A stretch of DNA of 64,000 nt, taken from assembly GCF_030577135.1 (NCBI RefSeq), contig NZ_JAUIRR010000002.1, forward strand, positions 450,157 through 514,156, read 5' to 3'. The translations under genes and the position numbers were made by a program. Below the pieces are notes generated by a model. It saw nothing but the letters and a program-made list of their open reading frames with translations, searched no databases and had not been told where the DNA came from. The DNA comes from Sulfurimonas sp. hsl 1-7 (GTDB lineage: Bacteria > Campylobacterota > Campylobacteria > Campylobacterales > Sulfurimonadaceae). Below, in pieces: positions 1 through 64,000 of the stretch (positions within the stretch are counted from its first letter, which is position 1; every line of letters begins with the position of its first letter).

Positions 1-1
1 T

Positions 2-301
2 GTAGTAAAAGATCACATTAGTGTTCCTGCCTACAAAGATGACTATGCATCGTACAGAATCAAAGGTGTGTATGACTGGAAGATCTTAGAAACGTTAAAG
101 TTTAAACAAGAACTGACTTTTAGAGGTTCTTTTGAACAAGCTGACAAATACTTCATCTATTCAAAAACAGCATTGAACAACAAGATCAACAGTATCTTCT
201 CTGCAGGTATCAGCTATAAGATCGATTATGTAAACTTGCCTGCTGACGGAAAGCAAAAAACAGACAGAACTTTTGCATTCAATCTTATTCTAGACTACTA
301 A
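2..301 (+). CDS. DUF481-type outer-membrane protein, C-terminal part (5' end outside window)
   Basis: The reading frame is open from base 2 to the stop at 299-301, so only about 99 C-terminal residues are present and the true start lies left of the window. The visible part alternates polar and hydrophobic residues like beta-strands, has the KTALNNKINSIFSAGISYKIDY stretch typical of DUF481 proteins in abbreviated form (KTALNNKINSIF), and ends in an aromatic residue (LILDY), as outer-membrane barrels do. DUF481 proteins are outer-membrane proteins of uncertain role, sometimes called salt-induced. An internal GTG at 68 is unlikely to be the start because homology-like sequence continues upstream of it. 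Confidence 0.6.
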   Translation, partial: VVKDHISVPAYKDDYASYRIKGVYDWKILETLKFKQELTFRGSFEQADKYFIYSKTALNNKINSIFSAGISYKIDYVNLPADGKQKTDRTFAFNLILDY

Positions 302-303
302 AG

Positions 304-326
304 AGCTTAGGCTTCATGCCTATGCT
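304..326. terminator. Bidirectional terminator-like hairpin between convergent genes
   Basis: Arms AGCTTAGGC (304-312) and GCCTATGCT (318-326) pair with a single T-T mismatch around a five-base loop. The hairpin sits just after the DUF481 stop and covers the stop codon and last codons of the converging MFS gene, so it could end both transcripts. Neither side has a long U-tract. Confidence 0.45.
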
Positions 327-1413
327 TGTAACTCATCAACATTACAAAACCAATTAGCGCAAAAACACTTGAACTTAAAAAGAGATAGCTTGGATAGTAC
401 TCATAGATATATCCTGCAATAACCGCACCGCTAACACCCCCTAGCCCATATGTAAGCCCCATAAAAAACTGTTGTGAGAGTTGCTTGTTATGATAGATCT
501 GATACAGATAACTGATCGTAGCGGAGTGAAACAGTGCAAAAGAGAGTGCATGAAGCGATTGAGAGAAAAATAAAATAGCGAGGTTTTCAGGATAAGCAAA
601 CACTAAAAACCATCGAAATGCGGAAGCCAGAACGCTCAAACGTATTAAGTTTAAAAGAGAACTGTTTGCCAAAAGTTTCCCTTGACTAAAAAGCATCACA
701 ATCTCGACAAGCACACCAAAGCTCCACAGATATACGGTCATATCTAGACTCACGCCGTGATCCGTTTCATAGATGGTAAAAAAGTTGTAAAAAGAACCGA
801 AACTTACCTGCATTAAAATAAGTCCGCCCCAGAGATAGAGATCACTGAGTATCGACATCGTTTTAGTCTCTTTCGTTCTCTCCTGCTCTCTTTTTTGTGA
901 GTAACGCTGTCCTATTATAAAAGCAAAAACGGCTGTTATCCATGTTAGTGTTAGTAAAAAGTTAAGTGCGACAATAGATGAACTTAAAAACTTTGCAAGA
1001 ACCAGAGCGACAACTATAAACCCGATAGAGCCAAATAAACGCACCTTTCCGTAACGCTGTTTCCCTATATTTTCCAGCGATATCACTTCTACGTAGGGAA
1101 GTACCAGACTAAGTCCAATCCCTAAAAAAATGTTTGAGAATAAAAGCTGATAAAAATTCTCAACCGAGAGATAAAAACAAAGCGACGCAATTACTAAAAT
1201 TATAAGTGAAAGATTAAACATCTTTGCATCTAGTTTTAGCCCCTTGATAAACAGAAATGGAAGTATAAAACGAACAAGCGGAGCTGCTCCTAAAAGTATC
1301 CCTATCTCGCTGGCACTGTAGCCTATAGTTGATAATACTTTAGGGATAAATATTACATAAACACCGATAATGGAAAAATAAAAATAATAAAATATTGCTA
1401 AAAATATTGACAT
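307..1413 (-). CDS. MFS transporter, HcaT/MFS_1-like (PPP-type)
   Basis: The 368-residue protein is almost entirely hydrophobic, with about 12 predicted membrane helices starting directly at the N terminus (MSIFLAIFYYFYFSIIG). The opening helix, the motif SEIGILLGAAPLVRFILPF and the GKVRLFGSIGFIV stretch after helix 4 fit the MFS_1-like family that includes the 3-phenylpropionate permease HcaT and nucleoside permease NupG. The substrate cannot be read from sequence. It is a single gene, convergent with the DUF481 gene and divergent from the PAS gene. The length is normal for this MFS branch. Confidence 0.75.
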   Translation of the reverse strand: MSIFLAIFYYFYFSIIGVYVIFIPKVLSTIGYSASEIGILLGAAPLVRFILPFLFIKGLKLDAKMFNLSLIILVIASLCFYLSVENFYQLLFSNIFLGIGLSLVLPYVEVISLENIGKQRYGKVRLFGSIGFIVVALVLAKFLSSSIVALNFLLTLTWITAVFAFIIGQRYSQKREQERTKETKTMSILSDLYLWGGLILMQVSFGSFYNFFTIYETDHGVSLDMTVYLWSFGVLVEIVMLFSQGKLLANSSLLNLIRLSVLASAFRWFLVFAYPENLAILFFSQSLHALSFALFHSATISYLYQIYHNKQLSQQFFMGLTYGLGGVSGAVIAGYIYEYYPSYLFLSSSVFALIGFVMLMSYKHRHEA

Positions 1414-1469
1414 GATGGAAGTATAACAAATTTCCCAAAAAACACTAATTTATCACAAAATAATCTTTT

Positions 1470-1475
1470 TATAAT
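1470..1475 (+). promoter_or_regulatory. Likely -10 box of the PAS/chemoreceptor pair
   Basis: A TATAAT hexamer lies 44 bases before the PAS start in very AT-rich sequence, as usual for epsilonproteobacterial sigma-70 promoters, which lack a conserved -35. A ribosome-binding site AAGGGA (1507-1512) precedes the ATG at 1520. Confidence 0.5.
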
Positions 1476-1519
1476 AATTTTTTATATATACTTCACTCCT
1501 TTTTTTAAGGGAAATATTT

Positions 1520-2005
1520 ATGGAAAAGCATCTAAATGAAAACGATTTCATCGTTTCTAAAACAGATAAAAAAGGTATCATCACCTACGTAAACAGAATT
1601 TTTATGGAGATGGGTGAGTACACTGAGGTGGAACTGCTTGGAAAACCTCATAATATTATCAGACACCCCTCTATGCCAAAAGCGGTTTTTAAATTGCTTT
1701 GGGACAGAATTCAGAACAAAGAAGAGATCTTTGCGTTTGTCATCAACCAAACAAAAAATAAAAACGACTACTGGGTTTTTGCCAACGTCACTCCTTCCTT
1801 TGATAACAACGGTAACATTATCGGCTACCTCTCAGTCAGACGCAAGCCAAAAGAGTCTGCCTTAGAGATCATTAAACCTCTTTATCAAGAGATGTTATCG
1901 ATTGAAAAATCTCAAGGTATGGATGCTAGTATCCGCTTTTTAGAAAAAACACTTAGTGACAAAGGTATTTCGTATGACGAATTTATTACAACTATTCAGC
2001 AATAA
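1520..2005 (+). CDS. PAS-domain redox/energy-taxis sensor (Aer/CetB-like)
   Basis: A 161-residue cytoplasmic protein made of one PAS domain (about residues 8-110) and a helical tail. The run [19 protein letters not shown], the central [19 protein letters not shown] and [29 protein letters not shown] are hallmarks of the Aer-type PAS that binds FAD and senses redox state. It has no membrane segment or signalling domain of its own. The next gene starts inside its 3' end and encodes a membrane chemoreceptor. This resembles the split CetB (PAS)/CetA (receptor) energy-taxis pair of Campylobacter; the functional pairing is inferred from overlap and family knowledge. FAD binding is not proven by sequence alone. 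Confidence 0.8.
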
Positions 2006-3422
2006 ACAAAGCACTCTTTTATTTTTAACACTTGTTGGTATTGCACTTTATACACTTTTCATTGGAGAACTTGTTGCAGGCGGTATTGTACTTTTTATAG
2101 CTCTTTTAGCTCTCTTTATACCTGCAGCGAGTAAAGGGTGTACAAAAAACAATAGACTCATTACAGATGCACATAAAGTACTTTTAGAAGCTGCTGAAGG
2201 GAAACTTGACGGACGTATTACACAAATTCCGGAAGACAACTCTTTTGAATCAAGTTTTGCATGGGCACTCAATGATGTACTCGATCAAACAGAAGCTTTT
2301 ATGAGAGATGCCAGAGCATCTATCGAACACGCTTCAGTAGGGAAAAACTACAGAGTTACTTTCCCTTACGGTCTTCATGGAATTTTTAAATCGACAGAGG
2401 AAAAATTAAACACTGCCCTAAACTCTGTTGCACAAGGGCATGAAAAAAGGATCTTAGGAGATCTAACCGACAGCTTTTCAAAATCAGGTGGAGGAATCGA
2501 AGGGGGTCTGACAGTGATCCAAACCGATCTTTCACAAACTTCAGGGAGTGCAAACGATATCGTAACGGTTGCACATGAGACTGCCCAACAATCTCAAAAC
2601 AGTCTCAATAGTGTTAAAGAGATAGGTGAGCGTTTAGAACAACTCATAACACTTATCTCATCTTCACACGAGGGGATCATCTCTCTTGAAGGGCGTACAC
2701 GTGAAATCTCAGAAGTTTTAGGACTTATCAAAGATATTGCTGATCAAACAAATCTACTTGCACTTAATGCTGCAATCGAAGCGGCACGTGCGGGTGAACA
2801 TGGACGTGGCTTTGCGGTTGTTGCCGACGAGGTAAGAAAACTTGCAGAGCGCACACAAAAAGCGACAACTGAAATCGAGATAAATATCTCGACACTCCAG
2901 CAAGAAGCAAACGATATGCGTAGCAATTCTGATCAAATCAGCTCAATTGCACAAGAATCAAATGATGTTATTCACGCTTTTGAGGGTACATTCTCGGATC
3001 TAAACTCCATGGCAGAACGCTCTTCAGATACAGCATATGAGATCCAAAACCGCCTCTTTACAACATTGGTAAAAGTTGATCACATCCTTTTTAAATCTAA
3101 AGCCTATTCGACTGTTTTACAAAATGATAAAAATACTGAATTTTCAGATCATAAATCGTGCCGTATGGGGAAATGGTATACAGGATTTGGAGAGGAGAGA
3201 TTTGGGCATCTTAGAACATTTAAAGAGATGGACCCTGTTCACGCTCAGGTACATGATATGGTATTTAAAAATATGGATATTATCAAAGAAGACGGTCTTT
3301 TCAAAACGGGTAATCCAGAGAAAATCATAGAAAACTTCGAGACTATGGAAGATGCGTCAGTTAAACTCTTTGAGATGTTAACTGAAATCGCATCATCATC
3401 GGTAAAAGGCAAAGCTGAGTAA
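1974..3422 (+). CDS. Methyl-accepting chemotaxis protein with C-terminal CZB zinc-binding domain
   Basis: I chose the ATG at 1974 over the upstream GTG at 1956; both overlap the PAS gene. Near the N terminus are two closely spaced membrane helices (about residues 10-50) with hardly any periplasmic loop, so sensing must be cytoplasmic or through a partner. A HAMP-like linker follows, then the conserved MCP hairpin ([20 protein letters not shown] and [17 protein letters not shown]). The last 110 residues form a CZB domain: a DHILFK histidine, the CRMGKWY cysteine, and two further histidines in [17 protein letters not shown] make the His-Cys-His-His zinc site seen in TlpD-type receptors. CZB domains respond to zinc or to oxidants such as hypochlorous acid. 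Its partner is probably the overlapping PAS protein. Confidence 0.88.
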
Positions 3423-3528
3423 AACTATCCTATTTACTTAGCATTTACTTATAATAAATATAATTTTTCATCTCAAATATGTTTCCCCCTTTCATATGCG
3501 AGAAAAATATACTCCTATAAACTATATG

Positions 3529-3572
3529 AATCAGCCAAGTTTTTCCCTTTTTTACCTCTTGGCTGATTTTTC
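3529..3572 (+). terminator. Rho-independent terminator after the chemoreceptor gene
   Basis: An 11-bp perfect stem AATCAGCCAAG (3529-3539)/CTTGGCTGATT (3558-3568) with an 18-base T-rich loop is followed by TTTT. It ends about 25 bases before the next start codon, so it also isolates the radical SAM gene from read-through. Confidence 0.7.
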
Positions 3573-3596
3573 CCTTTTTATGATAGACTTCCCTTT

Positions 3597-5093
3597 ATGA
3601 AAATAGTACTCTCAACTCTTAACTCCAGATATACACATACATCTTTGGCACTTCGCTATCTTTACGCAAATATGCAAGAGCTTCAAAACAATACATCCAT
3701 TATGGAGTTCTCCATTAACGATGCTATGCAAAGCGTAGCCGAGAAAATTCTGGATGAAAACCCAGATATCTTAGGGCTTGGCGTATATATCTGGAATGCT
3801 ACACAGATCCATGAACTTATTCACATTATAAAAAGAGTCTCTCCGCAAACAAAAATAGTTCTCGGCGGTCCGGAGGTAAGTTATGAGCCTTTTAGAGTAG
3901 ACTTTAGTGACGCCGACTATATCATCAAAGGGGAAGGTGACGTCGCATTTTACGAACTTTGTAAAAATATTATTGAAAACAAAGAGCAAGAGAGGATCAC
4001 ACCCCTCTCGGCTCCGAAACTCAAAGAGATAGAACTCCCTTACAAATACTACAGCGACGAAGATATTCAAAACCGCTATATCTATGTCGAGATCTCACGC
4101 GGATGTCCTTTTGAGTGCGAATTTTGTCTCTCATCGATGGATGAAAAAGTACGTGCCTTTGATCTTGAAAAAGTGCTAGAGGAGTTTGAAACTCTTTGGC
4201 AGCGTGGTGCAAGAGCATTTAAGTTTGTCGATCGTACTTTCAACCTCAATATGAAAGCGGCAAATATGGTGCTTGATTTCTTTTTAGAAAAAGAGCCGCC
4301 CTACTTTGCACACTTCGAAGTGATCCCAGATCATTTTCCCGCATCACTCAGAGAAAAGATAAAATCGTTCCCTCACGGCGCACTGCAACTCGAAATTGGT
4401 ATTCAAACACTCAATACGGAGATAGCAAACAATATATCTAGACAACTCAAACTTGATAAGATCAAAGAGAACATCAGCTTTTTAGAAAATGAAACCTCTG
4501 CACATATCCACCTTGATCTCATCGTCGGCTTACCTGGAGAAAGTTTAGAGAGCTTTGGAGAAAATCTCGATGCAGTTAAAGCTATGAGTTCATGCGAGAT
4601 ACAGATAGGGATACTAAAAAAGCTTTCAGGGACTTACATCGACAGACATGATGAAACTTTTGGAATGGTTTACAGCGATATACCGCCATACGATATACTC
4701 AAAAACAATCAGCTCTCTTTTAAAGAGATCCAAAAGATGAAACGCTTTGCCAGATTTTGGGATATACTCCACAACAGTGGAAACTTTAAAAACTCCGTTG
4801 AACTGTTATGGAAAGATGAGAGTGTCTTTACAAACTTTTATGCATTTAGTTTGTGGGTTTATGAGCAAACCGATGCAACATATAAGATCTCGTTACAAAG
4901 ACAGGGTGAATTACTTTTTAAATATCTCACCGAGTGCAAAAAGATCACTCCAGATATTGTTGCAGATGCAATGTTAAGCGATATGATGAAACTCAAAGGC
5001 AGAGCAGTTCCAAACTATCTCAAACCATACAGTAAAGATTTTACGATCGATGCAAAGCTTGGAACATCGGGATTTAACAAAAGGCAGCAATAA
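3597..5093 (+). CDS. B12-binding-domain radical SAM protein with DUF4080 C terminus
   Basis: A 498-residue protein. The first 135 residues look like a cobalamin-binding Rossmann domain (ILGLGVYIWN, KIVLGGPEVS, YIIKGEGD). The radical SAM core follows, with a CxxxCxxC cluster motif at residues 170, 174 and 177 (RGCPFECEFC). The C-terminal third matches the DUF4080 type that goes with this subfamily. Such proteins are probable methyltransferases or C-C bond-forming enzymes of unknown substrate, and the canonical cobalamin DxHxxG histidine is not obvious here. It is monocistronic; the stop is one base from the end of the convergent small membrane-protein gene. Confidence 0.8.
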   Translation: MKIVLSTLNSRYTHTSLALRYLYANMQELQNNTSIMEFSINDAMQSVAEKILDENPDILGLGVYIWNATQIHELIHIIKRVSPQTKIVLGGPEVSYEPFRVDFSDADYIIKGEGDVAFYELCKNIIENKEQERITPLSAPKLKEIELPYKYYSDEDIQNRYIYVEISRGCPFECEFCLSSMDEKVRAFDLEKVLEEFETLWQRGARAFKFVDRTFNLNMKAANMVLDFFLEKEPPYFAHFEVIPDHFPASLREKIKSFPHGALQLEIGIQTLNTEIANNISRQLKLDKIKENISFLENETSAHIHLDLIVGLPGESLESFGENLDAVKAMSSCEIQIGILKKLSGTYIDRHDETFGMVYSDIPPYDILKNNQLSFKEIQKMKRFARFWDILHNSGNFKNSVELLWKDESVFTNFYAFSLWVYEQTDATYKISLQRQGELLFKYLTECKKITPDIVADAMLSDMMKLKGRAVPNYLKPYSKDFTIDAKLGTSGFNKRQQ

Positions 5094-5094
5094 G

Positions 5095-5559
5095 TTAAGA
5101 GGAAGCTATACCTCTTGCATTGAGTCCTCTTGTCAGAAAATCGTTAATCTCTTTTTTATACTCCGGATTTAATTCTCTCAAGGCTTTATCGAACTCTAAA
5201 ATCAAATCTTTTGTCGTATTTGGATGCTGACATATGCGGAGTAAAACTTCTGAATATTTATAAAAATCATTACTTAAATGGATCCCGTTTTTAGGTGGTA
5301 TATTTCCGTGATACTTAATAATGACATCCAGTGCCCACTGTAATTTTTCAGTAGTAGTGTGTTTATTTTTAACAATTGAATATAACTCTTCAAATGTGTA
5401 ATCACTATCTTTTTTAGCCATTTGAGCCAAAATTTCCTGCTCTTTTTTCTTTTTATTTGGCCTGTAAAGCAGTAGTGCAACTAATATCCCCAATAAAAAA
5501 ACCAAGCCTATCAATGACTTTATAATAAATACTATATCCACATCAAACCTTAACATCAT
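5095..5559 (-). CDS. Single-pass membrane protein of unknown function
   Basis: A 154-residue protein with one strong membrane helix near the N terminus (about residues 10-32, IKSLIGLVFLLGILVALLLY), followed by a Lys-rich stop-transfer stretch (RPNKKKKEQE) and a soluble, mainly helical region. The topology puts the C-terminal domain in the cytoplasm. I do not recognise a family. Two ATG codons (5559 and 5556) are possible starts. It is convergent with the radical SAM gene and divergent from cobB. Composition matches its neighbours. Confidence 0.55.
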   Translation of the reverse strand: MMLRFDVDIVFIIKSLIGLVFLLGILVALLLYRPNKKKKEQEILAQMAKKDSDYTFEELYSIVKNKHTTTEKLQWALDVIIKYHGNIPPKNGIHLSNDFYKYSEVLLRICQHPNTTKDLILEFDKALRELNPEYKKEINDFLTRGLNARGIASS

Positions 5560-5606
5560 TTAAACTTACTACTATTATAATAGTTCATAAATTAAAAGGA
5601 GATATT

Positions 5607-6320
5607 ATGGCTAAAGTTGTTGTTTTGAGTGGAGCAGGAATTAGTGCCGAAAGCGGCATATCTACCTTTAGAGAGAGTGACGGGCTCTGGGCTCAATACT
5701 CCGTAGAAGATATATGCACGGCCGGATGTCTTATAAGCAACAGGGAAGAGACGATTGCATTTTATGACAAAAGACGCACAGAATTAGCAGATAAAGAACC
5801 AAACCACGCCCATAAAGTTTTAGCCAATCTCAAAAACAGATACAAAGATGATCTAGCCATAATCACACAAAACGTAGATAACCTTTTTGAAAGAGCCGGC
5901 ATTGAACCCGATGATCTTGTCCATCTCCACGGCGAACTCACAAAAGTGGAATGTGAATCGTGCTCTCACATCTACGATATAGGGTATAACAAACTCTCAG
6001 AAGTAAATAATGGTGAATGTATAGCGTGCGGGAGCGATCAGGTGCGCCCCTATATCGTTATGTTTGGGGAGATGGCACCCGAATATGAAACACTCGATAA
6101 AGAGATACAAGACTGCTCTTTGTTAGTTGTTATAGGAACAAGCGGAATGGTTCTGGGAGTAAATACAATAGCCCACTTTGTAGAGCGCTCTATTCTTAAC
6201 AATCTGGCACCGAGTGAAGCTATCAACGATGCATATTTTGACAAAGTATTTTACGATAAAGTGACCCATGTAATTGACGAAATCGCTTTTGAGATAGAAG
6301 ACCTTCTTATAGAGGAGTGA
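5607..6320 (+). CDS. cobB: NAD-dependent protein deacylase, sirtuin (CobB)
   Basis: A class III sirtuin of 237 residues. It has the NAD-binding GAGISAESGISTFR motif at residues 9-22, the TQNVDNLFERAG stretch, the catalytic histidine in HLHGEL, two CxxC zinc-binding pairs (CESC and CIAC), and the PYIVMFGE and VVIGTSG motifs. It removes acetyl or succinyl groups from lysines using NAD in the cytoplasm. The start follows AAAAGGAG with good spacing. The 3' end overlaps the convergent FmdE-like gene by 14 bases. Family assignment is secure; acyl preference cannot be told. Confidence 0.92.
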   Translation: MAKVVVLSGAGISAESGISTFRESDGLWAQYSVEDICTAGCLISNREETIAFYDKRRTELADKEPNHAHKVLANLKNRYKDDLAIITQNVDNLFERAGIEPDDLVHLHGELTKVECESCSHIYDIGYNKLSEVNNGECIACGSDQVRPYIVMFGEMAPEYETLDKEIQDCSLLVVIGTSGMVLGVNTIAHFVERSILNNLAPSEAINDAYFDKVFYDKVTHVIDEIAFEIEDLLIEE

Positions 6321-6930
6321 TCACCTCTATCACTTCGTCAATATCGGAAAAAATCTTTTGCACTCTTGCTTGCCAAAGTATTTTAAACTCCTTTTGCTCC
6401 TCTATTGAAGCACTTTTTTTTATGATCTTTTCCATTAACTCTTTTTGTCTTGGTTCTATGGCTATTTTCTCAGGAGTATATCTAACCTCTACGCTTCTAC
6501 CGTTTGTAATGTTTGTTAATTTGATCTCACCTTTGATCGCCTCATTAAAATAGAGTAACTTATCCCTAGCAAAGTTTCCTGCTATTCCTTTAAAGCCAAA
6601 GCTCTGTGTAGCACCTGTGATCTGTGTGAAAACATTTGCGATCACACCGTTAACACCTTCTAAAGAATCACCTCTAAAACAAACTTTTATCTCCCCTCGT
6701 ACAGGAAGTGTATCTTTGTAAAGTTCTTTTAAACCGCATAAAGCCATCAAATAAGCTCCAGCTACACTGGGACAACTATGCCCTGCACTTTTGACAACAT
6801 CCAAATAGCTAAACTCTACATAACCATCTTCCAATGCCCCAAGAAAATCTGCAAGAGGATCTCTTAACTTCACAGTCTCAATTGTGTCGAAAAAGTCAGG
6901 ATACTCTAATTTATTTAGTGGATTGCACAT
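6307..6930 (-). CDS. FmdE-domain protein (formylmethanofuran dehydrogenase subunit E family)
   Basis: A 207-residue soluble protein. Its central motif AGHSCPSVAGAYLMALCGLKELY corresponds in part to the FmdE signature (GH-x-CP followed by a Gly/Ala-rich helix), with further conserved-looking KVCFRGDS and GFKGIAG segments. The C-terminal zinc finger of methanogen FmdE is absent. The rest of a formylmethanofuran pathway is not visible, so its role here is unknown; metal or thiolate chemistry is plausible from the His and Cys. Its start overlaps the 3' end of the hemerythrin gene by 16 bases, so the two are probably translated together. Confidence 0.65.
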   Translation of the reverse strand: MCNPLNKLEYPDFFDTIETVKLRDPLADFLGALEDGYVEFSYLDVVKSAGHSCPSVAGAYLMALCGLKELYKDTLPVRGEIKVCFRGDSLEGVNGVIANVFTQITGATQSFGFKGIAGNFARDKLLYFNEAIKGEIKLTNITNGRSVEVRYTPEKIAIEPRQKELMEKIIKKSASIEEQKEFKILWQARVQKIFSDIDEVIEVITPL

Positions 6931-7355
6931 GGACTTACACCTGATTGAAAAAATCTTGCAGTAACGGTATCCATGGTATTAATATGGTTTATCAGCCAAG
7001 GCACTAAATGTTCGCTCATGTAATTTTTCAAAATATTTATATCCTGTTCTGCCTGCCATTGACGAAACACCTCATCCATTACTCTGAGGGCATTTTCATG
7101 CTCCCCTTTATGCATAGGATACGGAGGGAATTTTTTTTCTTCCATCATTATCTCTTCAGCACGAAAATGTTCAATAGTATGTGCGAACCATTTACTATAA
7201 AGGTTATCTACCCTTTTTTTATTCTCTAAAGTTGGTGAGTCCTCATATGCCAATACAAGCTCAAAAAGCTCATTAATAATATCTAAATCTTCTGTATGGG
7301 TCTCATTCATAAAATCCATAGCAACTAATGGCATATTCTCTTTCTCTATTAACAT
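6915..7355 (-). CDS. Bacteriohemerythrin
   Basis: A 146-residue four-helix diiron protein. The iron ligands are visible in the expected order: H20, H63 with E67 (HFRAE), H82 and H86 (HKGEH), H124 and D129 (HINTMD). Single-domain bacteriohemerythrins bind O2 reversibly and may store, deliver or sense O2 or NO in microaerophiles. It leads a two-gene unit with the FmdE-like gene and diverges from a Crp/Fnr regulator, sharing a 91-base gap that contains a perfect FNR-type site, so oxygen- or NO-responsive control is likely. The C-terminal tail contains one cysteine (SPCAIH). Confidence 0.85.
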   Translation of the reverse strand: MLIEKENMPLVAMDFMNETHTEDLDIINELFELVLAYEDSPTLENKKRVDNLYSKWFAHTIEHFRAEEIMMEEKKFPPYPMHKGEHENALRVMDEVFRQWQAEQDINILKNYMSEHLVPWLINHINTMDTVTARFFQSGVSPCAIH

Positions 7356-7411
7356 CGTATTTTGCCTTATTAAAATTTTACTTATTGTAATAAAAAAGAG
7401 AAGAATTATGA

Positions 7412-7425
7412 TTGATATAGATCAA
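7412..7425. promoter_or_regulatory. FNR/CRP-type operator between hemerythrin and Crp/Fnr regulator genes
   Basis: TTGATATAGATCAA is an exact match to the FNR consensus TTGAT-N4-ATCAA. It lies 56 bases upstream of the hemerythrin start and 21 bases upstream of the regulator start. The regulator's own recognition helix carries the E-T-L-S-R pattern (Glu, Ser and Arg in FNR-like spacing) known to read TTGA half-sites. Autoregulation plus control of the hemerythrin unit is inferred. Its closeness to the regulator start suggests repression on that side. Confidence 0.7.
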
Positions 7426-7446
7426 CTAATCCTGCTATAATAAACT

Positions 7447-8085
7447 ATGTATGAGAAAAAATTAAAAGAGCTCTATCTATTTAACTCCCTCAATGATGAT
7501 GAGATAAAATCTATAGAATCTATGACGCTGATCAAAAAACTGCAAAAGGGTGAGATACTTTTTTATGAGGGCGAGCAAGCAAACTCGTTTTATATCCTTT
7601 TAGAGGGTGATCTTAAACTGTACAAAACCAATGCGAAAGCAAATGAGATCGTACTCCATCACTTTCAAGAACCTACTATGCTAGCCGAGATGGCAACTAT
7701 TGAAGATGTCCCTTTTCCTGCTACGGCTTGTGCACAGATGGATAATACGCTTGTTGCGCTCATACCCAAAGAAAAGTTTTTAACTCTCTTAGAAAATATA
7801 CCTCAACTCTCATGGCACATTATAAAGTCACTTACACATAAAATTAAAAGCCTTGAAAAGTCGATCAATAGAAATCTCGTATATGATGCAACAACAAAAG
7901 TGTGCTCGTTGATCGAAGAAAATCCAAATATTTTTCACACCAAAAAAAATGTGGAAATAGCTACTATGTTAAACATTACTCCCGAAACTCTCTCAAGAAC
8001 ACTGAGAAAACTCAAAGATCTCGGCGTCTTGGATGAGAACAATAATCTTGCAGATCCAAAAAAACTGGAAATGGTTTTAAACTAA
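7447..8085 (+). CDS. Crp/Fnr-family transcriptional regulator
   Basis: A 212-residue regulator with an N-terminal cyclic-nucleotide-binding fold (about 8-125; LQKGEILFYEGEQANSFYIL and LLEGDLKLYK), a long dimer helix, and a C-terminal winged HTH (about 155-205) with recognition helix TPETLSRTLRKL. The N terminus has no FNR-type cysteine cluster, so it is not a classic Fe-S oxygen sensor; the two cysteines present are scattered. The effector could be NO, haem, a nucleotide or redox state. It diverges from the hemerythrin operon across a perfect FNR-type box, and its end abuts the converging diheme lipoprotein gene. The local operator makes it the obvious controller of that operon. Confidence 0.85.
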   Translation: MYEKKLKELYLFNSLNDDEIKSIESMTLIKKLQKGEILFYEGEQANSFYILLEGDLKLYKTNAKANEIVLHHFQEPTMLAEMATIEDVPFPATACAQMDNTLVALIPKEKFLTLLENIPQLSWHIIKSLTHKIKSLEKSINRNLVYDATTKVCSLIEENPNIFHTKKNVEIATMLNITPETLSRTLRKLKDLGVLDENNNLADPKKLEMVLN

Positions 8086-8089
8086 AACT

Positions 8090-9862
8090 CTACTTCGCAA
8101 TAACCGTTACGTTTGTATCTGTTTTTGGCTCTAGTTTCTGATGTACATTAGTAACAGGTTTTACATGTGCATCACGGCCGTAGATGAAGCTTTGCTCCTC
8201 CACTATGGTTTTATATGCTTTATCAAGCTCTAAAGCACGCTCAACAGACGGAAGAAGCAGATAAGCTATATTATCACGTGCTTTTACAAGTTCATCGCTT
8301 TTAAGTGAGCCGTTTAGATCAAAGAACTTCTCTTGGAGCTCTTGGTTGTCACGAAACTCATCCCCTGCCCCGTTAGCCTGTAGATAAAGCTCATACTCAT
8401 ATCTGCCGTCATCTAGTTTCGGCTCTTTTATCCCCTCCAACCCTTTTTGACTCCAATGGTACCAGTTTTTCACACCCTGTGCCTCATCAAGTTTTCTTGA
8501 AAAAACAAAAGAGCTGTCTACAGTTGCACCAATCCCGGAGTGACACCCTATACAAAAAAGTGTCTCCTCATAAGTCTGCGGGCGAAGGTACCCTTTCTTA
8601 TCTTCAATAAACCCTTGATATCTCCACCCTAAACCGTTTCTGAGTCCATGTTCCGCATCACCGCTAATAGTTCTTAATCTATCCGGGAAAACCTCTTTCT
8701 CTTTGATCTCTGCTTTTGTTGCATTATTGAGTTCCGGATAAGTATTCCATGCTGTTTTTTTACTATAACGCAGCTCTTTCATTCTCGGTGCCATCACAAG
8801 CGAATTGTTGTTTTGAACATCCATATATCTAACACTGTGTAAAAACTCCGTCCCTTCAGGATAAAGCCCCGGAGCGATATGCAGATCATTATTTATCAAC
8901 GCCTCTTTTGCCGCGCCGACATAGTGCATAGAGAAGTGAGTATATTTTTTCGTTGTAAAGTCATACTTGGGTGCTACCCAGTTATATACCACCTCATCTG
9001 CAACATCTAAGATACCGTTGTTGTTAAGATCAACTCCATACACTTTTTCATCTACACTCTCTATCTTTATCGACTTTTTCTTGATCAGAGACTCTACAAC
9101 TGCTAAATTTATCTTATACACTTTAAGATCAAGCTTTTTGTTCTTATCTTCACGCATCACTTTTGGAAGACGTATAAGCACATCATCCATCGAACCGTTC
9201 GTCGGCCAGAACGTTCCAAGAAAAGGGTAGTACGCAAAGGCTCTCCAACCCGTATAGTCACCCTCTGGTGTTTGATCAAACCCTTCAGTATCAAAGTTGA
9301 AATAACAATCAGGTCTGTATCCGCTCCAAACTCCGTCACTGTTATAATCCCACTCATTTGGAACACTTGCCAAGATTGCATTTAAAACAATGCTCTTATT
9401 CTCATCAAAATAGTTACTTTGTCTTACATAGTGAAGCATCTCATCGTTTGTTATGTTAGCGACTTGTTGCGTACGGTCTTTAAAAAGATTTGTCCAACGG
9501 TTTGTCGCCGTATACTCACTAAAGTTGTAACTCGCTTGCAAATCGGCATCATCTACGTAGTTAGGCTCGGCTGAGTTGATATGACAAGAAAAACATGGAT
9601 TATGTGCTACGTTGTTTTCATCTACTGTTTTTGTATAACACTGTGAAGATACATAGGCTGCTTTGTTATTGAGTATGCTTAGAGCTGTTGTTTTAGTAAG
9701 TTCCTGAGCTGCTATGCGGTAGGCAACAGTTCTATTTTCATCTAAAGGTTCTACCTGCTTTTGGGTTGGTTCTTCATTTGTCGTAACCTCTTGGGAACCA
9801 CATCCCGCAACCAGACCGGCGACAATAACAGCTATACCTATATATAAAAACTTTTTCAACAT
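8090..9862 (-). CDS. Diheme c-type cytochrome lipoprotein
   Basis: A 590-residue protein with a lipoprotein signal (hydrophobic N terminus, lipobox VAGC with the lipidated cysteine at residue 21). It has two haem c sites: CFSCH at residues 90-94 and CIGCH near residue 435. Between them lie calcium-loop-like segments (DYNSDGVWSG, DLNNNGILDVADE). It should therefore be a periplasm-facing membrane-anchored electron-transfer protein or oxidoreductase. I do not recognise a characterised family and no enzymatic motif stands out. It is followed upstream on the same strand by the PhoX-like lipoprotein gene, with a terminator-like hairpin between, so the two may not form one transcript. Confidence 0.75.
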   Translation of the reverse strand: MLKKFLYIGIAVIVAGLVAGCGSQEVTTNEEPTQKQVEPLDENRTVAYRIAAQELTKTTALSILNNKAAYVSSQCYTKTVDENNVAHNPCFSCHINSAEPNYVDDADLQASYNFSEYTATNRWTNLFKDRTQQVANITNDEMLHYVRQSNYFDENKSIVLNAILASVPNEWDYNSDGVWSGYRPDCYFNFDTEGFDQTPEGDYTGWRAFAYYPFLGTFWPTNGSMDDVLIRLPKVMREDKNKKLDLKVYKINLAVVESLIKKKSIKIESVDEKVYGVDLNNNGILDVADEVVYNWVAPKYDFTTKKYTHFSMHYVGAAKEALINNDLHIAPGLYPEGTEFLHSVRYMDVQNNNSLVMAPRMKELRYSKKTAWNTYPELNNATKAEIKEKEVFPDRLRTISGDAEHGLRNGLGWRYQGFIEDKKGYLRPQTYEETLFCIGCHSGIGATVDSSFVFSRKLDEAQGVKNWYHWSQKGLEGIKEPKLDDGRYEYELYLQANGAGDEFRDNQELQEKFFDLNGSLKSDELVKARDNIAYLLLPSVERALELDKAYKTIVEEQSFIYGRDAHVKPVTNVHQKLEPKTDTNVTVIAK

Positions 9863-9898
9863 CTCTCTCCATAAAAATATTCCAAAATATCTTAACGC

Positions 9899-9920
9899 AA
9901 AGAGGGCTTATGCCCTCTTT
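9899..9920 (-). terminator. Terminator after the PhoX-like gene
   Basis: Perfect 9-bp stem AAAGAGGGC (9899-9907)/GCCCTCTTT (9912-9920) with a four-base loop lies 8 bases beyond the PhoX-like stop. Read on the minus strand the stem ends in a short U run. It separates this gene from the diheme lipoprotein gene. Confidence 0.7.
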
Positions 9921-9928
9921 GAAAAAGT

Positions 9929-11842
9929 TTAACGAGAACCTTTTGCATCACCTACTGTGAAGTCAAACGGTCCAACGATACCGATAGAAGATTCTGTAGA
10001 TGTAGGAGTTAAAGAGTTTTCAACATCACTAGTACTTGTCTCACCGAATGGGTGTTGTGTTACTAAAGAGAGGTATCCCCAACCGTTAATATCTTTATAC
10101 CAGAATGGTGAAGTTGTTTCAGAACCGTACGGCGTAGAAACAAGACGAGTTAAATCACCTGAAGTTGTATCGAAACTCCATACAAAGTCATTTGGATGCG
10201 CACTTGTATCTTCACCGATTGCTAAGATGTTTTCACCCTCTAAGTATGTTACGTTATCAGGGTTTGCGATTCCGTTTACAGAACATGTATAACTCTCATA
10301 CGCAGAACCTACAGGATATACAGCAGGAGAACCTTCAACTACCGAATGCATATTTTTTACAACATAGTTACTGTTAATTACGTTTTGAACCGAATCGTAA
10401 GCTGTTTCAGCTGAACCGTAAACATCTAAACCGTATACTGCACCACATTTGTTTTCAGCAAGTTGGATATCGCCAAGACCGTCTGTCATCCCTTTTCTTA
10501 CTTCACTCATTGCTACATAAACAGTAGAGTTATCAGGGTTGAAAGTAATCCCTTCCTCTTTACGGAACTCTGTTGTAGCACCTTGCATTGCTGCATAACG
10601 ACGAGTTTCAAGATATGCTGCTGCTGTTTCTTGCCCAGATTTTACTTGAAGACACTCTTTACCCATTGCAGTATTTACAAATGAGAATCCAGCAGTTGGA
10701 CAAGTGTCGTCAACATTTGGAGTTTCAACATTGAAGATGTCGCTAAATTTTGGCTCAGTTGCAACGATAGTTTTGATCTCTGCATCTGTTGCGTGACCTA
10801 GTTTGATCCACATAAGATCTGCCGCACCTGCACCAACGTTTGAAGTTTGGATCCATTTAGCAGCGTAAAGTGTACCTGCACTAAGATTTTTTGCAGTGTC
10901 TGCTACATACATATAAAAACCAACATTTGTCCCGTCATCTGAAAGGTAAGCAGTTTTTTCATCAGGCATTACATATGCTAATTCCCAAGCTGCACGTCCC
11001 ATACTAAAGTGTTTTGTATAAGAGAATGACGGTGTCGCTGTTGCACCTGCTACAGTTACTTCAGGAATCCAACCATAGAAATACGGGTTGTTATTGTTAG
11101 CCGTATTAGCGTTGTTTTCATCTTTCCAGTAGTATTTTGTAACTTCGTCGTAGTACTTATTGCCAGTTAACATTGTTGTAGTGTTAAGATCAGCCTCTAC
11201 TGCACGAGCATTTGGTTCATACTCTTCAGAACCTAAGTGTGAATTCCAAGGTGTAGTTACACCTGCACAGTGTACCCAGCCACCGTAACCTTCTTTTTGA
11301 CTGATATATTGAAGAGAATCTTTTTTCACTGCAAGTGCACCAGTAGTAGCATTTTGCTCTAACTCCATACCATACATAGCACCCACTTCACACTCGAACT
11401 GAGATACCATAAAGATACGACCGTCTTTTTCTAAAATAGATGAGTGATCAAGCCCAGAACCAAGTCCTGCATTTGTACCGTTACAGATATACGGACTTCC
11501 GTCAGTAAATGTCATAGCAACGTCATTATGATCTTTTAATAAACCGAATGTTTCACCGTTGTCTGTATCTGTCGTAGCCATAAGTTCCGTAAAACCTATA
11601 GTATCTGTGATACCGTCTGCATTGTTTGTAATCTTTGTAGTTGAGCGAATAGAAGTTTTCTCAAGATCCGTTACCGGTGCACTAAGTTCTTCAAACTCCC
11701 ACTTTACAAAACTTGCACTTTGACCGTCAACACCGTCAGTACCGTTTATTCCGTCAACACCATCGTCACTGCTGTTACACGCAGCAAAAGAAACTGCTAA
11801 AAAGGCTGCTGTAATAGCACTAATTATTGTACGCTTTTTCAT
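9929..11842 (-). CDS. PhoX-family (DUF839) lipoprotein
   Basis: A 637-residue exported protein. The signal ends in a lipobox (SFAAC, lipidated Cys22), followed by a short Gly-Xaa-Asp repeat (GVDGINGTDGVDGQ). The mature protein shows DUF839/PhoX features: WVHCAGVTTPWNSHLGSEEYEPN in abbreviated form (HCAGVTTPW ... SEEYEP) and the blade motif KEEGITFNPDNSTVYVAMSE. PhoX enzymes are Ca/Fe-dependent alkaline phosphatases that form a beta-propeller and normally use Tat export. This one has KKR but no twin-arginine motif, so export appears to be Sec plus lipidation. Phosphatase activity is therefore a family-based guess. The ribosome-binding site TTAGGAGTA precedes the start. Confidence 0.75.
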   Translation of the reverse strand: MKKRTIISAITAAFLAVSFAACNSSDDGVDGINGTDGVDGQSASFVKWEFEELSAPVTDLEKTSIRSTTKITNNADGITDTIGFTELMATTDTDNGETFGLLKDHNDVAMTFTDGSPYICNGTNAGLGSGLDHSSILEKDGRIFMVSQFECEVGAMYGMELEQNATTGALAVKKDSLQYISQKEGYGGWVHCAGVTTPWNSHLGSEEYEPNARAVEADLNTTTMLTGNKYYDEVTKYYWKDENNANTANNNNPYFYGWIPEVTVAGATATPSFSYTKHFSMGRAAWELAYVMPDEKTAYLSDDGTNVGFYMYVADTAKNLSAGTLYAAKWIQTSNVGAGAADLMWIKLGHATDAEIKTIVATEPKFSDIFNVETPNVDDTCPTAGFSFVNTAMGKECLQVKSGQETAAAYLETRRYAAMQGATTEFRKEEGITFNPDNSTVYVAMSEVRKGMTDGLGDIQLAENKCGAVYGLDVYGSAETAYDSVQNVINSNYVVKNMHSVVEGSPAVYPVGSAYESYTCSVNGIANPDNVTYLEGENILAIGEDTSAHPNDFVWSFDTTSGDLTRLVSTPYGSETTSPFWYKDINGWGYLSLVTQHPFGETSTSDVENSLTPTSTESSIGIVGPFDFTVGDAKGSR

Positions 11843-11973
11843 ATTGTTATACTCCTAAAATTATCGATCTTTTCAGATTCTTGGCGGAATAGTAACTCCC
11901 AAATATTTCATAGATATTTCGATTTGATTGCGAAAAAGAAGCAAATTGAGTACATTTTGGTAACTTGAAACCT

Positions 11974-11990
11974 TATAATTTATATATAAT
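11974..11990 (+). promoter_or_regulatory. Tandem -10 boxes before small hypothetical gene
   Basis: Two TATAAT hexamers (11974-11979 and 11985-11990) lie 37-53 bases before the start at 12027 in AT-rich sequence. The rest of the gap from 11843 contains only the leader of the divergent PhoX-like gene, and I see no further structure in it. Confidence 0.4.
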
Positions 11991-12026
11991 TTCTCTACGT
12001 ATAAATTAAACTAATAAAGAGTAATA

Positions 12027-12284
12027 ATGGATAAAAGAGAATTGTTTCATACGAAACTTTTAGAGCTTGCTGACGGGAGTTATGATGTCTTTTACAATAA
12101 CAAACGTTATCTCCTTTCAAAACAAACACAACTTGGCGGCAAGCTTATAAAACTCTACGCCAAAGAACTTGGAGACAACGATTTTATAAGTCTTAACTAC
12201 TACAACATTGACAAACCACTCCTCAAACCATGTGAAATGGCAGAAGAAAAAGTGATAAATTTTGTACTGGATTTGGAAATATAA
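12027..12284 (+). CDS. Small conserved-looking protein of unknown function
   Basis: An 85-residue, charged, soluble protein (MDKRELFHTKLLELADG...) without membrane segments, signal or recognisable domain. A promoter with two TATAAT boxes and an AAAGAG ribosome-binding sequence precede it, which supports expression. Its last base is next to the stop of the converging lipoprotein gene. A small alpha/beta fold is possible from the alternating pattern (GSYDVFYNNKRYLLSKQ). No function can be offered. Confidence 0.6.
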   Translation: MDKRELFHTKLLELADGSYDVFYNNKRYLLSKQTQLGGKLIKLYAKELGDNDFISLNYYNIDKPLLKPCEMAEEKVINFVLDLEI

Positions 12285-13595
12285 TCAATCTAGTTTCTCA
12301 ATCTCAAATGGAAAATAGTTGTAAAACTGCGGCATGTAATAAATTATACTGTTATTCATATCTTCTCTAACTTGCAGAGGATTGTACGCAGTATATGCAC
12401 TCCACTCTGTAACCCTGCATTGACCATTATAGTTAAATCTGGCACGTACACTCCAGAAGTAAGTAATATCTTCTTCAAGCTTCTTTTCCACCTGATGCCA
12501 ATTCTCTTTCAGACCATTTCTTGCGTAGATACATATACCATTATGTTGATAGATTTTAAAATCGTATACAACATCACTGAAATTCTCTTTTGAAACAAGA
12601 TCATGTTCCCATGGGAATGCTTCCCATTTGAAAAGAGGTTTTTCCTCTTCAACCTCCACAACTACCTGGAAAGAGTAACCTCCATTAGGCAATGTTAAAG
12701 CACCTCCCATTGCACCCCAACCGGTAAAGTCTAATTCAGGCTCTTTAGGTTGTAACATATAATAAGGAACATTCCGTCCCCTTTCAATTGATGTAATTTC
12801 ATCAGATAATTTCGGATAGTAAAGCAATAAATATTCATCAACGAGCGCTGAAGTTACTTGTTCTATCAAGACTTTATATTCCTCTTCTAGCACTTTAAAA
12901 TTGTTAATAACCCATTCTTCATATGGATGGATGTTTGATGAAAACGTAAAAGATATTTTGGCAAGTTGTTCACTGTTCTTGGTATTAATAAGCCTGCTAT
13001 CTACCTGTAAGGTCATTATAACCGGTACATCTGCAATAGCTAGCTGTCTGAAATAGAGTTCAACATCATCAACTTCAATAATTTTATCGATCCCTTTTGT
13101 AAACAGTGTCGCATAATTGATTTTTTTTGTAACATTACTATCCAAAATCTTGGTATTGACAGCATTTTCCTGCATGTAGGAAATCAGTGCGTCTTCCAGA
13201 TTCTTTGTTATGTTTCCATATTGAATTTTCGACTGAATTGTACCGTGTCGTTCAGTTGTTTTTGAAAACTGATACCCTTCGATTGCACCGCGTGTTGTAC
13301 CATATGTCAAACCTAGTGTCGGGCAAATGATGGGAGAAAGAAAAAAGAAAATACCTGCAGGAGCTGGTGCAGCTAATGAACGAGGTGCCTCTTTAAAACA
13401 TTTAGAAGTTGTATCACCGAGTCCTGCTCCAAGTCCTACATTGATATTGTTTTGAATTGAAATATTGTAATCGTGTATTACCACTCCTACTTGAGTATAA
13501 GGAGGAATATTATGTTCTCTGGTCTGAGGTGACTTTGCACAGCCTTGGAAAAGGAATGTGACTAAAAAGGTTAAAAGTAAAGTATAAATTCTCAT
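12285..13595 (-). CDS. Large lipoprotein of unknown function
   Basis: The ATG at 13595 is preferred over the TTG at 13598 because AGAGG lies nine bases before it. The 436-residue product begins with a lipoprotein signal (LLTFLVTFLFQGCAK, lipobox FQGC). Near residues 55-110 are Gly-rich, hydrophobic stretches (VGLGAGLGD, AAPAPAGIFFFLSPIICPTLGLTYGTTRGA in part) that may insert in or lie against a membrane. The C-terminal 120 residues have a fibronectin-like, Trp-rich pattern (TYFWSVRARFNYNGQCRVTEW in part). Such architecture suggests a surface or periplasmic assembly role, but I recognise no family. Confidence 0.6.
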   Translation of the reverse strand: MRIYTLLLTFLVTFLFQGCAKSPQTREHNIPPYTQVGVVIHDYNISIQNNINVGLGAGLGDTTSKCFKEAPRSLAAPAPAGIFFFLSPIICPTLGLTYGTTRGAIEGYQFSKTTERHGTIQSKIQYGNITKNLEDALISYMQENAVNTKILDSNVTKKINYATLFTKGIDKIIEVDDVELYFRQLAIADVPVIMTLQVDSRLINTKNSEQLAKISFTFSSNIHPYEEWVINNFKVLEEEYKVLIEQVTSALVDEYLLLYYPKLSDEITSIERGRNVPYYMLQPKEPELDFTGWGAMGGALTLPNGGYSFQVVVEVEEEKPLFKWEAFPWEHDLVSKENFSDVVYDFKIYQHNGICIYARNGLKENWHQVEKKLEEDITYFWSVRARFNYNGQCRVTEWSAYTAYNPLQVREDMNNSIIYYMPQFYNYFPFEIEKLD

Positions 13596-13675
13596 CAAGC
13601 TGTACCTCTTTTTTTATTATAACATACAGGTATAAGAAGATAATTTGATTTATTAAATCTATGAAAGTTATATGA

Positions 13676-13763
13676 TGGTGGACAACGAGGGATTCGAACC
13701 CTCGATAGGTTGCCCTATACTCGCGTTCCAGGCGAGCGCCTTCGACCACTCGGCCAGCTGTCC
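13676..13763 (-). tRNA. tRNA-Ser (anticodon GGA)
   Basis: Read on the minus strand the sequence folds as a class II tRNA: acceptor GGACAGC/GTTGTCC (one G-U pair), D arm GCCGAGTGGTCGAAGGC, anticodon stem CTCGC/GCGAG around loop CTGGAAC (anticodon GGA, reading UCC/UCU), a long variable arm with stem TATAGG/CCTATC-like pairing, and T arm GAGGG-TTCGAAT-CCCTC. The 3' CCA is encoded (13676-13678). The discriminator base is A. Confidence 0.95.
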
Positions 13764-13834
13764 ACTGTAGTAGAAAGCGCATTGTACAGTTATGTAGCCC
13801 AAAAGTGACTTAAAAAAAGAGAGGGGTAGAACTT

Positions 13835-14176
13835 TTACATTCTACCTTTGCCCATCCCTTGACCTTGACCCATACCTTTTTTCATTCCTTGGCATTTACC
13901 CATACCTTTTTTCATCCCTTGACCCATTCCTTGACCTTGGTTTTGGCTTTTACCCATACCTTTTCCAGGTACAGTATTGAAACGTTGTTTTTGCTCTTGA
14001 GACATCGTCTGGTAACGATTTTGAAGTTCATTATGAAGTTGGTTACGTTCTTGTTGAGTTTTAGGTGTCCCTCTAAGGTCTAATAACTCATCTGTACTCA
14101 TACTACCGTAGTTAGCAGCAAATAAACTCATTGAACCAAATAACATTGCAATTGCAATAACTTTAAAACTTTTCAT
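13835..14176 (-). CDS. Secreted DUF1104-like protein with Met/Gly/Lys/Gln-rich repeat tail
   Basis: A 113-residue protein with a clear Sec signal (MKSFKVIAIAMLFGSMSLFA, cleavage near residue 20). Residues 24-68 (MSTDELLDLRGTPKTQQERN and the following helix) resemble the DUF1104 family of small secreted epsilonproteobacterial proteins. From residue 70 to the end there is a low-complexity tail of GMGKGQ/GMKKGMG-type units with ten or more methionines and one cysteine. Met-rich tails can bind Cu(I) or Ag(I), but this is speculation. It is monocistronic, with the tRNA-Ser gene downstream. Confidence 0.7.
   Translation of the reverse strand: MKSFKVIAIAMLFGSMSLFAANYGSMSTDELLDLRGTPKTQQERNQLHNELQNRYQTMSQEQKQRFNTVPGKGMGKSQNQGQGMGQGMKKGMGKCQGMKKGMGQGQGMGKGRM
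13841..13975 (-). repeat. Degenerate tandem repeat encoding the Met/Gly-rich tail
   Basis: Short units based on CCCATACCTTTTTTCATTCC (plus strand, about 18-24 bases) recur with small changes, giving GMG/KKGMG peptides. Such repeats can expand or contract by slippage, so length may vary between strains. Confidence 0.6.
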
Positions 14177-14294
14177 GATAAATCCTTTAGAATAAATTTT
14201 CTACATTCATTATAACACTTTTTCTCAAAATAGGTTTTAAATCTTTTTTTTGTCTCTTTTAGATATCATACGAAAAAATTAAATAGGACATAGT

Positions 14295-16229
14295 TTGTTA
14301 AGTTTTTCAACCTTTTTACAACTCTTAAAAGAGTCTTTTAGAGACCTTTTACCTATCATTCTCGTGATTATGTTTTTTCAACTTGCAATCATCCAAAGTG
14401 TACCTGAAAACTGGTTAGGTACAACGATCGGACTTGCAATTGTAGGTGTCGGTCTTGCTATATTTTTGCTTGGACTTGAAGTGGGAATATTCCCTGTCGG
14501 TGAAGGTTTGGCGAGTGAATTTGCCAACAAAGGTTCCACATTTTGGATCATGATCTTTGCTTTTATGATCGGTTTTGGTACAACGGTTGCAGAACCTGCT
14601 CTTATTGTTATCGCTCAAAAAGCGGCTTCGATCAGTAATGGGCGAATAGATGCTACGACACTTAGAATGGTAGTGGCATTTTCAGTCGGTTTTGCGATCG
14701 TACTTGGTGTTTGGAGGATTATAAAAGGGCATCCGATCCACTACTACATCATCTCAGGTTACATTCTAGTAGTTGCGGCAACTGCTTTTTCACCTGCTGA
14801 GATCGTGGGACTTGCATACGATCTAGGCGGTGTTACAACTTCAACGGTAACAGTTCCGCTTGTTGCGGCACTCGGGATTGGTCTTGCTTCAAACATTAAA
14901 GGGAGAAACCCTGTTTTAGACGGGTTTGGACTGATCGCATTTGCATCACTTACCCCTATGATCTTTGTACAGTTTTACGGTATCGTAGTGTATCAGTTTG
15001 TAGATTCCGTAGCACAGATCCCTACAATTGCACCGATCACCGACGCTGCTGCAACCGTTGCTGCACAATATAACTTTAAAATCCTGGATGTCCTTAAAGG
15101 TCTAATAGGGGTAATGATAGATGTTCTACCAATCTTAGCAGTTATTCTGTTTTTCCAATACGCGATCCTCAAAAAACCTATTGATAACCTCAAAGAGGTG
15201 ATCATCGGTTTCGGGCTTGTTATCATCGGTCTTGACGCTTTCATCGTCGGTCTTGAGATGGGTCTTTTCTCGGTAGGTGAAACTATGGCACTTGAACTTA
15301 CAAGATATGACAACAACGTTATTATCTACTCATTCGGAGCGCTGATCGGATTCTCTACAACTATGGCAGAGCCATCGCTTACGGCTATTGCAAGAAAAGC
15401 GAAAGAGATTAGTGATGGAAAGATTAATGACTATGCTTTACGTGTATTTGTTGCGATCGGTGTTGCGATCGGTATCTCTTTAGGGGCATACAGAATCGTT
15501 GTAGGCGGCGAAATTGTGTACTACATTATGGCAGGATACCTGTTTGTTATAGTACTTACTTTCCTTTCACCGAAGTACATCATCCCTGTAGCATACGATA
15601 GCGGCGGGGTTACAACTTCAACAGTAACGGTACCGCTTGTTGCGGCACTCGGTCTTGGACTTGCGACAAACATAGAGGGGCGTGACCCGTTGATCGACGG
15701 GTTTGGACTGATCGCATTTGCATCACTCTTTCCTATGATCACAGTTATGCTTTACGGTTTTGTAACGGAGCAAATGGGTATTCGCGGTGAGCGTGAAAAG
15801 GAACGCATCCACATCAATGAACTTCGCCACGCTTTAGAAGATGCTAATAACATGGGACTCTCAACTGTAAGTATTCATGGCACTGATAAACGTCAATCTT
15901 ACAATATCCCTTTTTCAGCGGTACACGTTATAGTTCCGAAAAACAAAACGGAACAAGCTCTGCAGGCTGCACGAGATGCAGGTGCCAGAGGTGTAACAAT
16001 TATGAGTGCGCATGGTATGGGACTGGAGAAGATGGAGAATTTTTACAACCGTCTTCATAGTGAAGAGACAGATTCTAACTTGATGTTTATCACACCGACG
16101 AAAAAAGTGGATGCTATTATAAAATCGATTATGGAAGAGCTTGATCTGGTAGGTTCAGGTGCAGGGATAGCTTTTTCGTATCCTATCTCACATATGAAAG
16201 GGATCTCTTTAAAACAAGACGATCTCTAG
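14295..16229 (+). CDS. Membrane protein fusing two DUF1538 domains and a PII-like domain
   Basis: The start is TTG at 14295: an in-frame stop lies at 14280-14282 and AGGA is seven bases before the TTG. Residues about 10-235 and 255-490 are two homologous DUF1538 halves, each ending in [17 protein letters not shown] and [11 protein letters not shown]; the DNA of the two halves shares long near-identical blocks near 14820-14950 and 15590-15730. Each half has several membrane helices, suggesting an inverted or tandem-repeat transporter. Residues about 510-640 form a PII (GlnB)-like domain ([27 protein letters not shown] in part, [18 protein letters not shown]). PII domains bind nucleotides and gate transporters, so an ATP/ADP-sensing transporter with unknown substrate is inferred. 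Confidence 0.85.
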
Positions 16230-16256
16230 TGTAGTTTTTAAATCAAGAAGTACTAT

Positions 16257-16892
16257 TTACTTCTTGATAAGATCGCTGTAATCATATTTTAGGGGATCAA
16301 TATAGATTTTTTTCCCAACTCTTACAATTCTTTCATCTTCAATATCTTTAAATTTCAGAGTAATTTTTTTCATTTTTTTCTCAGATATTTTAAGTGATTT
16401 GAGATACTTTTTAAGTGAAACCAATTCACTTGGAGTCTCCTCTTCGATCTCCGCTTCAAAAGTGTCACTTTGTTCAATCGCTTCAGGTTCTTCAGATGGT
16501 GCGGCACTTAACATGAACTTTGAAGAGAGTGTATGCAAAATGTTTTTGAGTTGCTCGTCTTTCTCTTTATAGATGCGTTCTAGCTTCTCTTTCTCTTCTA
16601 TAAGCATCTGTTCTTTTTGATCACGCAGACTTCTTGTTTCACCCTCTAAAGTGTCTACACGTTGTTGCAGTTTTGCGTTTTGCTCTTCAAGGTATTTATA
16701 GTATCTGTCATTACTAACCGGCTTTGCGGCTGTAGCTCTTTTTTGCGGTGCTTTTGTCTGCTCATCGACTACAACAAGCTTTACCCCGTTTTCTACAACA
16801 CTTTGAATTGAGCCGCGTCTTATTCTATTGTGAATAGCCTCTTTAGAAACTCCAAAAAACGTTGCTGCATCCTCTACACTCATCTTTTTCAT
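16257..16892 (-). CDS. HTH plus coiled-coil DNA-binding-type protein
   Basis: A 211-residue protein. Residues 4-35 form a MerR/excisionase-like helix-turn-helix (SVEDAATFFGVSKEAIHNRI followed by RRGSIQS). Residues about 65-120 are a long coiled coil (LEEQNAKLQQRVDTLEGETR and onwards). An acidic linker (EAEIEEETPSE) leads to a Lys-rich helix and a small basic C-terminal domain. This suggests a dimeric DNA-binding or architectural protein. It lies nine bases after yajQ on the same strand, so the two are probably one operon. No specific name can be given. Confidence 0.65.
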   Translation of the reverse strand: MKKMSVEDAATFFGVSKEAIHNRIRRGSIQSVVENGVKLVVVDEQTKAPQKRATAAKPVSNDRYYKYLEEQNAKLQQRVDTLEGETRSLRDQKEQMLIEEKEKLERIYKEKDEQLKNILHTLSSKFMLSAAPSEEPEAIEQSDTFEAEIEEETPSELVSLKKYLKSLKISEKKMKKITLKFKDIEDERIVRVGKKIYIDPLKYDYSDLIKK

Positions 16893-16901
16893 TACGATCC
16901 C

Positions 16902-17399
16902 TTATCTCATATTTTCAAATTTTAACGGAGCTTCCCACTCACCTTCACGGATCATCGCCATAACTTTTTGCAGGTCATCAATATTTTTTGCTTTAACGCG
17001 GATGCTGTCACCCTCGATCTGAGCATTCACTTTTAATTTCATCTTTTTAATGTCAGCTGTTATTTTCTTTGCCTCTTTAGACTCAATGTAATCAACCACT
17101 TTATAAGTCGCTTTTCTAGTCCCGCCGCTTGCATCTTCAACGCGTAACTCATCTAATACTTTTGAAGAGAGCCCCTGTTTTAAAAGTTTTTCAATCACTA
17201 TATCTTTGAGCGCATCAAGTTTGTTGTCAGATGAAGCTACTAACACTAACGCTTTTTCTTTCTCTTTGTAGTTAACCTCGTATGTAGTCCCTTTGAAGTC
17301 ATATCTGTTTGAAACTTCACGATCTACTAAATTTATTGCATTTTTAAAAAGTTGAACATCTACTTTTGCCGTTATATCAAATGAATGTTCTTTTGCCAT
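16902..17399 (-). CDS. yajQ: YajQ-family nucleotide/cyclic-di-GMP-binding protein
   Basis: The 165-residue product starts at the ATG (17399); the GTG just before it is too close to the AAAGG ribosome-binding site. It shows the full YajQ pattern: HSFDITAKVDVQLFKNAINL, a repeated alpha/beta ferredoxin-like fold, DNRYDFKG-type motif (SNRYDFKGTTYEV), and the C-terminal MIREGEWEAPLKFENMR. Members bind cyclic di-GMP in some species and act as regulatory or chaperone-like proteins. It is first in a two-gene unit with the HTH/coiled-coil protein. Confidence 0.9.
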   Translation of the reverse strand: MAKEHSFDITAKVDVQLFKNAINLVDREVSNRYDFKGTTYEVNYKEKEKALVLVASSDNKLDALKDIVIEKLLKQGLSSKVLDELRVEDASGGTRKATYKVVDYIESKEAKKITADIKKMKLKVNAQIEGDSIRVKAKNIDDLQKVMAMIREGEWEAPLKFENMR

Positions 17400-17471
17400 C
17401 ACTAACCTTTTTTTATGTTAATTATAACATACATTGTTTGTTAGCCAAGGCTATGGAGTTGCTTAATTTTT

Positions 17472-17486
17472 GTTACGTAACGTAAC
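17472..17486. promoter_or_regulatory. Palindromic operator-like motif between yajQ and DUF805 genes
   Basis: GTTACGTAACGTAAC contains the perfect palindrome GTTACGTAAC and a repeated GTAAC half-site. It stands out in an otherwise AT-rich 180-base divergent gap and is a plausible repressor site. No protein can be assigned to it. Confidence 0.4.
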
Positions 17487-17581
17487 TATATAAGTTTTAT
17501 TTATAAATAGTTACAAAAATGTAAGAACAAATATGTACGATATGATATAAATAAGTATATTTTGTTAAAAAAGGATGGAAT

Positions 17582-18010
17582 ATGGATCAAGCAAAAAAGT
17601 ACTTCAGTAAGTATTTTATAGATATCTATAAAATACACTATGCTAACTTTGACGGCAGAGCAAGAAGGCAAGAGTTTTGGTTTTTTGTACTGTTTTATTT
17701 TATAGTATCTTTTTTAGTCGGTTTGTTAGATGGTCTTATTGGTTCTGAAATAGACTATGTAATCTACTCGGCAGGATTATTCGGAACTATTTTCTCTTTA
17801 GCTTCGTTTATACCTTTTCTGGCTTTAGCGGCAAGAAGAATGCATGACATAGATAAAAGCGGCTGGTGGCAACTAATACAAATCATACCTGTTATCGGTT
17901 GGATCTGGTTCCTTATACTCACAGTTTTACAAGGGACTATGGGTCAAAACCGTTTTGGTGCAGATCCGATTATAGAGACACCTGCTCCGGTAACTGTTAC
18001 TGTAGAGTAA
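17582..18010 (+). CDS. DUF805 inner-membrane protein
   Basis: A 142-residue protein with the DUF805 layout: the motif NFDGRARRQEFWFFVLF near residues 23-39, about four membrane helices, and the second signature LAARRMHDIDKSGWW before the last helix pair. DUF805 proteins are common inner-membrane proteins without a proven activity. A strong AAAGGA ribosome-binding site precedes the ATG. It is a single gene, divergent from yajQ and convergent with sdhB. Confidence 0.85.
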   Translation: MDQAKKYFSKYFIDIYKIHYANFDGRARRQEFWFFVLFYFIVSFLVGLLDGLIGSEIDYVIYSAGLFGTIFSLASFIPFLALAARRMHDIDKSGWWQLIQIIPVIGWIWFLILTVLQGTMGQNRFGADPIIETPAPVTVTVE

Positions 18011-18021
18011 CTGCTCAAGCC

Positions 18022-18738
18022 CTAGAAACTAGGGCTTCCGTCAAATCCAAATCCTCCGTCAAAGCCACCGCCAAACGAACCGAAATTAGGATCGCTATAA
18101 CCAAACATACTTGATCGAACTCTCAGTTTTTCGATATCGGCTTTAGATGAAATATTTTGCGGGCACACAACTGTACAGTTATTGCAAAGTGTACAATCCC
18201 AGATCCCGTTTGTCTGAATAGTCTCTATTTTTTCTGCAGCATCATTTTCACGTTTATCACTTACATACTTCCAAACACGTGTAAGTGAAAACGGTCCTAA
18301 AAACTCACCGTTAACTGCATACACTGGACAAGAGGAGTAACACGATCCACATAAGATACAATCACTTTGCACCTCGTTGATCTTCTCCGCTTCATGATCA
18401 AGTACAGCTTCGTCATTAAAACTTTTGATCCATGCTTTTGCTTTTACGTTCATCTCATATGATTTGTCCATATCTACAACAAGATCGCGAACTACAGGCA
18501 TATTGTTAAGCGGTTCTACACTATCTCCGTCTTGAACCTTGTATGAACACGCCAATACCTCTTTTTCATTTACTCGCATTGCACAGCTTCCGCAAACACT
18601 GCTGCGGCATCCGCTTGAAAAACTGAGTGTATTATCGATCTCACGTTTAATCTTATTCAACGCTTCTAAAAGTGTATATGAGCCATCTTCGAGCTCATAA
18701 ATCTCGTAAGAGTCCCCTCTTTTAATCGTTATTTTCAT
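18022..18738 (-). CDS. sdhB: Succinate dehydrogenase/fumarate reductase-like iron-sulfur subunit
   Basis: The ATG at 18738 shares its A with the sdhA stop (TGATG), so the two are translationally coupled. The N-terminal ferredoxin domain has the [2Fe-2S] cysteines near residues 44, 49, 52 and 64 (CRSSVCGSC and LAC). Next come CILCGSCYSSCP for a [4Fe-4S] cluster and CTLCNNCTVVCP. This last motif has four cysteines, where the common [3Fe-4S] motif has three, so a second [4Fe-4S] cluster is expected, as in E-type SQR enzymes. The C terminus is an unusual Gly/Phe/Asp tail (GGGFDGGFGFDGS). No membrane-anchor gene is adjacent. Confidence 0.85.
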   Translation of the reverse strand: MKITIKRGDSYEIYELEDGSYTLLEALNKIKREIDNTLSFSSGCRSSVCGSCAMRVNEKEVLACSYKVQDGDSVEPLNNMPVVRDLVVDMDKSYEMNVKAKAWIKSFNDEAVLDHEAEKINEVQSDCILCGSCYSSCPVYAVNGEFLGPFSLTRVWKYVSDKRENDAAEKIETIQTNGIWDCTLCNNCTVVCPQNISSKADIEKLRVRSSMFGYSDPNFGSFGGGFDGGFGFDGSPSF

Positions 18739-20246
18739 CACTCAGCCTCCATATAATGTGCACCGCAACTCTCATCTCTTCCAAGAGCACTTTGAATAAC
18801 AACTTCACTCACTTCAACAATGTTTCTAAACTCTAAGAACTCTTGTTTGTTAGTATTGTAGATTTCAGAACTATCGCTCCAACCCATTTGCGGCAGTAGA
18901 GATTTAACCATCTCTAACTCTTCTAATGCACTTTTTAATTCAGATTTTTTTCTCACTATCCCCACTTTATTATAAAGCAGGTTTCCGATCTTCTCTTTAT
19001 ACTTATAAAAATCAACCGTATTTGTAAACTCTCTGTCTAAGAAACATTCGGTGTGTGCAGGCACAGATAAACTCTCCACCTCTTTTGCCGTTTTTGCAGC
19101 ATTGCGTCCCGCTTCACGCCCAAACACTACGATCTCTAAAAGTGAGTTACCGCCTAAACGGTTTGCACCGTGTACATTATGGTTTGCACACTCTCCACAC
19201 GCATATAGTCGCTCAACATTAGTTTGTGATCTATGATCAACTGCAATACCGCCCATCGTATAGTGCGCTACAGGTTTAATGGGAATAAGATCGTGTACCG
19301 GATCAACATTTTCATACAGTTTTGCCAGCTTTCTCTCTTGCGGTAAACCCTCATCTATGAACTGTTCTCCAAGATGGCGGATATCCAAGAAAATATCCTC
19401 ACCTTTTTTGATCTGCTCATCAATGGCACGACTTACTTCATCACGAGGAGCCAGTTCATCGGTAAAACGCTCCCCTTTAGAGTTTAGCAGGTAACCGCCC
19501 TCACCCCGAGCCGATTCACTAATTAAGATAGATGAATTTTTCAGACCTGTCGGGTGAAACTGTACAAACTCCATATCTTTGAGCTTTGCACCTGCGCGGA
19601 GTGCCGCTGCAATTCCGTCACCACTTGAAGCTGTTGAGTTTGTTGAGTATTTATCATAGATGCGTGAATAACCGCCCGTTGCTAAAATAACAGTTTTAGC
19701 AATATATGTTTTTAACTCACCGCTACGGATATCTAAAACTTTTGCACCGCAGGCCTTGCCATCTTCATCTTTTAACACCTCTAATAAAAAGGTGTCATTC
19801 ACAAACTTGATCCCTAAAGCGTTTGCTCTATCATATAAAGTGTGAAGAATCTTTAAACCCGTATAGTCTTGTGCATAGCAAGCACGGGGAGCAGATGCAC
19901 CACCAAGTCTTCTTTGAGCTATCTTGCCGTCACCTGTACGTGAAAAACATACACCGATACTATCAAGATATTCAACAGCATTAATAGCTTCTGAACACAT
20001 AAAGCGGATGCTCTCTTCATCGGCTTCACCGTGAGCAGATTTGAGTGTATTTTGTATGTGAGACTCTACACTGTCCTCAGCTACATTACCAAGAGCGGCA
20101 TTCATCCCCCCTTGTGCCATACAGGTTTGAGATCTTGTCGGGTACTCTTTAGTAAGTACTAAAACATCAACACCCTCCTCTTTTGCAGCGATCGCCGCCA
20201 TAAGACCTGCTCCACCTGCACCTATAATTAAAACATCGGTTTTCAT
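18738..20246 (-). CDS. sdhA: Succinate dehydrogenase/fumarate reductase-like flavoprotein subunit
   Basis: A 502-residue FAD protein: dinucleotide motif GAGGAGLMAAIAA at residues 9-21, the TRSQTCMAQGGMNAALG stretch near the FAD site, the substrate-site loop with the catalytic arginine (APRDEVSRAID), HYTMGGI and the C-terminal HGANRLGGNSLLE. There is no Tat or Sec signal, so unlike the periplasmic MfrA of Wolinella this subunit should be cytoplasmic. It is the first gene of a two-gene operon with sdhB. It oxidises succinate or reduces fumarate, or acts on a related acid; direction and quinone link cannot be decided without an anchor subunit. Confidence 0.88.
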   Translation of the reverse strand: MKTDVLIIGAGGAGLMAAIAAKEEGVDVLVLTKEYPTRSQTCMAQGGMNAALGNVAEDSVESHIQNTLKSAHGEADEESIRFMCSEAINAVEYLDSIGVCFSRTGDGKIAQRRLGGASAPRACYAQDYTGLKILHTLYDRANALGIKFVNDTFLLEVLKDEDGKACGAKVLDIRSGELKTYIAKTVILATGGYSRIYDKYSTNSTASSGDGIAAALRAGAKLKDMEFVQFHPTGLKNSSILISESARGEGGYLLNSKGERFTDELAPRDEVSRAIDEQIKKGEDIFLDIRHLGEQFIDEGLPQERKLAKLYENVDPVHDLIPIKPVAHYTMGGIAVDHRSQTNVERLYACGECANHNVHGANRLGGNSLLEIVVFGREAGRNAAKTAKEVESLSVPAHTECFLDREFTNTVDFYKYKEKIGNLLYNKVGIVRKKSELKSALEELEMVKSLLPQMGWSDSSEIYNTNKQEFLEFRNIVEVSEVVIQSALGRDESCGAHYMEAE

Positions 20247-20357
20247 ATTTCTTCACTCCTGTGTGATTATAGCTACGTTATTTTATATATACATTTTAGA
20301 GGCTCAGACCGTAGGGAGGATTTGTCCTCGTAAACAAACATATGAAGCCACCTTCGA

Positions 20358-20762
20358 TCAACCTAAAAACGTCAAAAAATAATAACGCAAAACCCTCAAA
20401 CTTCCTGCAATTATAACAAACCAAACAAACTTTAACCTAACTAGCCCTGCGACTAAAGTAAGCGGATCACCCACAATCGGTAACCAGGAGAGTAATAATG
20501 CCCAGTACCCGTACTTATGCCCAAAACTATAAGATTTTTTTCCTATTTTCGATCTAAAAAGTTTTGCTTTTGTTTTTTCATAAAGGAAAACCCCAAGATA
20601 AAAGTTTACGATAATTGCAAGAATGTTGCCTATCGAAGCAGATAATAAAGCATTTGCAATTGGCATACCGTTAGAAAGCGCCACTACAAAAGCAGCTTCG
20701 GAAGAAAAAGGTAAGATTGTCGCTGCAAAAAATGCAGCTAAGGCTAAAGAGAGTTCAGCCAT
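20358..20762 (-). CDS. YqaA/DedA-like (VTT-domain) small membrane protein
   Basis: The ATG at 20762 is preferred to the TTG at 20765. The 134-residue protein has about four hydrophobic segments and the VTT/SNARE-associated pattern: ILPFSSEAAFVVAL, a Gly/Asn-containing helix (ASIGNILAIIVNFYLG) and the C-terminal LSWLPIVGDPLTLVAGL. Members of this superfamily are linked to lipid flipping and envelope homeostasis. It ends a three-gene unit, purT - hydroxyacid dehydrogenase - yqaA, with a five-base gap before it. Confidence 0.8.
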   Translation of the reverse strand: MAELSLALAAFFAATILPFSSEAAFVVALSNGMPIANALLSASIGNILAIIVNFYLGVFLYEKTKAKLFRSKIGKKSYSFGHKYGYWALLLSWLPIVGDPLTLVAGLVRLKFVWFVIIAGSLRVLRYYFLTFLG

Positions 20763-20770
20763 CAAAAAGC

Positions 20771-21694
20771 CTATAAACTCTCTTTTATATTTTTAATAAC
20801 ACCCGCAATGAGCTCGTCTCTTGCTTCAACAGATGTCCAAGCAATATGAGGAGTCATATACAGACGCTCTTTGTTTTTCACACTTAAAAGCGGTGATTCA
20901 CTCGATAATGGTTCTTTTGTAAATACATCTAAACCAAAATAGAGCTCTTTTTCATCTACAAGTTTAGCAACAGCATCCTCGTTAATGATCCCGCCACGAC
21001 CTAAATTTAAAACGATCGTACCCTCTTTACATCTGCTTAACTGCTCATAGTCTAAAAGATTGTTTGTCTGCTCATTTAACGGTGCATGGATCGTAACAAT
21101 ATCGCAAGAGCTAAGAAGTGTATCTAGATCAACATTTTTGTACTCAGAGTTGTTGTTTTTCCCGCTTGTTGAGTAATAACACACATCAGCACCGAAACAA
21201 TCTGCAACTTTTGCAACACCGCGTCCGATCTCACCAAGTCCGATGATACCCCACTTCTTCCCTTTAACTTCAAAGAAAGGACGGCTAACATCCGTAAAAA
21301 CACCGCTATTGCTGTATGTTTTATCTTTCACACTCTCATCATAATAACGTGAATGTCCCATTAGATAAAACAGCATTGAAAAAGTGTGCTGGATCACAGA
21401 ATCGGTTGAGTATCCTGCAACATTTTTCACTGCAATACCAAGCTCCGAAGCAGCTTCTAGATCAACGTTATTCATCCCCGTTGCCGCTACACAGATAAGT
21501 TTGAGGTTTTTACACTCTTGCATTATCTCTTTTGTGATCACAACTTTATTAGTCACAATCACATCAGCATCCATCACTCTGCTTTGTGTCTGCTCCGGAA
21601 CTGTTTTCTCATAAACTGCCACATCACCAAACTGATCAAATCCGCTTAAGTCCGTATCTCCAAAAGTGATCGTATCAAGAAGTACTATTTTCAT
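20771..21694 (-). CDS. D-isomer-specific 2-hydroxyacid dehydrogenase
   Basis: A 307-residue NAD(P)H enzyme: substrate domain halves flank a Rossmann domain with GLGEIGRGVAKVA near residue 153. The catalytic triad is present: Arg in LGRGGIINE, Glu in DVFTKEPLSS and His in MTPHIAW. This set fits glycerate/hydroxypyruvate-reductase-type enzymes (HprA-like), but the substrate cannot be fixed. Its start shares one base with the purT stop (TAATG), indicating translational coupling. Confidence 0.85.
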   Translation of the reverse strand: MKIVLLDTITFGDTDLSGFDQFGDVAVYEKTVPEQTQSRVMDADVIVTNKVVITKEIMQECKNLKLICVAATGMNNVDLEAASELGIAVKNVAGYSTDSVIQHTFSMLFYLMGHSRYYDESVKDKTYSNSGVFTDVSRPFFEVKGKKWGIIGLGEIGRGVAKVADCFGADVCYYSTSGKNNNSEYKNVDLDTLLSSCDIVTIHAPLNEQTNNLLDYEQLSRCKEGTIVLNLGRGGIINEDAVAKLVDEKELYFGLDVFTKEPLSSESPLLSVKNKERLYMTPHIAWTSVEARDELIAGVIKNIKESL

Positions 21695-22857
21695 TAATTG
21701 TCTTTTATTTTCTCGATCAGTTCACGAGATTTTTCTAATGCTTTTTCAACTTTATCAAATACTAGAGCAACTGCTAAACGGCGCCCTTTATGAGCTTCAG
21801 GTTTACCAAATACTCTCACGTAAGAGTTGTCAGAAAATAAAGACTCATCTACATCAATAACAGGTGCGTGAGTTTCTAAGTTTGTTTTATACGCTGCACT
21901 CGCACCGTCACCGTAGAAAGTAAATCCTAAAGGAAGACCTAGAACTGCACGTAAATGTAGTGCAAATTCACTTTGAGATTGAGTAATAAGTGTAACCATA
22001 CCAGTATCGTGCGGACGAGGAGATACTTCTGAGAAATACACCTCATCACCTTTTACAAACAGCTCAACTCCAAAAAGCCCTTGCCCGCCAAGACCATCTG
22101 TGATCTCTTTTGCAATCTGCTGTGCTTTTTGTTTTGCAACTTCACTCATCTGCATCGGCTGCCAAGAAAATACATAATCCCCGTCTCTTTGCTCATGCCC
22201 GATAGGCTCACAAAATACAGTCTCTTTACCGTTACGAGCCGTAAGCATCGTGATCTCATAGTCAAAATCAACAAACGCTTCAACGATCAATTCACTTGCA
22301 TCTCCACGAGCCTCTTTTGCCATCTCCCAAGAGTTAGGAATATCTTCTACTGAACGTGCAACAGACTGCCCGTGACCGCTTGAACTCATAACAGGTTTGA
22401 TCACACATGGAAAACCTAGCTCTTTGGCAGCTCCCATTAAACCCTCTTCAGTTGTTACAAACTTATATGGACCAGTTTTAAGTCCCAGTACCTCAGCAGC
22501 AAATGTTCTGATGTTTTTTCTGTTCATTGTTTTTGAAACTGCATTTGCATTTGGGATAACGTTGTACCCTTTATCTTCAGCAGCAAATAAAGCATCGATT
22601 GAGATAGCTTCAATCTCAGGTAAGATATAGTGTGGTTTTTCACGGTAGATAACCTCTAAAAGAGCATCTTTATCTTGCATATCTACAACATAAGAGCGAT
22701 GAGCAACTTGATGTGCAGGAGCATTTTCATACTTATCTACAGCGATAGTCTCAAGCCCTAAACGCTGAGCTTCAATAACTACTTCTTTACCAAGTTCACC
22801 AGAACCTAGCAACATGATTTTTTTTGAATTTGATTTAAGTGGAGCGGAGAATTGCAT
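21694..22857 (-). CDS. purT: Formate-dependent phosphoribosylglycinamide formyltransferase (PurT)
   Basis: A 387-residue ATP-grasp enzyme. It has the N-terminal [20 protein letters not shown] motif, the [16 protein letters not shown] nucleotide-binding stretch, and the C-terminal [18 protein letters not shown] metal-site segment. PurT makes formyl-GAR from GAR, formate and ATP in purine synthesis and so avoids the folate-dependent PurN step. The length is typical. It leads the three-gene unit with the hydroxyacid dehydrogenase and the VTT protein. Confidence 0.93.
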
Positions 22858-22900
22858 CTGTCATAACCTCTTCATTTTTTAATAAAGAGATTATAGCAAA

Positions 22901-22929
22901 ATAGGATTAAATTACTGTTTTAATCCTAT
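22901..22929 (-). terminator. Terminator overlapping the end of flgE
   Basis: An 11-bp perfect stem ATAGGATTAAA (22901-22911)/TTTAATCCTAT (22919-22929) has the flgE stop codon in its loop and the last codons in one arm. On the minus strand the stem is followed by TTTTG. It probably terminates the hook transcript. Confidence 0.65.
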
Positions 22930-25029
22930 AAGTGTTTGTAAGAGTTGATCCGAAGTTGTGATCGTTTTACCGTTTGCCTGGAAACCACGCTGTACGATAA
23001 TTAGCTGCGTAAGCGCACGTGAAAGGTCAACGTTTGATGCCTCTAACGCTGCAGACTGGATAAATCCACGCCCTGCAGTTGCCGCAGTACCGATGATCGG
23101 ATCTCCTGAGTTGGCTGTTTGGATAAATACGTTTCCACCCTCAGTTGAAAGACCCTCATTATTCGTAAACTTCGCCATTGCAATTTGTGCAAGACCAAAT
23201 GAACGACCGTTAGAAAATGAACCGATTAGAGTCCCTGATTGATCGATTCTGATACCAACTAAGTCACCACCCGTATAACCGTCTTGAGAGATCCCCGATG
23301 TTGATGATCTGCTGTCAAAACTTGTCATTCCGTCAAACTTGTTTGCAGTACCGAAAGAGAGGTTAATCTGCTGGTCGGGTGCTGAACCGTTGTTTGCCGT
23401 AAACGAGATATTTGGCGGTGAATATGTTGCCAGTGATCCGTCATTGTTAAATCTGATAGAACCTTTTTTCTCAAATGTAGGTGCTACAGTATCAATTGTA
23501 GCCGGTTCCGGAACCGTAATAGTTACTGCCCATTCACTACCAGTTGCAGGATCAAGGCTCACTTTTCTAAACTCCATTCTTAGTGTATGTTTTGAACCAA
23601 GAGAGTCAAATACATCGATAGAACTAGAGTGTGTAGCCGCATTAAACGCTTGAGAGAAAGACTTTCCTGCAGTACCTGCTTGAAGTACCGTATTCATAGC
23701 TTCCATATTTCTTGTAAAGCGTGAATTTTCCGTTACACCGCCTCCAGATAATCCTGTCATTTTCAAGTTAACATTGTAACTAGCAGCATTACTGTTTGTA
23801 AGCTCTAATTTCCCTTGATCATTTACTTTTATCTCAATCCCTGCAGCACCAGGTTCTGCATTTGCCTGATTCTCTAATGCTTCACGAAGTGATGCAATTG
23901 TATTGAACTCTTTGTCTGCACCCGCAGCAGTCGTTGCACCTGCAGGATTGTATGTATATCTCCATGCACTCTGATCTGCATCACCTGCAGCAAAACCAGT
24001 ATTTGCACTACTTACCGCGTTTACACTTACATTGTGTGAAGCTGAAGCAGAAGCATTGTCATTTACCAGAACAACTTGATCCAATGCATTTACCGATGCA
24101 GTAATCCCTGTTACAGATGAGATCGAGTTGATCGCAGCCGCTTCAATAGCAGCATTTTGTGTAGCAGTATTTCCCGCTACAAATGTGAAGTTTACAGTTT
24201 TAGTACTTCCATCATCAAGATCAAACGTAATACTCTCGGCACTGTCAGCTGCTAAACCGCCTACTACTGCACCACCGGTTACCGTTGATTCCCTAAAAGA
24301 AGCCCATACACCTTGTCCGCTTTGAAGTGAGAATGCTTCACCAACTTCATTGAACATTACACCTACATCACCTGATTCAATAGGAAAACCGTTGTCATCA
24401 ACTGCAGGCAGTGCTGTTGTAAATGGAGCAACAGGCGCTCCAGCTGCTACTGAATACGCAGGAGAGAAACTCTCTATTAGCGGACCAGAATTAAGATTTG
24501 CTTTAAGTACAACTTCTTGTGTAGGATTTGCAGGAGTTGTAAGTCCAGGCGGAATGTTGATATTTTCGATCGGCGCAGTTGAATCCACTTTTCCAGTTAT
24601 CGGATCACGTAACCAACCTTGAGTGATAAAACCGTTGTTATCAACAAAGTTTCCACCCGCATCAAATTTAAAATCCCCTGCACGAGTATACTTATAAGTA
24701 TTCCCGCCATCCGGAGAGATAATAAAAAAACCGTCACCTTGAATAGCAACATCGGTATTTTTATCGGAGTTTTGTACAGAACCTTGCGCAAAAATTCTTG
24801 TCATAGAGTTTACACTCGAACCAAGACCTACTTGCACAGGGTTTTTACCACCGAGCTGCCCTTGCGGAGCAGTTGCGATAGCTTTCGTTTGTGCTAAAAG
24901 GTCAGAAAAGTTTGCACGAGAGTACTTAAAACCGACTGTATTAACGTTGGCGATATTATTTGACTCAACATCCATCGCAACTTGATGGGATTGTAGTCCT
25001 GATACACCAGAGAAAAGTGATTTCAACAT
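22912..25029 (-). CDS. flgE: Flagellar hook protein FlgE (long form)
   Basis: A 705-residue rod/hook-family protein. The N terminus MLKSLFSGVSGLQSHQVAMD followed by SNNIANVNTVGFKYSRANF is the conserved D0 region. GDGFFIISPDGG is next, a long Ala/Asn/Ser-rich variable middle (residues about 200-560) forms the outer hook domains, and the C terminus ALTQLIIVQRGFQANGKTI closes D0. The length is similar to the main hook protein of Helicobacter. It has its own GG-N10-GC (sigma-54) promoter in the gap behind the shorter flgE-like gene, and a terminator at its end. Confidence 0.92.
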   Translation of the reverse strand: MLKSLFSGVSGLQSHQVAMDVESNNIANVNTVGFKYSRANFSDLLAQTKAIATAPQGQLGGKNPVQVGLGSSVNSMTRIFAQGSVQNSDKNTDVAIQGDGFFIISPDGGNTYKYTRAGDFKFDAGGNFVDNNGFITQGWLRDPITGKVDSTAPIENINIPPGLTTPANPTQEVVLKANLNSGPLIESFSPAYSVAAGAPVAPFTTALPAVDDNGFPIESGDVGVMFNEVGEAFSLQSGQGVWASFRESTVTGGAVVGGLAADSAESITFDLDDGSTKTVNFTFVAGNTATQNAAIEAAAINSISSVTGITASVNALDQVVLVNDNASASASHNVSVNAVSSANTGFAAGDADQSAWRYTYNPAGATTAAGADKEFNTIASLREALENQANAEPGAAGIEIKVNDQGKLELTNSNAASYNVNLKMTGLSGGGVTENSRFTRNMEAMNTVLQAGTAGKSFSQAFNAATHSSSIDVFDSLGSKHTLRMEFRKVSLDPATGSEWAVTITVPEPATIDTVAPTFEKKGSIRFNNDGSLATYSPPNISFTANNGSAPDQQINLSFGTANKFDGMTSFDSRSSTSGISQDGYTGGDLVGIRIDQSGTLIGSFSNGRSFGLAQIAMAKFTNNEGLSTEGGNVFIQTANSGDPIIGTAATAGRGFIQSAALEASNVDLSRALTQLIIVQRGFQANGKTITTSDQLLQTLIGLKQ

Positions 25030-25079
25030 ATCAAATCCTTTGTAGTCTATCTTAATAAGATAGAGTTAGTAAAGGAGTT

Positions 25080-25098
25080 AAAGCATAAAGTGTGCCAA
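25080..25098 (-). promoter_or_regulatory. Sigma-54 promoter of flgE
   Basis: On the minus strand TTGGCACACTTTATGCTTT has GG (-24) and GC (-12) separated by exactly ten bases and fits TGGCAC-N5-TTGC with one mismatch. It ends 51 bases before the flgE start, leaving room for a short leader with AAAGGA ahead of the ATG. Confidence 0.75.
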
Positions 25099-25114
25099 GT
25101 TTTTATAGTAGAGG

Positions 25115-26377
25115 TTAAGCATCCATACTAAGGGCTTTTTGCATCATTTGATCAGCCGTTGTTACAGATTTTGAGTTTGCATCATATGCACGTTGTAGAA
25201 TAATAAGTTCAGTTAAACCGACACCAATATCGTAGTTAGAATTTTCCAAACGGTAGTTTTGAATATTTGTACCTATAAAGTTCTCCCCGTTTGCATCTTT
25301 ATAAAAAAATGCTTTACCGCTATTAGCACTCTCTTCAAATCTCGTTCCGCTGATTCTATTTAGTCCCTGCTCATTTTGGAAATGAAAAACGGCCAGTTTA
25401 CCGACACTGCTTTGTTTCCCGTTAGTAAAAGAAGCAAAAACATCACCCTCTTGAGAGATTGAGTACCCTTGCAGATCTCCACCTATCGTTCCATCTGCCA
25501 AACTTGAACCGGGTGCCACTTCAGGAACATCTACAGAGAAAAGACCGTCATATCCGTTCCCTAGATTGATCGCAACCGGTGTACCGTTATTATCTATAGT
25601 AGTAATTGTACTTGATGCAAATGCTCCCGTATCATCGAAGAACAGATCTCCTGTTTTTGAAGCATACTCTATTGTACCGTCGGCACTTCTAACTGTTGCC
25701 GTTATATCGTACTGAGTCCCTGGAGGAGTTTGTACCTCTTTTTTTGTCATCTCTAAACGAAGCAGATTTCTATTGTTTTGCGCATCAACAACATTTGCAC
25801 TCACAGTTATTGTTTCATACCCGGCACCTACGTTTGCAAAAAACTTTGCCTCTGTTGTCGGCTCCGGCGGATAAGTAAGCGTTTTTGGAAAACGAAGTTT
25901 TTCTACTGTATTTTCATCACCGAGCTTTACCTCTGTAAGTACACTTGTTAAAACATTATCTGCACTGATATTATTACCCATCGTTCCAAGTACATGAAGA
26001 CCGTCATTTGTAACGAGATCGGCATTTGCATCTATATTAAAACTTCCGTCTCTCGTATATACAACGTCACCGTCACCACGAACACCGAACCAACCTTCAC
26101 CTAAAATTGCGAGATCGGTACTACGATCTGAGAGTGCTAAACTACCCTGTTCCGTTGACATAGCAGTTGCCTGCATCCTTACACCGTTTCCAAGTGATGA
26201 TGAAGAAAGACCTGCAGATGCACTTTGCAGTGATTCTTCAAAAAGTGAAGCATACTCTGCATTGTATGCACGATACCCTACAGTTGAAATATTTGCGATA
26301 TTGTTAGAAACTACATCTATCCCCGCAGAGTAGTTTTTAAGGCCGGAGATACCTGTATAAAATGCTTGTGTCATCAT
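25115..26377 (-). CDS. Second FlgE-like hook/basal-body protein (short form)
   Basis: A 420-residue protein with the same family ends as the long hook protein: YTGISGLKNYSAGIDVVSNN followed by IANISTVGYRAY at the N terminus, GEGWFGVRGDGDVVYTRDGSF, and GLTELIILQRAYDANSKSVT at the C terminus. The variable centre is much shorter. It is third in fliK - flgD - flgE-like order, matching the Campylobacter Cj0041-Cj0043 arrangement, where this copy is distinct from the major hook protein. AGGAGG nine bases before the first ATG supports the start. It may be a minor hook component or a junction protein. Confidence 0.88.
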   Translation of the reverse strand: MMTQAFYTGISGLKNYSAGIDVVSNNIANISTVGYRAYNAEYASLFEESLQSASAGLSSSSLGNGVRMQATAMSTEQGSLALSDRSTDLAILGEGWFGVRGDGDVVYTRDGSFNIDANADLVTNDGLHVLGTMGNNISADNVLTSVLTEVKLGDENTVEKLRFPKTLTYPPEPTTEAKFFANVGAGYETITVSANVVDAQNNRNLLRLEMTKKEVQTPPGTQYDITATVRSADGTIEYASKTGDLFFDDTGAFASSTITTIDNNGTPVAINLGNGYDGLFSVDVPEVAPGSSLADGTIGGDLQGYSISQEGDVFASFTNGKQSSVGKLAVFHFQNEQGLNRISGTRFEESANSGKAFFYKDANGENFIGTNIQNYRLENSNYDIGVGLTELIILQRAYDANSKSVTTADQMMQKALSMDA

Positions 26378-26390
26378 AGGGCTGTTCCTC

Positions 26391-27092
26391 CTAGTATACT
26401 TCCACTACATTATCAAGAGGTACATAGCTTGAACCAAGTTTTACGTATGTAGTTCCGCTGTCAAAACGAACAGATTCAATAGGATAAGCACCAACTCTTG
26501 TTGTATTTGTCTGATTCGCTTCGTTTTGATAAGAAGCATTCACATGATAGATACCGCTAGTTACGGCATTACCGTTATCGTCATTACCATCCCAAGTAAA
26601 CTGCCATACACCTTCTGTATGTGTATCAATAGGGTTACCGTCTGCATCTTTTTGATCTTGGATATTCATCGTTGCAACAACATCACCGTTTCCATCAGTG
26701 ATCTCTATAGTACCCGTATATGCATCTTCCGGAAAGTAAAGCTCAAATGTTGATGTTGAACCCTCGTCATAGGCGATAGCATCACTTCCTAGATCTGCTC
26801 TTTTTCCAATCGCTGCGATTGTAGAAAACTGCTGTGCACTCCCTAAAGAGTTTGTCAGGTTTTCAAGAGCTGTTTTTGTATTGTCTGATGCTTCAAGAGC
26901 TGCCAGTTGAGAAGTTTGCGTTAAAATCTTCTCAGTATCCATAGGTTCAGTCGGATCTTGATACTGCAGCTGGATTAGAAGCAGTTTCATAAAGTCATCT
27001 TTACCTAGTGCTGTTTTATCTGCTACAGCTGCTGTAGTATCTCCAACAGTTCCGTAAGTTGCTACGTTTTCTCCATAAGCGTTAATTGCCAT
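26391..27092 (-). CDS. flgD: Flagellar hook-capping protein FlgD
   Basis: A 233-residue protein with the N-terminal FlgD motif ALGKDDFMKLLLIQLQYQDP followed by TEPMDTEKILTQTSQLAALE, which is the scaffold signature. A Tudor/FnIII-like region follows (VWQFTWDGNDDNGNAVTSGIYHVNA in part). FlgD caps the growing hook and is shed when it is complete. It lies 11 bases after fliK and 13 before the short flgE gene, so the three are co-transcribed. Confidence 0.92.
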   Translation of the reverse strand: MAINAYGENVATYGTVGDTTAAVADKTALGKDDFMKLLLIQLQYQDPTEPMDTEKILTQTSQLAALEASDNTKTALENLTNSLGSAQQFSTIAAIGKRADLGSDAIAYDEGSTSTFELYFPEDAYTGTIEITDGNGDVVATMNIQDQKDADGNPIDTHTEGVWQFTWDGNDDNGNAVTSGIYHVNASYQNEANQTNTTRVGAYPIESVRFDSGTTYVKLGSSYVPLDNVVEVY

Positions 27093-27103
27093 AACTTATC
27101 CTT

Positions 27104-28564
27104 TTATGCATAATGAGGAACAACTATCTCTAAAGAGCTTACTATCTCTTCGTTTGTTTCCTCAAGTTGAAAATAACCGTACTCTTCTTGTGCATTTTGA
27201 CGGTTGTGTTGTTGCTGGTGAGCATTAGAACCTGCACCACTTTGATCACCCTGCGACGTATTGCTAAAGTTTAATGAAGCATTTTGTATTCCAGTATTGT
27301 TTAGCTGTACTTTGAGATCATTTGCATTCATGGCAAGTGTATTGATTGCCGCATTGTTAGAACTCAAATTGATATGGAGGTTTTTCCCACGCTGAACAAC
27401 TGTAAGATCAACTTCACCCAGTTTTTGGGGATTGAGTTGTACTTTAACTCTCGTAAACGGTGCTTTATAGTCCTCGATAGCCTGTTTTACATCTTGTGAA
27501 AGGTACTTAATCATCTGTTTTGCTTCATTGATCTTAACTTCAAAACTATCTGCTTTATTGAGTTGCATATGTTCTGTTTTGCTTGAAGTTCCTTCACTTA
27601 TTGACTCGCCGCTAAGGAGACTCTCTAAACTTTGTTGAGCATCTGTTTTTGCGGTAGGTGCTATCACTTTCGCCGTTGCCACCGAAAAGTCAGCAGTAAG
27701 AGCACTATCTTTTTGCAACGCTTTTTGACCACGGAGTAAAAGCTCTAAAGTATTCTCTGTTTTCTGTTTTTGCGGCTTGTCGATCTCAGTGGTTACTTTA
27801 GCTGCAACAATCTGCTGCGTGCTCAGCTCCATAACTTTTGTTTGTGCTTTAAAAAGAGGTGTTTGTTTTGCAGTTGTCTGTTCAGTTTTTACCTGTTCTT
27901 TTTGTTGCTCTTTGGCCTGTGTAATCTCAACACTACTATCAGTCTCATTTTTTACACTTTTTTGTGTAGTTTTAATATCTCTAGTTACAGTAGATTTTGT
28001 CGAAACTTTTGGCTCCTCTTTTAGTTTCGGATCTACTTTTGTTTCGATAGCCTTAACACCATTCTGAACGCTCTGTTTTACCTCTTCAAGTGTTATTTTT
28101 GAAACATCTATTCCATACTTCTGTGCTACTTGAGTGAGCCCTTTAAGTGTTTTTGGAAGAGAAGCGATCTCACTTTTTTTGAACCCTTCTAAACTTGTAA
28201 TCTTATTTTTCAGGTACTGTTTTGCTTCTTGGATGAGTACTTTAAGTTCGGAAACTGTTTTATCTTTAGTGATTTGCGGATTTAACTCTAAAGATTTTAA
28301 ATCCTCTTTTATAGTTTCAAGTTCATCCCCTTGCAATAAAGAGAGTATAGATGAAGGGGTTTTTGTATCTTTGGCTTTTTCATCTGTTGCATTTTCTTTA
28401 AGAGATAATACTAAAGCACCGTTTTGCGGTAACTTCAGCTCACCTTTCTCCCCTAAGCCCTCCAAAAATGAAGCAAAAGAGAGAGTAGAAGCTGTTGTTT
28501 CTTTAGAGGCTAAAGTAAGTGGTGATTCTGTTTTTGTATCACTCTTAAGTGCTAAAGCTATCAT
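27104..28564 (-). CDS. fliK: Flagellar hook-length control protein FliK
   Basis: A 486-residue hydrophilic protein: a long Lys/Thr/Glu/Gln-rich N-terminal ruler (residues 1-350) and the conserved Flg_hook domain at about 365-440 (FTRVKVQLNPQKLGEVDLTV then LHINLSSNNAAINTLAMNA). FliK sets hook length and switches export specificity. Gln/His-rich sequence follows (GSNAHQQQHNRQN). It is the first gene of the hook operon and has a GG-N10-GC promoter 36 bases before its start. Antisense frames here are shadows. Confidence 0.88.
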   Translation of the reverse strand: MIALALKSDTKTESPLTLASKETTASTLSFASFLEGLGEKGELKLPQNGALVLSLKENATDEKAKDTKTPSSILSLLQGDELETIKEDLKSLELNPQITKDKTVSELKVLIQEAKQYLKNKITSLEGFKKSEIASLPKTLKGLTQVAQKYGIDVSKITLEEVKQSVQNGVKAIETKVDPKLKEEPKVSTKSTVTRDIKTTQKSVKNETDSSVEITQAKEQQKEQVKTEQTTAKQTPLFKAQTKVMELSTQQIVAAKVTTEIDKPQKQKTENTLELLLRGQKALQKDSALTADFSVATAKVIAPTAKTDAQQSLESLLSGESISEGTSSKTEHMQLNKADSFEVKINEAKQMIKYLSQDVKQAIEDYKAPFTRVKVQLNPQKLGEVDLTVVQRGKNLHINLSSNNAAINTLAMNANDLKVQLNNTGIQNASLNFSNTSQGDQSGAGSNAHQQQHNRQNAQEEYGYFQLEETNEEIVSSLEIVVPHYA

Positions 28565-28599
28565 TATCTCTCTCCATTTATGGGAATTTAGATAAAATA

Positions 28600-28616
28600 T
28601 AGCATTTAGTGTTCCA
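28600..28616 (-). promoter_or_regulatory. Sigma-54 promoter of the fliK-flgD-flgE operon
   Basis: On the minus strand TGGAACACTAAATGCTA shows GG and GC with exactly ten bases between them. It is placed to give a leader of about 25 bases before fliK, which has a GGAGAG ribosome-binding sequence. The matching element in front of flgE makes chance unlikely. Confidence 0.72.
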
Positions 28617-28656
28617 GAATACTTAAGTTGTAAATTTATATGTCGATGTGGTTGTA

Positions 28657-28884
28657 ATGATAAAAGTTTTACTATTTTTTGTACCGGTGTTATTGTTAGG
28701 AGAGCGGATCTATGATTCTGCTTTATCGCCAGAAAATAAAAAAGCGATGAACAATCCGAAGATAAAATGTAGGATGGTATGCGATAAAAAACTTTACAGA
28801 CAGCAAGAGATAGCTGAAGCTATCTCTTTTTATAAAAGATCAAAAGATTATAAGTTTGAGAATAATCAAACAAAAAAGAAGTAG
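28657..28884 (+). CDS. Small exported or membrane-anchored protein of unknown function
   Basis: The ATG at 28657 gives 75 residues; an upstream GTG at 28648 is an alternative. The N terminus is a short hydrophobic segment (MIKVLLFFVPVLLLGERIYD) that could be a signal or anchor. The remainder is very basic, with two cysteines (KCRMVCDKKLYRQQEIAEA) and many lysines. It is divergent from fliK and its end abuts the converging next gene. No ribosome-binding site is obvious, so confidence is modest. Confidence 0.45.
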   Translation: MIKVLLFFVPVLLLGERIYDSALSPENKKAMNNPKIKCRMVCDKKLYRQQEIAEAISFYKRSKDYKFENNQTKKK

Positions 28885-28885
28885 T

Positions 28886-29284
28886 CTAAGGGAGTTGTAG
28901 ATCTTTTTTCAAACGGTTTTTTCCGTTCTCTTTCAAACTCTCAAGAAGCTCTTCAACATTCTCTCCGTCAGCAGGATAACTAACAGTAGTTGACGCTACC
29001 GATGTGTCGAAAAACTCTTCAAAGATCTCTCTTACACTTACAGCCCCATACTGATCTGTATAAGGGAGTACAAAATAGTAATCTCCATCTTTGTTAACCA
29101 CTGAATCAGATGTACGTAGTACAGTTGCCAGAGAACTGTTTACCACCTCTGATTCAATCGATGAAAAATCGCAATATAGAATCGTGAAACGTTCAGCACG
29201 ATTTTCATCTAACCTATCTGCTATCCCAATATTTAACTCAACTAACTGCTTGAAATTATCAAATGAGAAATGTACACCTGCCAT
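28886..29284 (-). CDS. Short degenerate GGDEF-like protein
   Basis: A 132-residue soluble protein. The middle and C-terminal part (FTILYCDFSSIE then LRTSDSVVNKDGDYYFVLPY followed by TDQYGAVSVREIFEEFF) follows the diguanylate-cyclase fold pattern (beta-strand Asp, LR-x-SD, GGDEF, x-LP-x-TD, A-x-x-V). GGDEF is replaced by DGDYY and the product is shorter than a full domain. It is thus likely catalytically dead and could be a ligand or protein-binding relic. It lies between the hook operon and the PP-loop gene. This reading is by pattern only. Confidence 0.5.
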   Translation of the reverse strand: MAGVHFSFDNFKQLVELNIGIADRLDENRAERFTILYCDFSSIESEVVNSSLATVLRTSDSVVNKDGDYYFVLPYTDQYGAVSVREIFEEFFDTSVASTTVSYPADGENVEELLESLKENGKNRLKKDLQLP

Positions 29285-29327
29285 TTATACTACCCTTACT
29301 TTTTTAAGACTAGTATATCACAATATT

Positions 29328-30305
29328 TTACATTATAGAAAAAGGTTTCATCACTTCACGAGATTCTAAAGGCGTTGCTGTTACCTCTTCCCCATCAAAA
29401 GAGAGTGTATAGTTCTCACCCGCTTTTGTTTTACAATAAGTCAAGATTCCACGAGTAGCAAGCTCTCTATCTTCAAGTGTTGCGTTTTTGCTAAGGAGTG
29501 CGTGAGGCCCCGGTAATCCAACTGTTCTGATGTGAAAAAACTTTTCATTTTCGATATTTTGTAAAAATTCATTTTCATCTTTATCACGACCGATAACCAG
29601 TTTTGCACCGTTTTCAAGTCTAAAGTGGCGTCCGTGTTTCATTACAGGGATATCTTGCTTCTCAAATGTATCGTATTTGATAAAATCCCACATTTTTTTC
29701 CCGAAGTTCTCATCAGTTAAAAGACATCCGCCGCCCGGAGATTCAAAGTCAGTCAGACCTATCTCTTTTGCCAATTCCATCTGGCGATCACGGCTTCTAC
29801 CCATGATATCTTCGAGCTTTTCGCGATCTACCCAACCTTCGATCTCAGGAATTGTAGGAGCTAAACGTTTTGCCGACATCGGACGAAGCAGCAGTCCTTC
29901 ACAGTTAGACTCGTTTAAAACAGTTTGCAGTGCATCTTTGTTTTGAGACATAGGGCGTTGTCCTAAAACCTCACCGCTAATTAAAAACGATGCACCCTCA
30001 TCTTTCATAATTCTTTTTGCCACTTCAAACATCTTTGCGTGACAGTCAATACAAGGATTAAAATGTTTTCCATAGCCGTATTTAGGATCAAAAAGTACAT
30101 CTTGCAGGTACTCGTCTTGAATATCTACAATCTTAAACTCTGCACCAACTTGACGACACATATTTTCCATATGTTCGCGTCTGTCTTTTGTGCTTCCAAA
30201 ACCAGTTGCGATATTAATCGCCAACACCTCAATACCTTGATCGATGATCAGTTTCATCGCCAAAGTAGAGTCTAATCCACCACTAAATAGGGCTATTGCT
30301 TTCAT
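29328..30305 (-). CDS. PP-loop ATPase, MnmA/ThiI-like tRNA-thiolation-type protein
   Basis: The ATG at 30305 is chosen because AAGGAAAG lies just before it; an upstream GTG at 30326 overlaps that site. The 325-residue protein has the PP-loop SGGLDS near residue 9, a Cys pair in NPCIDCHAKMF, and the motif ESPGGGCLLTD with a further cysteine, then a small C-terminal domain. Such proteins adenylate a base or acid before sulfur transfer and are often labelled MnmA-like, but true MnmA has a different layout. Substrate is unknown. It is monocistronic. Confidence 0.75.
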   Translation of the reverse strand: MKAIALFSGGLDSTLAMKLIIDQGIEVLAINIATGFGSTKDRREHMENMCRQVGAEFKIVDIQDEYLQDVLFDPKYGYGKHFNPCIDCHAKMFEVAKRIMKDEGASFLISGEVLGQRPMSQNKDALQTVLNESNCEGLLLRPMSAKRLAPTIPEIEGWVDREKLEDIMGRSRDRQMELAKEIGLTDFESPGGGCLLTDENFGKKMWDFIKYDTFEKQDIPVMKHGRHFRLENGAKLVIGRDKDENEFLQNIENEKFFHIRTVGLPGPHALLSKNATLEDRELATRGILTYCKTKAGENYTLSFDGEEVTATPLESREVMKPFSIM

Positions 30306-30414
30306 TTTCTTTCCTTGTGAAGGCACATGGGTATCTTATAAAAAAGATACTGTTTACCTAAAAAATTTTCGAAATTTTATCACAAGAAAGTTATAGTATT
30401 ATAAAAAAAACTAA

Positions 30415-32079
30415 TTAAGCTTCAAACCTGACAAGCACACCGCGTTTGAGTTGTGCTATTTTGCCGCGATATTTTCGGATGTAAAACGCTTTTTGCTCAA
30501 AAGAGATATTTGATGCGGTGTTGATCTTTTTAAGCTCCCTGTCGTAGAACCTTGTCAAAAAGGTGAGCAGTTCAGAGTTGAGTTCTTCTGCAGTTTGCAG
30601 GGCTCTGATCTTCTCATCTACTAAAATAGCCATCAACTCAGGCGCATCTGTTTTATTCTCTAACGCCAAAGAGAATTCACGTGAATGAAACTGTAACATT
30701 GAAGGCTCGATTACATCCAGTACACTCTCTATAAATTCCGGTCTCTCTAAAATAGTTTTAACGAGGGAAAGCTCCCACACATCTCTGTGAGTGTTTTTTT
30801 GTACTAACTCTTTTTGGGAACTGTTTGTTTGGTTTGTTATCTTTACAAGCGAAGGTGATACGCCAAGTCCGCCAAGGCGCGAAGCGAGGTAAGTTTTATA
30901 CTCCTCTTGTAAAATCGGTGACAATGTTTTTAGGTAAGAGATACCTTCGGCCATACAGCTCTCTTTTGCCTTTGGATCTCTTAGATCATATAATGAAAGA
31001 AGCTCATCCAAGACAAACTCTATAAACGGTTTTGGAGAGTGAAAAATATTTGAAAGTTCATTGACACGCCCCTCTTTTACCATATCTGCCGGATCAAGCC
31101 CGCCCTCAAATACAACAACACCGCCGTTAAAGCCTGAGGCACTTAAAAGTTTACTTGCTTTAAGGGCTGCTGCACGACCCGCTTTATCCCCGTCGTATGC
31201 CATGATAATACGCGGCGTTCCTTTACGGAGCATAGGCAGGTGTTCAGTCGTAAGCGCTGTTCCAAGTGTTGCAACCGCATTGTCAAACCCCGCTTGATGG
31301 AGCATTATTACATCCAGATACCCTTCAGTGATGATGATCTCCGCTTTTTTATAGATCGCTTGTTTTGCAATGTTATAAGCGTATAAAAGGCGAGACTTGT
31401 TAAAGTACTTAGTCTCCGGTGAGTTTACATACTTTGCACTGTGTCCGGTGATCGTACGTCCACCGAAACCGACAATACTTCCGTTTGCAGAGTAGATCGG
31501 AAAGGTGATACGCTCGATAAAACGTGCAAATGTCTGGCGGCGTTCTGCATCATGCCCAACTACACCAAACTCTATCGCTTCACGAATATTAAACTGTTGC
31601 GATTGCAGATAATTGATAGTCTCGTGAGATTTAGGAGCATACCCAAGTCCAAACTTCTCGATACTGCTCTCATAAATTCCACGCTCACGGAGATAACTCA
31701 TAGCAGTTTGATTGTGAGAGAGAAGGTTTTGATACCACTCGTTGAGCTTTTCCATCAGCTGCGAGCGCGGTTTGTTTTGTTTGTTATCGGTATATGTCAG
31801 TGTAAAGTTATAGCTTCCCGCGAGTTTTTCAATCGCCTCTGGATAGGTGAGTTTTTCGTACTCCATTACAAACTTTATGCTGTCTCCGCCGGCTCCACAT
31901 CCAAAGCAATGATAGATCTGTTTTGCCGGACTCACTACAAACGAAGCTGTTTTCTCATCGTGAAAAGGACACGGTGCTTTAAAGTTAGCTCCTGCTTTTT
32001 TCAACTCGACATAGCTACCGACAACATCAACAACATCAAGTCGTGCCTTTAAGGCTTCTATGGAATCTTGGGAAATCAT
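30415..32079 (-). CDS. dnaG: DNA primase DnaG
   Basis: A 554-residue protein with the CHC2 zinc finger at residues about 37-65 (CPFH...CFGC), the primase core GFGGRTITGHSAKYVNSPET in abbreviated form, and the Toprim motifs EGYLDVIMLHQAGF and AYDGDKAGRAA holding the catalytic acidic residues. The C-terminal helicase-binding region is present and divergent, as in other epsilonproteobacteria. It makes RNA primers at the replication fork. It stands alone on the minus strand. Confidence 0.95.
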   Translation of the reverse strand: MISQDSIEALKARLDVVDVVGSYVELKKAGANFKAPCPFHDEKTASFVVSPAKQIYHCFGCGAGGDSIKFVMEYEKLTYPEAIEKLAGSYNFTLTYTDNKQNKPRSQLMEKLNEWYQNLLSHNQTAMSYLRERGIYESSIEKFGLGYAPKSHETINYLQSQQFNIREAIEFGVVGHDAERRQTFARFIERITFPIYSANGSIVGFGGRTITGHSAKYVNSPETKYFNKSRLLYAYNIAKQAIYKKAEIIITEGYLDVIMLHQAGFDNAVATLGTALTTEHLPMLRKGTPRIIMAYDGDKAGRAAALKASKLLSASGFNGGVVVFEGGLDPADMVKEGRVNELSNIFHSPKPFIEFVLDELLSLYDLRDPKAKESCMAEGISYLKTLSPILQEEYKTYLASRLGGLGVSPSLVKITNQTNSSQKELVQKNTHRDVWELSLVKTILERPEFIESVLDVIEPSMLQFHSREFSLALENKTDAPELMAILVDEKIRALQTAEELNSELLTFLTRFYDRELKKINTASNISFEQKAFYIRKYRGKIAQLKRGVLVRFEA

Positions 32080-32238
32080 AAAAGGATTATAGTCAAAACT
32101 GTTTTAAAATCTCATATGATTACACCCTTTTGTTTTATTTGCACAAGAAGCAAAAGTTGTTATATTTTAATTAAATATCAACATTTATTAATTTTTCTAT
32201 TGCTACAATTTGTACGAACTAAATAAAAAGGGATAAAA

Positions 32239-33120
32239 ATGAGTCAAATACCTATACAAGTGATTAGACTGGGAGTTGTTGGTGCAGTTGTCGGGGGAGT
32301 TATTGCATTTAAAACAATAGCGGCAAATGCAGCAGAGGAAAAGATCGATAAAGCGATCAGTAACCTTGGGATACCTAAAGAGAAAATCTCTTACGATGTA
32401 TCTGTTGATCTGATAGGTCTTTCAACGCGTATAGAAGATATTGAGATGAAAATATCCGATAAAGAGAGTTTTAAAATTGACGAGATAGTGATCAACGACA
32501 TAGATACAAAACATGAAGTGCCTGAGTACCTGGATGTTGAGATCAACGGTATGCACAACGATGCCAAAGCTCTTAAAATGGTAGACAGAAGTTTATACAG
32601 AGCACTTGATTCACTGAAAAAGGATGAGTTTATTACAAACTTTGCACTCAACTACAACTTCGATAAAGAGGCTAAAGTCTTGAGTCTTGAAAATTTATCT
32701 TTTGATATTGAAGATATGGGTGCACTGTCGTTAACAACGCAGTTTCATAATGTAAACTCCGTAACAAATGCAGCGATGGGATTTAACTATGCAAAACTTG
32801 GAAAATCATCAGTGACATACAAAGATGATTCTCTTGTAAATACTTTAGTTTCTTATAATGCTAAAAAATCAGGAAAAGATATAGAGCAGTTCAAAGAGAA
32901 AATCTTAAAGAACCTAGACAGAGATATCCAAAGAGCTGAAAAAAGGGAACAGGAACTTGAAGTAAAAATGTTAACTGCGATCGCAGAATTTGTTAAAGAC
33001 CCGCAATCTATAGAGTTCTCTATGGAACCGGAACAGCCGATCAGTCTTAACAAACTCACAAAAAGATTTACAAAAGAAAATACATTAAAAACACTGAACT
33101 TTGATATAAAAGTTAACTAG
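32239..33120 (+). CDS. Anchored periplasmic protein of unknown function
   Basis: A 293-residue protein with one N-terminal hydrophobic segment (residues 8-32, VIRLGVVGAVVGGVIAF), probably an uncleaved signal-anchor. The rest is hydrophilic, with repeated strand-like stretches resembling the DUF945/YdgA or AsmA-like type (DIEDMGALSLTTQFHNV; DKISYDV-type repeats), and a Lys/Glu-rich coiled-coil region near residues 230-260. The family is uncertain. It overlaps the converging permease gene by eight bases. The ribosome-binding sequence AAAGGGA precedes the ATG. Confidence 0.6.
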   Translation: MSQIPIQVIRLGVVGAVVGGVIAFKTIAANAAEEKIDKAISNLGIPKEKISYDVSVDLIGLSTRIEDIEMKISDKESFKIDEIVINDIDTKHEVPEYLDVEINGMHNDAKALKMVDRSLYRALDSLKKDEFITNFALNYNFDKEAKVLSLENLSFDIEDMGALSLTTQFHNVNSVTNAAMGFNYAKLGKSSVTYKDDSLVNTLVSYNAKKSGKDIEQFKEKILKNLDRDIQRAEKREQELEVKMLTAIAEFVKDPQSIEFSMEPEQPISLNKLTKRFTKENTLKTLNFDIKVN

Positions 33121-34162
33121 CTATTTTTCTCGTGATTATGGGCTTAAAAGTAAAATACAATACAAAAGCCCATAACACAATACTAGAACCTATCTCTATA
33201 ATTCCCGCTTCTTCATCAAGATGGATCATCTCTTTAATATCTACACCCTCTAAAATATAATCTAAACCGATTCCAAATACTACAGATCCTACTACTATGG
33301 TTCCAAGATAGATAGCCAGCGTTGTTTTTCCCAGCATCTCTTTTACTACGCCGATTGTCACAGTATTTGTCGCTGGACCTGCACTTAAAAATACAAATGC
33401 CGCACCCGGTGATACACCTGCTAACATAAGCCCCGCTGCGATTGGAAGCGATGCAGTTGCACAAACATACATAGGGACTGCGATTAAGATCACTATGATG
33501 TATGAGAGCCAAGAATATGTAAGTAGTATCTCACTCAGATTTTCAGGAATAGCTACCGTGATCAAAGCACCTAATAAAAGTCCTATCAATAATGGTGATG
33601 AAATATCTCCTAAAAGTGTGACAAAGGCATATCGAAACACACCTTTAAAAGAAAACTTTTTACCCTCGCTGCTGCAAGATGAAGAGGAACAGCAACTCCC
33701 GCTGCTGCAACAACTCTCACTCTCCAGAGTTTCTTGTTTTGCGATCTCTTTTTTTGTATAGAAATTTGCTATAACTCCGGCAATTATAGAGATAATAACG
33801 GATGTTATAACTCTATAGATTGTAAATGCCCAGCCAAACATTCCGTAAGTCGCAAGAATAGAATCAACTCCCGTGATCGGTGTCGAGATCAAAAATGAAA
33901 GTACTGAGCCGTTACTTGCTCCGCTTTTTTTAAGTCCTGCAGCCAAAGGGATAACACCGCATGAACATACTGGCAGCGGGATCCCAAACAATGCCGCTTT
34001 AATCACTGAAAAAAATGAGTTATTCCCCAGATGATTTTTTACTATGGTATCGGGTACCATTTCGTGTAAAATCCCTGCAAATATAAGCCCAAACAGAATG
34101 TATGGAGCCATCTCATTACTCAGATCAAATAGTGTATTAAAAAACAGTGTGAGAAACTCCAT
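33113..34162 (-). CDS. SO_0444-type Cu/Zn efflux permease (DUF318/ArsP superfamily)
   Basis: A 349-residue permease with about eight to ten membrane helices in two halves. Helix 1-2 carries the family motif GIPLPVCSCGVIPLAAGL near residue 60, then TPITGVDSI. A cytoplasmic loop at about residues 143-165 is extremely Cys/Ser-rich (CCSSGSCCSSSSCSS, five cysteines), which is the mark of the SO_0444 Cu/Zn efflux branch rather than plain ArsP. The second half has VCATASLPIAAGLM and SAGPATNTVTIGV. It should export a soft metal or metalloid. A divergent cyclic-nucleotide-domain protein may sense or regulate it; that is inference. Confidence 0.8.
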   Translation of the reverse strand: MEFLTLFFNTLFDLSNEMAPYILFGLIFAGILHEMVPDTIVKNHLGNNSFFSVIKAALFGIPLPVCSCGVIPLAAGLKKSGASNGSVLSFLISTPITGVDSILATYGMFGWAFTIYRVITSVIISIIAGVIANFYTKKEIAKQETLESESCCSSGSCCSSSSCSSEGKKFSFKGVFRYAFVTLLGDISSPLLIGLLLGALITVAIPENLSEILLTYSWLSYIIVILIAVPMYVCATASLPIAAGLMLAGVSPGAAFVFLSAGPATNTVTIGVVKEMLGKTTLAIYLGTIVVGSVVFGIGLDYILEGVDIKEMIHLDEEAGIIEIGSSIVLWAFVLYFTFKPIITRKIAS

Positions 34163-34265
34163 CGCGAAAAACCTTTAAAATTTTATGCTAAAATCCCATT
34201 TTATAGCAATCTACTTTGAAAACATATTAATTAAATTATGCAAATAACCAATAAAGGATCTATTT

Positions 34266-34664
34266 ATGGATATATCGGTGTTCGATTTTTATAGCAAACT
34301 GGAGCAACCTGCCAAAGATTTTCTCAAAATGAGGCTCCATCCCGTTGAAGCACCGGCAGATACACTTCTGTTTAACCAGGGTGATATCTGTGACAGTGTT
34401 TTGTTTTTAACCTCCGGGGAGATAAAACTAACGAAACAAACAGATGAAGGAGAGGAACTGCTCTACACACTTCAACCGGGACAACAGTGTATTGTAAACA
34501 CCGCTTCGACACTCTCTCAAACCCCTGCTATCGCAACTGCAACAAGTACAACAGAGATCACGGGATATATTTTAGATATGTACTCTTTGCAAGATTTGAC
34601 AAAAAGAAGTGAGCCCTATATGAACTATATTTTTTCGATCTATACGCTGGATTGTAAAAGCTAG
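34266..34664 (+). CDS. Cyclic-nucleotide-binding-domain-only protein (no HTH)
   Basis: A 132-residue protein that contains just a Crp/Fnr-type sensor domain (VEAPADTLLFNQGDICDSVL then FLTSGEIKLTKQTDEGEELL). Normal Crp/Fnr regulators continue with a dimer helix and winged helix for about 90 more residues; here translation stops at TAG, and the DNA after it, which leads into the rpsU promoter, encodes no HTH in any frame. It is therefore either a natural single-domain protein or a degraded regulator. It has cysteines in GDICDS and GQQCIVN. It is divergent from the permease across 103 bases. Confidence 0.75.
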   Translation: MDISVFDFYSKLEQPAKDFLKMRLHPVEAPADTLLFNQGDICDSVLFLTSGEIKLTKQTDEGEELLYTLQPGQQCIVNTASTLSQTPAIATATSTTEITGYILDMYSLQDLTKRSEPYMNYIFSIYTLDCKS

Positions 34665-34688
34665 TTTGTCTTTTAGGCTTTTTTTAGT

Positions 34689-34694
34689 TATAAT
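34689..34694 (+). promoter_or_regulatory. -10 box of rpsU
   Basis: TATAAT lies 38 bases before the rpsU start, after a T-rich run that also could terminate the preceding gene. Spacing and composition fit a sigma-70 promoter. Confidence 0.55.
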
Positions 34695-34732
34695 TCCAGT
34701 TCAAATTTTATACAGAAAGTGGGTGATGTGAT

Positions 34733-34945
34733 ATGCCAGGTATCGTACTACGCCAAGATGATAATTTTGATGCAGCTTACAGACGTTTCAAGAAGCAGAC
34801 TGACCGTAACTTAATCGTTACAGAAGCTCGTGCTCGCCGTTTCCACGAAACAGAAACTGAAAAGCGTAAAAAATTCAAAATTGCATCTCGTAAGAAAATG
34901 CTTAAACGTCTTTATATGATGAGACGTTACGAATCACGCCTGTAG
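34733..34945 (+). CDS. rpsU: 30S ribosomal protein S21
   Basis: A 70-residue, very basic protein with the S21 pattern ([20 protein letters not shown], then [22 protein letters not shown]). It binds the small ribosomal subunit near the anti-Shine-Dalgarno region and helps initiation. It is monocistronic with its own TATAAT promoter and a hairpin just after the stop, as in many epsilonproteobacteria. Confidence 0.95.
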
Positions 34946-34950
34946 AGTTT

Positions 34951-34964
34951 AGCCCTTTGGGGCT
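34951..34964 (+). terminator. Hairpin after rpsU
   Basis: Stem AGCCC (34951-34955)/GGGCT (34960-34964) with four-base loop starts five bases after the stop. The downstream U-tract is poor (TTGCTCTCACTCTTT), so it may be a weak terminator or 3' stabiliser. Confidence 0.5.
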
Positions 34965-34999
34965 TGCTCTCACTCTTTACTTCAAAAACCTCTAAAAAT

Positions 35000-35611
35000 T
35001 CAACCATATAGTTTAGCAAACGGATCCCAACTTGGATCACTGTGCCATTCATACTCAACTTCATTTGCAATCGCTAAAGCTTCTTGTGTACCCAATATTT
35101 TACTTATAAGTCCAAGTGTCATATCCATACCTGCTGAAATGCCTGAAGATGTAAAGTATCTGCCGTCTTCAACCCAACGAGCTTCTTTTTTCCAGAGCAC
35201 TTGCGAACCTTGAGATATCACCCAATTAAAAGCTCTTTTATTTGTTGTTGCATGTACTCCGTTAAGTAAACCTGATTTTGCGAGTAAGGCACTTCCTGTG
35301 CAAATAGATGTGATATACTTTGCATCTTTTGACTGTATCTGGATCCATTCAAGTATCTTTGGATTCTCTACCTCTTTACGTGTCCCCATACCGCCCGGGA
35401 TCATTATAATATCGTAATCACTGCTATTAAAATCATACTCTGCAACTACTTTTGGACCTTGTTTACTTACAACATTCCCTATATTTTGGGAAACCATACA
35501 GATCTCAAACACTTCGGGACGTATCCCATACATCTCAAGAGGTCCAAAAACATCAAGTAGTTCAAATTCTGGAAATAGTAAAACACCGATTTTAAATTTG
35601 TTATTCATCAT
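35000..35611 (-). CDS. DJ-1/PfpI-family protein, isonitrile-hydratase-like
   Basis: A 203-residue cytoplasmic protein: IGVLLFPEFELLDVFGPLEM at the N terminus, IIMIPGGMG, and the nucleophile elbow TSICTGSALLAKSGLL with the reactive cysteine, followed by HATTNKRAF. This set fits the InhA (isonitrile hydratase)/GATase1-like branch rather than protease PfpI. Exact chemistry is unknown. It is a single gene, divergent from the Ntn hydrolase. Confidence 0.82.
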   Translation of the reverse strand: MMNNKFKIGVLLFPEFELLDVFGPLEMYGIRPEVFEICMVSQNIGNVVSKQGPKVVAEYDFNSSDYDIIMIPGGMGTRKEVENPKILEWIQIQSKDAKYITSICTGSALLAKSGLLNGVHATTNKRAFNWVISQGSQVLWKKEARWVEDGRYFTSSGISAGMDMTLGLISKILGTQEALAIANEVEYEWHSDPSWDPFAKLYG

Positions 35612-35728
35612 ACAGCCTTCAATTTTATCAAATGAATAATATCACAGAAAAAATTTATTTATATTTATTTAGATGTAAAGAAAAGTTGTTACAATATTCC
35701 CAAATATTTTTCAAATATAGGATAACAG

Positions 35729-36817
35729 ATGAAAATAAAACAGTTCCTACTTTCACTTGCTACCGTGGCAGCACTTAGTTTTAGCCCGAATGTGGATGCA
35801 TGTACAGGGATATGCCTCAAAGCCCAAGATAAAAGTGTTGTCTATGGACGTACTGGTGAGTTTGGAGTTCCATTAGATATTCGTCTTATTGTAATCCCTA
35901 AAGGTATTACTATGAATGGTGGAAAAATAGATGGAGCAAAACCGAAAAGCTGGACTACCAAATATGCCGTAGCAGGGGTTAACACACATGGAAGCGCAGA
36001 AGCTCTTGATGGAATCAATGAAGCTGGTTTACATGCAGGGGGATTTTATTTTCCGGACTATGCAAAATATCCAAAAGTAACACATGCTGATGATGGAAAT
36101 GTTGTTTCTCCTACAAGTTTTATAAACTTTATCCTCACTCAGTTTGCAACACTTGATGAAGTGAAAGAGGGTATCAAAGATCTTAAAGTTTCAGGTGCAA
36201 AGAACAAAGATTGGGGAGGGATCGTTCCACCTTTTCACTGGATTGTAACTGACAATAAAGGAGATTCTATAGTAATCGAGCCGGTTGATGATACACTCAA
36301 AATACATAACAACCCTTTAGGTGTAATGGCAAACTCTCCAACCTTTGACTGGCATATGACAAATCTGAGAAACTATATCTACCTAAACCCTGTAAATGTC
36401 CCGCCTGTAAAGATTGAAGATATCACTTTCAGTCAACTTGGTGAGGGCTCAGGTTTGGGAGGAATGCCTGGAGACTTTACACCACCGTCACGATTTGTGC
36501 GTGCGGCTTTCTACTCACAATCGGCTCCGCCAATGAAAAATGCAAATGAAGCTATGTTTGAAGCGTTTCACATTCTCAATCAGTTCGATATCCCAAAAGG
36601 CTCTGTAGCTGCGATGAACAAAGGCAAAAAGGTAGATGAGATCACGCAAGCAACCGTTGTTGCAGATCTGAAAAATCTGAAGTATTACATACATAACTAT
36701 TATAGTCGCAGAATCAAGATGATAGATCTCAATCAAATTGATCCAAAAGAGAAAAAGATTATACAAATCGATCTGCCAAAACATGAAACGATCGAAGATC
36801 TGACACCAAAAAGGTAG
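35729..36817 (+). CDS. Secreted Ntn-type linear-amide hydrolase (choloylglycine/penicillin V acylase family)
   Basis: A 362-residue exported enzyme. The signal peptide ends at SPNVDA so that cleavage exposes Cys25 (CTGICLKAQD), the expected N-terminal nucleophile of this Ntn family. Further family features are VVYGRTGEFG with the conserved Arg, an internal Gly-Gly-Phe-Tyr stretch (LHAGGFYFPDY), and the Asn-containing NSPTFDWHMTNLRNY. Related enzymes cleave bile salts, penicillin V or acyl-homoserine lactones. The substrate is not known here. It is six bases upstream of a beta-barrel gene, so the two probably act together at the cell envelope. Confidence 0.82.
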   Translation: MKIKQFLLSLATVAALSFSPNVDACTGICLKAQDKSVVYGRTGEFGVPLDIRLIVIPKGITMNGGKIDGAKPKSWTTKYAVAGVNTHGSAEALDGINEAGLHAGGFYFPDYAKYPKVTHADDGNVVSPTSFINFILTQFATLDEVKEGIKDLKVSGAKNKDWGGIVPPFHWIVTDNKGDSIVIEPVDDTLKIHNNPLGVMANSPTFDWHMTNLRNYIYLNPVNVPPVKIEDITFSQLGEGSGLGGMPGDFTPPSRFVRAAFYSQSAPPMKNANEAMFEAFHILNQFDIPKGSVAAMNKGKKVDEITQATVVADLKNLKYYIHNYYSRRIKMIDLNQIDPKEKKIIQIDLPKHETIEDLTPKR

Positions 36818-36822
36818 TTACT

Positions 36823-37611
36823 GTGGGGTTAAAAAAATATATCAGCTCTTTGATTCTAAGCGTGAGCTTGCCTATGGCTGCTTTTGCCGAACATAGCTCT
36901 GATGATCTTGCCAAAAAGCTTGCCAACCCTGTCGCTTCACTCATCAGTGTACCTTTTCAATTTAATTACGATCGAAATATCGGTGCAAACGAAAAAGGGG
37001 TGCGAACCACACTGAACATTCAGCCTGTACTCCCTTTTGAATTGAGTAAAGACTGGAATCTGATCTCAAGGACTATATTTTCTGTAATGGATCAAAAAGA
37101 TGTGGTTTCAGGATCTCAAAGTGGTCTTGGCGATACTGTACAAACATTCTTTCTCTCACCTAACAAAAGTAATGGTGGGCTTATCTGGGGTATGGGACCA
37201 GTATTTCTTTTACCAACAGCTACAGATGAACTTTTAGGTGGAGAAAAATGGGGTGTTGGACCATCTGCTGTTTTGATACAGCAAGAGGGATCATACAACT
37301 TGGTCCTCCTTGCAAACTACATCAAATCTTTTGCAGGGGATAAAAACCGTACAGATATCTCTTCGGCTTTTGTTAATCCTGTAGTTTCAAAAAACATCCC
37401 TGGAGGATGGACTCTCGGAGTACAGCTCGAGCACACTTTTGATCTTAAAAATGAAGAGGATACAGGTGTTGGTTCAGCTTTTATCTCTAAAGTGACACAA
37501 ATAAATGGACAAACGCTAAGCTTCTCTTTAGTGCCAAAATACTGGTATGAAACAACGGATAACTCTGCTAAAGGGTTTGGTTTGCGAGGAAGTATAGTAT
37601 TTATTTTTTAG
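36823..37611 (+). CDS. Outer-membrane beta-barrel protein
   Basis: Start is GTG at 36823, five bases after the hydrolase stop. The 262-residue product has a Sec signal (LILSVSLPMAAFA) and an alternating beta-strand pattern to a C-terminal aromatic residue (GLRGSIVFIF), the sign of an outer-membrane barrel. Strand motifs such as GLGDTVQTFFLSP and WGMGPVFLLPTAT fit transporter-type barrels like MetA/phenol-degradation relatives. It may import the hydrolase's substrate or products; this is inferred from the operon. Its end overlaps the next convergent gene by 11 bases. Confidence 0.75.
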   Translation: MGLKKYISSLILSVSLPMAAFAEHSSDDLAKKLANPVASLISVPFQFNYDRNIGANEKGVRTTLNIQPVLPFELSKDWNLISRTIFSVMDQKDVVSGSQSGLGDTVQTFFLSPNKSNGGLIWGMGPVFLLPTATDELLGGEKWGVGPSAVLIQQEGSYNLVLLANYIKSFAGDKNRTDISSAFVNPVVSKNIPGGWTLGVQLEHTFDLKNEEDTGVGSAFISKVTQINGQTLSFSLVPKYWYETTDNSAKGFGLRGSIVFIF

Positions 37612-37813
37612 TAAACTTTGTAAAAAACTCAGTTTTCACTCTCATAAAATAGATATTACTTGAATTTGTATACAAAACTGCATCTACCCATTCATCATTT
37701 ATTTGAAGTTTTGCATTTGTAGATAAAATAAGATAATCAACACCCTTATATTCGTAGTAATTATCTAAGCCTTGAGCTCCGTTTTTCTTGGCTATTTCAT
37801 ACTCTATAAACAT
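37601..37813 (-). CDS. Small conserved-looking protein of unknown function
   Basis: A 70-residue soluble protein (MFIEYEIAKKNGAQGLDNYYEYKG...) with an alpha/beta pattern and no signal or membrane segment. I do not recognise the family. It is one base downstream of the next minus-strand gene, and behind dGTPase, so it may be the last gene of a long unit. Its stop overlaps the converging barrel gene. Confidence 0.5.
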   Translation of the reverse strand: MFIEYEIAKKNGAQGLDNYYEYKGVDYLILSTNAKLQINDEWVDAVLYTNSSNIYFMRVKTEFFTKFTKK

Positions 37814-37814
37814 T

Positions 37815-38180
37815 CTAAATCGTCGTTCCCATCTTTTGTAAGTATGTCACCATATCCTCAAACTCCTCACCGAGTTCAGAACGTATGTTATCTATATGGC
37901 TATCGATAAATGTAGGTGAAAATTCTACCTGAGATAATGGTACTGGGGTCTCAAACTTTACTCCCAACTGATCGAAACAGTAATTAAAATCTCTGATCTC
38001 TTCCTCGTTGGCAATGTCGATGGCATGTGCAATCGCCTGAATATTAATTCTCATCACTAAAAGCTGCATCTCCTGCTCTGATAAACTCCCCAGTGCATCT
38101 GCCAAGCCATTAATTATATAATCATATATTACTCGAGAGAGCACAATTTGCTTTTTAGTTTTTAATGATAATTCTTCCAT
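37815..38180 (-). CDS. Helical protein of unknown function in the dGTPase operon
   Basis: A 121-residue, mostly helical, acidic soluble protein (residues 8-60 form helices, INIQAIAHAIDIANEEEIRD). No known domain is apparent. It lies 15 bases downstream of dGTPase and one base upstream of the 70-residue protein on the same strand, suggesting co-transcription. Expression of all three together is inferred from spacing. Confidence 0.55.
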   Translation of the reverse strand: MEELSLKTKKQIVLSRVIYDYIINGLADALGSLSEQEMQLLVMRINIQAIAHAIDIANEEEIRDFNYCFDQLGVKFETPVPLSQVEFSPTFIDSHIDNIRSELGEEFEDMVTYLQKMGTTI

Positions 38181-38195
38181 ACGATCACTTTATTG

Positions 38196-39263
38196 TTAAA
38201 ATCTTCCGCTAATTTCATTATACATATCGAGTGCATAACGATCACTCAATCCTGCAATATAATCAGCTATAACACGGTGTTTTTTTCTTGTTTCTAATTG
38301 CTCGTAATAAAACTTCGGCAACATTTTCGGCTCTTCCATAAGCCCTTTATAAAGCCCTTTGATTGCTTGAGAACCTGCATACATCTTACGAACGATATCT
38401 TTATGTTGATACATCTTTTGAAACAGGAGTTTCTTCAGTTTTTTGATCTTCGTTTCAAGCTCTTTTTCATAACCTATAGGGAACTCTTCTCTCTTTTCTA
38501 CTCGTTGCTCTGAATACGCAAGAAGTGAATAAACAAGATGGTTGATCATGTGTGAGCTGAATCTATAACGGAACATCTCGTCATTTTCACTTCCCACACC
38601 TTCTGCTTCAACCTTTGCAAGTATATCCTGCACTAATTCACTCTCTTTAAGATCCTCAAAAGAGATAATACCAGAATGAACTCCGTCATCAATATCGTGA
38701 CTGATGTAGGCTATCTCATCGGCACGATCCACGATCATCGCTTCATACGTCGGATGACGTTCGAGATCGAAATGTTTATCTACCACTGAAGGGATAAACG
38801 ACTTTCTGTAAGGATAAGAGTGCTTTAAAATCCCCTCTAAAGTGGCAAAGGTAAGATTAAGCCCGTCAAAAGCTTTATAACGCTTTTCAAGCTTGGTCAC
38901 GACTCGAAAACTTTGAAAGTTATGCTCAAATCCATTTGTAAAACCGTCTGCTTTTAAACACTCATCCAAAGTATCCCCGCCGATGTGGCCAAAAGGGGTA
39001 TGACCGAGATCGTGAGCCAGAGCTATCGCTTCTGCTAAAGATTCATTGAGACCTAGTTCTGAGGTGATTGATCGGGCAATTTGTGAGACCTCGATCGAGT
39101 GTGTGAGGCGCGTTCTAAAAAAATCACCTTCGTGATTTAAAAAGACCTGCGTTTTGTATTCGAGTTTTCTAAAACTGCCAGAGTGGATAATTCTATCTCT
39201 GTCTCTGGCATAAGGATTTCTAAAATCTTTGTCGATCTTATAAAATCTGTCTGTAAGCTTCAT
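38196..39263 (-). CDS. dgt: dGTPase (deoxyguanosine triphosphate triphosphohydrolase)
   Basis: The ATG at 39263 is chosen because AAAAGGAGA lies nine bases upstream; an in-frame ATG at 39302 is weaker. The 355-residue HD-fold enzyme shows TRLTHSIEVSQIARSI, the metal motif AHDLGHTPFGHIGGD, and DRADEIAYISHDIDDGV for the second half of the site. It splits dGTP into deoxyguanosine and triphosphate, balancing DNA precursors. It follows phnA (82-base gap) in a run with thyX and nrdB. Confidence 0.9.
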   Translation of the reverse strand: MKLTDRFYKIDKDFRNPYARDRDRIIHSGSFRKLEYKTQVFLNHEGDFFRTRLTHSIEVSQIARSITSELGLNESLAEAIALAHDLGHTPFGHIGGDTLDECLKADGFTNGFEHNFQSFRVVTKLEKRYKAFDGLNLTFATLEGILKHSYPYRKSFIPSVVDKHFDLERHPTYEAMIVDRADEIAYISHDIDDGVHSGIISFEDLKESELVQDILAKVEAEGVGSENDEMFRYRFSSHMINHLVYSLLAYSEQRVEKREEFPIGYEKELETKIKKLKKLLFQKMYQHKDIVRKMYAGSQAIKGLYKGLMEEPKMLPKFYYEQLETRKKHRVIADYIAGLSDRYALDMYNEISGRF

Positions 39264-39345
39264 TGCTATATGTCTCCTTTTTACAAAAGCAAGCTTCTGC
39301 AAAAATTCCTTTCACTAAAGCTTTGCCTAACGGCAAGAGTAAAAA

Positions 39346-39876
39346 CTACGCTTTTTTAATAAACTCTGTTTTTAAGAAGATTTTTGTTCCGTTTACACGA
39401 CCTTCAATATGTGTCGGATCGTTTGGAGCAAGTGCAATTCTAGTAACCGTAGTACCGCGTTTTGCAGTAAATCCAGCACCTTTAACCTCTAAATCTTTCA
39501 TAATAACAATGCTGTCACCTGCATGAAGTTCAACACCGTTACAATCTTTATAAACAAGTTTGTTCTCTTCAGCACTAATCGCTTGTTCAGCTAATTTTAG
39601 TTCATCCTCTTCAAGATACATCATATCTACCATATCTTGACGACCAAGTTTGTTTAGTAGGATGTAGCTCATCACTTTTACTGCCGGTGTTTCACTCCAC
39701 ATAGAGTCGTTTAGACAGTTAAAATGTGTCTCATCAAGCTCACCGCTCTCAATTTGAGATTTACATGTAGAACAAACATAGATACTTTGCTCTTCACTCC
39801 CGTCACTTACAGGTAATTCGATTAACTCTACACCTTCAGAACTTCCACATAATTCACATACTTCACTTCTTGCCAT
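39346..39876 (-). CDS. PhnA-domain zinc-ribbon protein
   Basis: A 176-residue protein. Two zinc-ribbon Cys pairs are visible (CELCGSSEG near residue 7 and CSTCKS near residue 36), followed by a helical middle and the PhnA/YjdM C-terminal domain (DCNGVELHAGDSIVIMKDLEVK then RGTTVTRIAL). Despite the name, PhnA/YjdM proteins are not clearly required for phosphonate use and no enzymatic role is proven. It is downstream of the small lipoprotein with a two-base gap. Confidence 0.8.
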   Translation of the reverse strand: MARSEVCELCGSSEGVELIELPVSDGSEEQSIYVCSTCKSQIESGELDETHFNCLNDSMWSETPAVKVMSYILLNKLGRQDMVDMMYLEEDELKLAEQAISAEENKLVYKDCNGVELHAGDSIVIMKDLEVKGAGFTAKRGTTVTRIALAPNDPTHIEGRVNGTKIFLKTEFIKKA

Positions 39877-39878
39877 TT

Positions 39879-40097
39879 TTACTCCTCGTCTTTATCAAAC
39901 TCTAGATCTTTGTTTGATACTTTTTTATCTTCTGTAACTTTATTGAAGGCCTTGTCAGCTTTCTTTTCGTCGTACGCTCTACACTCCTGCGGCATCTCGC
40001 CACCTTGAGTATTGATATTATCACACATAGTGCCTGTTATTCTAAAGTGGGAACATCCACTAAAAACCAATAATGATAAAATGAGTAACTTATACAT
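39879..40097 (-). CDS. Small lipoprotein
   Basis: A 72-residue protein with a lipoprotein signal (MYKLLILSLLVFSGCSHFRI; lipobox FSGC, lipidated cysteine near residue 15). The mature part is short, hydrophilic and rich in Lys/Glu/Asp (KKADKAFNKVTEDKKVSN), with two more cysteines (MCDNIN and QECRAY) that could form a disulfide. Function is unknown. It lies eight bases after thyX on the same strand. Confidence 0.6.
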   Translation of the reverse strand: MYKLLILSLLVFSGCSHFRITGTMCDNINTQGGEMPQECRAYDEKKADKAFNKVTEDKKVSNKDLEFDKDEE

Positions 40098-40105
40098 ATA
40101 TTTTC

Positions 40106-40948
40106 CTATTTGTTTTTCACGATAAGATCAAGATATTTCTTTGGAGTAGCAGCTTTCATCGCCTCAGCCAACCATCTGATCTGAAAATACGCAGCACCAC
40201 TGTCTCTTAGAGCAAAATAATTTTTCAAACTTCTAAGATTAAATGTTACCACCATATCAACTTTTACATTGTCTGAGATGATATGCTTAAATGCATCACC
40301 CACGTTACGCTTTTTCTTTCCAGCTTCAAGTGCTTCATAAACTTTTTGTGAATCACCTGCAAACTCCTCTAAAAACCCTAAAGAGCTTTTAGCAACCGAA
40401 ATAGCATAAAAATCTTCCACTTTTTTTGATTGGTACAGAAGCTTCTCATACATTCCCGAGATCTCTAAAGCGTTATAATCCTCATCTGCCGTTACAAACA
40501 TATCGAAAGAGAGTATTTTTTGTATAAAAAACTCTTTGCCGCCACCTTGAAGAGAGGCTACAAATGCATTGATAATACTACTCATCGTGTAGCGTGTACT
40601 TCTCACACTGATCGCTTGAAGTCTGTGACGTGCATGCTCTTGTAAAACACCACGACTCGTTCCTCTAACTAAGTATGAAAGGTTTGCATGTTCTAAGATA
40701 GAGTGGTGAAAGTAGGTCCATGCAAGATCGTCTAAGAGTTGCGATTCGTCTATACTGTTTAATTCATTTGTCATAGACTCATCGGGCAAAATGTTACGGA
40801 TAGATTTAATAACATCATTTTCACTGTTTTCAAAGCTATCATAACATGTACGTGCAGCTGTTTCTGCAACACCTATACCTGTATCTTGTAGAAGTACTAC
40901 CTCAGGTCTTGTGTATCTTATGCCGTAAATCTCTTCCATCTCTCGCAT
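40106..40948 (-). CDS. thyX: Flavin-dependent thymidylate synthase ThyX
   Basis: A 280-residue enzyme. RHRLQAISVRS matches the ThyX motif RHR-X7-S exactly and is preceded by HANLSYLVRGTSRGVLQEHA. The C-terminal DNVKVDMVVTFNLRSLKNYF followed by ALRDSGAAYFQIRWLAEAM completes the fold. ThyX makes dTMP from dUMP with FAD and methylene-folate. An ATG at 40939 with AGGA eight bases upstream is an alternative start that may be the true one. It lies in a minus-strand run with nrdB and dgt. Confidence 0.93.
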   Translation of the reverse strand: MREMEEIYGIRYTRPEVVLLQDTGIGVAETAARTCYDSFENSENDVIKSIRNILPDESMTNELNSIDESQLLDDLAWTYFHHSILEHANLSYLVRGTSRGVLQEHARHRLQAISVRSTRYTMSSIINAFVASLQGGGKEFFIQKILSFDMFVTADEDYNALEISGMYEKLLYQSKKVEDFYAISVAKSSLGFLEEFAGDSQKVYEALEAGKKKRNVGDAFKHIISDNVKVDMVVTFNLRSLKNYFALRDSGAAYFQIRWLAEAMKAATPKKYLDLIVKNK

Positions 40949-40989
40949 CCTATAACATGAATAGTTTATTTTACTATAAAAAAGCTTAT

Positions 40990-42600
40990 TTATCCTTGTG
41001 ACAGTTCGATCACGGAGTTAAGGGCATTTTGGAGTGTTTCTACATTAAGCCCCTGATCAAGAAGAAGTTGTCGTATCTTTTTTGAGATTGTAGGACTTAT
41101 CTTCCCGTCAAGCCCGACAAGATGAAATACAACATAATTTGCTAAAGCAAGGTCGTACACTTCAACAGGAGCATATTTTGGATTATCGCTAAATCGTACC
41201 GAATCAACAATATCTCTGTCCAGATTCCAAAAACTTAAAATATTACTGCTTACGCGTGCAGTTGTAGTGTGCACCACTTTTTGTTCGGCATACTCTATCG
41301 AGTAGTTTTCCAAGAGTGTTTTAAAACCTTTTTCTTTCCCGCTTCTCTTCACCTCTTTAGCAATCAATAATTGCCCTAAATTACCAAGAATTGCAGCTGT
41401 TGAGAGTGTTTCTAAAGCTGCTATTGAAACTTTAGAATACCATTTCAACATCAAAAGGTAACGTTTTGTCGCTACATCCGAAAACTGTTTAAATGAAAAG
41501 TTGTATATCTCCAAATCACTAAAGTCAAAGTTTTTATGCACCTGTTTTAAAACAATAGCATTGAGATATTTTTTTCCAAGCAGAGAGACCGCTTTATCTA
41601 TGGTTTTAATCTCTGGCAGATTGTAGAGAGGATTTTTAACCTCCTGCATCACCATAGCTGCGATCACGGGGTCTTGCTTCACAGCCTGTACAAGATCTTT
41701 GATCGAGGCTTCATCGCTATTGCAAATATCTCGTATACGACGAATAGAGTTTGGAAAGGCCTGAAGCTCAAGAACAAAGTTTTCAATCTCTTTGTTAGCT
41801 ATAACAAACTTTCTTTCACCAAAATGAGACTCTGTTACCGTAATCAATTCACGCTTTAATTCATTAGGGCGGATAGGATAACTCAAAATATGATGAATAC
41901 CTTTAATCATCAACTTTTTACGGGTAGTTGTATCCATTTTGTTTAACAATACTATCAAAGCAGTTCTAGGGGCATACTTATAGAGGAATCTGACAATCTC
42001 GGCAGATTGACTTTTCGTGTCTATAACACAAAGTTCTCCGGGTTTGTTTTTAATAAGTTCATGAAACTCCTCCATGTCACTACTCACTACAACCTCTTTT
42101 GTGTAGTGTTGTAAAAAAGAGATAAGTTTCTCAGGAGTCTGCTTTTTATCGTGAAAATAGTAAAGTCTGTAGCTTTTTAAAAGTAGGAGCGGATCTACAT
42201 CGATCGCCTCACAGATCTGTACCTCGTCTAAAAGCTCTTGATCGATTGTACTGAGCGTTTCTACACCGCTTTGTAACTCATCTTCCCATTTAAGATACTG
42301 TACAAAAATGTCTTTAAACCAGTTGTGAACACTTTTAGAAAGCGGTGGTGCGACATCTCGCAATCCATTTAATACACTCTCTACTTTAGCCGCTAGCTTT
42401 TCAAGTTCATGAAGATGAAAATAACCGCTGTTCGCTTTGAGACTGTGAAAAATTCTAAATAGCCTGTTAATAGAATCTACATACTCTTTCTCTTCATCTA
42501 GTAGATCGATGCAGTTTTGGATATCTACAGCCTCATCGCTAAGCTGATCTAAAAATACATCATAAATCTCTTGACTAAAGTTATGCTTTTCGGGCAACAC
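40990..42600 (-). CDS. HPt - receiver-like - HDOD fusion signalling protein
   Basis: A 536-residue soluble protein. Residues about 5-110 form an HPt domain with the phospho-acceptor His52 in RIFHSLKANSGYF. Residues about 165-265 resemble a receiver domain (LCVIDTK, LIVLLNK, HHILSYPIRPNEL), but the conserved Lys is replaced and the N-terminal acidic pair is not evident. Residues about 280-480 form an HDOD domain (LQAFPNSIRRIRDICNSDEA then AAILGNLGQLL). Such a chain could take phosphate from a CheA-like kinase and act on an HD-GYP or Csr-type output. It sits between pcm and thyX. Confidence 0.78.
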   Translation of the reverse strand: MLPEKHNFSQEIYDVFLDQLSDEAVDIQNCIDLLDEEKEYVDSINRLFRIFHSLKANSGYFHLHELEKLAAKVESVLNGLRDVAPPLSKSVHNWFKDIFVQYLKWEDELQSGVETLSTIDQELLDEVQICEAIDVDPLLLLKSYRLYYFHDKKQTPEKLISFLQHYTKEVVVSSDMEEFHELIKNKPGELCVIDTKSQSAEIVRFLYKYAPRTALIVLLNKMDTTTRKKLMIKGIHHILSYPIRPNELKRELITVTESHFGERKFVIANKEIENFVLELQAFPNSIRRIRDICNSDEASIKDLVQAVKQDPVIAAMVMQEVKNPLYNLPEIKTIDKAVSLLGKKYLNAIVLKQVHKNFDFSDLEIYNFSFKQFSDVATKRYLLMLKWYSKVSIAALETLSTAAILGNLGQLLIAKEVKRSGKEKGFKTLLENYSIEYAEQKVVHTTTARVSSNILSFWNLDRDIVDSVRFSDNPKYAPVEVYDLALANYVVFHLVGLDGKISPTISKKIRQLLLDQGLNVETLQNALNSVIELSQG

Positions 42601-42639
42601 AGTTCCTTTTACAATACAACTACAAACTTTTAGTTTTGG

Positions 42640-43284
42640 CTATTTTACAACACCATCCAAAATAGGGACAAAGTCACAATCTTCGAGTTCCTCTTCTATA
42701 ATGCGATCACCTCGCTTCATAAAACGTGTAATCACCTGCTTACCATCTGCTTGTTCTATAGGAGCTACCAAGATCCCGTCATCAGCAAGCTGTTCAAAGA
42801 GTTTTGCAGGGATCTCTTTTGCAGTTGCCGAGAAGAGGATACGATCGTACGGAGCATACTGGATCCAGCCGTTTTGCCCGTCATCGGTACGTGTATGGAT
42901 GTTATTTAGCCCTAGATCACGAAACCTTTTTTTCGCTTCAAGGATCAAACTCTCAATTCTCTCGATCGTAAAAACACCGCGGAAAAGGTGGGAAAGTACA
43001 GCTGCTTGATATCCGCTGCCGCAACCAACTTCCAATACTCTGTCTGCCCCTCTTGGGATCAGGTACTCAGTCATTTTTGCAACTGTTAGCGGAGAACTTA
43101 TATATTGGTTTGAGCCTATCGGCAAAGCATCTAACTTATAAGCATTATGTCTAAAGCCCATAGGAACAAAAGCCTCTCGATCCGTTAATGCTATCGCTTT
43201 TTTCACATACTCATCTAAACCACCCATTTTTGCTTCACAATCTTGAGCTAACTTTGCCGTTTTTGTCGCTTTTATCCTATCCAT
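42640..43284 (-). CDS. pcm: Protein-L-isoaspartate O-methyltransferase
   Basis: A 214-residue SAM-dependent methyltransferase with AFVPMGFRHNAYKLDALPIG, QYISSPLTVAKMTEYL and the SAM loop VLEVGCGSGYQAAVLSHLF. It repairs isoaspartyl residues in aged proteins. The start lies within the end of the nitrilase gene (eight-base overlap), suggesting coupled translation. Length is normal for bacterial Pcm. Confidence 0.9.
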   Translation of the reverse strand: MDRIKATKTAKLAQDCEAKMGGLDEYVKKAIALTDREAFVPMGFRHNAYKLDALPIGSNQYISSPLTVAKMTEYLIPRGADRVLEVGCGSGYQAAVLSHLFRGVFTIERIESLILEAKKRFRDLGLNNIHTRTDDGQNGWIQYAPYDRILFSATAKEIPAKLFEQLADDGILVAPIEQADGKQVITRFMKRGDRIIEEELEDCDFVPILDGVVK

Positions 43285-44005
43285 TTATCCCTACATCCAA
43301 ATATCTTCTCATTACCGAGATCTCTTTTTTCTTATACTCCTGCTCTAAGCAAGGGTTATTCCCGTTTCTCTTCTCTACACCCTGGGGTGTAATGATCCCG
43401 CTTAAAACACTGCAATCATCATTAGCTGAGTCACTCGCACAAACATAACACTGATTGATGATTGCCAATGTTTGTGTCAGTGCTCTAAAATGCTCGCCGC
43501 GAGATTTTCCCCACCAAGCGGGGATCGCTATAATGTCGGCACCCTCAGTTTTTTGCCACAGCTCTTTAAAACGAAGCTCAAAACAAATAAGTACTGCGAT
43601 CTTCACACCCGCGATCTCAAAGATTTCAAGATCACTGTCATCACCCTCTTGCATATACTTGTGCTCATCACCCAGTTTGAAAAGTCTTGCTTTGGCTCTT
43701 TGATGGATCAGTTCTCCATCTGCAAAAACTTTAGCCGTATTGTAAACTTTTCCATCTATACGCTCTAACATTGTTAGTATAACAACCTTGTTTTGTGAGT
43801 GTTTTTGGATCTGTGTGCTAAAGTGTGATGAGAGCTCTGTCAGTTTATCCAGGTTTTCATAATCAAAACCACTTAAACAAACTTCAGGAGCTATGATGAT
43901 AGAGTTTTCTTCAACTCCATCAATAGTAGTTAAAAACTCTTCAAGATTCTTTTCGTAATCTGAAGTAGTTTTTAATGAAAGGGTAACAAGTTTTTCTATT
44001 TTCAC
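43277..44005 (-). CDS. Carbon-nitrogen hydrolase (nitrilase superfamily)
   Basis: A 242-residue protein with the Glu-Lys-Cys triad of the nitrilase fold: Glu in IIAPEVCLSG, Lys in HQRAKARLFKLGDE, and Cys in IAVLICFELRF. The second half has IIAIPAWWGKSRGEHF and CYVCASDSAND. The branch (omega-amidase, deaminated-glutathione amidase or similar) cannot be told by eye. It lies three bases after nrdB and overlaps pcm by eight bases. Confidence 0.83.
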   Translation of the reverse strand: MKIEKLVTLSLKTTSDYEKNLEEFLTTIDGVEENSIIIAPEVCLSGFDYENLDKLTELSSHFSTQIQKHSQNKVVILTMLERIDGKVYNTAKVFADGELIHQRAKARLFKLGDEHKYMQEGDDSDLEIFEIAGVKIAVLICFELRFKELWQKTEGADIIAIPAWWGKSRGEHFRALTQTLAIINQCYVCASDSANDDCSVLSGIITPQGVEKRNGNNPCLEQEYKKKEISVMRRYLDVGING

Positions 44006-44008
44006 TTT

Positions 44009-45031
44009 TTAAAAGTCGTCGTCAAATGTCAAACTACCTTTTGAATAGTTTGTCACATTACCTTCAAAGAAGTTTGTTTTTTGATCGTTAAATTTTGCAA
44101 AGTCATTTACCCATTTGATCGGGTTTTCAACATTATAAATTTTTTCAAATCCAACCGATGTTAATCTGTCATCAGCAAGATATTTGATATATTGCTCAAC
44201 AATAGCATCCGTAAGACCAAGAATCTGTCCTTGAGTAATATACTGACCCCATTGTACTTCGAGCTCTACGGCTTGTTTAAACATATTGATAACTTCCGCT
44301 TTTAACTGCTCTGTAAAAAGATCGGGACGCTCTTTTCTAAGAGTGTTGATAAGGTTTTGGAAAAGTACCAGGTGTGTCACTTCGTCACGTTGAATAAAAC
44401 GGATCATCTGCGCTGAACCTAACATCTTTCCTGAACGTGCTAACGTATAGATATATGTAAATCCGCTATAGAAATAGATACCCTCTAAGATCTGGTTTGC
44501 AAAACACGCTTTTACAAAGTTTGTCTCGCTAGGATTTTTTGCAAGCTCTTGGTATACACTCGCAATTGCATCATTTTTATGTTTTAACATCATATCTCTA
44601 CGCCATAGTTCATAGATCTCAACAGAGTTTGTAGAGATAGAATCAACCATAACGGCATAACTTTGTGAGTGCAGAGCCTCTTCAAAAGATTGACGTACTA
44701 AAATGAGGTTGATCTCAGGTGATGTTACATATGGATTGATATTATCAATAAGGTTATTTGTTTGTAATGAATCCATAAAAATAAGCTGTGAAAGCGCTCT
44801 GTCGTATGCAGTTTTTTCTGAGGATGTAAGATTTTTATAATCATTCACATCTTTAGTCATATCCACTTCTTTAGGGAACCATGTGTTGTTTAACATCATC
44901 TCCCAAAGGTTATATGCCCATTGATATTTAATGTTATTTAGCTCAAAAATTCCTGTTGGATTACCGCCAAAGATTTTTCTATCGTTGACATTCTCTTTTG
45001 ATTCTGGATTATATATCTTTTTTCTGTCCAT
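44009..45031 (-). CDS. nrdB: Ribonucleoside-diphosphate reductase beta subunit, class Ia
   Basis: A 340-residue diiron protein. The iron and radical ligands are visible: Asp in [15 protein letters not shown], then [13 protein letters not shown], which supplies Glu, His and the radical tyrosine in the E-x2-H-x3-Y spacing, and [14 protein letters not shown] in the second half. It generates the tyrosyl radical used by NrdA. It is 16 kb from nrdA, and each gene has a large inverted repeat upstream. It opens a long minus-strand run containing thyX and dgt. Confidence 0.95.
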
Positions 45032-45133
45032 AATTACTTACTCCAACTTTATAAAGTTTAAAATTATAGCTTTGTAAGTTTAAAATACAGCTTTTAAAAA
45101 AGGAAAAAATTTGTGGATTTATAAGAGAAGATT

Positions 45134-45165
45134 ATCTCGAAATATCACTTTTAATATTTCGAGAT
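45134..45165. promoter_or_regulatory. Inverted repeat upstream of nrdB
   Basis: Perfect 12-bp arms ATCTCGAAATAT (45134-45145)/ATATTTCGAGAT (45154-45165) enclose eight bases. The repeat is 102 bases before nrdB and 27 bases after the stop of the upstream small gene. It may be a terminator for that gene or an nrdB control element; no U-tract follows on the minus strand. Confidence 0.55.
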
Positions 45166-45192
45166 CAAAGAGGAATTATATTTAGAAAAAGT

Positions 45193-45444
45193 TTATTTGA
45201 TTGATTTATTTATTTTTTCCTCATCAAACCTGTAGTTTTTTGCAATATCATCGGCATCTTCCTCAACGGATTTCATTACTTCATCTCTAAATTCTGTTGC
45301 AGTATGGCCTGTTTCGTGAGAATATACAATATAAACACCAATGAAAACGACTAAAAGTGCTAATTTAGAATGATTATGTTGATTGAGAATAAATGCGAGT
45401 AGAGCTAATATTAAAAGCGTACCTAGATAGAATAGAGTATCCAT
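45193..45444 (-). CDS. Small two-helix membrane protein of unknown function
   Basis: An 83-residue protein with two hydrophobic helices (LFYLGTLLILALLAFIL and KLALLVVFIGVYIVY) and an acidic, Lys-containing C-terminal tail (EFRDEVMKSVEEDADDIAKN). The histidines between the helices (NQHNHSKLA, SHETGHTA) may face the periplasm or cytoplasm. No family is recognised. It is isolated between typA and nrdB, with hairpins on both sides. Confidence 0.55.
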   Translation of the reverse strand: MDTLFYLGTLLILALLAFILNQHNHSKLALLVVFIGVYIVYSHETGHTATEFRDEVMKSVEEDADDIAKNYRFDEEKINKSIK

Positions 45445-45491
45445 ACATTCCCCCTTAAAACATTTTATGGGATAAAGTATATCATAGATTT

Positions 45492-45524
45492 AGTATCTCC
45501 TCTAATAAAATAGGAGGAGATACT
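45492..45524 (-). terminator. Hairpin after typA
   Basis: An 11-bp perfect stem AGTATCTCCTC (45492-45502)/GAGGAGATACT (45514-45524) with an AT-rich loop lies eight bases beyond the typA stop. The U-tract is weak, but size and place support termination. Confidence 0.6.
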
Positions 45525-45532
45525 AGGGAGAT

Positions 45533-47341
45533 TTATTTAGTCTTTCTAGACTCTCTACGACGTTCCGCTTCTGTTAAGAATCTTTTACGGATACGGAGAT
45601 TCTCCGGAGTTACTTCAAGTAGTTCATCATCTTCGATCCACTCTAATGCACGCTCTAGTGACATATCACGTGGTGGAACAAGTTTAATAGCTTCATCAGC
45701 ACCAGATGAACGAACGTTTGATTGTGCTTTACCTTTGATCGCATTAACAACTAAGTCGTTGTTTCTTGCATGCTCTCCAACAATCATACCTTCATATACT
45801 TTTGTTTGTGGCCCGATAAATAGAACACCTCTATCTTGTAGATTGAATAATGAATACGCTAACGCTTCACCGTTTTCCATAGAGATAAGTGCACCGTATG
45901 AACGAGACTCAACGCTTCCAGAATATGGACGGAACTCTAAGAAAGAGTGGTTCATTACACCCTCACCTTTTGTATCTGTTAAGAATTGTCCACGGAAACC
46001 GATTAGTGCACGAGCAGGAATTTCAAACTCGATTCTTTGGAAACCTTGTCCCATTGGAACCATAGATTTCATCTCAGCTTTACGTTTACCAAGTCTTTCA
46101 ATTACAGTACCAGAAAGATCTTCAGGAACGTCGATTACTAGGTGCTCAAACGGCTCACATTTAACACCTTCGATCTCTTTAACGATAACTTCCGGACGAG
46201 AGATACTAAACTCATAACCTTCACGTCTCATGTTTTCAGCAAGAACAGTAATCTGTAGCTCACCACGTCCACTTACTTTAAATTTACCCTCACCAACAAC
46301 TTCAAGCTTCATAGCAACGTTTGTACGCATCTCAGCTTCTAGTCTGTCTTTGATCTTGTTTGAAGTAACGTGTTTACCTTCTTGACCTGCAAGCGGAGAA
46401 TCATTTACTGCAAATACAACAGTAAGTGTCGGCTCTTCGATGTGCATAGGATCAAGTGCTACCGGATTAACAGGGTCACAAACAGTATCACCAACGTCAA
46501 CTGTTTCCATACCAGCGAATGCTACGATATCACCAGCTTCAGCTTGTTCAATCTCCATACGGTTAAGTCCGTGGAAACCGATAAGTTTAGTAATTCTTCC
46601 TTTTACGATCTCACCGTCAGCTTTTGCAAGAGCTACTTGATCACCTTTGTTAACTGTACCGTTGAAGATACGGCTGATACCGATCTTACCAACATAGTTA
46701 TCATAGTCAAGTGTAAATACTTGTGCTTGGAAAGGGTTTTCTGCACTACCTTCTGGCTCAGGGATTTCTTTTACGATAGTTTCAAAAACACACTCGAAGT
46801 TACCATCTGGCTCTTCCATATCAAGTTTAGCAATTCCATCACGAGCTGCAGCATAGATAATTGGGAAATCTAATTGATCATCAGTTGCATCCATATCTGA
46901 GAAAAGGTCAAACATCTCATCAACAACACGCTCAGGCTCAGCTGAAGGTTTGTCAATTTTGTTAATTACAACAATTGGTTTTTTACCAAGTGCTAACATT
47001 TTCTTAACAACGAATTTTGTTTGCGGCATAACACCTTCGTATGCATCAACAAGTACTAAAACACCATCAACCATTTTAAGTACACGCTCAACCTCACCAC
47101 CAAAGTCGGCGTGGCCCGGAGTATCGATAATGTTAATTTTATGGTCTTTATATCTGATAGCTGTATTTTTAGAAAGAATCGTAATACCACGCTCTTTTTC
47201 TAAAGCGTTGCTATCCATCGCTCTTTCATCATGTTGTTCATGAGTACCGAATGTACCAGATTGCTCTAGTAAACCATCAACCAAAGTAGTTTTACCGTGG
47301 TCAACGTGTGCAATAACTGCAATATTTCTAATCTTTTGCAT
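45533..47341 (-). CDS. typA: Translational GTPase TypA/BipA
   Basis: A 602-residue translation-factor GTPase: G1 [10 protein letters not shown], switch region with RGITI, G3 DTPGHADFG, and NKID. The EF-G-like domains and the unique C-terminal domain ([20 protein letters not shown] in abbreviated form) complete the family layout. It binds the ribosome under stress and helps subunit assembly. It is a single gene with a terminator hairpin behind it. Confidence 0.95.
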
Positions 47342-47525
47342 TAGGGGTTTCCTCGTTTTGGAAAAATTTTCCGCGATTATACCTAAATTTAGGTTATATA
47401 CTCGTAAAAATATGTTACAATTGTTCAGAAAATGAACTCATAATTTCTTAACGAACCACAGAAGTAAAAAGATTTTTACTCTTTCTTTTAAAAATCAAAG
47501 CAGAAAAACAGATCGAAAGTGACCT

Positions 47526-48671
47526 ATGAAAAAAGTTCAATATCCTACAATTTTAGATCAAATCTTTGAAAAACTGAGCAGTTACGGTATTAAACCTGTC
47601 ATCATCGGTGGTTTTATACGGGATTCTTTACTGCAAATCGATTCCAAAGATATAGATATCGAACTTTATGACGTAGATAATATTGACCATTTAGAGATGA
47701 TCCTCTCACCTTTTGGAAATATAAATGAGGTCGGGAAATCGTTTAGCGTTATAAAACTCAACATAGACGAACTTGATCTAGATTTCTCTCTCCCTAGAAT
47801 TGACAGCAAGATAGCTAAAGGTCATAAGGGCTTTAAAATAACTACAGACTCCCATCTAGATTTTAAAACAGCAACAAGCAGACGTGATTTTACGATCAAT
47901 GCGATCGGTTACGATGTTATAACAAACAAACTGCTTGATCCATTTGGAGGGATAGAAGATCTGCAAAACAAACAACTAAGAGCCGTCGATCTAGATAAAT
48001 TTGGAGAGGATCCGCTGCGTGTACTTCGAGCTATACAGTTTGCTTCACGTTTTGATCTGGCCATAGATCAGGAACTACTGCTTCTGTGTCAAAAAATGAT
48101 CCGAAACGATCAGCTTCTCTATCTCTCAAAAGAGCGGATCGTTGCAGAGATAGAAAAACTGCTTTTAAAATCTACAAAACCCTCCAGCGGTTTTCTTTTA
48201 ATGAAAGAGATGGGGTTATTTCAAATTTTTCAAGAGTTTCACAATCTTTCAGAGGATGATTTTCATAACACTCTCTCTTTATTGGACAGATATAAAATAC
48301 TCGAGCATCAAGTTAGAAAAAAAGAGGCTTTTATAACAATGCTAACGCTGCTGACATCAAAGTTTAGCTCTGATGATCGCAGCTCTTTTTTAGATCGTCT
48401 TACAAACGACAAAGAGATACTGCATAAGATATTTAATGTTCACAACTTTTTACAATCACCGAGTTATACTTTGGCTATGAGGCTGGATAGAGAATTATTA
48501 AGTGATTATCTCCAAACCATAGAGATGAAAAACTTTAAAGATCTCATAGACAATATAGAACCGAGAATAAAAGGGAAAGATTTAATAGCGCAAGGTTTGC
48601 AGCCTTCTGTAGAGTTTGCAAAAATTTTGGAAGAAAAATACCAACAACAAATTGGTCGGTTTTTATTTTAA
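47526..48671 (+). CDS. tRNA nucleotidyltransferase/poly(A) polymerase family protein
   Basis: A 381-residue class II nucleotidyltransferase. It has the GG-FIRD motif (IIGGFIRDSLL), the metal Asp pair in DIDIELYD, SRRDFTINAIGYD, the template-arginine region EDPLRVLRAIQFASRF and SKERIVAEIEKLLL. It may add CCA or A to tRNA 3' ends. The C-terminal region has no clear HD motif and so differs from E. coli Cca. tRNA-Ser in this window encodes CCA, so a repair role fits. It is divergent from typA and convergent with the next gene (nine-base overlap). Confidence 0.82.
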   Translation: MKKVQYPTILDQIFEKLSSYGIKPVIIGGFIRDSLLQIDSKDIDIELYDVDNIDHLEMILSPFGNINEVGKSFSVIKLNIDELDLDFSLPRIDSKIAKGHKGFKITTDSHLDFKTATSRRDFTINAIGYDVITNKLLDPFGGIEDLQNKQLRAVDLDKFGEDPLRVLRAIQFASRFDLAIDQELLLLCQKMIRNDQLLYLSKERIVAEIEKLLLKSTKPSSGFLLMKEMGLFQIFQEFHNLSEDDFHNTLSLLDRYKILEHQVRKKEAFITMLTLLTSKFSSDDRSSFLDRLTNDKEILHKIFNVHNFLQSPSYTLAMRLDRELLSDYLQTIEMKNFKDLIDNIEPRIKGKDLIAQGLQPSVEFAKILEEKYQQQIGRFLF

Positions 48672-49133
48672 AACATCGAGTTTCTTATTCACTTGTGAGA
48701 TGGTTTGAATATTGATAATTGCTACTTCTATCGCTTTTCTAAAGCGTGAATGGTATATCTCTTTATATTTTCCGTCATATTCATCAATTATCTCTTTATA
48801 AACCTCTATAAACTTCTCAATAAGTTCAAGACTCTCCAAAGAGATCTTTTTAGATTTTGAAATGAGTAAAATCAACTCAAAAGCTTTCTTCTTTTTAGAA
48901 TCCATATCATCTTGTTTGAGATAATACTCACCTTTATCGTTGATAGGTTCTATCAGTCGTTTGAGGACTTCATGCAGTCCCTCAACACTAATTTCAAATC
49001 CTGTAATTTTATTGTTAACATAAAGTCTCATATCGCTAAGATTCATTTTGGAAACCCTTTCAACAATATTTGAATCAACTTCCGTTTGTTCCTCTTTGTT
49101 GTCAGATTTATTTCCAAGAATCTTACCGAACAT
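48663..49133 (-). CDS. Helical protein of unknown function downstream of queF
   Basis: A 156-residue soluble, helical, highly charged protein (MFGKILGNKSDNKEEQTEVD...) with no signal or membrane segment. Regular leucines (ISLESLELIEKFIEVYKEII) suggest a helical bundle. It is three bases after queF on the same strand, the last of four genes (gyrB, GGDEF/EAL, queF, this one). No family is recognised. Confidence 0.55.
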   Translation of the reverse strand: MFGKILGNKSDNKEEQTEVDSNIVERVSKMNLSDMRLYVNNKITGFEISVEGLHEVLKRLIEPINDKGEYYLKQDDMDSKKKKAFELILLISKSKKISLESLELIEKFIEVYKEIIDEYDGKYKEIYHSRFRKAIEVAIINIQTISQVNKKLDVLK

Positions 49134-49136
49134 AAC

Positions 49137-49523
49137 TCACTCCTTTGTTATTTTAGAGCTGTCTATCTCAATGACCGTATGGACATTCCCTCTAGGCTTA
49201 AAGTCTGCAGTCAGTTTGAGGTATTTTGGCTTGATCTTGTTATAGATAACATCATAGATCTCATTTGCAGAATTTTCGTGTGAGATATATCGTCCCATAA
49301 ACGAGTTTATGTAGAGTTTTAACGCTTTTAACTCAACCACATACTCATCAGGTGTATATTCAATGTAAATTGTTGCGAAATCCGGATATCCGCTTCTTGG
49401 ACAAAGTGCCATAAACTCAGGTAAAGTAACTTTTATAAGATACTCTTTTTTATTTTCGTTTGGCCAGATCTCCATATCTTTTTCTACATCAAACTCACGT
49501 ATCTCTTTTTCACCGTACTTCAT
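49137..49523 (-). CDS. queF: NADPH-dependent 7-cyano-7-deazaguanine reductase QueF
   Basis: A 128-residue, short type I QueF. It has the catalytic-cysteine motif LCPRSGYPDF near residue 40 and the NADPH-binding motif VELKALKLY, then SFMGRYISHEN. It reduces preQ0 to preQ1 for queuosine in tRNA. It follows the GGDEF/EAL gene by nine bases, part of the gyrB transcript. In the queuosine pathway no other gene is in the window. Confidence 0.92.
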   Translation of the reverse strand: MKYGEKEIREFDVEKDMEIWPNENKKEYLIKVTLPEFMALCPRSGYPDFATIYIEYTPDEYVVELKALKLYINSFMGRYISHENSANEIYDVIYNKIKPKYLKLTADFKPRGNVHTVIEIDSSKITKE

Positions 49524-49532
49524 AAAACTCTC

Positions 49533-50926
49533 CTAATCTTTTTCATAAAATTTTTCAACTTCAGATAGATATCTACCTTGAATAAAATCTATATTTAATT
49601 CTTTAGCTAAATTATATCCATCTTTGACTTCAATATTTTTTATCCAAGTTTTAATCCCTCGATCATGAGCCATTGCATTAAAACCCTCTATGATGTTTCT
49701 ACTTTTTTCCAACTTATCTTGACGTGAATAGTAGGTGTCAAACCGTATGTAGTCAATATCAAGTTCCCGCAAATATAAAAAACTAGTGTGGATAGAACCA
49801 ATTCTGTCGATCCCTATGGAGATATTATACTCTTTTAACGATTGAATGATTGCGTTATATCTGTTTGTATGTGAATAATACTCCATCTCATATAAAACAA
49901 ATATAACCTTTAAATTTTTTCTATCCCGCATAAGATCTTTGACTTTACGTAAAAAATTCTCGTTTCTCAGCGATGTCGGAAAAATATTGATTGCTATTTT
50001 TTCCTCTTGATCATACACGGAAACCAGATGTTCAAAAACCATAAGATCAAACTCAACACCAAGTCCCAGCTTGTTGATAATCTTTATATATGTTTTTGGA
50101 AAAATGAGTTTTTGATTTAACCCTTTTAGTTTTACAAAACACTCTTTAAAACGCTCATCTTTACCGATTACATCTTGAGCACTTATAATGAGTTCACAGT
50201 TTGTAATTGCCTCAATTACCGATAACTCCAACTCATTTGGATCGATGTTTTCATCTTTTGAACGACCTTTAGAACCTCTGATACTCTCTTGTATTTCAAA
50301 AAGATTATCAATTAAATAATCGAGTTTTTTTGAGTAAGTAGTATCGCTGATAGCTCCCGAGATCTTCACCTCGATGTCACCCACCTTAAACTCACTCGCT
50401 TTTAAACACATCAGATCCAATACTGTCGTATAGTTTTCTTTATATCCATCAAGGCCAATGATAAAATCACCACCTTTAAGATGCCCTATAGGGTACCCTT
50501 CTATCTTTTCATCTCTCAAGTAGCTAACAATCCACTCTGCTACTTCGTTAAGAACTTTATCCCCATTTTTGATCCCGTATACACTGTTAATATCATTAAG
50601 ATTATCAATACTGATCAATATTAAGGTGTAATCTTTTTTCGAATTTATTTGAGATTTTAGGTATTTATAGAGATATTCACGTGTAAATGTACCCGTTACA
50701 TCATCTGTAATTTTTACGTTAAAACCGTTATATATGAGATAAAAAATAAAATATACACTAAAGGCTAAGAGTAAAACAGCTTCTATATAAAATGTAGATT
50801 CTAAAGTACGATAGTTAGTAACAAGTGTGTGTGAAATAAAAGCAACAATAAGCGCAAAGATAGGTAATCCCATTCTCAGCGCTAACTTAAAACGGTATTC
50901 CCTCTCTTTTGTTCGTGGTAATAGCA

Positions 50927-50927
<1 letters not shown>
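49533..50927 (-). CDS. Membrane GGDEF-EAL protein with degenerate active sites
   Basis: A 464-residue protein. Two membrane helices lie at about residues 17-35 and 46-68. The GGDEF domain (about 80-210; VTGTFTREYLYKYL) carries GHLKGGDFIIGL, so the catalytic GGDEF is changed to GGDFI. The EAL domain (about 230-460) lacks the EAL motif; the DDFG motif reads GIDRIGS and the end reads FIQGRYLS. Both halves therefore appear inactive for cyclic di-GMP synthesis and breakdown, and it may bind the nucleotide or a protein. Its start shares one base with the gyrB stop (TAATG), so it is coupled to gyrase production. Confidence 0.75.
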
Positions 50928-53245
<2,318 letters not shown>

Positions 53246-53355
53246 TTATACACTCCAAAATAGCTAATTTAGCATAATTGTAGATATTTTATCTAAAAAA
53301 ATATAAAAGTTAGATTTATAGCTATTTATAAGTAAAATAAACTTATACTCTTAGG

Positions 53356-54315
53356 ATGTTAAATAAGATAATGTTATTGATTTTTTTGATCTCTTCCCTC
53401 TCTTGTGAAACATTAGAGATCAAAAATTTTACTTTTACAACTGAAAACGATGCAGATATTAGAAGTGACAATGATTATACTTACGGTTCTGAAATTGCAC
53501 TCCTTTTTTACAGAAAAGATTGCAATAATACATTTCTGCATATCCCTTTTACCGATTACAAACATCAAGATAACTATATCTCATTTTCATATGCCCAAAA
53601 AATATATACACCCAACGATCTAAAGAATGAAGGTTTAGTCGTATACGACAGACCCTATGCAGGTTATATGTATTTAAAATCAGGTCTTTACCAATCTTCT
53701 AATAAAAATCTGCATTCTCTAGTTTTTCAGTTGGGGATGATAGGGCCTTCTACAAATATGGACAGAGTCCAAGAGGTGATTCATGCAAATATAGGTTCCG
53801 ACACCCCTTCAGGTTGGGAAAATCAACTTAAAAATGAACTTATTGTTCAAGTTAATTACGGGCATAAGGAGTATATGGAACTCTCAAACAAAACTGTTTT
53901 TATACCTGAATACGGATTTGAGCTGGGTAACGCTTCTACGAAAGCTTATGTAGCGGGTTTATTTAGATGGGGAGATGAGATCCCTAAAGATTACGGTTCT
54001 ACCTTACTTGATAATATCAACTACAACAAAATACCTCTTGATCCAAACAGAGAATATAAAAACTCTTGGAGCTATTGTTTAAATTTTTCATTCAAAGCAA
54101 ATTTAATTGCAAGGGATATCTTTCTAGACGGAAACACCTTTTTAGATTCACACAGTGTTGATAAAAATATATTTGTTGCTGAAGTGGGCTATGGAGTATC
54201 TGTAAACTACGGTCAATTTAGCGTAGATTATTTAAGAAAACATATCTCATATGAATTTAAAGGTCAAAATAGAATTCCTAATTACGGTTCATTAGTTCTC
54301 TCTTATAACTTTTAA
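53356..54315 (+). CDS. lpxR: LpxR-family outer-membrane lipid A deacylase
   Basis: A 319-residue outer-membrane barrel with signal (LLIFLISSLSC; it resembles a Sec or lipoprotein signal). The conserved LpxR stretches are present: TENDADIRSDNDYTYGSEI with the Asn-Asp pair, IYTPNDLKNEGLVVYDRPYA then GYMYL, and IGPSTNMDRVQEVIHANIG with the histidine. LpxR removes the 3'-acyloxyacyl part of lipid A at the outer leaflet and needs calcium. It is plus-strand between two minus-strand replication genes, convergent with the DUF3943 gene (four-base overlap) and divergent from gyrB. Confidence 0.85.
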   Translation: MLNKIMLLIFLISSLSCETLEIKNFTFTTENDADIRSDNDYTYGSEIALLFYRKDCNNTFLHIPFTDYKHQDNYISFSYAQKIYTPNDLKNEGLVVYDRPYAGYMYLKSGLYQSSNKNLHSLVFQLGMIGPSTNMDRVQEVIHANIGSDTPSGWENQLKNELIVQVNYGHKEYMELSNKTVFIPEYGFELGNASTKAYVAGLFRWGDEIPKDYGSTLLDNINYNKIPLDPNREYKNSWSYCLNFSFKANLIARDIFLDGNTFLDSHSVDKNIFVAEVGYGVSVNYGQFSVDYLRKHISYEFKGQNRIPNYGSLVLSYNF

Positions 54316-55172
54316 AACTCTATAGTCAGTATCAAAGAAAAATCTTGATCCCTTGTAAGTGTCGGTTTCTCTTGATAGATGTAGATATATTGCTGCTCTA
54401 TGGAGTATCTTTGTTGATATGTTTCAAATCTCAAAGTTGTATGAAGATCAAAAAAATCACTTAAACCGTTAGAGATGTTTCCTATAGGGTTTAAAAGAAA
54501 ATAACTTATATCTCCCAAAGTTTCAGAGTTAAGTACTTTTCCATCATTTTTATCTATTATTTTTTCCATATAGTAAAAACCTTCCCCCATAAGCGATCCG
54601 ATAAGAGGAGTGGAAACTAGATCTTGCCATGAAGGGATCTCTGCAAACGCTTCATAACCGTATTCCCATACTACCGTTGATAAAAATACGGAGTATAAAA
54701 AAGATCCCTTAGGTGAGATGCCGTAACCTCTAGCCATTGTATAGTACCAGGCACCAGAAACGGGATGTCCTATGTAATTAATTGCAAAATCGTCTTTGTC
54801 CCATACAGGACCCGATTTTACATGATCTTTCCATCGATCTCCAAGAGACTTTTCTTCAAGTGCATTTTTATCCCATTTAGAGACTGATTCAGGCATAACA
54901 TAAAGAAAACCGACCGTACCGATCATTAGTATTTGAGTATATAAAGTACCTTCAACTAAATCTCTTTGAGGTTGTGTCAGCAGATTATTCACATTAATAT
55001 TTTTCGGATCGTAATCGGTTTGTAAATAGAGAGGTTGATAGTTTATGTTGAGTAAAGATCTATTTTTGTAGAGATTGATCTCTTCGTGTAAATTTGTATT
55101 GTTAAGGTCTATCTGCTTACTTCCATATAGAGCTATATGGAGTAAAAGCGTAAGCAGAAAAATTTTTGTCAT
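54312..55172 (-). CDS. DUF3943-family envelope protein
   Basis: A 286-residue exported protein with a Sec signal (FLLTLLLHIALYGS). The DUF3943 hallmarks are present: INYIGHPVSGAWYYTMARGY, VVWEYGYEAFAEIPSWQDLV and STPLIGSLMGEGFYYMEK. The C terminus (DFSLILTIEF) has a barrel-like aromatic end. DUF3943 has no known activity. It is nine bases after dnaN on the same strand, so it could be read from the dnaA-dnaN transcript; it converges with lpxR. The pair may both act on lipid A or the outer membrane, but this is inference. Confidence 0.78.
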   Translation of the reverse strand: MTKIFLLTLLLHIALYGSKQIDLNNTNLHEEINLYKNRSLLNINYQPLYLQTDYDPKNINVNNLLTQPQRDLVEGTLYTQILMIGTVGFLYVMPESVSKWDKNALEEKSLGDRWKDHVKSGPVWDKDDFAINYIGHPVSGAWYYTMARGYGISPKGSFLYSVFLSTVVWEYGYEAFAEIPSWQDLVSTPLIGSLMGEGFYYMEKIIDKNDGKVLNSETLGDISYFLLNPIGNISNGLSDFFDLHTTLRFETYQQRYSIEQQYIYIYQEKPTLTRDQDFSLILTIEF

Positions 55173-55181
55173 TGAAACTGT

Positions 55182-56249
55182 TTATATAACGATCGGCATT
55201 ACTACTGTTATAAAATTTTCATCACTTAAAATAAACGGTAGATTACCTTCGTTTAATTTCATTGTAAATTCTGAAGAGTTGATAGAATTTAAAAAATCAA
55301 GTAGATATCTTGAGTTGATCGCTACTGAGAATGGTTCAGTGAAACCTGTAGAGATCGAGATCTCTGTTTTAGCTTCAATGTTGTCATCACTTAAAGATTC
55401 GAAAGTGATAGTATCGCTAGCGAATGTTATTTTCACATCTGTAGAGATAGTTGTGATCTGTTTGATCGAGTCAATCATATTTGCTTTTGGCAATAGAAGA
55501 TTGTATTTAGTCTCTTTCGGGATAATTCTTGAGTACTCAGGAAACTTTCCGTTGATCAGTTTTGTAAAGAATGTGTATTGATTAGAGTGGATGATAAGAT
55601 TTGTTTGATCGTAATAAAGTTCTATGTTATCAAAGAACAGTTTTTGGATCTCTACAATCGCTTTTTTAGGGATAATGATCGAGAGTTGGTGATCACTGCT
55701 GTTTGCTATATTTACAACTGCTAATCTTCTAGTATCCGTAGATGCAAAGTTAATAGCATCGTTTTGAATATCTATAAGAGCACCGTTTAGTTCAAACTTA
55801 GGATTGTTTGTATCAATGGCAGGTGTGATCTTTTTTAGTGATTCAATTAACGTATGTGATTCAATAGAGATACGTGATTTATTTTCATATGACGGAAACT
55901 CTGGAAAATCTTCATGTGAAAAAGTAGGTAGTTTGAATTTAGAACTTCCTTGTTCAATATGAAGCATACCGTTTCTTACTTCAAGATCGATATTGCCCTC
56001 TTTTAAAATTCTAACGATATCTAAAAACTTTTTACCGTTAGAAGTTACGCTTCCCTCTTGTTCAATATTTATATCATTTACAGTTACTAAAAAACCTATC
56101 TCATAGTCTGTTGCTTTTAGAGTAAGCTGATTATTACTAGCATTTAAAAATACATGAGAAGTTATCTGTGAAGTATCTTTTTTCTCTAAGAACGGTCCAG
56201 CATGAATAAGTATATTTTCAAGTATAGATTTTGATATAGTAATTTTCAT
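55182..56249 (-). CDS. dnaN: DNA polymerase III beta sliding clamp
   Basis: A 355-residue protein with the three-domain clamp pattern: KITISKSILENILIHAGPFL, VTVNDINIEQEGSVTSNGKK, FKLPTFSHEDFPEFP and the C-terminal DFLNSINSSEFTMKLNE with a final VMPIVI. It encircles DNA and tethers polymerase. It is second after dnaA and downstream of the DnaA-box-bearing gap. Length is normal. Confidence 0.95.
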   Translation of the reverse strand: MKITISKSILENILIHAGPFLEKKDTSQITSHVFLNASNNQLTLKATDYEIGFLVTVNDINIEQEGSVTSNGKKFLDIVRILKEGNIDLEVRNGMLHIEQGSSKFKLPTFSHEDFPEFPSYENKSRISIESHTLIESLKKITPAIDTNNPKFELNGALIDIQNDAINFASTDTRRLAVVNIANSSDHQLSIIIPKKAIVEIQKLFFDNIELYYDQTNLIIHSNQYTFFTKLINGKFPEYSRIIPKETKYNLLLPKANMIDSIKQITTISTDVKITFASDTITFESLSDDNIEAKTEISISTGFTEPFSVAINSRYLLDFLNSINSSEFTMKLNEGNLPFILSDENFITVVMPIVI

Positions 56250-56417
56250 ATGAATTCCCTATATATTTTATAATTTTTAGTAGCTAGTAGTAGGTGGCAG
56301 TGAATATGTGAAAACACACTTCAAACTGCTAAATACTAGTACTTTTAAGATGTGATGAGATTTTTTTATTCATTCACATCTATTCACTTTTACAATTATA
56401 TCTTTTTTTTCTCAAAA
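56250..56417. other. dnaA-dnaN intergenic region: candidate oriC with DnaA-box-like motifs
   Basis: The 168-base gap holds four elements like the epsilonproteobacterial DnaA box (TCATTCACA or TTATTCACA type): ATATTCACT (56299-56307, minus), GTTTTCACA (56307-56315, minus), TCATTCACA (56370-56378) and CTATTCACT (56380-56388), the last two ten bases apart. A T-rich run (56361-56370) beside them could unwind. Together with boxes upstream of dnaA it resembles the bipartite origin of Helicobacter; origin function is inferred. Confidence 0.6.
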
Positions 56418-57779
56418 CTACGAAGAAGATGAAAGTTTATTTGTAAGTTCATCTATTTTTACTTTAAAATCTTCATCTTTTTCTATTAAGTCGTTGATCT
56501 TTTTGATCGTATGTGAAATAGCTGTGTGATCCTTCATACCGAAGTATTGAGCAAGTTGAGGCATCGTACTTTGCGTAAGTTCACGACAGATATAGATACT
56601 GATACGTCTAGCGTATACGATGTTTTTACTACGCCCCTTGCTGCGGATCTCACTCGGTTTGATGTTAAGATCTTTAGCAACAACGTTTGTAATCGTATCC
56701 ATAGTAAGGTTTTGACGATTCTCTTTAACCTGATCTTTGAGGACGTTTTTAGTAAACTCAATGTCGATATCAACATGCATCAGTTGTGAATAGGCATGGA
56801 GTTTTGAGAGGATACCCTCGATCTCACGCACATTACTCTCGATCACGGTTGCAATATAGTTAATGATCTCATCTGAGAGTTTTACTTTATTGATTTCACA
56901 TTTTTTCTTGATGATCGCTATTTTCGTCTCTAGTTCAGGCGGTTGAATATCTGCAACTAGCCCCCACTCAAATCTACTTTGTAGACGTGCTTCTAGACCA
57001 CCTATCTTTTTAGGGTGTTTATCAGCTGTAAGGATGATCTGTTTCCCTGTTCCTTTAAGTGCTTCAAATGTGTGGAAGAACTCCTCTTGGATTCCCTCTT
57101 TGTTTGAGAGAAACTGAATATCATCAATCAAAAGAACATCACACTTACGGTACTTCTCTTGAAATCTGTCCATAGTTTTGTTTTTCACATGTCTGATGAA
57201 GTCATTTAAAAACTGTTCAACCGTAGCGTAGATAACAACTTTCCCCGTATTTTGAAAAACATTTCCGGCTGCTTGCATAAGGTGTGTTTTTCCAAGTCCA
57301 ACGCCACCGTAAATAAATACCGGATTGTACACCCTTCCAGGATTTTCACTTACACTTTTAATAGCTGCATAGGCAAACTGATTAGATCCGCCGACCATAA
57401 AGTTGTCAAACGAGTAAGAGGGGTTAAGTAGTGAACTTGTTTTAGTTACCTCTTTTGCCGTTGTTTTTGTCTTTGTTGTCGTTTTAGCAGACTTGAGCGT
57501 AATGCTTACCGTAACTTTATTTCCGGTTTTAATTTCAAAGAGATGGGCCAACTTATCAGTATATTTATTTTTGATCCAATTTACTACAAGTGCATTTTGT
57601 GCATAATACACCGCCAGATCACTTGAAGATTTCTTCAGATCATAATCCAGATGTCTAATATATCTGTTATATTCTAGTTCAGTTATCTCATTTTTGAGCT
57701 CTTCTAAGACCTCTTGACCAATATTCACATTTAACTCGCTTTTTTCTATATAGATGTGAATAGTATCTTTTTGATCCAT
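56418..57779 (-). CDS. dnaA: Chromosomal replication initiator DnaA
   Basis: A 453-residue initiator: N-terminal helicase-contact domain (1-85), a Thr/Lys-rich linker (TTKTKTTAKEVTKTS), the AAA+ core with Walker A GGVGLGKTHL and Walker B VLLIDDIQFLS, and the C-terminal DNA-binding domain with the signature KDHTAISHTIKKI. It opens oriC and begins replication. It is divergent from ruvC. Box-like sequences also occur inside its first codons (57721-57729 and 57755-57763). Confidence 0.96.
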   Translation of the reverse strand: MDQKDTIHIYIEKSELNVNIGQEVLEELKNEITELEYNRYIRHLDYDLKKSSSDLAVYYAQNALVVNWIKNKYTDKLAHLFEIKTGNKVTVSITLKSAKTTTKTKTTAKEVTKTSSLLNPSYSFDNFMVGGSNQFAYAAIKSVSENPGRVYNPVFIYGGVGLGKTHLMQAAGNVFQNTGKVVIYATVEQFLNDFIRHVKNKTMDRFQEKYRKCDVLLIDDIQFLSNKEGIQEEFFHTFEALKGTGKQIILTADKHPKKIGGLEARLQSRFEWGLVADIQPPELETKIAIIKKKCEINKVKLSDEIINYIATVIESNVREIEGILSKLHAYSQLMHVDIDIEFTKNVLKDQVKENRQNLTMDTITNVVAKDLNIKPSEIRSKGRSKNIVYARRISIYICRELTQSTMPQLAQYFGMKDHTAISHTIKKINDLIEKDEDFKVKIDELTNKLSSSS

Positions 57780-57847
57780 AAAATAGGGTTAAATTGATGT
57801 GAATAAGTAAAAAAGTTCTATGTGATTATTAGGGTATAATTCATTTT
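57780..57847. promoter_or_regulatory. dnaA-ruvC divergent gap with DnaA boxes and ruvC -10
   Basis: It contains TTATTCACA (57798-57806, minus), a near-consensus DnaA box, and a weaker ATAATCACA (57821-57829, minus). TATAAT at 57835-57840 is the likely ruvC -10. Its spacing puts the transcript start at or just before the ruvC ATG, so the message would be leaderless or nearly so. DnaA autoregulation is plausible. Confidence 0.6.
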
Positions 57848-58339
57848 ATGAACAAAATAAATATACTTGGCATAGATCCCGGGACAAGAAACATGGGATA
57901 TGCGATAATTTCACTTGAAAATCATAAAATATCTTTAGTTGAAGCGGGACTTATTAAGATGAAAGCTGAAGATCTGCAGTTTCAGATCCCGCAGATGGTT
58001 GAAGGGGTTGAACAGCTCTTTGCAAAATATACGATCGATGAAGTTGCGATGGAGGATATCTTTTACGCACATAATCCCTCAACTACGATCAAACTTGCAC
58101 AGTTCCGCGGCGCTATCATGTTAAAGCTGCTTCAAGAGTTTGGACAGTTTCACGAGTATACTGCATTGCAGGTGAAAAAAGCGCTTACCGGTAAAGGGAA
58201 GGCTTCTAAGGAACAAGTATCTTTTATGGTGAAACGTCTTTTAGGGATAAAAAAAGAGATCAAACCGCTCGATATCTCAGATGCAATGGCAGTAGCTATA
58301 ACACATTCACAGAGGGTGCGATTTAATAAGGAGAGATGA
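57848..58339 (+). CDS. ruvC: Crossover junction endodeoxyribonuclease RuvC
   Basis: A 163-residue RNase-H-fold nuclease with the four acidic residues in place: Asp in [12 protein letters not shown], Glu in [11 protein letters not shown], and the two Asp of [13 protein letters not shown]. It cuts Holliday junctions after RuvAB migration. A TATAAT box ends only seven bases before its ATG and no ribosome-binding site is evident. Its 3' end overlaps the permease gene by four bases. Confidence 0.94.
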
Positions 58340-59631
58340 TGAGGAGTATTGGTGTACTCGGTGCTATATCAATCGGAATCGGCGGGATGGTCGGCGGCGG
58401 TATTTTTGCCGTTTTAGGCGAAGCGGTTTCTTTAGCGCACAGTGCAACAATGTTGGCCTTTTTATTTGCGGGGATAGTTGCACTGCTTACAGCGTATTCC
58501 TATGCAAAACTTTCAGTTTATTTTCAAAGCGAAGGGGGGACTGTAAGTTTTATAGATAACTCCTTTGGTCATAACCTGCTCTCTGGCTCAACTAACTTGA
58601 TGTTATGGTTCTCTTACCTGATCACTATCTCACTCTATGCCGTTGCTTTTGGATCGTACGGGGAAACTTTTTTTTCACACCATAGTGAATATCTGCGACA
58701 TATCCTTATAAGCACTGCGATTATCCTTCCAGCCCTTATCAATCTTGTGAGCGGATCTTTTGTTAGCAAGTCTGAGACTATGATTGTCGGAATCAAGATA
58801 GCGTTGTTAGTGCTTATCATCATAAGCGGAATCCCTTACATTGAAACTTCACGACTAGATATTACGCCAGAGATCACTTCAAGTGCAAACCTTATGGAGA
58901 TCGCTGTATCAGGGATGATTATATTTGTGGCGTATGAAGGGTTTGAGTTGATCGCTAACGCTGCAAAGGAGATCAAAGATCCAAAGAAAAATTTGCCGCG
59001 GGCTTTTTACAGTTCGGTATTGTTAGTGATAGTGTTATATGTTTTAATAGCCATAATCAGTGTAGGGACTGTCCCTGAAGCCAAGTTATTGGAAGCTAAA
59101 GACTATGCGCTTGCCATTGCTGCAAAACCGGCTCTTGGGCATGTCGGTTTTACCCTAGTTGCTATCGCTGCACTCTTAGCAACTTTCTCTGCCATCAATG
59201 CAACAATCTACGGTAATGCTCGTTTGAGTTACATTGTTGCGATGGATGGCGAACTACCGAACTTCTTTACAAAAGAGAAAAACGAGATCCCTTTTATGGG
59301 TGTTATAGCGATACTGGGTTTGAGTTTGTTTTTGGCAAATACGATCGATTTGGGTGAAATAGCAATCATAGGAAGTGCAAGCTTTTTATTGATATTTTTC
59401 ATAGTAAATCTGAGTGCTTACAGGGTAAGGGATAAGATAGGTGCTAATAGGTACATTTTACTGGGCTCTATCATCTTTACCTTCTTAGCGCTTTGTGTAC
59501 TGCTGTTTCACACGTATGAGTCTGATGTGCGTTCATTTGTAATTTTTGTGATCTTTATTCTGACCTCAATAGTGTTTGAATATTTTTACGGAAAGTTTGT
59601 AAGGGGTCATATTTTTCATCGAAAATATTAA
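58336..59631 (+). CDS. APC-family amino acid permease
   Basis: A 431-residue, about 12-helix transporter with the APC opening [20 protein letters not shown], the [20 protein letters not shown]-type motif ([20 protein letters not shown]), and [10 protein letters not shown]. Substrate specificity is unknown. Its ATG overlaps the ruvC stop, so it is coupled to ruvC. The C terminus ends in basic residues. Confidence 0.88.
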
Positions 59632-59662
59632 AATTTTGATATCATTTCAAAAAAGGATTACT

Positions 59663-59977
59663 ATGTCAAAATTTGAAAATGTAACAATCGTAAAAGAGGC
59701 AAATATATATGATGGAGGAAAAGTATCAAGCAGAACTGTTGAGTTTGCTGACGGTACTAGAAAAACTCTTGGTATTATGCTTCCAGGTGAATATACTTTC
59801 AATACTGCAGAAGCAGAGATTATGGAAATGATGAGCGGTGAATTAGAAGTTAAACTTCCAGGTGAAGATTGGAAAACATTAAACACACCGGAAACTTTCA
59901 ATGTTCCAGCAAATTCAGCATTTGATCTTAAGATCAAAACTGTAACAGACTACTGCTGCTCTTATATCGCAGAGTAA
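59663..59977 (+). CDS. ppnP: Pyrimidine/purine nucleoside phosphorylase PpnP (DUF1255)
   Basis: The ATG at 59663 has AAAGGA six bases upstream; a longer frame start is not supported. The 104-residue cupin-type protein has the YDGGKVSSRTVEFADGTRKT then LGIMLPGEYTFN pattern, the GELEVKLPGEDWK strand and VPANSAFDLKIK. PpnP splits many nucleosides with phosphate. It abuts the converging trxC stop. Confidence 0.9.
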   Translation: MSKFENVTIVKEANIYDGGKVSSRTVEFADGTRKTLGIMLPGEYTFNTAEAEIMEMMSGELEVKLPGEDWKTLNTPETFNVPANSAFDLKIKTVTDYCCSYIAE

Positions 59978-60403
59978 TTAATCCGTATATTTACTTATCA
60001 GTTGCATTAAACTCTCTTTTGGGAGTGCACCTGATACCCTCTCTTTTTCTACACCGTTTTTAAATACTATGAGTGTCGGAATACTTCTGATTCCAAATCT
60101 AGCTCCCAGATTTTGTTCATTTTCTGTATTTACTTTTGCAAATACCGCTTTAAGAGGAAAATGCTCAGCAGCTGCGCTGAAGTTTGGAGCCATCATTTTA
60201 CACGGTCCGCACCATGGAGCCCAGAAGTCTACTATTATCGGAAGTTCACTGTTTACGATCAGCTCATCAAAGTTTGTAGTGCTTAGATCGACAGGTTTTG
60301 TATCTAAGAGAGAGTTTTTACATCTCCCGCAATTTGCTTTTTTATAAGAATCTTTCTTTGGAACATTGTTCACACTTAAACAGTGAGGACATACTACTTT
60401 CAT
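59978..60403 (-). CDS. trxC: Thioredoxin 2 (zinc-binding N terminus)
   Basis: A 141-residue TrxC. Two CxxC pairs (CPHC at residues 5-8 and CGRC near 25-28) make the N-terminal zinc ribbon, and the thioredoxin domain has the active site FWAPWCGPCKMMAPNF and the cis-Pro loop IRSIPTLIVF. It is the last gene of a nrdA-led unit, so it may reduce the reductase's C-terminal cysteines. Confidence 0.93.
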   Translation of the reverse strand: MKVVCPHCLSVNNVPKKDSYKKANCGRCKNSLLDTKPVDLSTTNFDELIVNSELPIIVDFWAPWCGPCKMMAPNFSAAAEHFPLKAVFAKVNTENEQNLGARFGIRSIPTLIVFKNGVEKERVSGALPKESLMQLISKYTD

Positions 60404-60414
60404 AATATTCTCCT

Positions 60415-60798
60415 TTAGCTTTTAAATGATTCTATACTTTCAGCTATTCCATAGTCTGGATATTTTTTAGGATCTAATATAGCTTGTGCTAAGTAGTTGT
60501 TATCGTGATTAATAATAAGAGGTGCCAAAAAGTTGATCGTTGATTTTTCAAGCGGTTTTTGAATAATCAAGATGTTATAAACACTAACAGTAGAGTTTTC
60601 ATTTATATCTAACAGCGCTTTTACATCTGTAGGAACATCAAAGGCATACTCTCTAAGGAGGTTTGGTTTCACAAGTGTAAAAGAGAGATTTTCATCATTA
60701 ACATCTACCATTGTTGAAAACAACTCGTCTATCTCTTTTATCTCTACGTTACGTATATTGTCGAAACCGTATAAAGTACCTGTGACTTGATAACTCAT
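60415..60798 (-). CDS. fliW: Flagellar assembly factor FliW
   Basis: A 127-residue FliW protein (LYGFDNIRNVEIKEIDELF then LVKPNLLREYAFDVP and VYNILIIQKPLEKSTINFLA). It binds flagellin and, in relatives, antagonises the translational regulator CsrA, tying flagellin synthesis to assembly. It lies in a nrdA - hypothetical - fliW - trxC unit, far from the hook operon, which is typical of scattered epsilonproteobacterial flagellar genes. Confidence 0.9.
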   Translation of the reverse strand: MSYQVTGTLYGFDNIRNVEIKEIDELFSTMVDVNDENLSFTLVKPNLLREYAFDVPTDVKALLDINENSTVSVYNILIIQKPLEKSTINFLAPLIINHDNNYLAQAILDPKKYPDYGIAESIESFKS

Positions 60799-60807
60799 TT
60801 GTATCCT

Positions 60808-61173
60808 TTAAAATTGTCCCTCTTGATATTTGAGAGTATTGGAAATTAAATAGAGAGATGAACTCTTTATAGTTGAAATATTATAGCACTCTCCAATACC
60901 AAAAGCAAATTTATTTTCTTCGTATATGATGCTTATGCCATCTTCCATATCTATAAAGTTTAACTGATTATCTTCTACAAGATTTGCAGCTTCCACTTCA
61001 CTAAACAGTAGCTCAATAGTGATCCAGTCAAACGCTCTAGCTTTATCTTGTGTAGCTAGAACTACTTTGATCTCAAAAGGGTTTATTACGTCTACTGAAC
61101 GTAACTCTGCACCTTTAAAGTTATCAAATCTTGAAAGAAATTCTGTGAGTCCTGTTTGTGTTAGCGGTTTCAT
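60808..61173 (-). CDS. Unknown protein between nrdA and fliW
   Basis: A 121-residue soluble protein of alpha/beta pattern (LTEFLSRFDNFKGAELRSVD, LLFSEVEAANLVEDNQLNFI) with no signal, membrane segment or named domain. It starts one base after nrdA and ends nine bases before fliW, so translation is coupled. It may act with either neighbour; no function can be assigned. Confidence 0.6.
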   Translation of the reverse strand: MKPLTQTGLTEFLSRFDNFKGAELRSVDVINPFEIKVVLATQDKARAFDWITIELLFSEVEAANLVEDNQLNFIDMEDGISIIYEENKFAFGIGECYNISTIKSSSLYLISNTLKYQEGQF

Positions 61174-61174
61174 T

Positions 61175-63541
61175 TTATTGACACCCTACACATTCCATAG
61201 AACGGTCTTCAACATCGTTTTTCACCTCAGGCGATTGACTTCTTAGGTAGTAAGTTGATTTTAGACCTAACTTCCATGCTAACATATAGATTTCGTTTAG
61301 GTATTTACCGCTTGCTTTATCTAGAGTGATAAAGATATTCAGCGATTGCCCTTGATCGATCCATTTTTGTCTGATCGCTGCAGCTTTAATTAAAACTGTT
61401 TGATTCAGATCGTATGCCGGTGTATAGTATGCCCAAGTCTCAGGTGAGAGTTTTGGTACAACAACAGGGATAAGTCCACTTAAGTTCTCTTCAAACCATT
61501 TACGTTTAAATACAGGCTCAATAGCTTGAGTAGTACCTGTAAGAATAGAGATCGAACTTGTTGGTGCTACAGCCATAAGGTAACCGTTTCTCATCCCTTG
61601 TGCTTTTACTTTAGTACGAAGCTCATCCCACTCATATGCAGATGCAAATAAGCCACCGCGGTCAACTAGGTTAAGTACTTCAGCGTTTGCATGATCTTGA
61701 GGGAAAATACCTTGGCTCCATTTACTTCCTTCAAACTCAGGATATGAACCTTTTTCAACTGCAAGATCAGATGAAGCAGAGATAGCGTTATAACAAACAG
61801 CTTCCATAACTTCATCAACCTTGTCAAAGTGTTGTTGGCTTCCCCACTCAATTCCGGCTTCTGCTAACATTTGTGCTTCACCCATAACACCAAGACCGAT
61901 TGAACGGCTTCTCATGTTAGTACGTTTTACTTTTTCAACAGGATAGAAGTTAAGATCAATAACGTTATCAAGCGCACGGATAGCAATCGGTACTATACGA
62001 TCAATATCCTCTTTTGTATGGATACGTGAAAGGTTGATCGATGCCAAGTTACAAACAGCTGTTGCACCGTCGACTTTTTCTTTCTCAACTACAAAGATCT
62101 CTTTGCCGTTTAAAGTATCTAGAGCAGTTACTTTTTTAGCAGGTTTTTCTATACCGCTGTCAACTTTGATGATCTCTTCCTCTTCATAACTCTCATAAGA
62201 ACCGTCTTCGTAAATAAACTTGATCTTATAGTGGTTTGGTTGAGTATTTTGAAAGATCTCCGTACAAAGGTTTGAACTTCTGATAATTCCGTAATGATTA
62301 TTTGGATTAGCACGGTTAGCATTATCTTTAAAACAAAGGAAAGGTGATCCAGTTTCAAAATAAGATGTAAGGATTTTCTTCCATAGATCTTTTGCTTTTA
62401 CTTTCTCTTTGATGATACTCTCATCACGCTCTAGTTCCATATAACGTTTTTCAAACGCTTCACCGTAAAGTTCTGTTAAATCTCTTGTATCGTATGGATC
62501 AAAGAGTGTCCAGATAGCATCTTCCTGAACTCTTTTCATGAAAAGATCGTTTAACCAAAGTGCAGGGAAAAGATCGTGTGCACGACGACGCTCTTCACCA
62601 GAGTTTTTCTTTAGGTCTAAGAAGTCGCCTATATCTATGTGCCATGGTTCAAGGTAAACTGCAATAGCTCCCTTTCTAGTACCAAGCTGATCAACTGCAA
62701 TAGCAATATCGTTTGTTATCTTTAAAAACGGAACCGTTCCCCCTGCCGCATTTTTGTGTCCATCTATAAATGAACCCATTGAACGAACCTGAGTCCAGTC
62801 CCAACCGATACCGCCACCAAATTTAGAAAGCATTGCCATCTCTTGGTAAGCATCGAAGATACCCTCGATATTATCCGGAGTTGATCCGATGTAACCCGAG
62901 CTTAACTGGTGTCTTGTTGTTCTTGCATTTGAAAGTGTAGGTGTAGCCATCATCACTTCAAATTTTGAAATCATGTCGTAAAACTTGATAGCCCACTCTT
63001 GGCGATTCTCTTCACGTTGTGCTAAGAACATTGCAATAGCCATAAACATATGTTGAGGAAGTTCAATCGGACTAGAGCTTCTATCTTTGATCAGGTATCT
63101 GTCATAAAGAGTTTTTACACCAAGATAGTTAAACTGTAGATCGCGCTCAGGTTTAATATGTTTCTCAAGCTCTTCAAGATCGTACATATCTCTTAAACCT
63201 AAAAGGATACGCCCCTCTTTCTCACCACGCTCAAAATATTTTTCTAGTGAACAGTATCCTGTAAAACCATTTACTTCATGATATAAGTTATAAAGAAAAA
63301 GTCTTGCTGCAACGAATGTCCAGTTTGGAGCATCGATATCGATCTTGTCAACAGCAGTTTTAATAAGTGTCTCTTGGATCTCTTTGGAAGTAACTCCATC
63401 ACGGAAATGGAGTTGTGCATCAACTTCAAGCTCACTTTGGCTAACGCCTGCTAATCCTTTAACGGCTGCCGAAGTATATTTTTGTATTTTTGTTACATCT
63501 AATGGTTCTGTTCTACCATTTCTTTTTATAACTGTTATCAT
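61175..63541 (-). CDS. nrdA: Ribonucleoside-diphosphate reductase alpha subunit, class Ia
   Basis: A 788-residue NrdA. The N-terminal ATP cone (1-90) begins MITVIKRNGRTEPLDVTKIQ. The core shows GGGIGWDWTQVRSMG, TRKGAIAVYLEPWH, SPFLCFKDNANRANPN (radical-site Cys) and SSNLCTEIFQNT (second redox Cys). The C terminus is MECVGCQ, with the shuttle cysteines. The expected first redox cysteine, in an SSC motif like E. coli FSSC (C225), reads LSSGYIG: it is Gly216, coded GGT. The gene has a 16-bp-stem inverted repeat 26 bases upstream and is followed by the unknown protein, fliW and trxC. Confidence 0.95.
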   Translation of the reverse strand: MITVIKRNGRTEPLDVTKIQKYTSAAVKGLAGVSQSELEVDAQLHFRDGVTSKEIQETLIKTAVDKIDIDAPNWTFVAARLFLYNLYHEVNGFTGYCSLEKYFERGEKEGRILLGLRDMYDLEELEKHIKPERDLQFNYLGVKTLYDRYLIKDRSSSPIELPQHMFMAIAMFLAQREENRQEWAIKFYDMISKFEVMMATPTLSNARTTRHQLSSGYIGSTPDNIEGIFDAYQEMAMLSKFGGGIGWDWTQVRSMGSFIDGHKNAAGGTVPFLKITNDIAIAVDQLGTRKGAIAVYLEPWHIDIGDFLDLKKNSGEERRRAHDLFPALWLNDLFMKRVQEDAIWTLFDPYDTRDLTELYGEAFEKRYMELERDESIIKEKVKAKDLWKKILTSYFETGSPFLCFKDNANRANPNNHYGIIRSSNLCTEIFQNTQPNHYKIKFIYEDGSYESYEEEEIIKVDSGIEKPAKKVTALDTLNGKEIFVVEKEKVDGATAVCNLASINLSRIHTKEDIDRIVPIAIRALDNVIDLNFYPVEKVKRTNMRSRSIGLGVMGEAQMLAEAGIEWGSQQHFDKVDEVMEAVCYNAISASSDLAVEKGSYPEFEGSKWSQGIFPQDHANAEVLNLVDRGGLFASAYEWDELRTKVKAQGMRNGYLMAVAPTSSISILTGTTQAIEPVFKRKWFEENLSGLIPVVVPKLSPETWAYYTPAYDLNQTVLIKAAAIRQKWIDQGQSLNIFITLDKASGKYLNEIYMLAWKLGLKSTYYLRSQSPEVKNDVEDRSMECVGCQ

Positions 63542-63873
63542 GAAACTGTCCTACTTTTGATTGTGATTTTTTCGTAAATAATCAAAAAATTATTTACGAA
63601 AAAACTACTTTAAATAAAGTTGATTTTATCCACTGTAAACTTTAAAATAAATGAATTTTTGACTAAATTTAGACATATAATTTGAGGTAATACTTCAGAT
63701 TATGTGTAACTTCTTTTTGATAAAAATTAGTGATTATTTTTTGTGTAATTGTAGCTGTGATATTGATAGTATTTTTAGGAAAGTTGTTATTGTGATTACC
63801 TAAAGCGTTATTATTATAGTTTTGCGGGCTAAAGATTTTCAGAGAAAATCTTTGCTCCTGCAAACTATACGCT
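63542..63873. other. 332-base intergenic stretch between nrdA and purB
   Basis: No credible gene is seen; a 90-codon minus-strand frame here overlaps purB out of phase and is rejected. The stretch holds the nrdA-proximal inverted repeat (63567-63604), a second palindrome ACTTTA-AA-TAAAGT (63607-63620) and the long hairpin at the purB end (63800-63877). The middle is AT-rich and probably carries the nrdA promoter. Confidence 0.6.
63567..63604. promoter_or_regulatory. Large inverted repeat upstream of nrdA
   Basis: Perfect 16-base arms TTTTTTCGTAAATAAT (63567-63582) and ATTATTTACGAAAAAA (63589-63604) surround a six-base loop and end 25 bases before the nrdA ATG. Between repeat and start is AGGA (ribosome site). 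A hairpin in the leader or a DNA-binding site for a reductase regulator are both possible; it does not match the NrdR box. Confidence 0.65.
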
Positions 63874-63877
63874 TTAG
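63800..63877 (-). terminator. Long imperfect hairpin at the end of purB
   Basis: Outer arms CTAAAGCG (63800-63807)/CGCTTTAG (63870-63877), middle TATAGTTTTGCGGG/CCTGCAAACTATA with a small bulge, and inner AAAGATTTTC/GAAAATCTTT (63831-63853) around AGA build one 78-base hairpin. The purB stop (63874-63876) lies in the outer arm. It is probably the purB terminator, unusually long. Confidence 0.6.
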
Positions 63878-64000
63878 CCAAATACTCTTTTAAAGATAGC
63901 ATCAACATTTTTAGTGTAGTAATCGTAGTTAAAACACTCACGGATTTGTTCTTCGCTTAGTTTGCTTCTAAGTTCATCATCCGCTAAAAGATGGTTAAGG
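63874..64000 (-). CDS. purB: Adenylosuccinate lyase, C-terminal end (5' part outside window)
   Basis: The minus strand from the right edge to the stop at 63874-63876 encodes 41 residues, ending LSEEQIRECFNYDYYTKNVD then AIFKRVFG. The ending with Tyr-Tyr-x-x-x-Val-Asp-x-Ile-Phe-x-Arg-Val-Phe is typical of PurB, which splits adenylosuccinate and SAICAR in purine synthesis. Only the C-terminal tail is present, so the call rests on that motif. Adjacent nrdA in the same direction fits nucleotide metabolism. Confidence 0.75.
   Translation of the reverse strand, partial: LNHLLADDELRSKLSEEQIRECFNYDYYTKNVDAIFKRVFG

What the first reader, a model, noticed from the sequence alone, without database searches (positions are those of the whole stretch)
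18022..20246. SdhAB pair with E-type-like third cluster and no anchor gene
SdhB motif CTLCNNCTVVCP has four cysteines, as in archaeal-type SQRs with a second [4Fe-4S] cluster instead of [3Fe-4S]. No SdhC/D or SdhE gene is next to it: the flanking genes are DUF805 and a VTT protein. SdhA has no export signal. A Gly/Phe-rich tail on SdhB is unusual. The pair might be soluble, use a distant anchor, or work on a different acid.
Basis: partly seen in the sequence, partly recalled or inferred. Interest (0 to 1): 0.55.

Follow-up and report, generated by a model that had tools for sequence, protein, structure and literature searches.

The report
Anchorless two-part fumarate reductase
A pair of genes in a Sulfurimonas-type bacterium most likely makes a free-floating enzyme that turns fumarate into succinate for carbon fixation, carrying an odd but conserved tail in the place where related enzymes attach to the membrane.

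Summary
SdhA (18738-20246, -) and SdhB (18022-18738, -) overlap; SdhB has the four-Cys third-cluster motif and a Gly/Phe-rich tail, SdhA has no export signal, and no anchor gene lies beside them. The pair is a conserved family in 125 of 397 Campylobacterota genomes. The window's genome shows no Sdh_cyt anchor and its only SdhE belongs to a separate sdhABE operon, so a distant anchor is unlikely. Active-site residues are kept and a separate NadB exists, so another acid is not indicated. The FAD-binding histidine is missing in 112 of 112 distinct sequences; in related enzymes that loss goes with fumarate reduction only. Best reading: a cytoplasmic two-subunit fumarate reductase, serving the reverse TCA cycle in most carriers (100 of 125 have ATP-citrate lyase). 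That idea is in print (Sievert 2008, as cited in PMC4674564). The universal histidine loss and the Phe-ended tail (116 of 124) were not seen in print in my limited searches. Electron donor and tail function are unknown.

The parts
18738..20246 (-). SdhA/FrdA-type flavoprotein, 502 aa, no export signal, short C-terminus, non-covalent FAD predicted
   Evidence: model pLDDT 92.7, nearest solved folds are complex II flavoproteins
18022..18738 (-). SdhB/FrdB-type iron-sulphur protein, 238 aa from ATG (239 from the GTG at 18741)
   Evidence: family alignment A1
20121..20141 (-). PTRSQTC: Gln40 stands where complex II has the FAD-binding His
   Evidence: no His in 112 of 112 distinct family SdhA with a residue there (108 Q, 2 A, 1 N, 1 G; one more row has a gap)
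19158..19556 (-). dicarboxylate active-site residues His231, Glu244, Arg268, His328, Arg363 (roles recalled)
   Evidence: each invariant in 142 of 142 aligned family rows, near-copies included
18325..18360 (-). second cluster motif CILCGSCYSSCP ([4Fe-4S] expected)
   Evidence: Cys columns invariant in 22 of 22 rows of A1
18160..18195 (-). third cluster motif CTLCNNCTVVCP, four Cys ([4Fe-4S] expected in place of [3Fe-4S])
   Evidence: 124 of 124 distinct family SdhB
18025..18102 (-). Gly/Phe-rich SdhB C-terminal tail, ends in Phe
   Evidence: [DN]P-x-(F/M/Y/H/L) motif in 117 of 124, terminal Phe in 116 of 124; residues 221-238 have pLDDT under 50 in a poor model
20771..21694 (-). D-2-hydroxyacid dehydrogenase (PRK08410); conserved neighbour, probably not a functional part
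   Evidence: near sdhA in loci of 8 families, but also present in 9 genomes without the pair

Best explanation
The pair is a cytoplasmic, anchorless, two-subunit fumarate reductase. Electrons from a soluble donor enter SdhB at the third cluster ([4Fe-4S] instead of [3Fe-4S]), pass through the second [4Fe-4S] and the [2Fe-2S] cluster to a non-covalently bound FAD in SdhA, and reduce fumarate to succinate. Without the covalent FAD bond it should be unable, or nearly unable, to oxidise succinate. In this genome, which has ATP-citrate lyase and shows no FrdABC, it most likely supplies the fumarate-to-succinate step of the reverse TCA cycle, while the separate sdhABE enzyme (FAD-binding His present) handles the quinone pool. 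Shown here: gene anatomy, motifs, no anchor found, family conservation, genomic co-occurrence. Inferred: direction, cofactor state, cluster types, location and pathway. Guess: the Phe-ended SdhB tail, which starts about 20 residues after the third cluster, covers or docks at the surface where an anchor would sit.
For: Sdh_cyt is not found in this genome, while the same search finds it in 9 of 17 genomes and 8 of 14 controls. CCG domains here occur only in the SdhE of the sdhABE operon and in one 431-aa frame of a size common in the order. No SdhE/FrdC homologue beside the pair in 45 loci. FAD-binding His absent in 112 of 112 distinct sequences and present in 8 of 8 SdhABE, FrdABC and f13/f16 rows that cover the site. 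Active site invariant. PMC2680327 (passages): Wolinella MFR lacks this His and shows no succinate oxidation. PMC9557727 (passages): soluble fumarate reductases with non-covalent FAD only reduce fumarate. Family in 125 of 397 genomes; 100 of these 125 have ATP-citrate lyase, and 100 of 119 ATP-citrate-lyase genomes have the family. Both subunits persist in 4 genomes where the genes are unlinked (the SdhA match of one, G054, shows an internal stop). Each subunit forms one clade in trees of chosen rows: SdhA 100/99, 29 rows; SdhB 100/100, 28 rows.
Against: 25 of 125 carriers lack ATP-citrate lyase, 20 of them in family f9, so the role is wider than the reverse TCA cycle; 19 of 119 ATP-citrate-lyase genomes lack the pair. 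Co-occurrence is clustered by family, so the Fisher p (1e-49) overstates independence. 5 of 36 same-genus genomes lack the SdhB, two of them 93-94% complete. No activity, localisation or cofactor data exist. Restoring the His in Wolinella MFR did not restore succinate oxidation, so direction is not set by the His alone. Anchor families other than Sdh_cyt and CCG were not searched, and a non-homologous membrane protein could serve; VTT is adjacent in many f1 loci. No donor was identified.
Confidence: 0.68

Rival explanations
1. The pair borrows the SdhE anchor of the sdhABE operon, or another membrane protein (such as VTT), and is a second quinone-linked enzyme of type E.
For: The four-Cys third cluster is typical of E-type enzymes (PMC2680327 passages). 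An SdhE exists in this genome. VTT sits between HADH and sdhA in many f1 loci. In nine f9 carriers a short CCG frame (247-276 aa) lies roughly 10-25 kb from the pair and resembles the second half of TfrB (93-100 bits in the four examined).
Against: The six short CCG frames examined in f9 and f20 carriers do not match the SdhE model NF042965, which this genome's SdhE matches at 236 bits; such a frame was not found in the window's own genome. VTT is beside the pair only in f1. The pair's SdhB lacks the long C-terminal part of the own E-type SdhB (238 against 324 aa).
Confidence: 0.12
2. The pair acts on another acid or is an L-aspartate oxidase-like enzyme.
For: No FAD-binding His and a short C-terminus, as in NadB; NadB model score 410.8 against a cut-off of 452.75.
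Against: A separate NadB over the cut-off (468.7 bits) is in the same genome. The SdhA model is nearer to complex II flavoproteins (ranks 1-34) than to NadB (rank 35). It is paired with an SdhB, which NadB is not (recalled). Five dicarboxylate residues are kept.
Confidence: 0.1
3. A soluble fumarate reductase whose main role is biosynthetic redox balance or succinate supply rather than the reverse TCA cycle.
For: 25 of 125 carriers have no ATP-citrate lyase; conserved placing near a D-2-hydroxyacid dehydrogenase.
Against: 100 of 125 carriers do have ATP-citrate lyase; the dehydrogenase occurs with or without the pair.
Confidence: 0.25

Closest known systems
[quoted passage not shown] 2008, as cited in PMC4674564; PMC2628731 implies that one S. 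denitrificans complex has no anchor subunit)
   Same: Same kind of anchorless pair beside an anchored enzyme in the same group of bacteria; same proposed role
   Different: Probably the same family, but the 2008 paper is not held, so identity of the genes and whether it noted the His loss or the tail could not be checked
8-methylmenaquinol:fumarate reductase MfrABE (Wolinella, Campylobacter)
   Same: Four-Cys third cluster, no FAD-binding His (PMC2680327 passages)
   Different: MfrA has a Tat signal and an anchor subunit (PMC2680327); the pair has neither
Thiol:fumarate reductase TfrAB of methanogens
   Same: SdhB matches the TfrB model over positions 3-218 of 488
   Different: No second half; scores far below both cut-offs
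E-type SdhABE
   Same: SdhB cluster pattern
   Different: No SdhE with the pair, shorter SdhB, no FAD-binding His
Multi-subunit soluble fumarate reductase of Hydrogenobacter thermophilus (recalled; not read)
   Same: Soluble, reverse TCA cycle (recalled)
   Different: More subunits, NADH-linked (recalled)

Membership tests
complex II superfamily SdhAB/FrdAB | flavoprotein with FAD fold and dicarboxylate residues | tested here: met
   TIGR01812 543.2 bits is just under its cut-off of 567.3
complex II superfamily SdhAB/FrdAB | iron-sulphur subunit with [2Fe-2S] and two further cluster motifs | tested here: met
   TIGR00384 189.6 bits, cut-off 88; Cys columns invariant
membrane-bound complex II (types A-F) | membrane anchor C, C/D or E | tested here: not met
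   none adjacent in 45 loci; no Sdh_cyt in genome; only SdhE belongs to sdhABE. Other anchor families were not searched
MfrABE | scores over the MFR models | tested here: not met
   A 423.9 of 1100, B 140.2 of 600
MfrABE | Tat signal on the flavoprotein | tested here: not met
   FAD fold starts at residue 3
TfrAB | TfrB with HdrB-like C-terminal half | tested here: not met
   match to 3-218 of 488 positions; 170.7 of 385 bits
NadB | score over the NadB cut-off | tested here: not met
   410.8 or 410.3 of 452.75; separate NadB 468.7
soluble fumarate-only reductase | no FAD-binding His | tested here: met
   absent in 112 of 112 distinct family sequences
soluble fumarate-only reductase | soluble enzyme reducing fumarate, no succinate oxidation | not testable with these tools
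   needs protein

The most novel reading that the evidence does not exclude
A separate anchorless class of complex II: SdhA without covalent FAD plus an SdhB whose flexible, Phe-terminated C-terminal tail replaces the membrane anchor and docks a soluble electron donor directly at the [4Fe-4S] third cluster. In family f16 a short SdhB ending in Phe-Phe lies in the same cluster as SdhA, a long SdhB and SdhE, which would let one SdhA swap between a membrane and a soluble partner.
Probability: 0.3. Interest if true: 0.62.

Novelty: new variant of a known kind. Interest (0 to 1): 0.42.

Why it matters
Fumarate reduction is a required step of the reverse TCA cycle that many Campylobacterota use to fix carbon at vents and redoxclines. 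This family is a concrete candidate for that step in 100 of the 119 ATP-citrate-lyase genomes sampled, including this one, which shows no FrdABC. If the donor is soluble, the step would not draw on the quinone pool, which changes energy budgets for these organisms. The His loss and the conserved tail give two simple, testable predictions.

Tried and rejected
Missing-NadB idea: rejected, a separate NadB is present. Functional link to the D-2-hydroxyacid dehydrogenase: it lies near sdhA in loci of 8 families, but 9 genomes without the pair also have it (G038, G044, G045, G046, G048, G049, G051, G052, G055), so gene order alone is weak evidence. Pure reverse-TCA marker: weakened by 25 carriers without ATP-citrate lyase. 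Short CCG proteins in f9 and f20 as hidden SdhE: six examined, none matches the SdhE model at E 0.001; they resemble the C-terminal part of LdhH and of TfrB. Structure of SdhB: the model is poor (mean pLDDT 70.0, pTM 0.48, rmsd about 15 A to its best matches), so it says nothing about where the tail sits. Promoter and terminator scan: no more sites than in shuffles.

Limits. Distribution outside Campylobacterota was not reached: the one genome-contig scan kept the best 80 of 374 relatives, most of them titled Sulfurimonas, the rest with wider campylobacterial or unspecified bacterial titles. Six weak PF16114 matches (E 3e-6 to 8e-5: G253, G285, G299, G304, G333, G416) were dropped before the count; partial matches of PF16114 in G341 and G411 and of SdhB in G357 were kept. 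Genomes counted without the pair include those with other SdhB types, told apart by E-value and frame length. Rows under 420 aa (SdhA) and under 180 or 200 aa (SdhB), and SdhB frames cut by a locus end, were dropped before the motif counts. The 112 and 124 distinct sequences are rich in Sulfurimonas. The trees hold chosen rows and flag NadB and FrdA and FrdB as long branches.

Full report
WHAT IS THERE. The two ORFs are at 18738-20246 (SdhA, 502 aa) and 18022-18738 (SdhB, 238 aa from the ATG), both on the minus strand, overlapping as TGATG. SdhB passes the general SdhB/FrdB model TIGR00384 (189.6 bits, cut-off 88). SdhA scores 543.2 against TIGR01812 (cut-off 567.3) and lies below the cut-off of each of the 25 families shown (of 78). 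Pfam finds FAD_binding_2 and Succ_DH_flav_C in SdhA, and Fer2_3 and a 4Fe-4S dicluster in SdhB. The AlphaFold model of SdhA (pLDDT 92.7) is closest to complex II flavoproteins; L-aspartate oxidase comes at rank 35.

ORGANISM. The best named relatives are mostly titled Sulfurimonas. The window lies in a 2.28 Mb genome, 99.99% complete. I take it as Sulfurimonas or a close relative; the genome itself is unnamed. Families are given as the tool's unnamed labels (f1 is the window's own).

ANCHOR QUESTION. The genome has two SdhB genes. The other one lies in a complete sdhABE operon (A 586 aa as the ORF was called, with the FAD-binding His; B 324 aa; E 293 aa). Sdh_cyt is not found in the genome, while the same search finds it in 9 of 17 genomes, relative G009 included. 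CCG domains occur only in that SdhE and in one 431-aa frame. In 45 family loci no SdhE or FrdC homologue lies beside the pair (BLAST E 1e-6 against this phylum's own sequences; the 46th locus, L128 of f16, is not of this family and does hold SdhE), and no membrane protein is a constant neighbour. In the nine f9 carriers searched, CCG frames are of about 430-447 aa, 249-276 aa and about 943-970 aa; the two f20 carriers have more kinds. Six of the short frames (four f9, two f20) were examined and none matches the SdhE model NF042965, which the window genome's SdhE matches at 236 bits. Anchor families other than Sdh_cyt and CCG were not searched.

FAMILY AND SPREAD. SdhB of this type is in 31 of 36 same-genus genomes and in 12 of 23 other genomes of the order. 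In a draw of 397 genomes of the phylum it is in 125. Each subunit forms one clade in trees of chosen rows from this phylum: SdhA 100/99 with 29 rows, SdhB 100/100 with 28 rows. In four genomes (G040, G047, G054, G059) the genes are unlinked and both are still present; the G054 SdhA match shows an internal stop.

CATALYSIS. Positions equivalent to the dicarboxylate site of complex II are kept: His231, Glu244, Arg268, His328 and Arg363 in 142 of 142 rows, near-copies included; residue 243 is Ser in 137 and Gly in 5 (assignment of roles is recalled). The position of the FAD-binding His is Gln40. Across 113 distinct family sequences it is Q in 108, A in 2, N in 1, G in 1 and a gap in 1; never His. 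The eight SdhABE, FrdABC and f13/f16 SdhA rows that cover the site have His; the six nif-linked-type rows and NadB have Asn. PMC2680327 (passages) reports that Wolinella MFR lacks this His and does not oxidise succinate, and cites that replacing the His in E. coli QFR and yeast SQR abolished succinate oxidation; adding the His to MFR did not restore it. PMC9557727 (passages) states that soluble bacterial fumarate reductases with non-covalent FAD can only reduce fumarate. Hence the predicted direction.

THIRD CLUSTER AND TAIL. The four-Cys motif is in 124 of 124 distinct SdhB sequences. PMC2680327 reads the E-type cysteine pattern as a second [4Fe-4S]. It is also in the genome's own E-type SdhB, so it is not by itself unusual. 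The tail is: 117 of 124 carry a [DN]P-x-(F/M/Y/H/L) motif after the third cluster, 116 of 124 end in Phe, and the last 25 residues have 61% G/F/S/N against 27%, and 0.56 K+R against 3.89, in 9 other SdhBs from the same loci. Two of those nine are f16 short SdhBs that themselves end in FF. The SdhB model is too poor to place the tail.

PATHWAY. ATP-citrate lyase (PF16114, weak matches dropped) is in 119 of 397 genomes, the pair in 125, both in 100, pair only in 25, lyase only in 19, neither in 253. Pair-only genomes: 20 in f9, 2 in f6, 2 in f20, 1 in f18. Lyase-only: 9 in f16, 6 in f20, and one each in f1, f6, f9 and f10. The association is clear but clustered by lineage. The window's genome has the lyase, no FrdB-like third match, and this pair; 12 of the 36 genus relatives show an FrdB-like third match.

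WHAT IS ALREADY KNOWN. PMC4674564 (passages) reports a genome with a two-subunit and a three-subunit copy, and says that Sievert et al. 2008 suggested the two-subunit form to be cytoplasmic and part of the reverse TCA cycle. PMC2628731 (passages) says that, unlike in S. denitrificans, both Nautilia complexes have an anchor. PMC6702916 (passages) lists SDHAB for the reverse TCA cycle in a campylobacterial snail symbiont. PMC2147049 (passages) credits fumarate reduction in Arcobacter butzleri to FrdABC; whether A. butzleri has this pair was not checked. The 2008 paper is not held. Searches of the open library listed no title or abstract start that describes the His loss or the SdhB tail of this family; most listed papers were not read and subscription papers are not covered, so this is weak evidence of novelty.

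VERDICT. An anchorless, soluble-type fumarate reductase, known in outline and, as far as I could see, new in detail. The strongest open points are the electron donor and the Phe-ended tail.

Noticed in passing
L128, L209, L210, L211, L212, L096 (family f16; loci chosen because they hold a short SdhB): Beside one SdhA (FAD-binding His kept) lie a long SdhB plus SdhE (5 of 6 loci) and, after a small RIO-kinase-like ORF (tested in L096), a short SdhB of 236-243 aa ending in Phe-Phe (6 of 6). One SdhA may serve two SdhBs.
   Followed up: partly
L087:7281-8921 (window genome contig C6); similar in L093, L102: A third FrdA-like flavoprotein (546 aa, Asn at the FAD-His position) with no SdhB beside it; a weakly aldo/keto reductase-like gene lies just upstream and nif-like genes (by eye) near it.
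   Followed up: partly
nine f9 genomes, e.g. G285 contig C1 about 59.6 kb (pair) and 72.4 kb: A short CCG protein resembling the second half of TfrB and the end of LdhH lies roughly 10-25 kb from the pair. It may belong to lactate use (recalled), or be a split-TfrB-like partner there; none was found in the window's genome.
   Followed up: partly
window:14295-16229: 644-aa protein with two DUF1538 stretches and a C-terminal P-II regulator domain; a homologue directly follows the pair in L109.
   Followed up: partly
window:13835-14176: Small protein with an export-like start and a Gly/Met/Gln/Lys-rich repetitive C-terminus; no Pfam match.
   Followed up: partly
L115, L117, L119, L125, L127 (family f9): A conserved soluble ORF of about 130-170 aa (EMFSSTELIRK-like text near its start) lies just upstream of sdhA; L114 has a looser version.
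   Followed up: no
L040, L046, L126 (families f4, f18): A CRP-like regulator gene (name by eye) follows sdhB directly, hinting at regulation with the pair.
   Followed up: no
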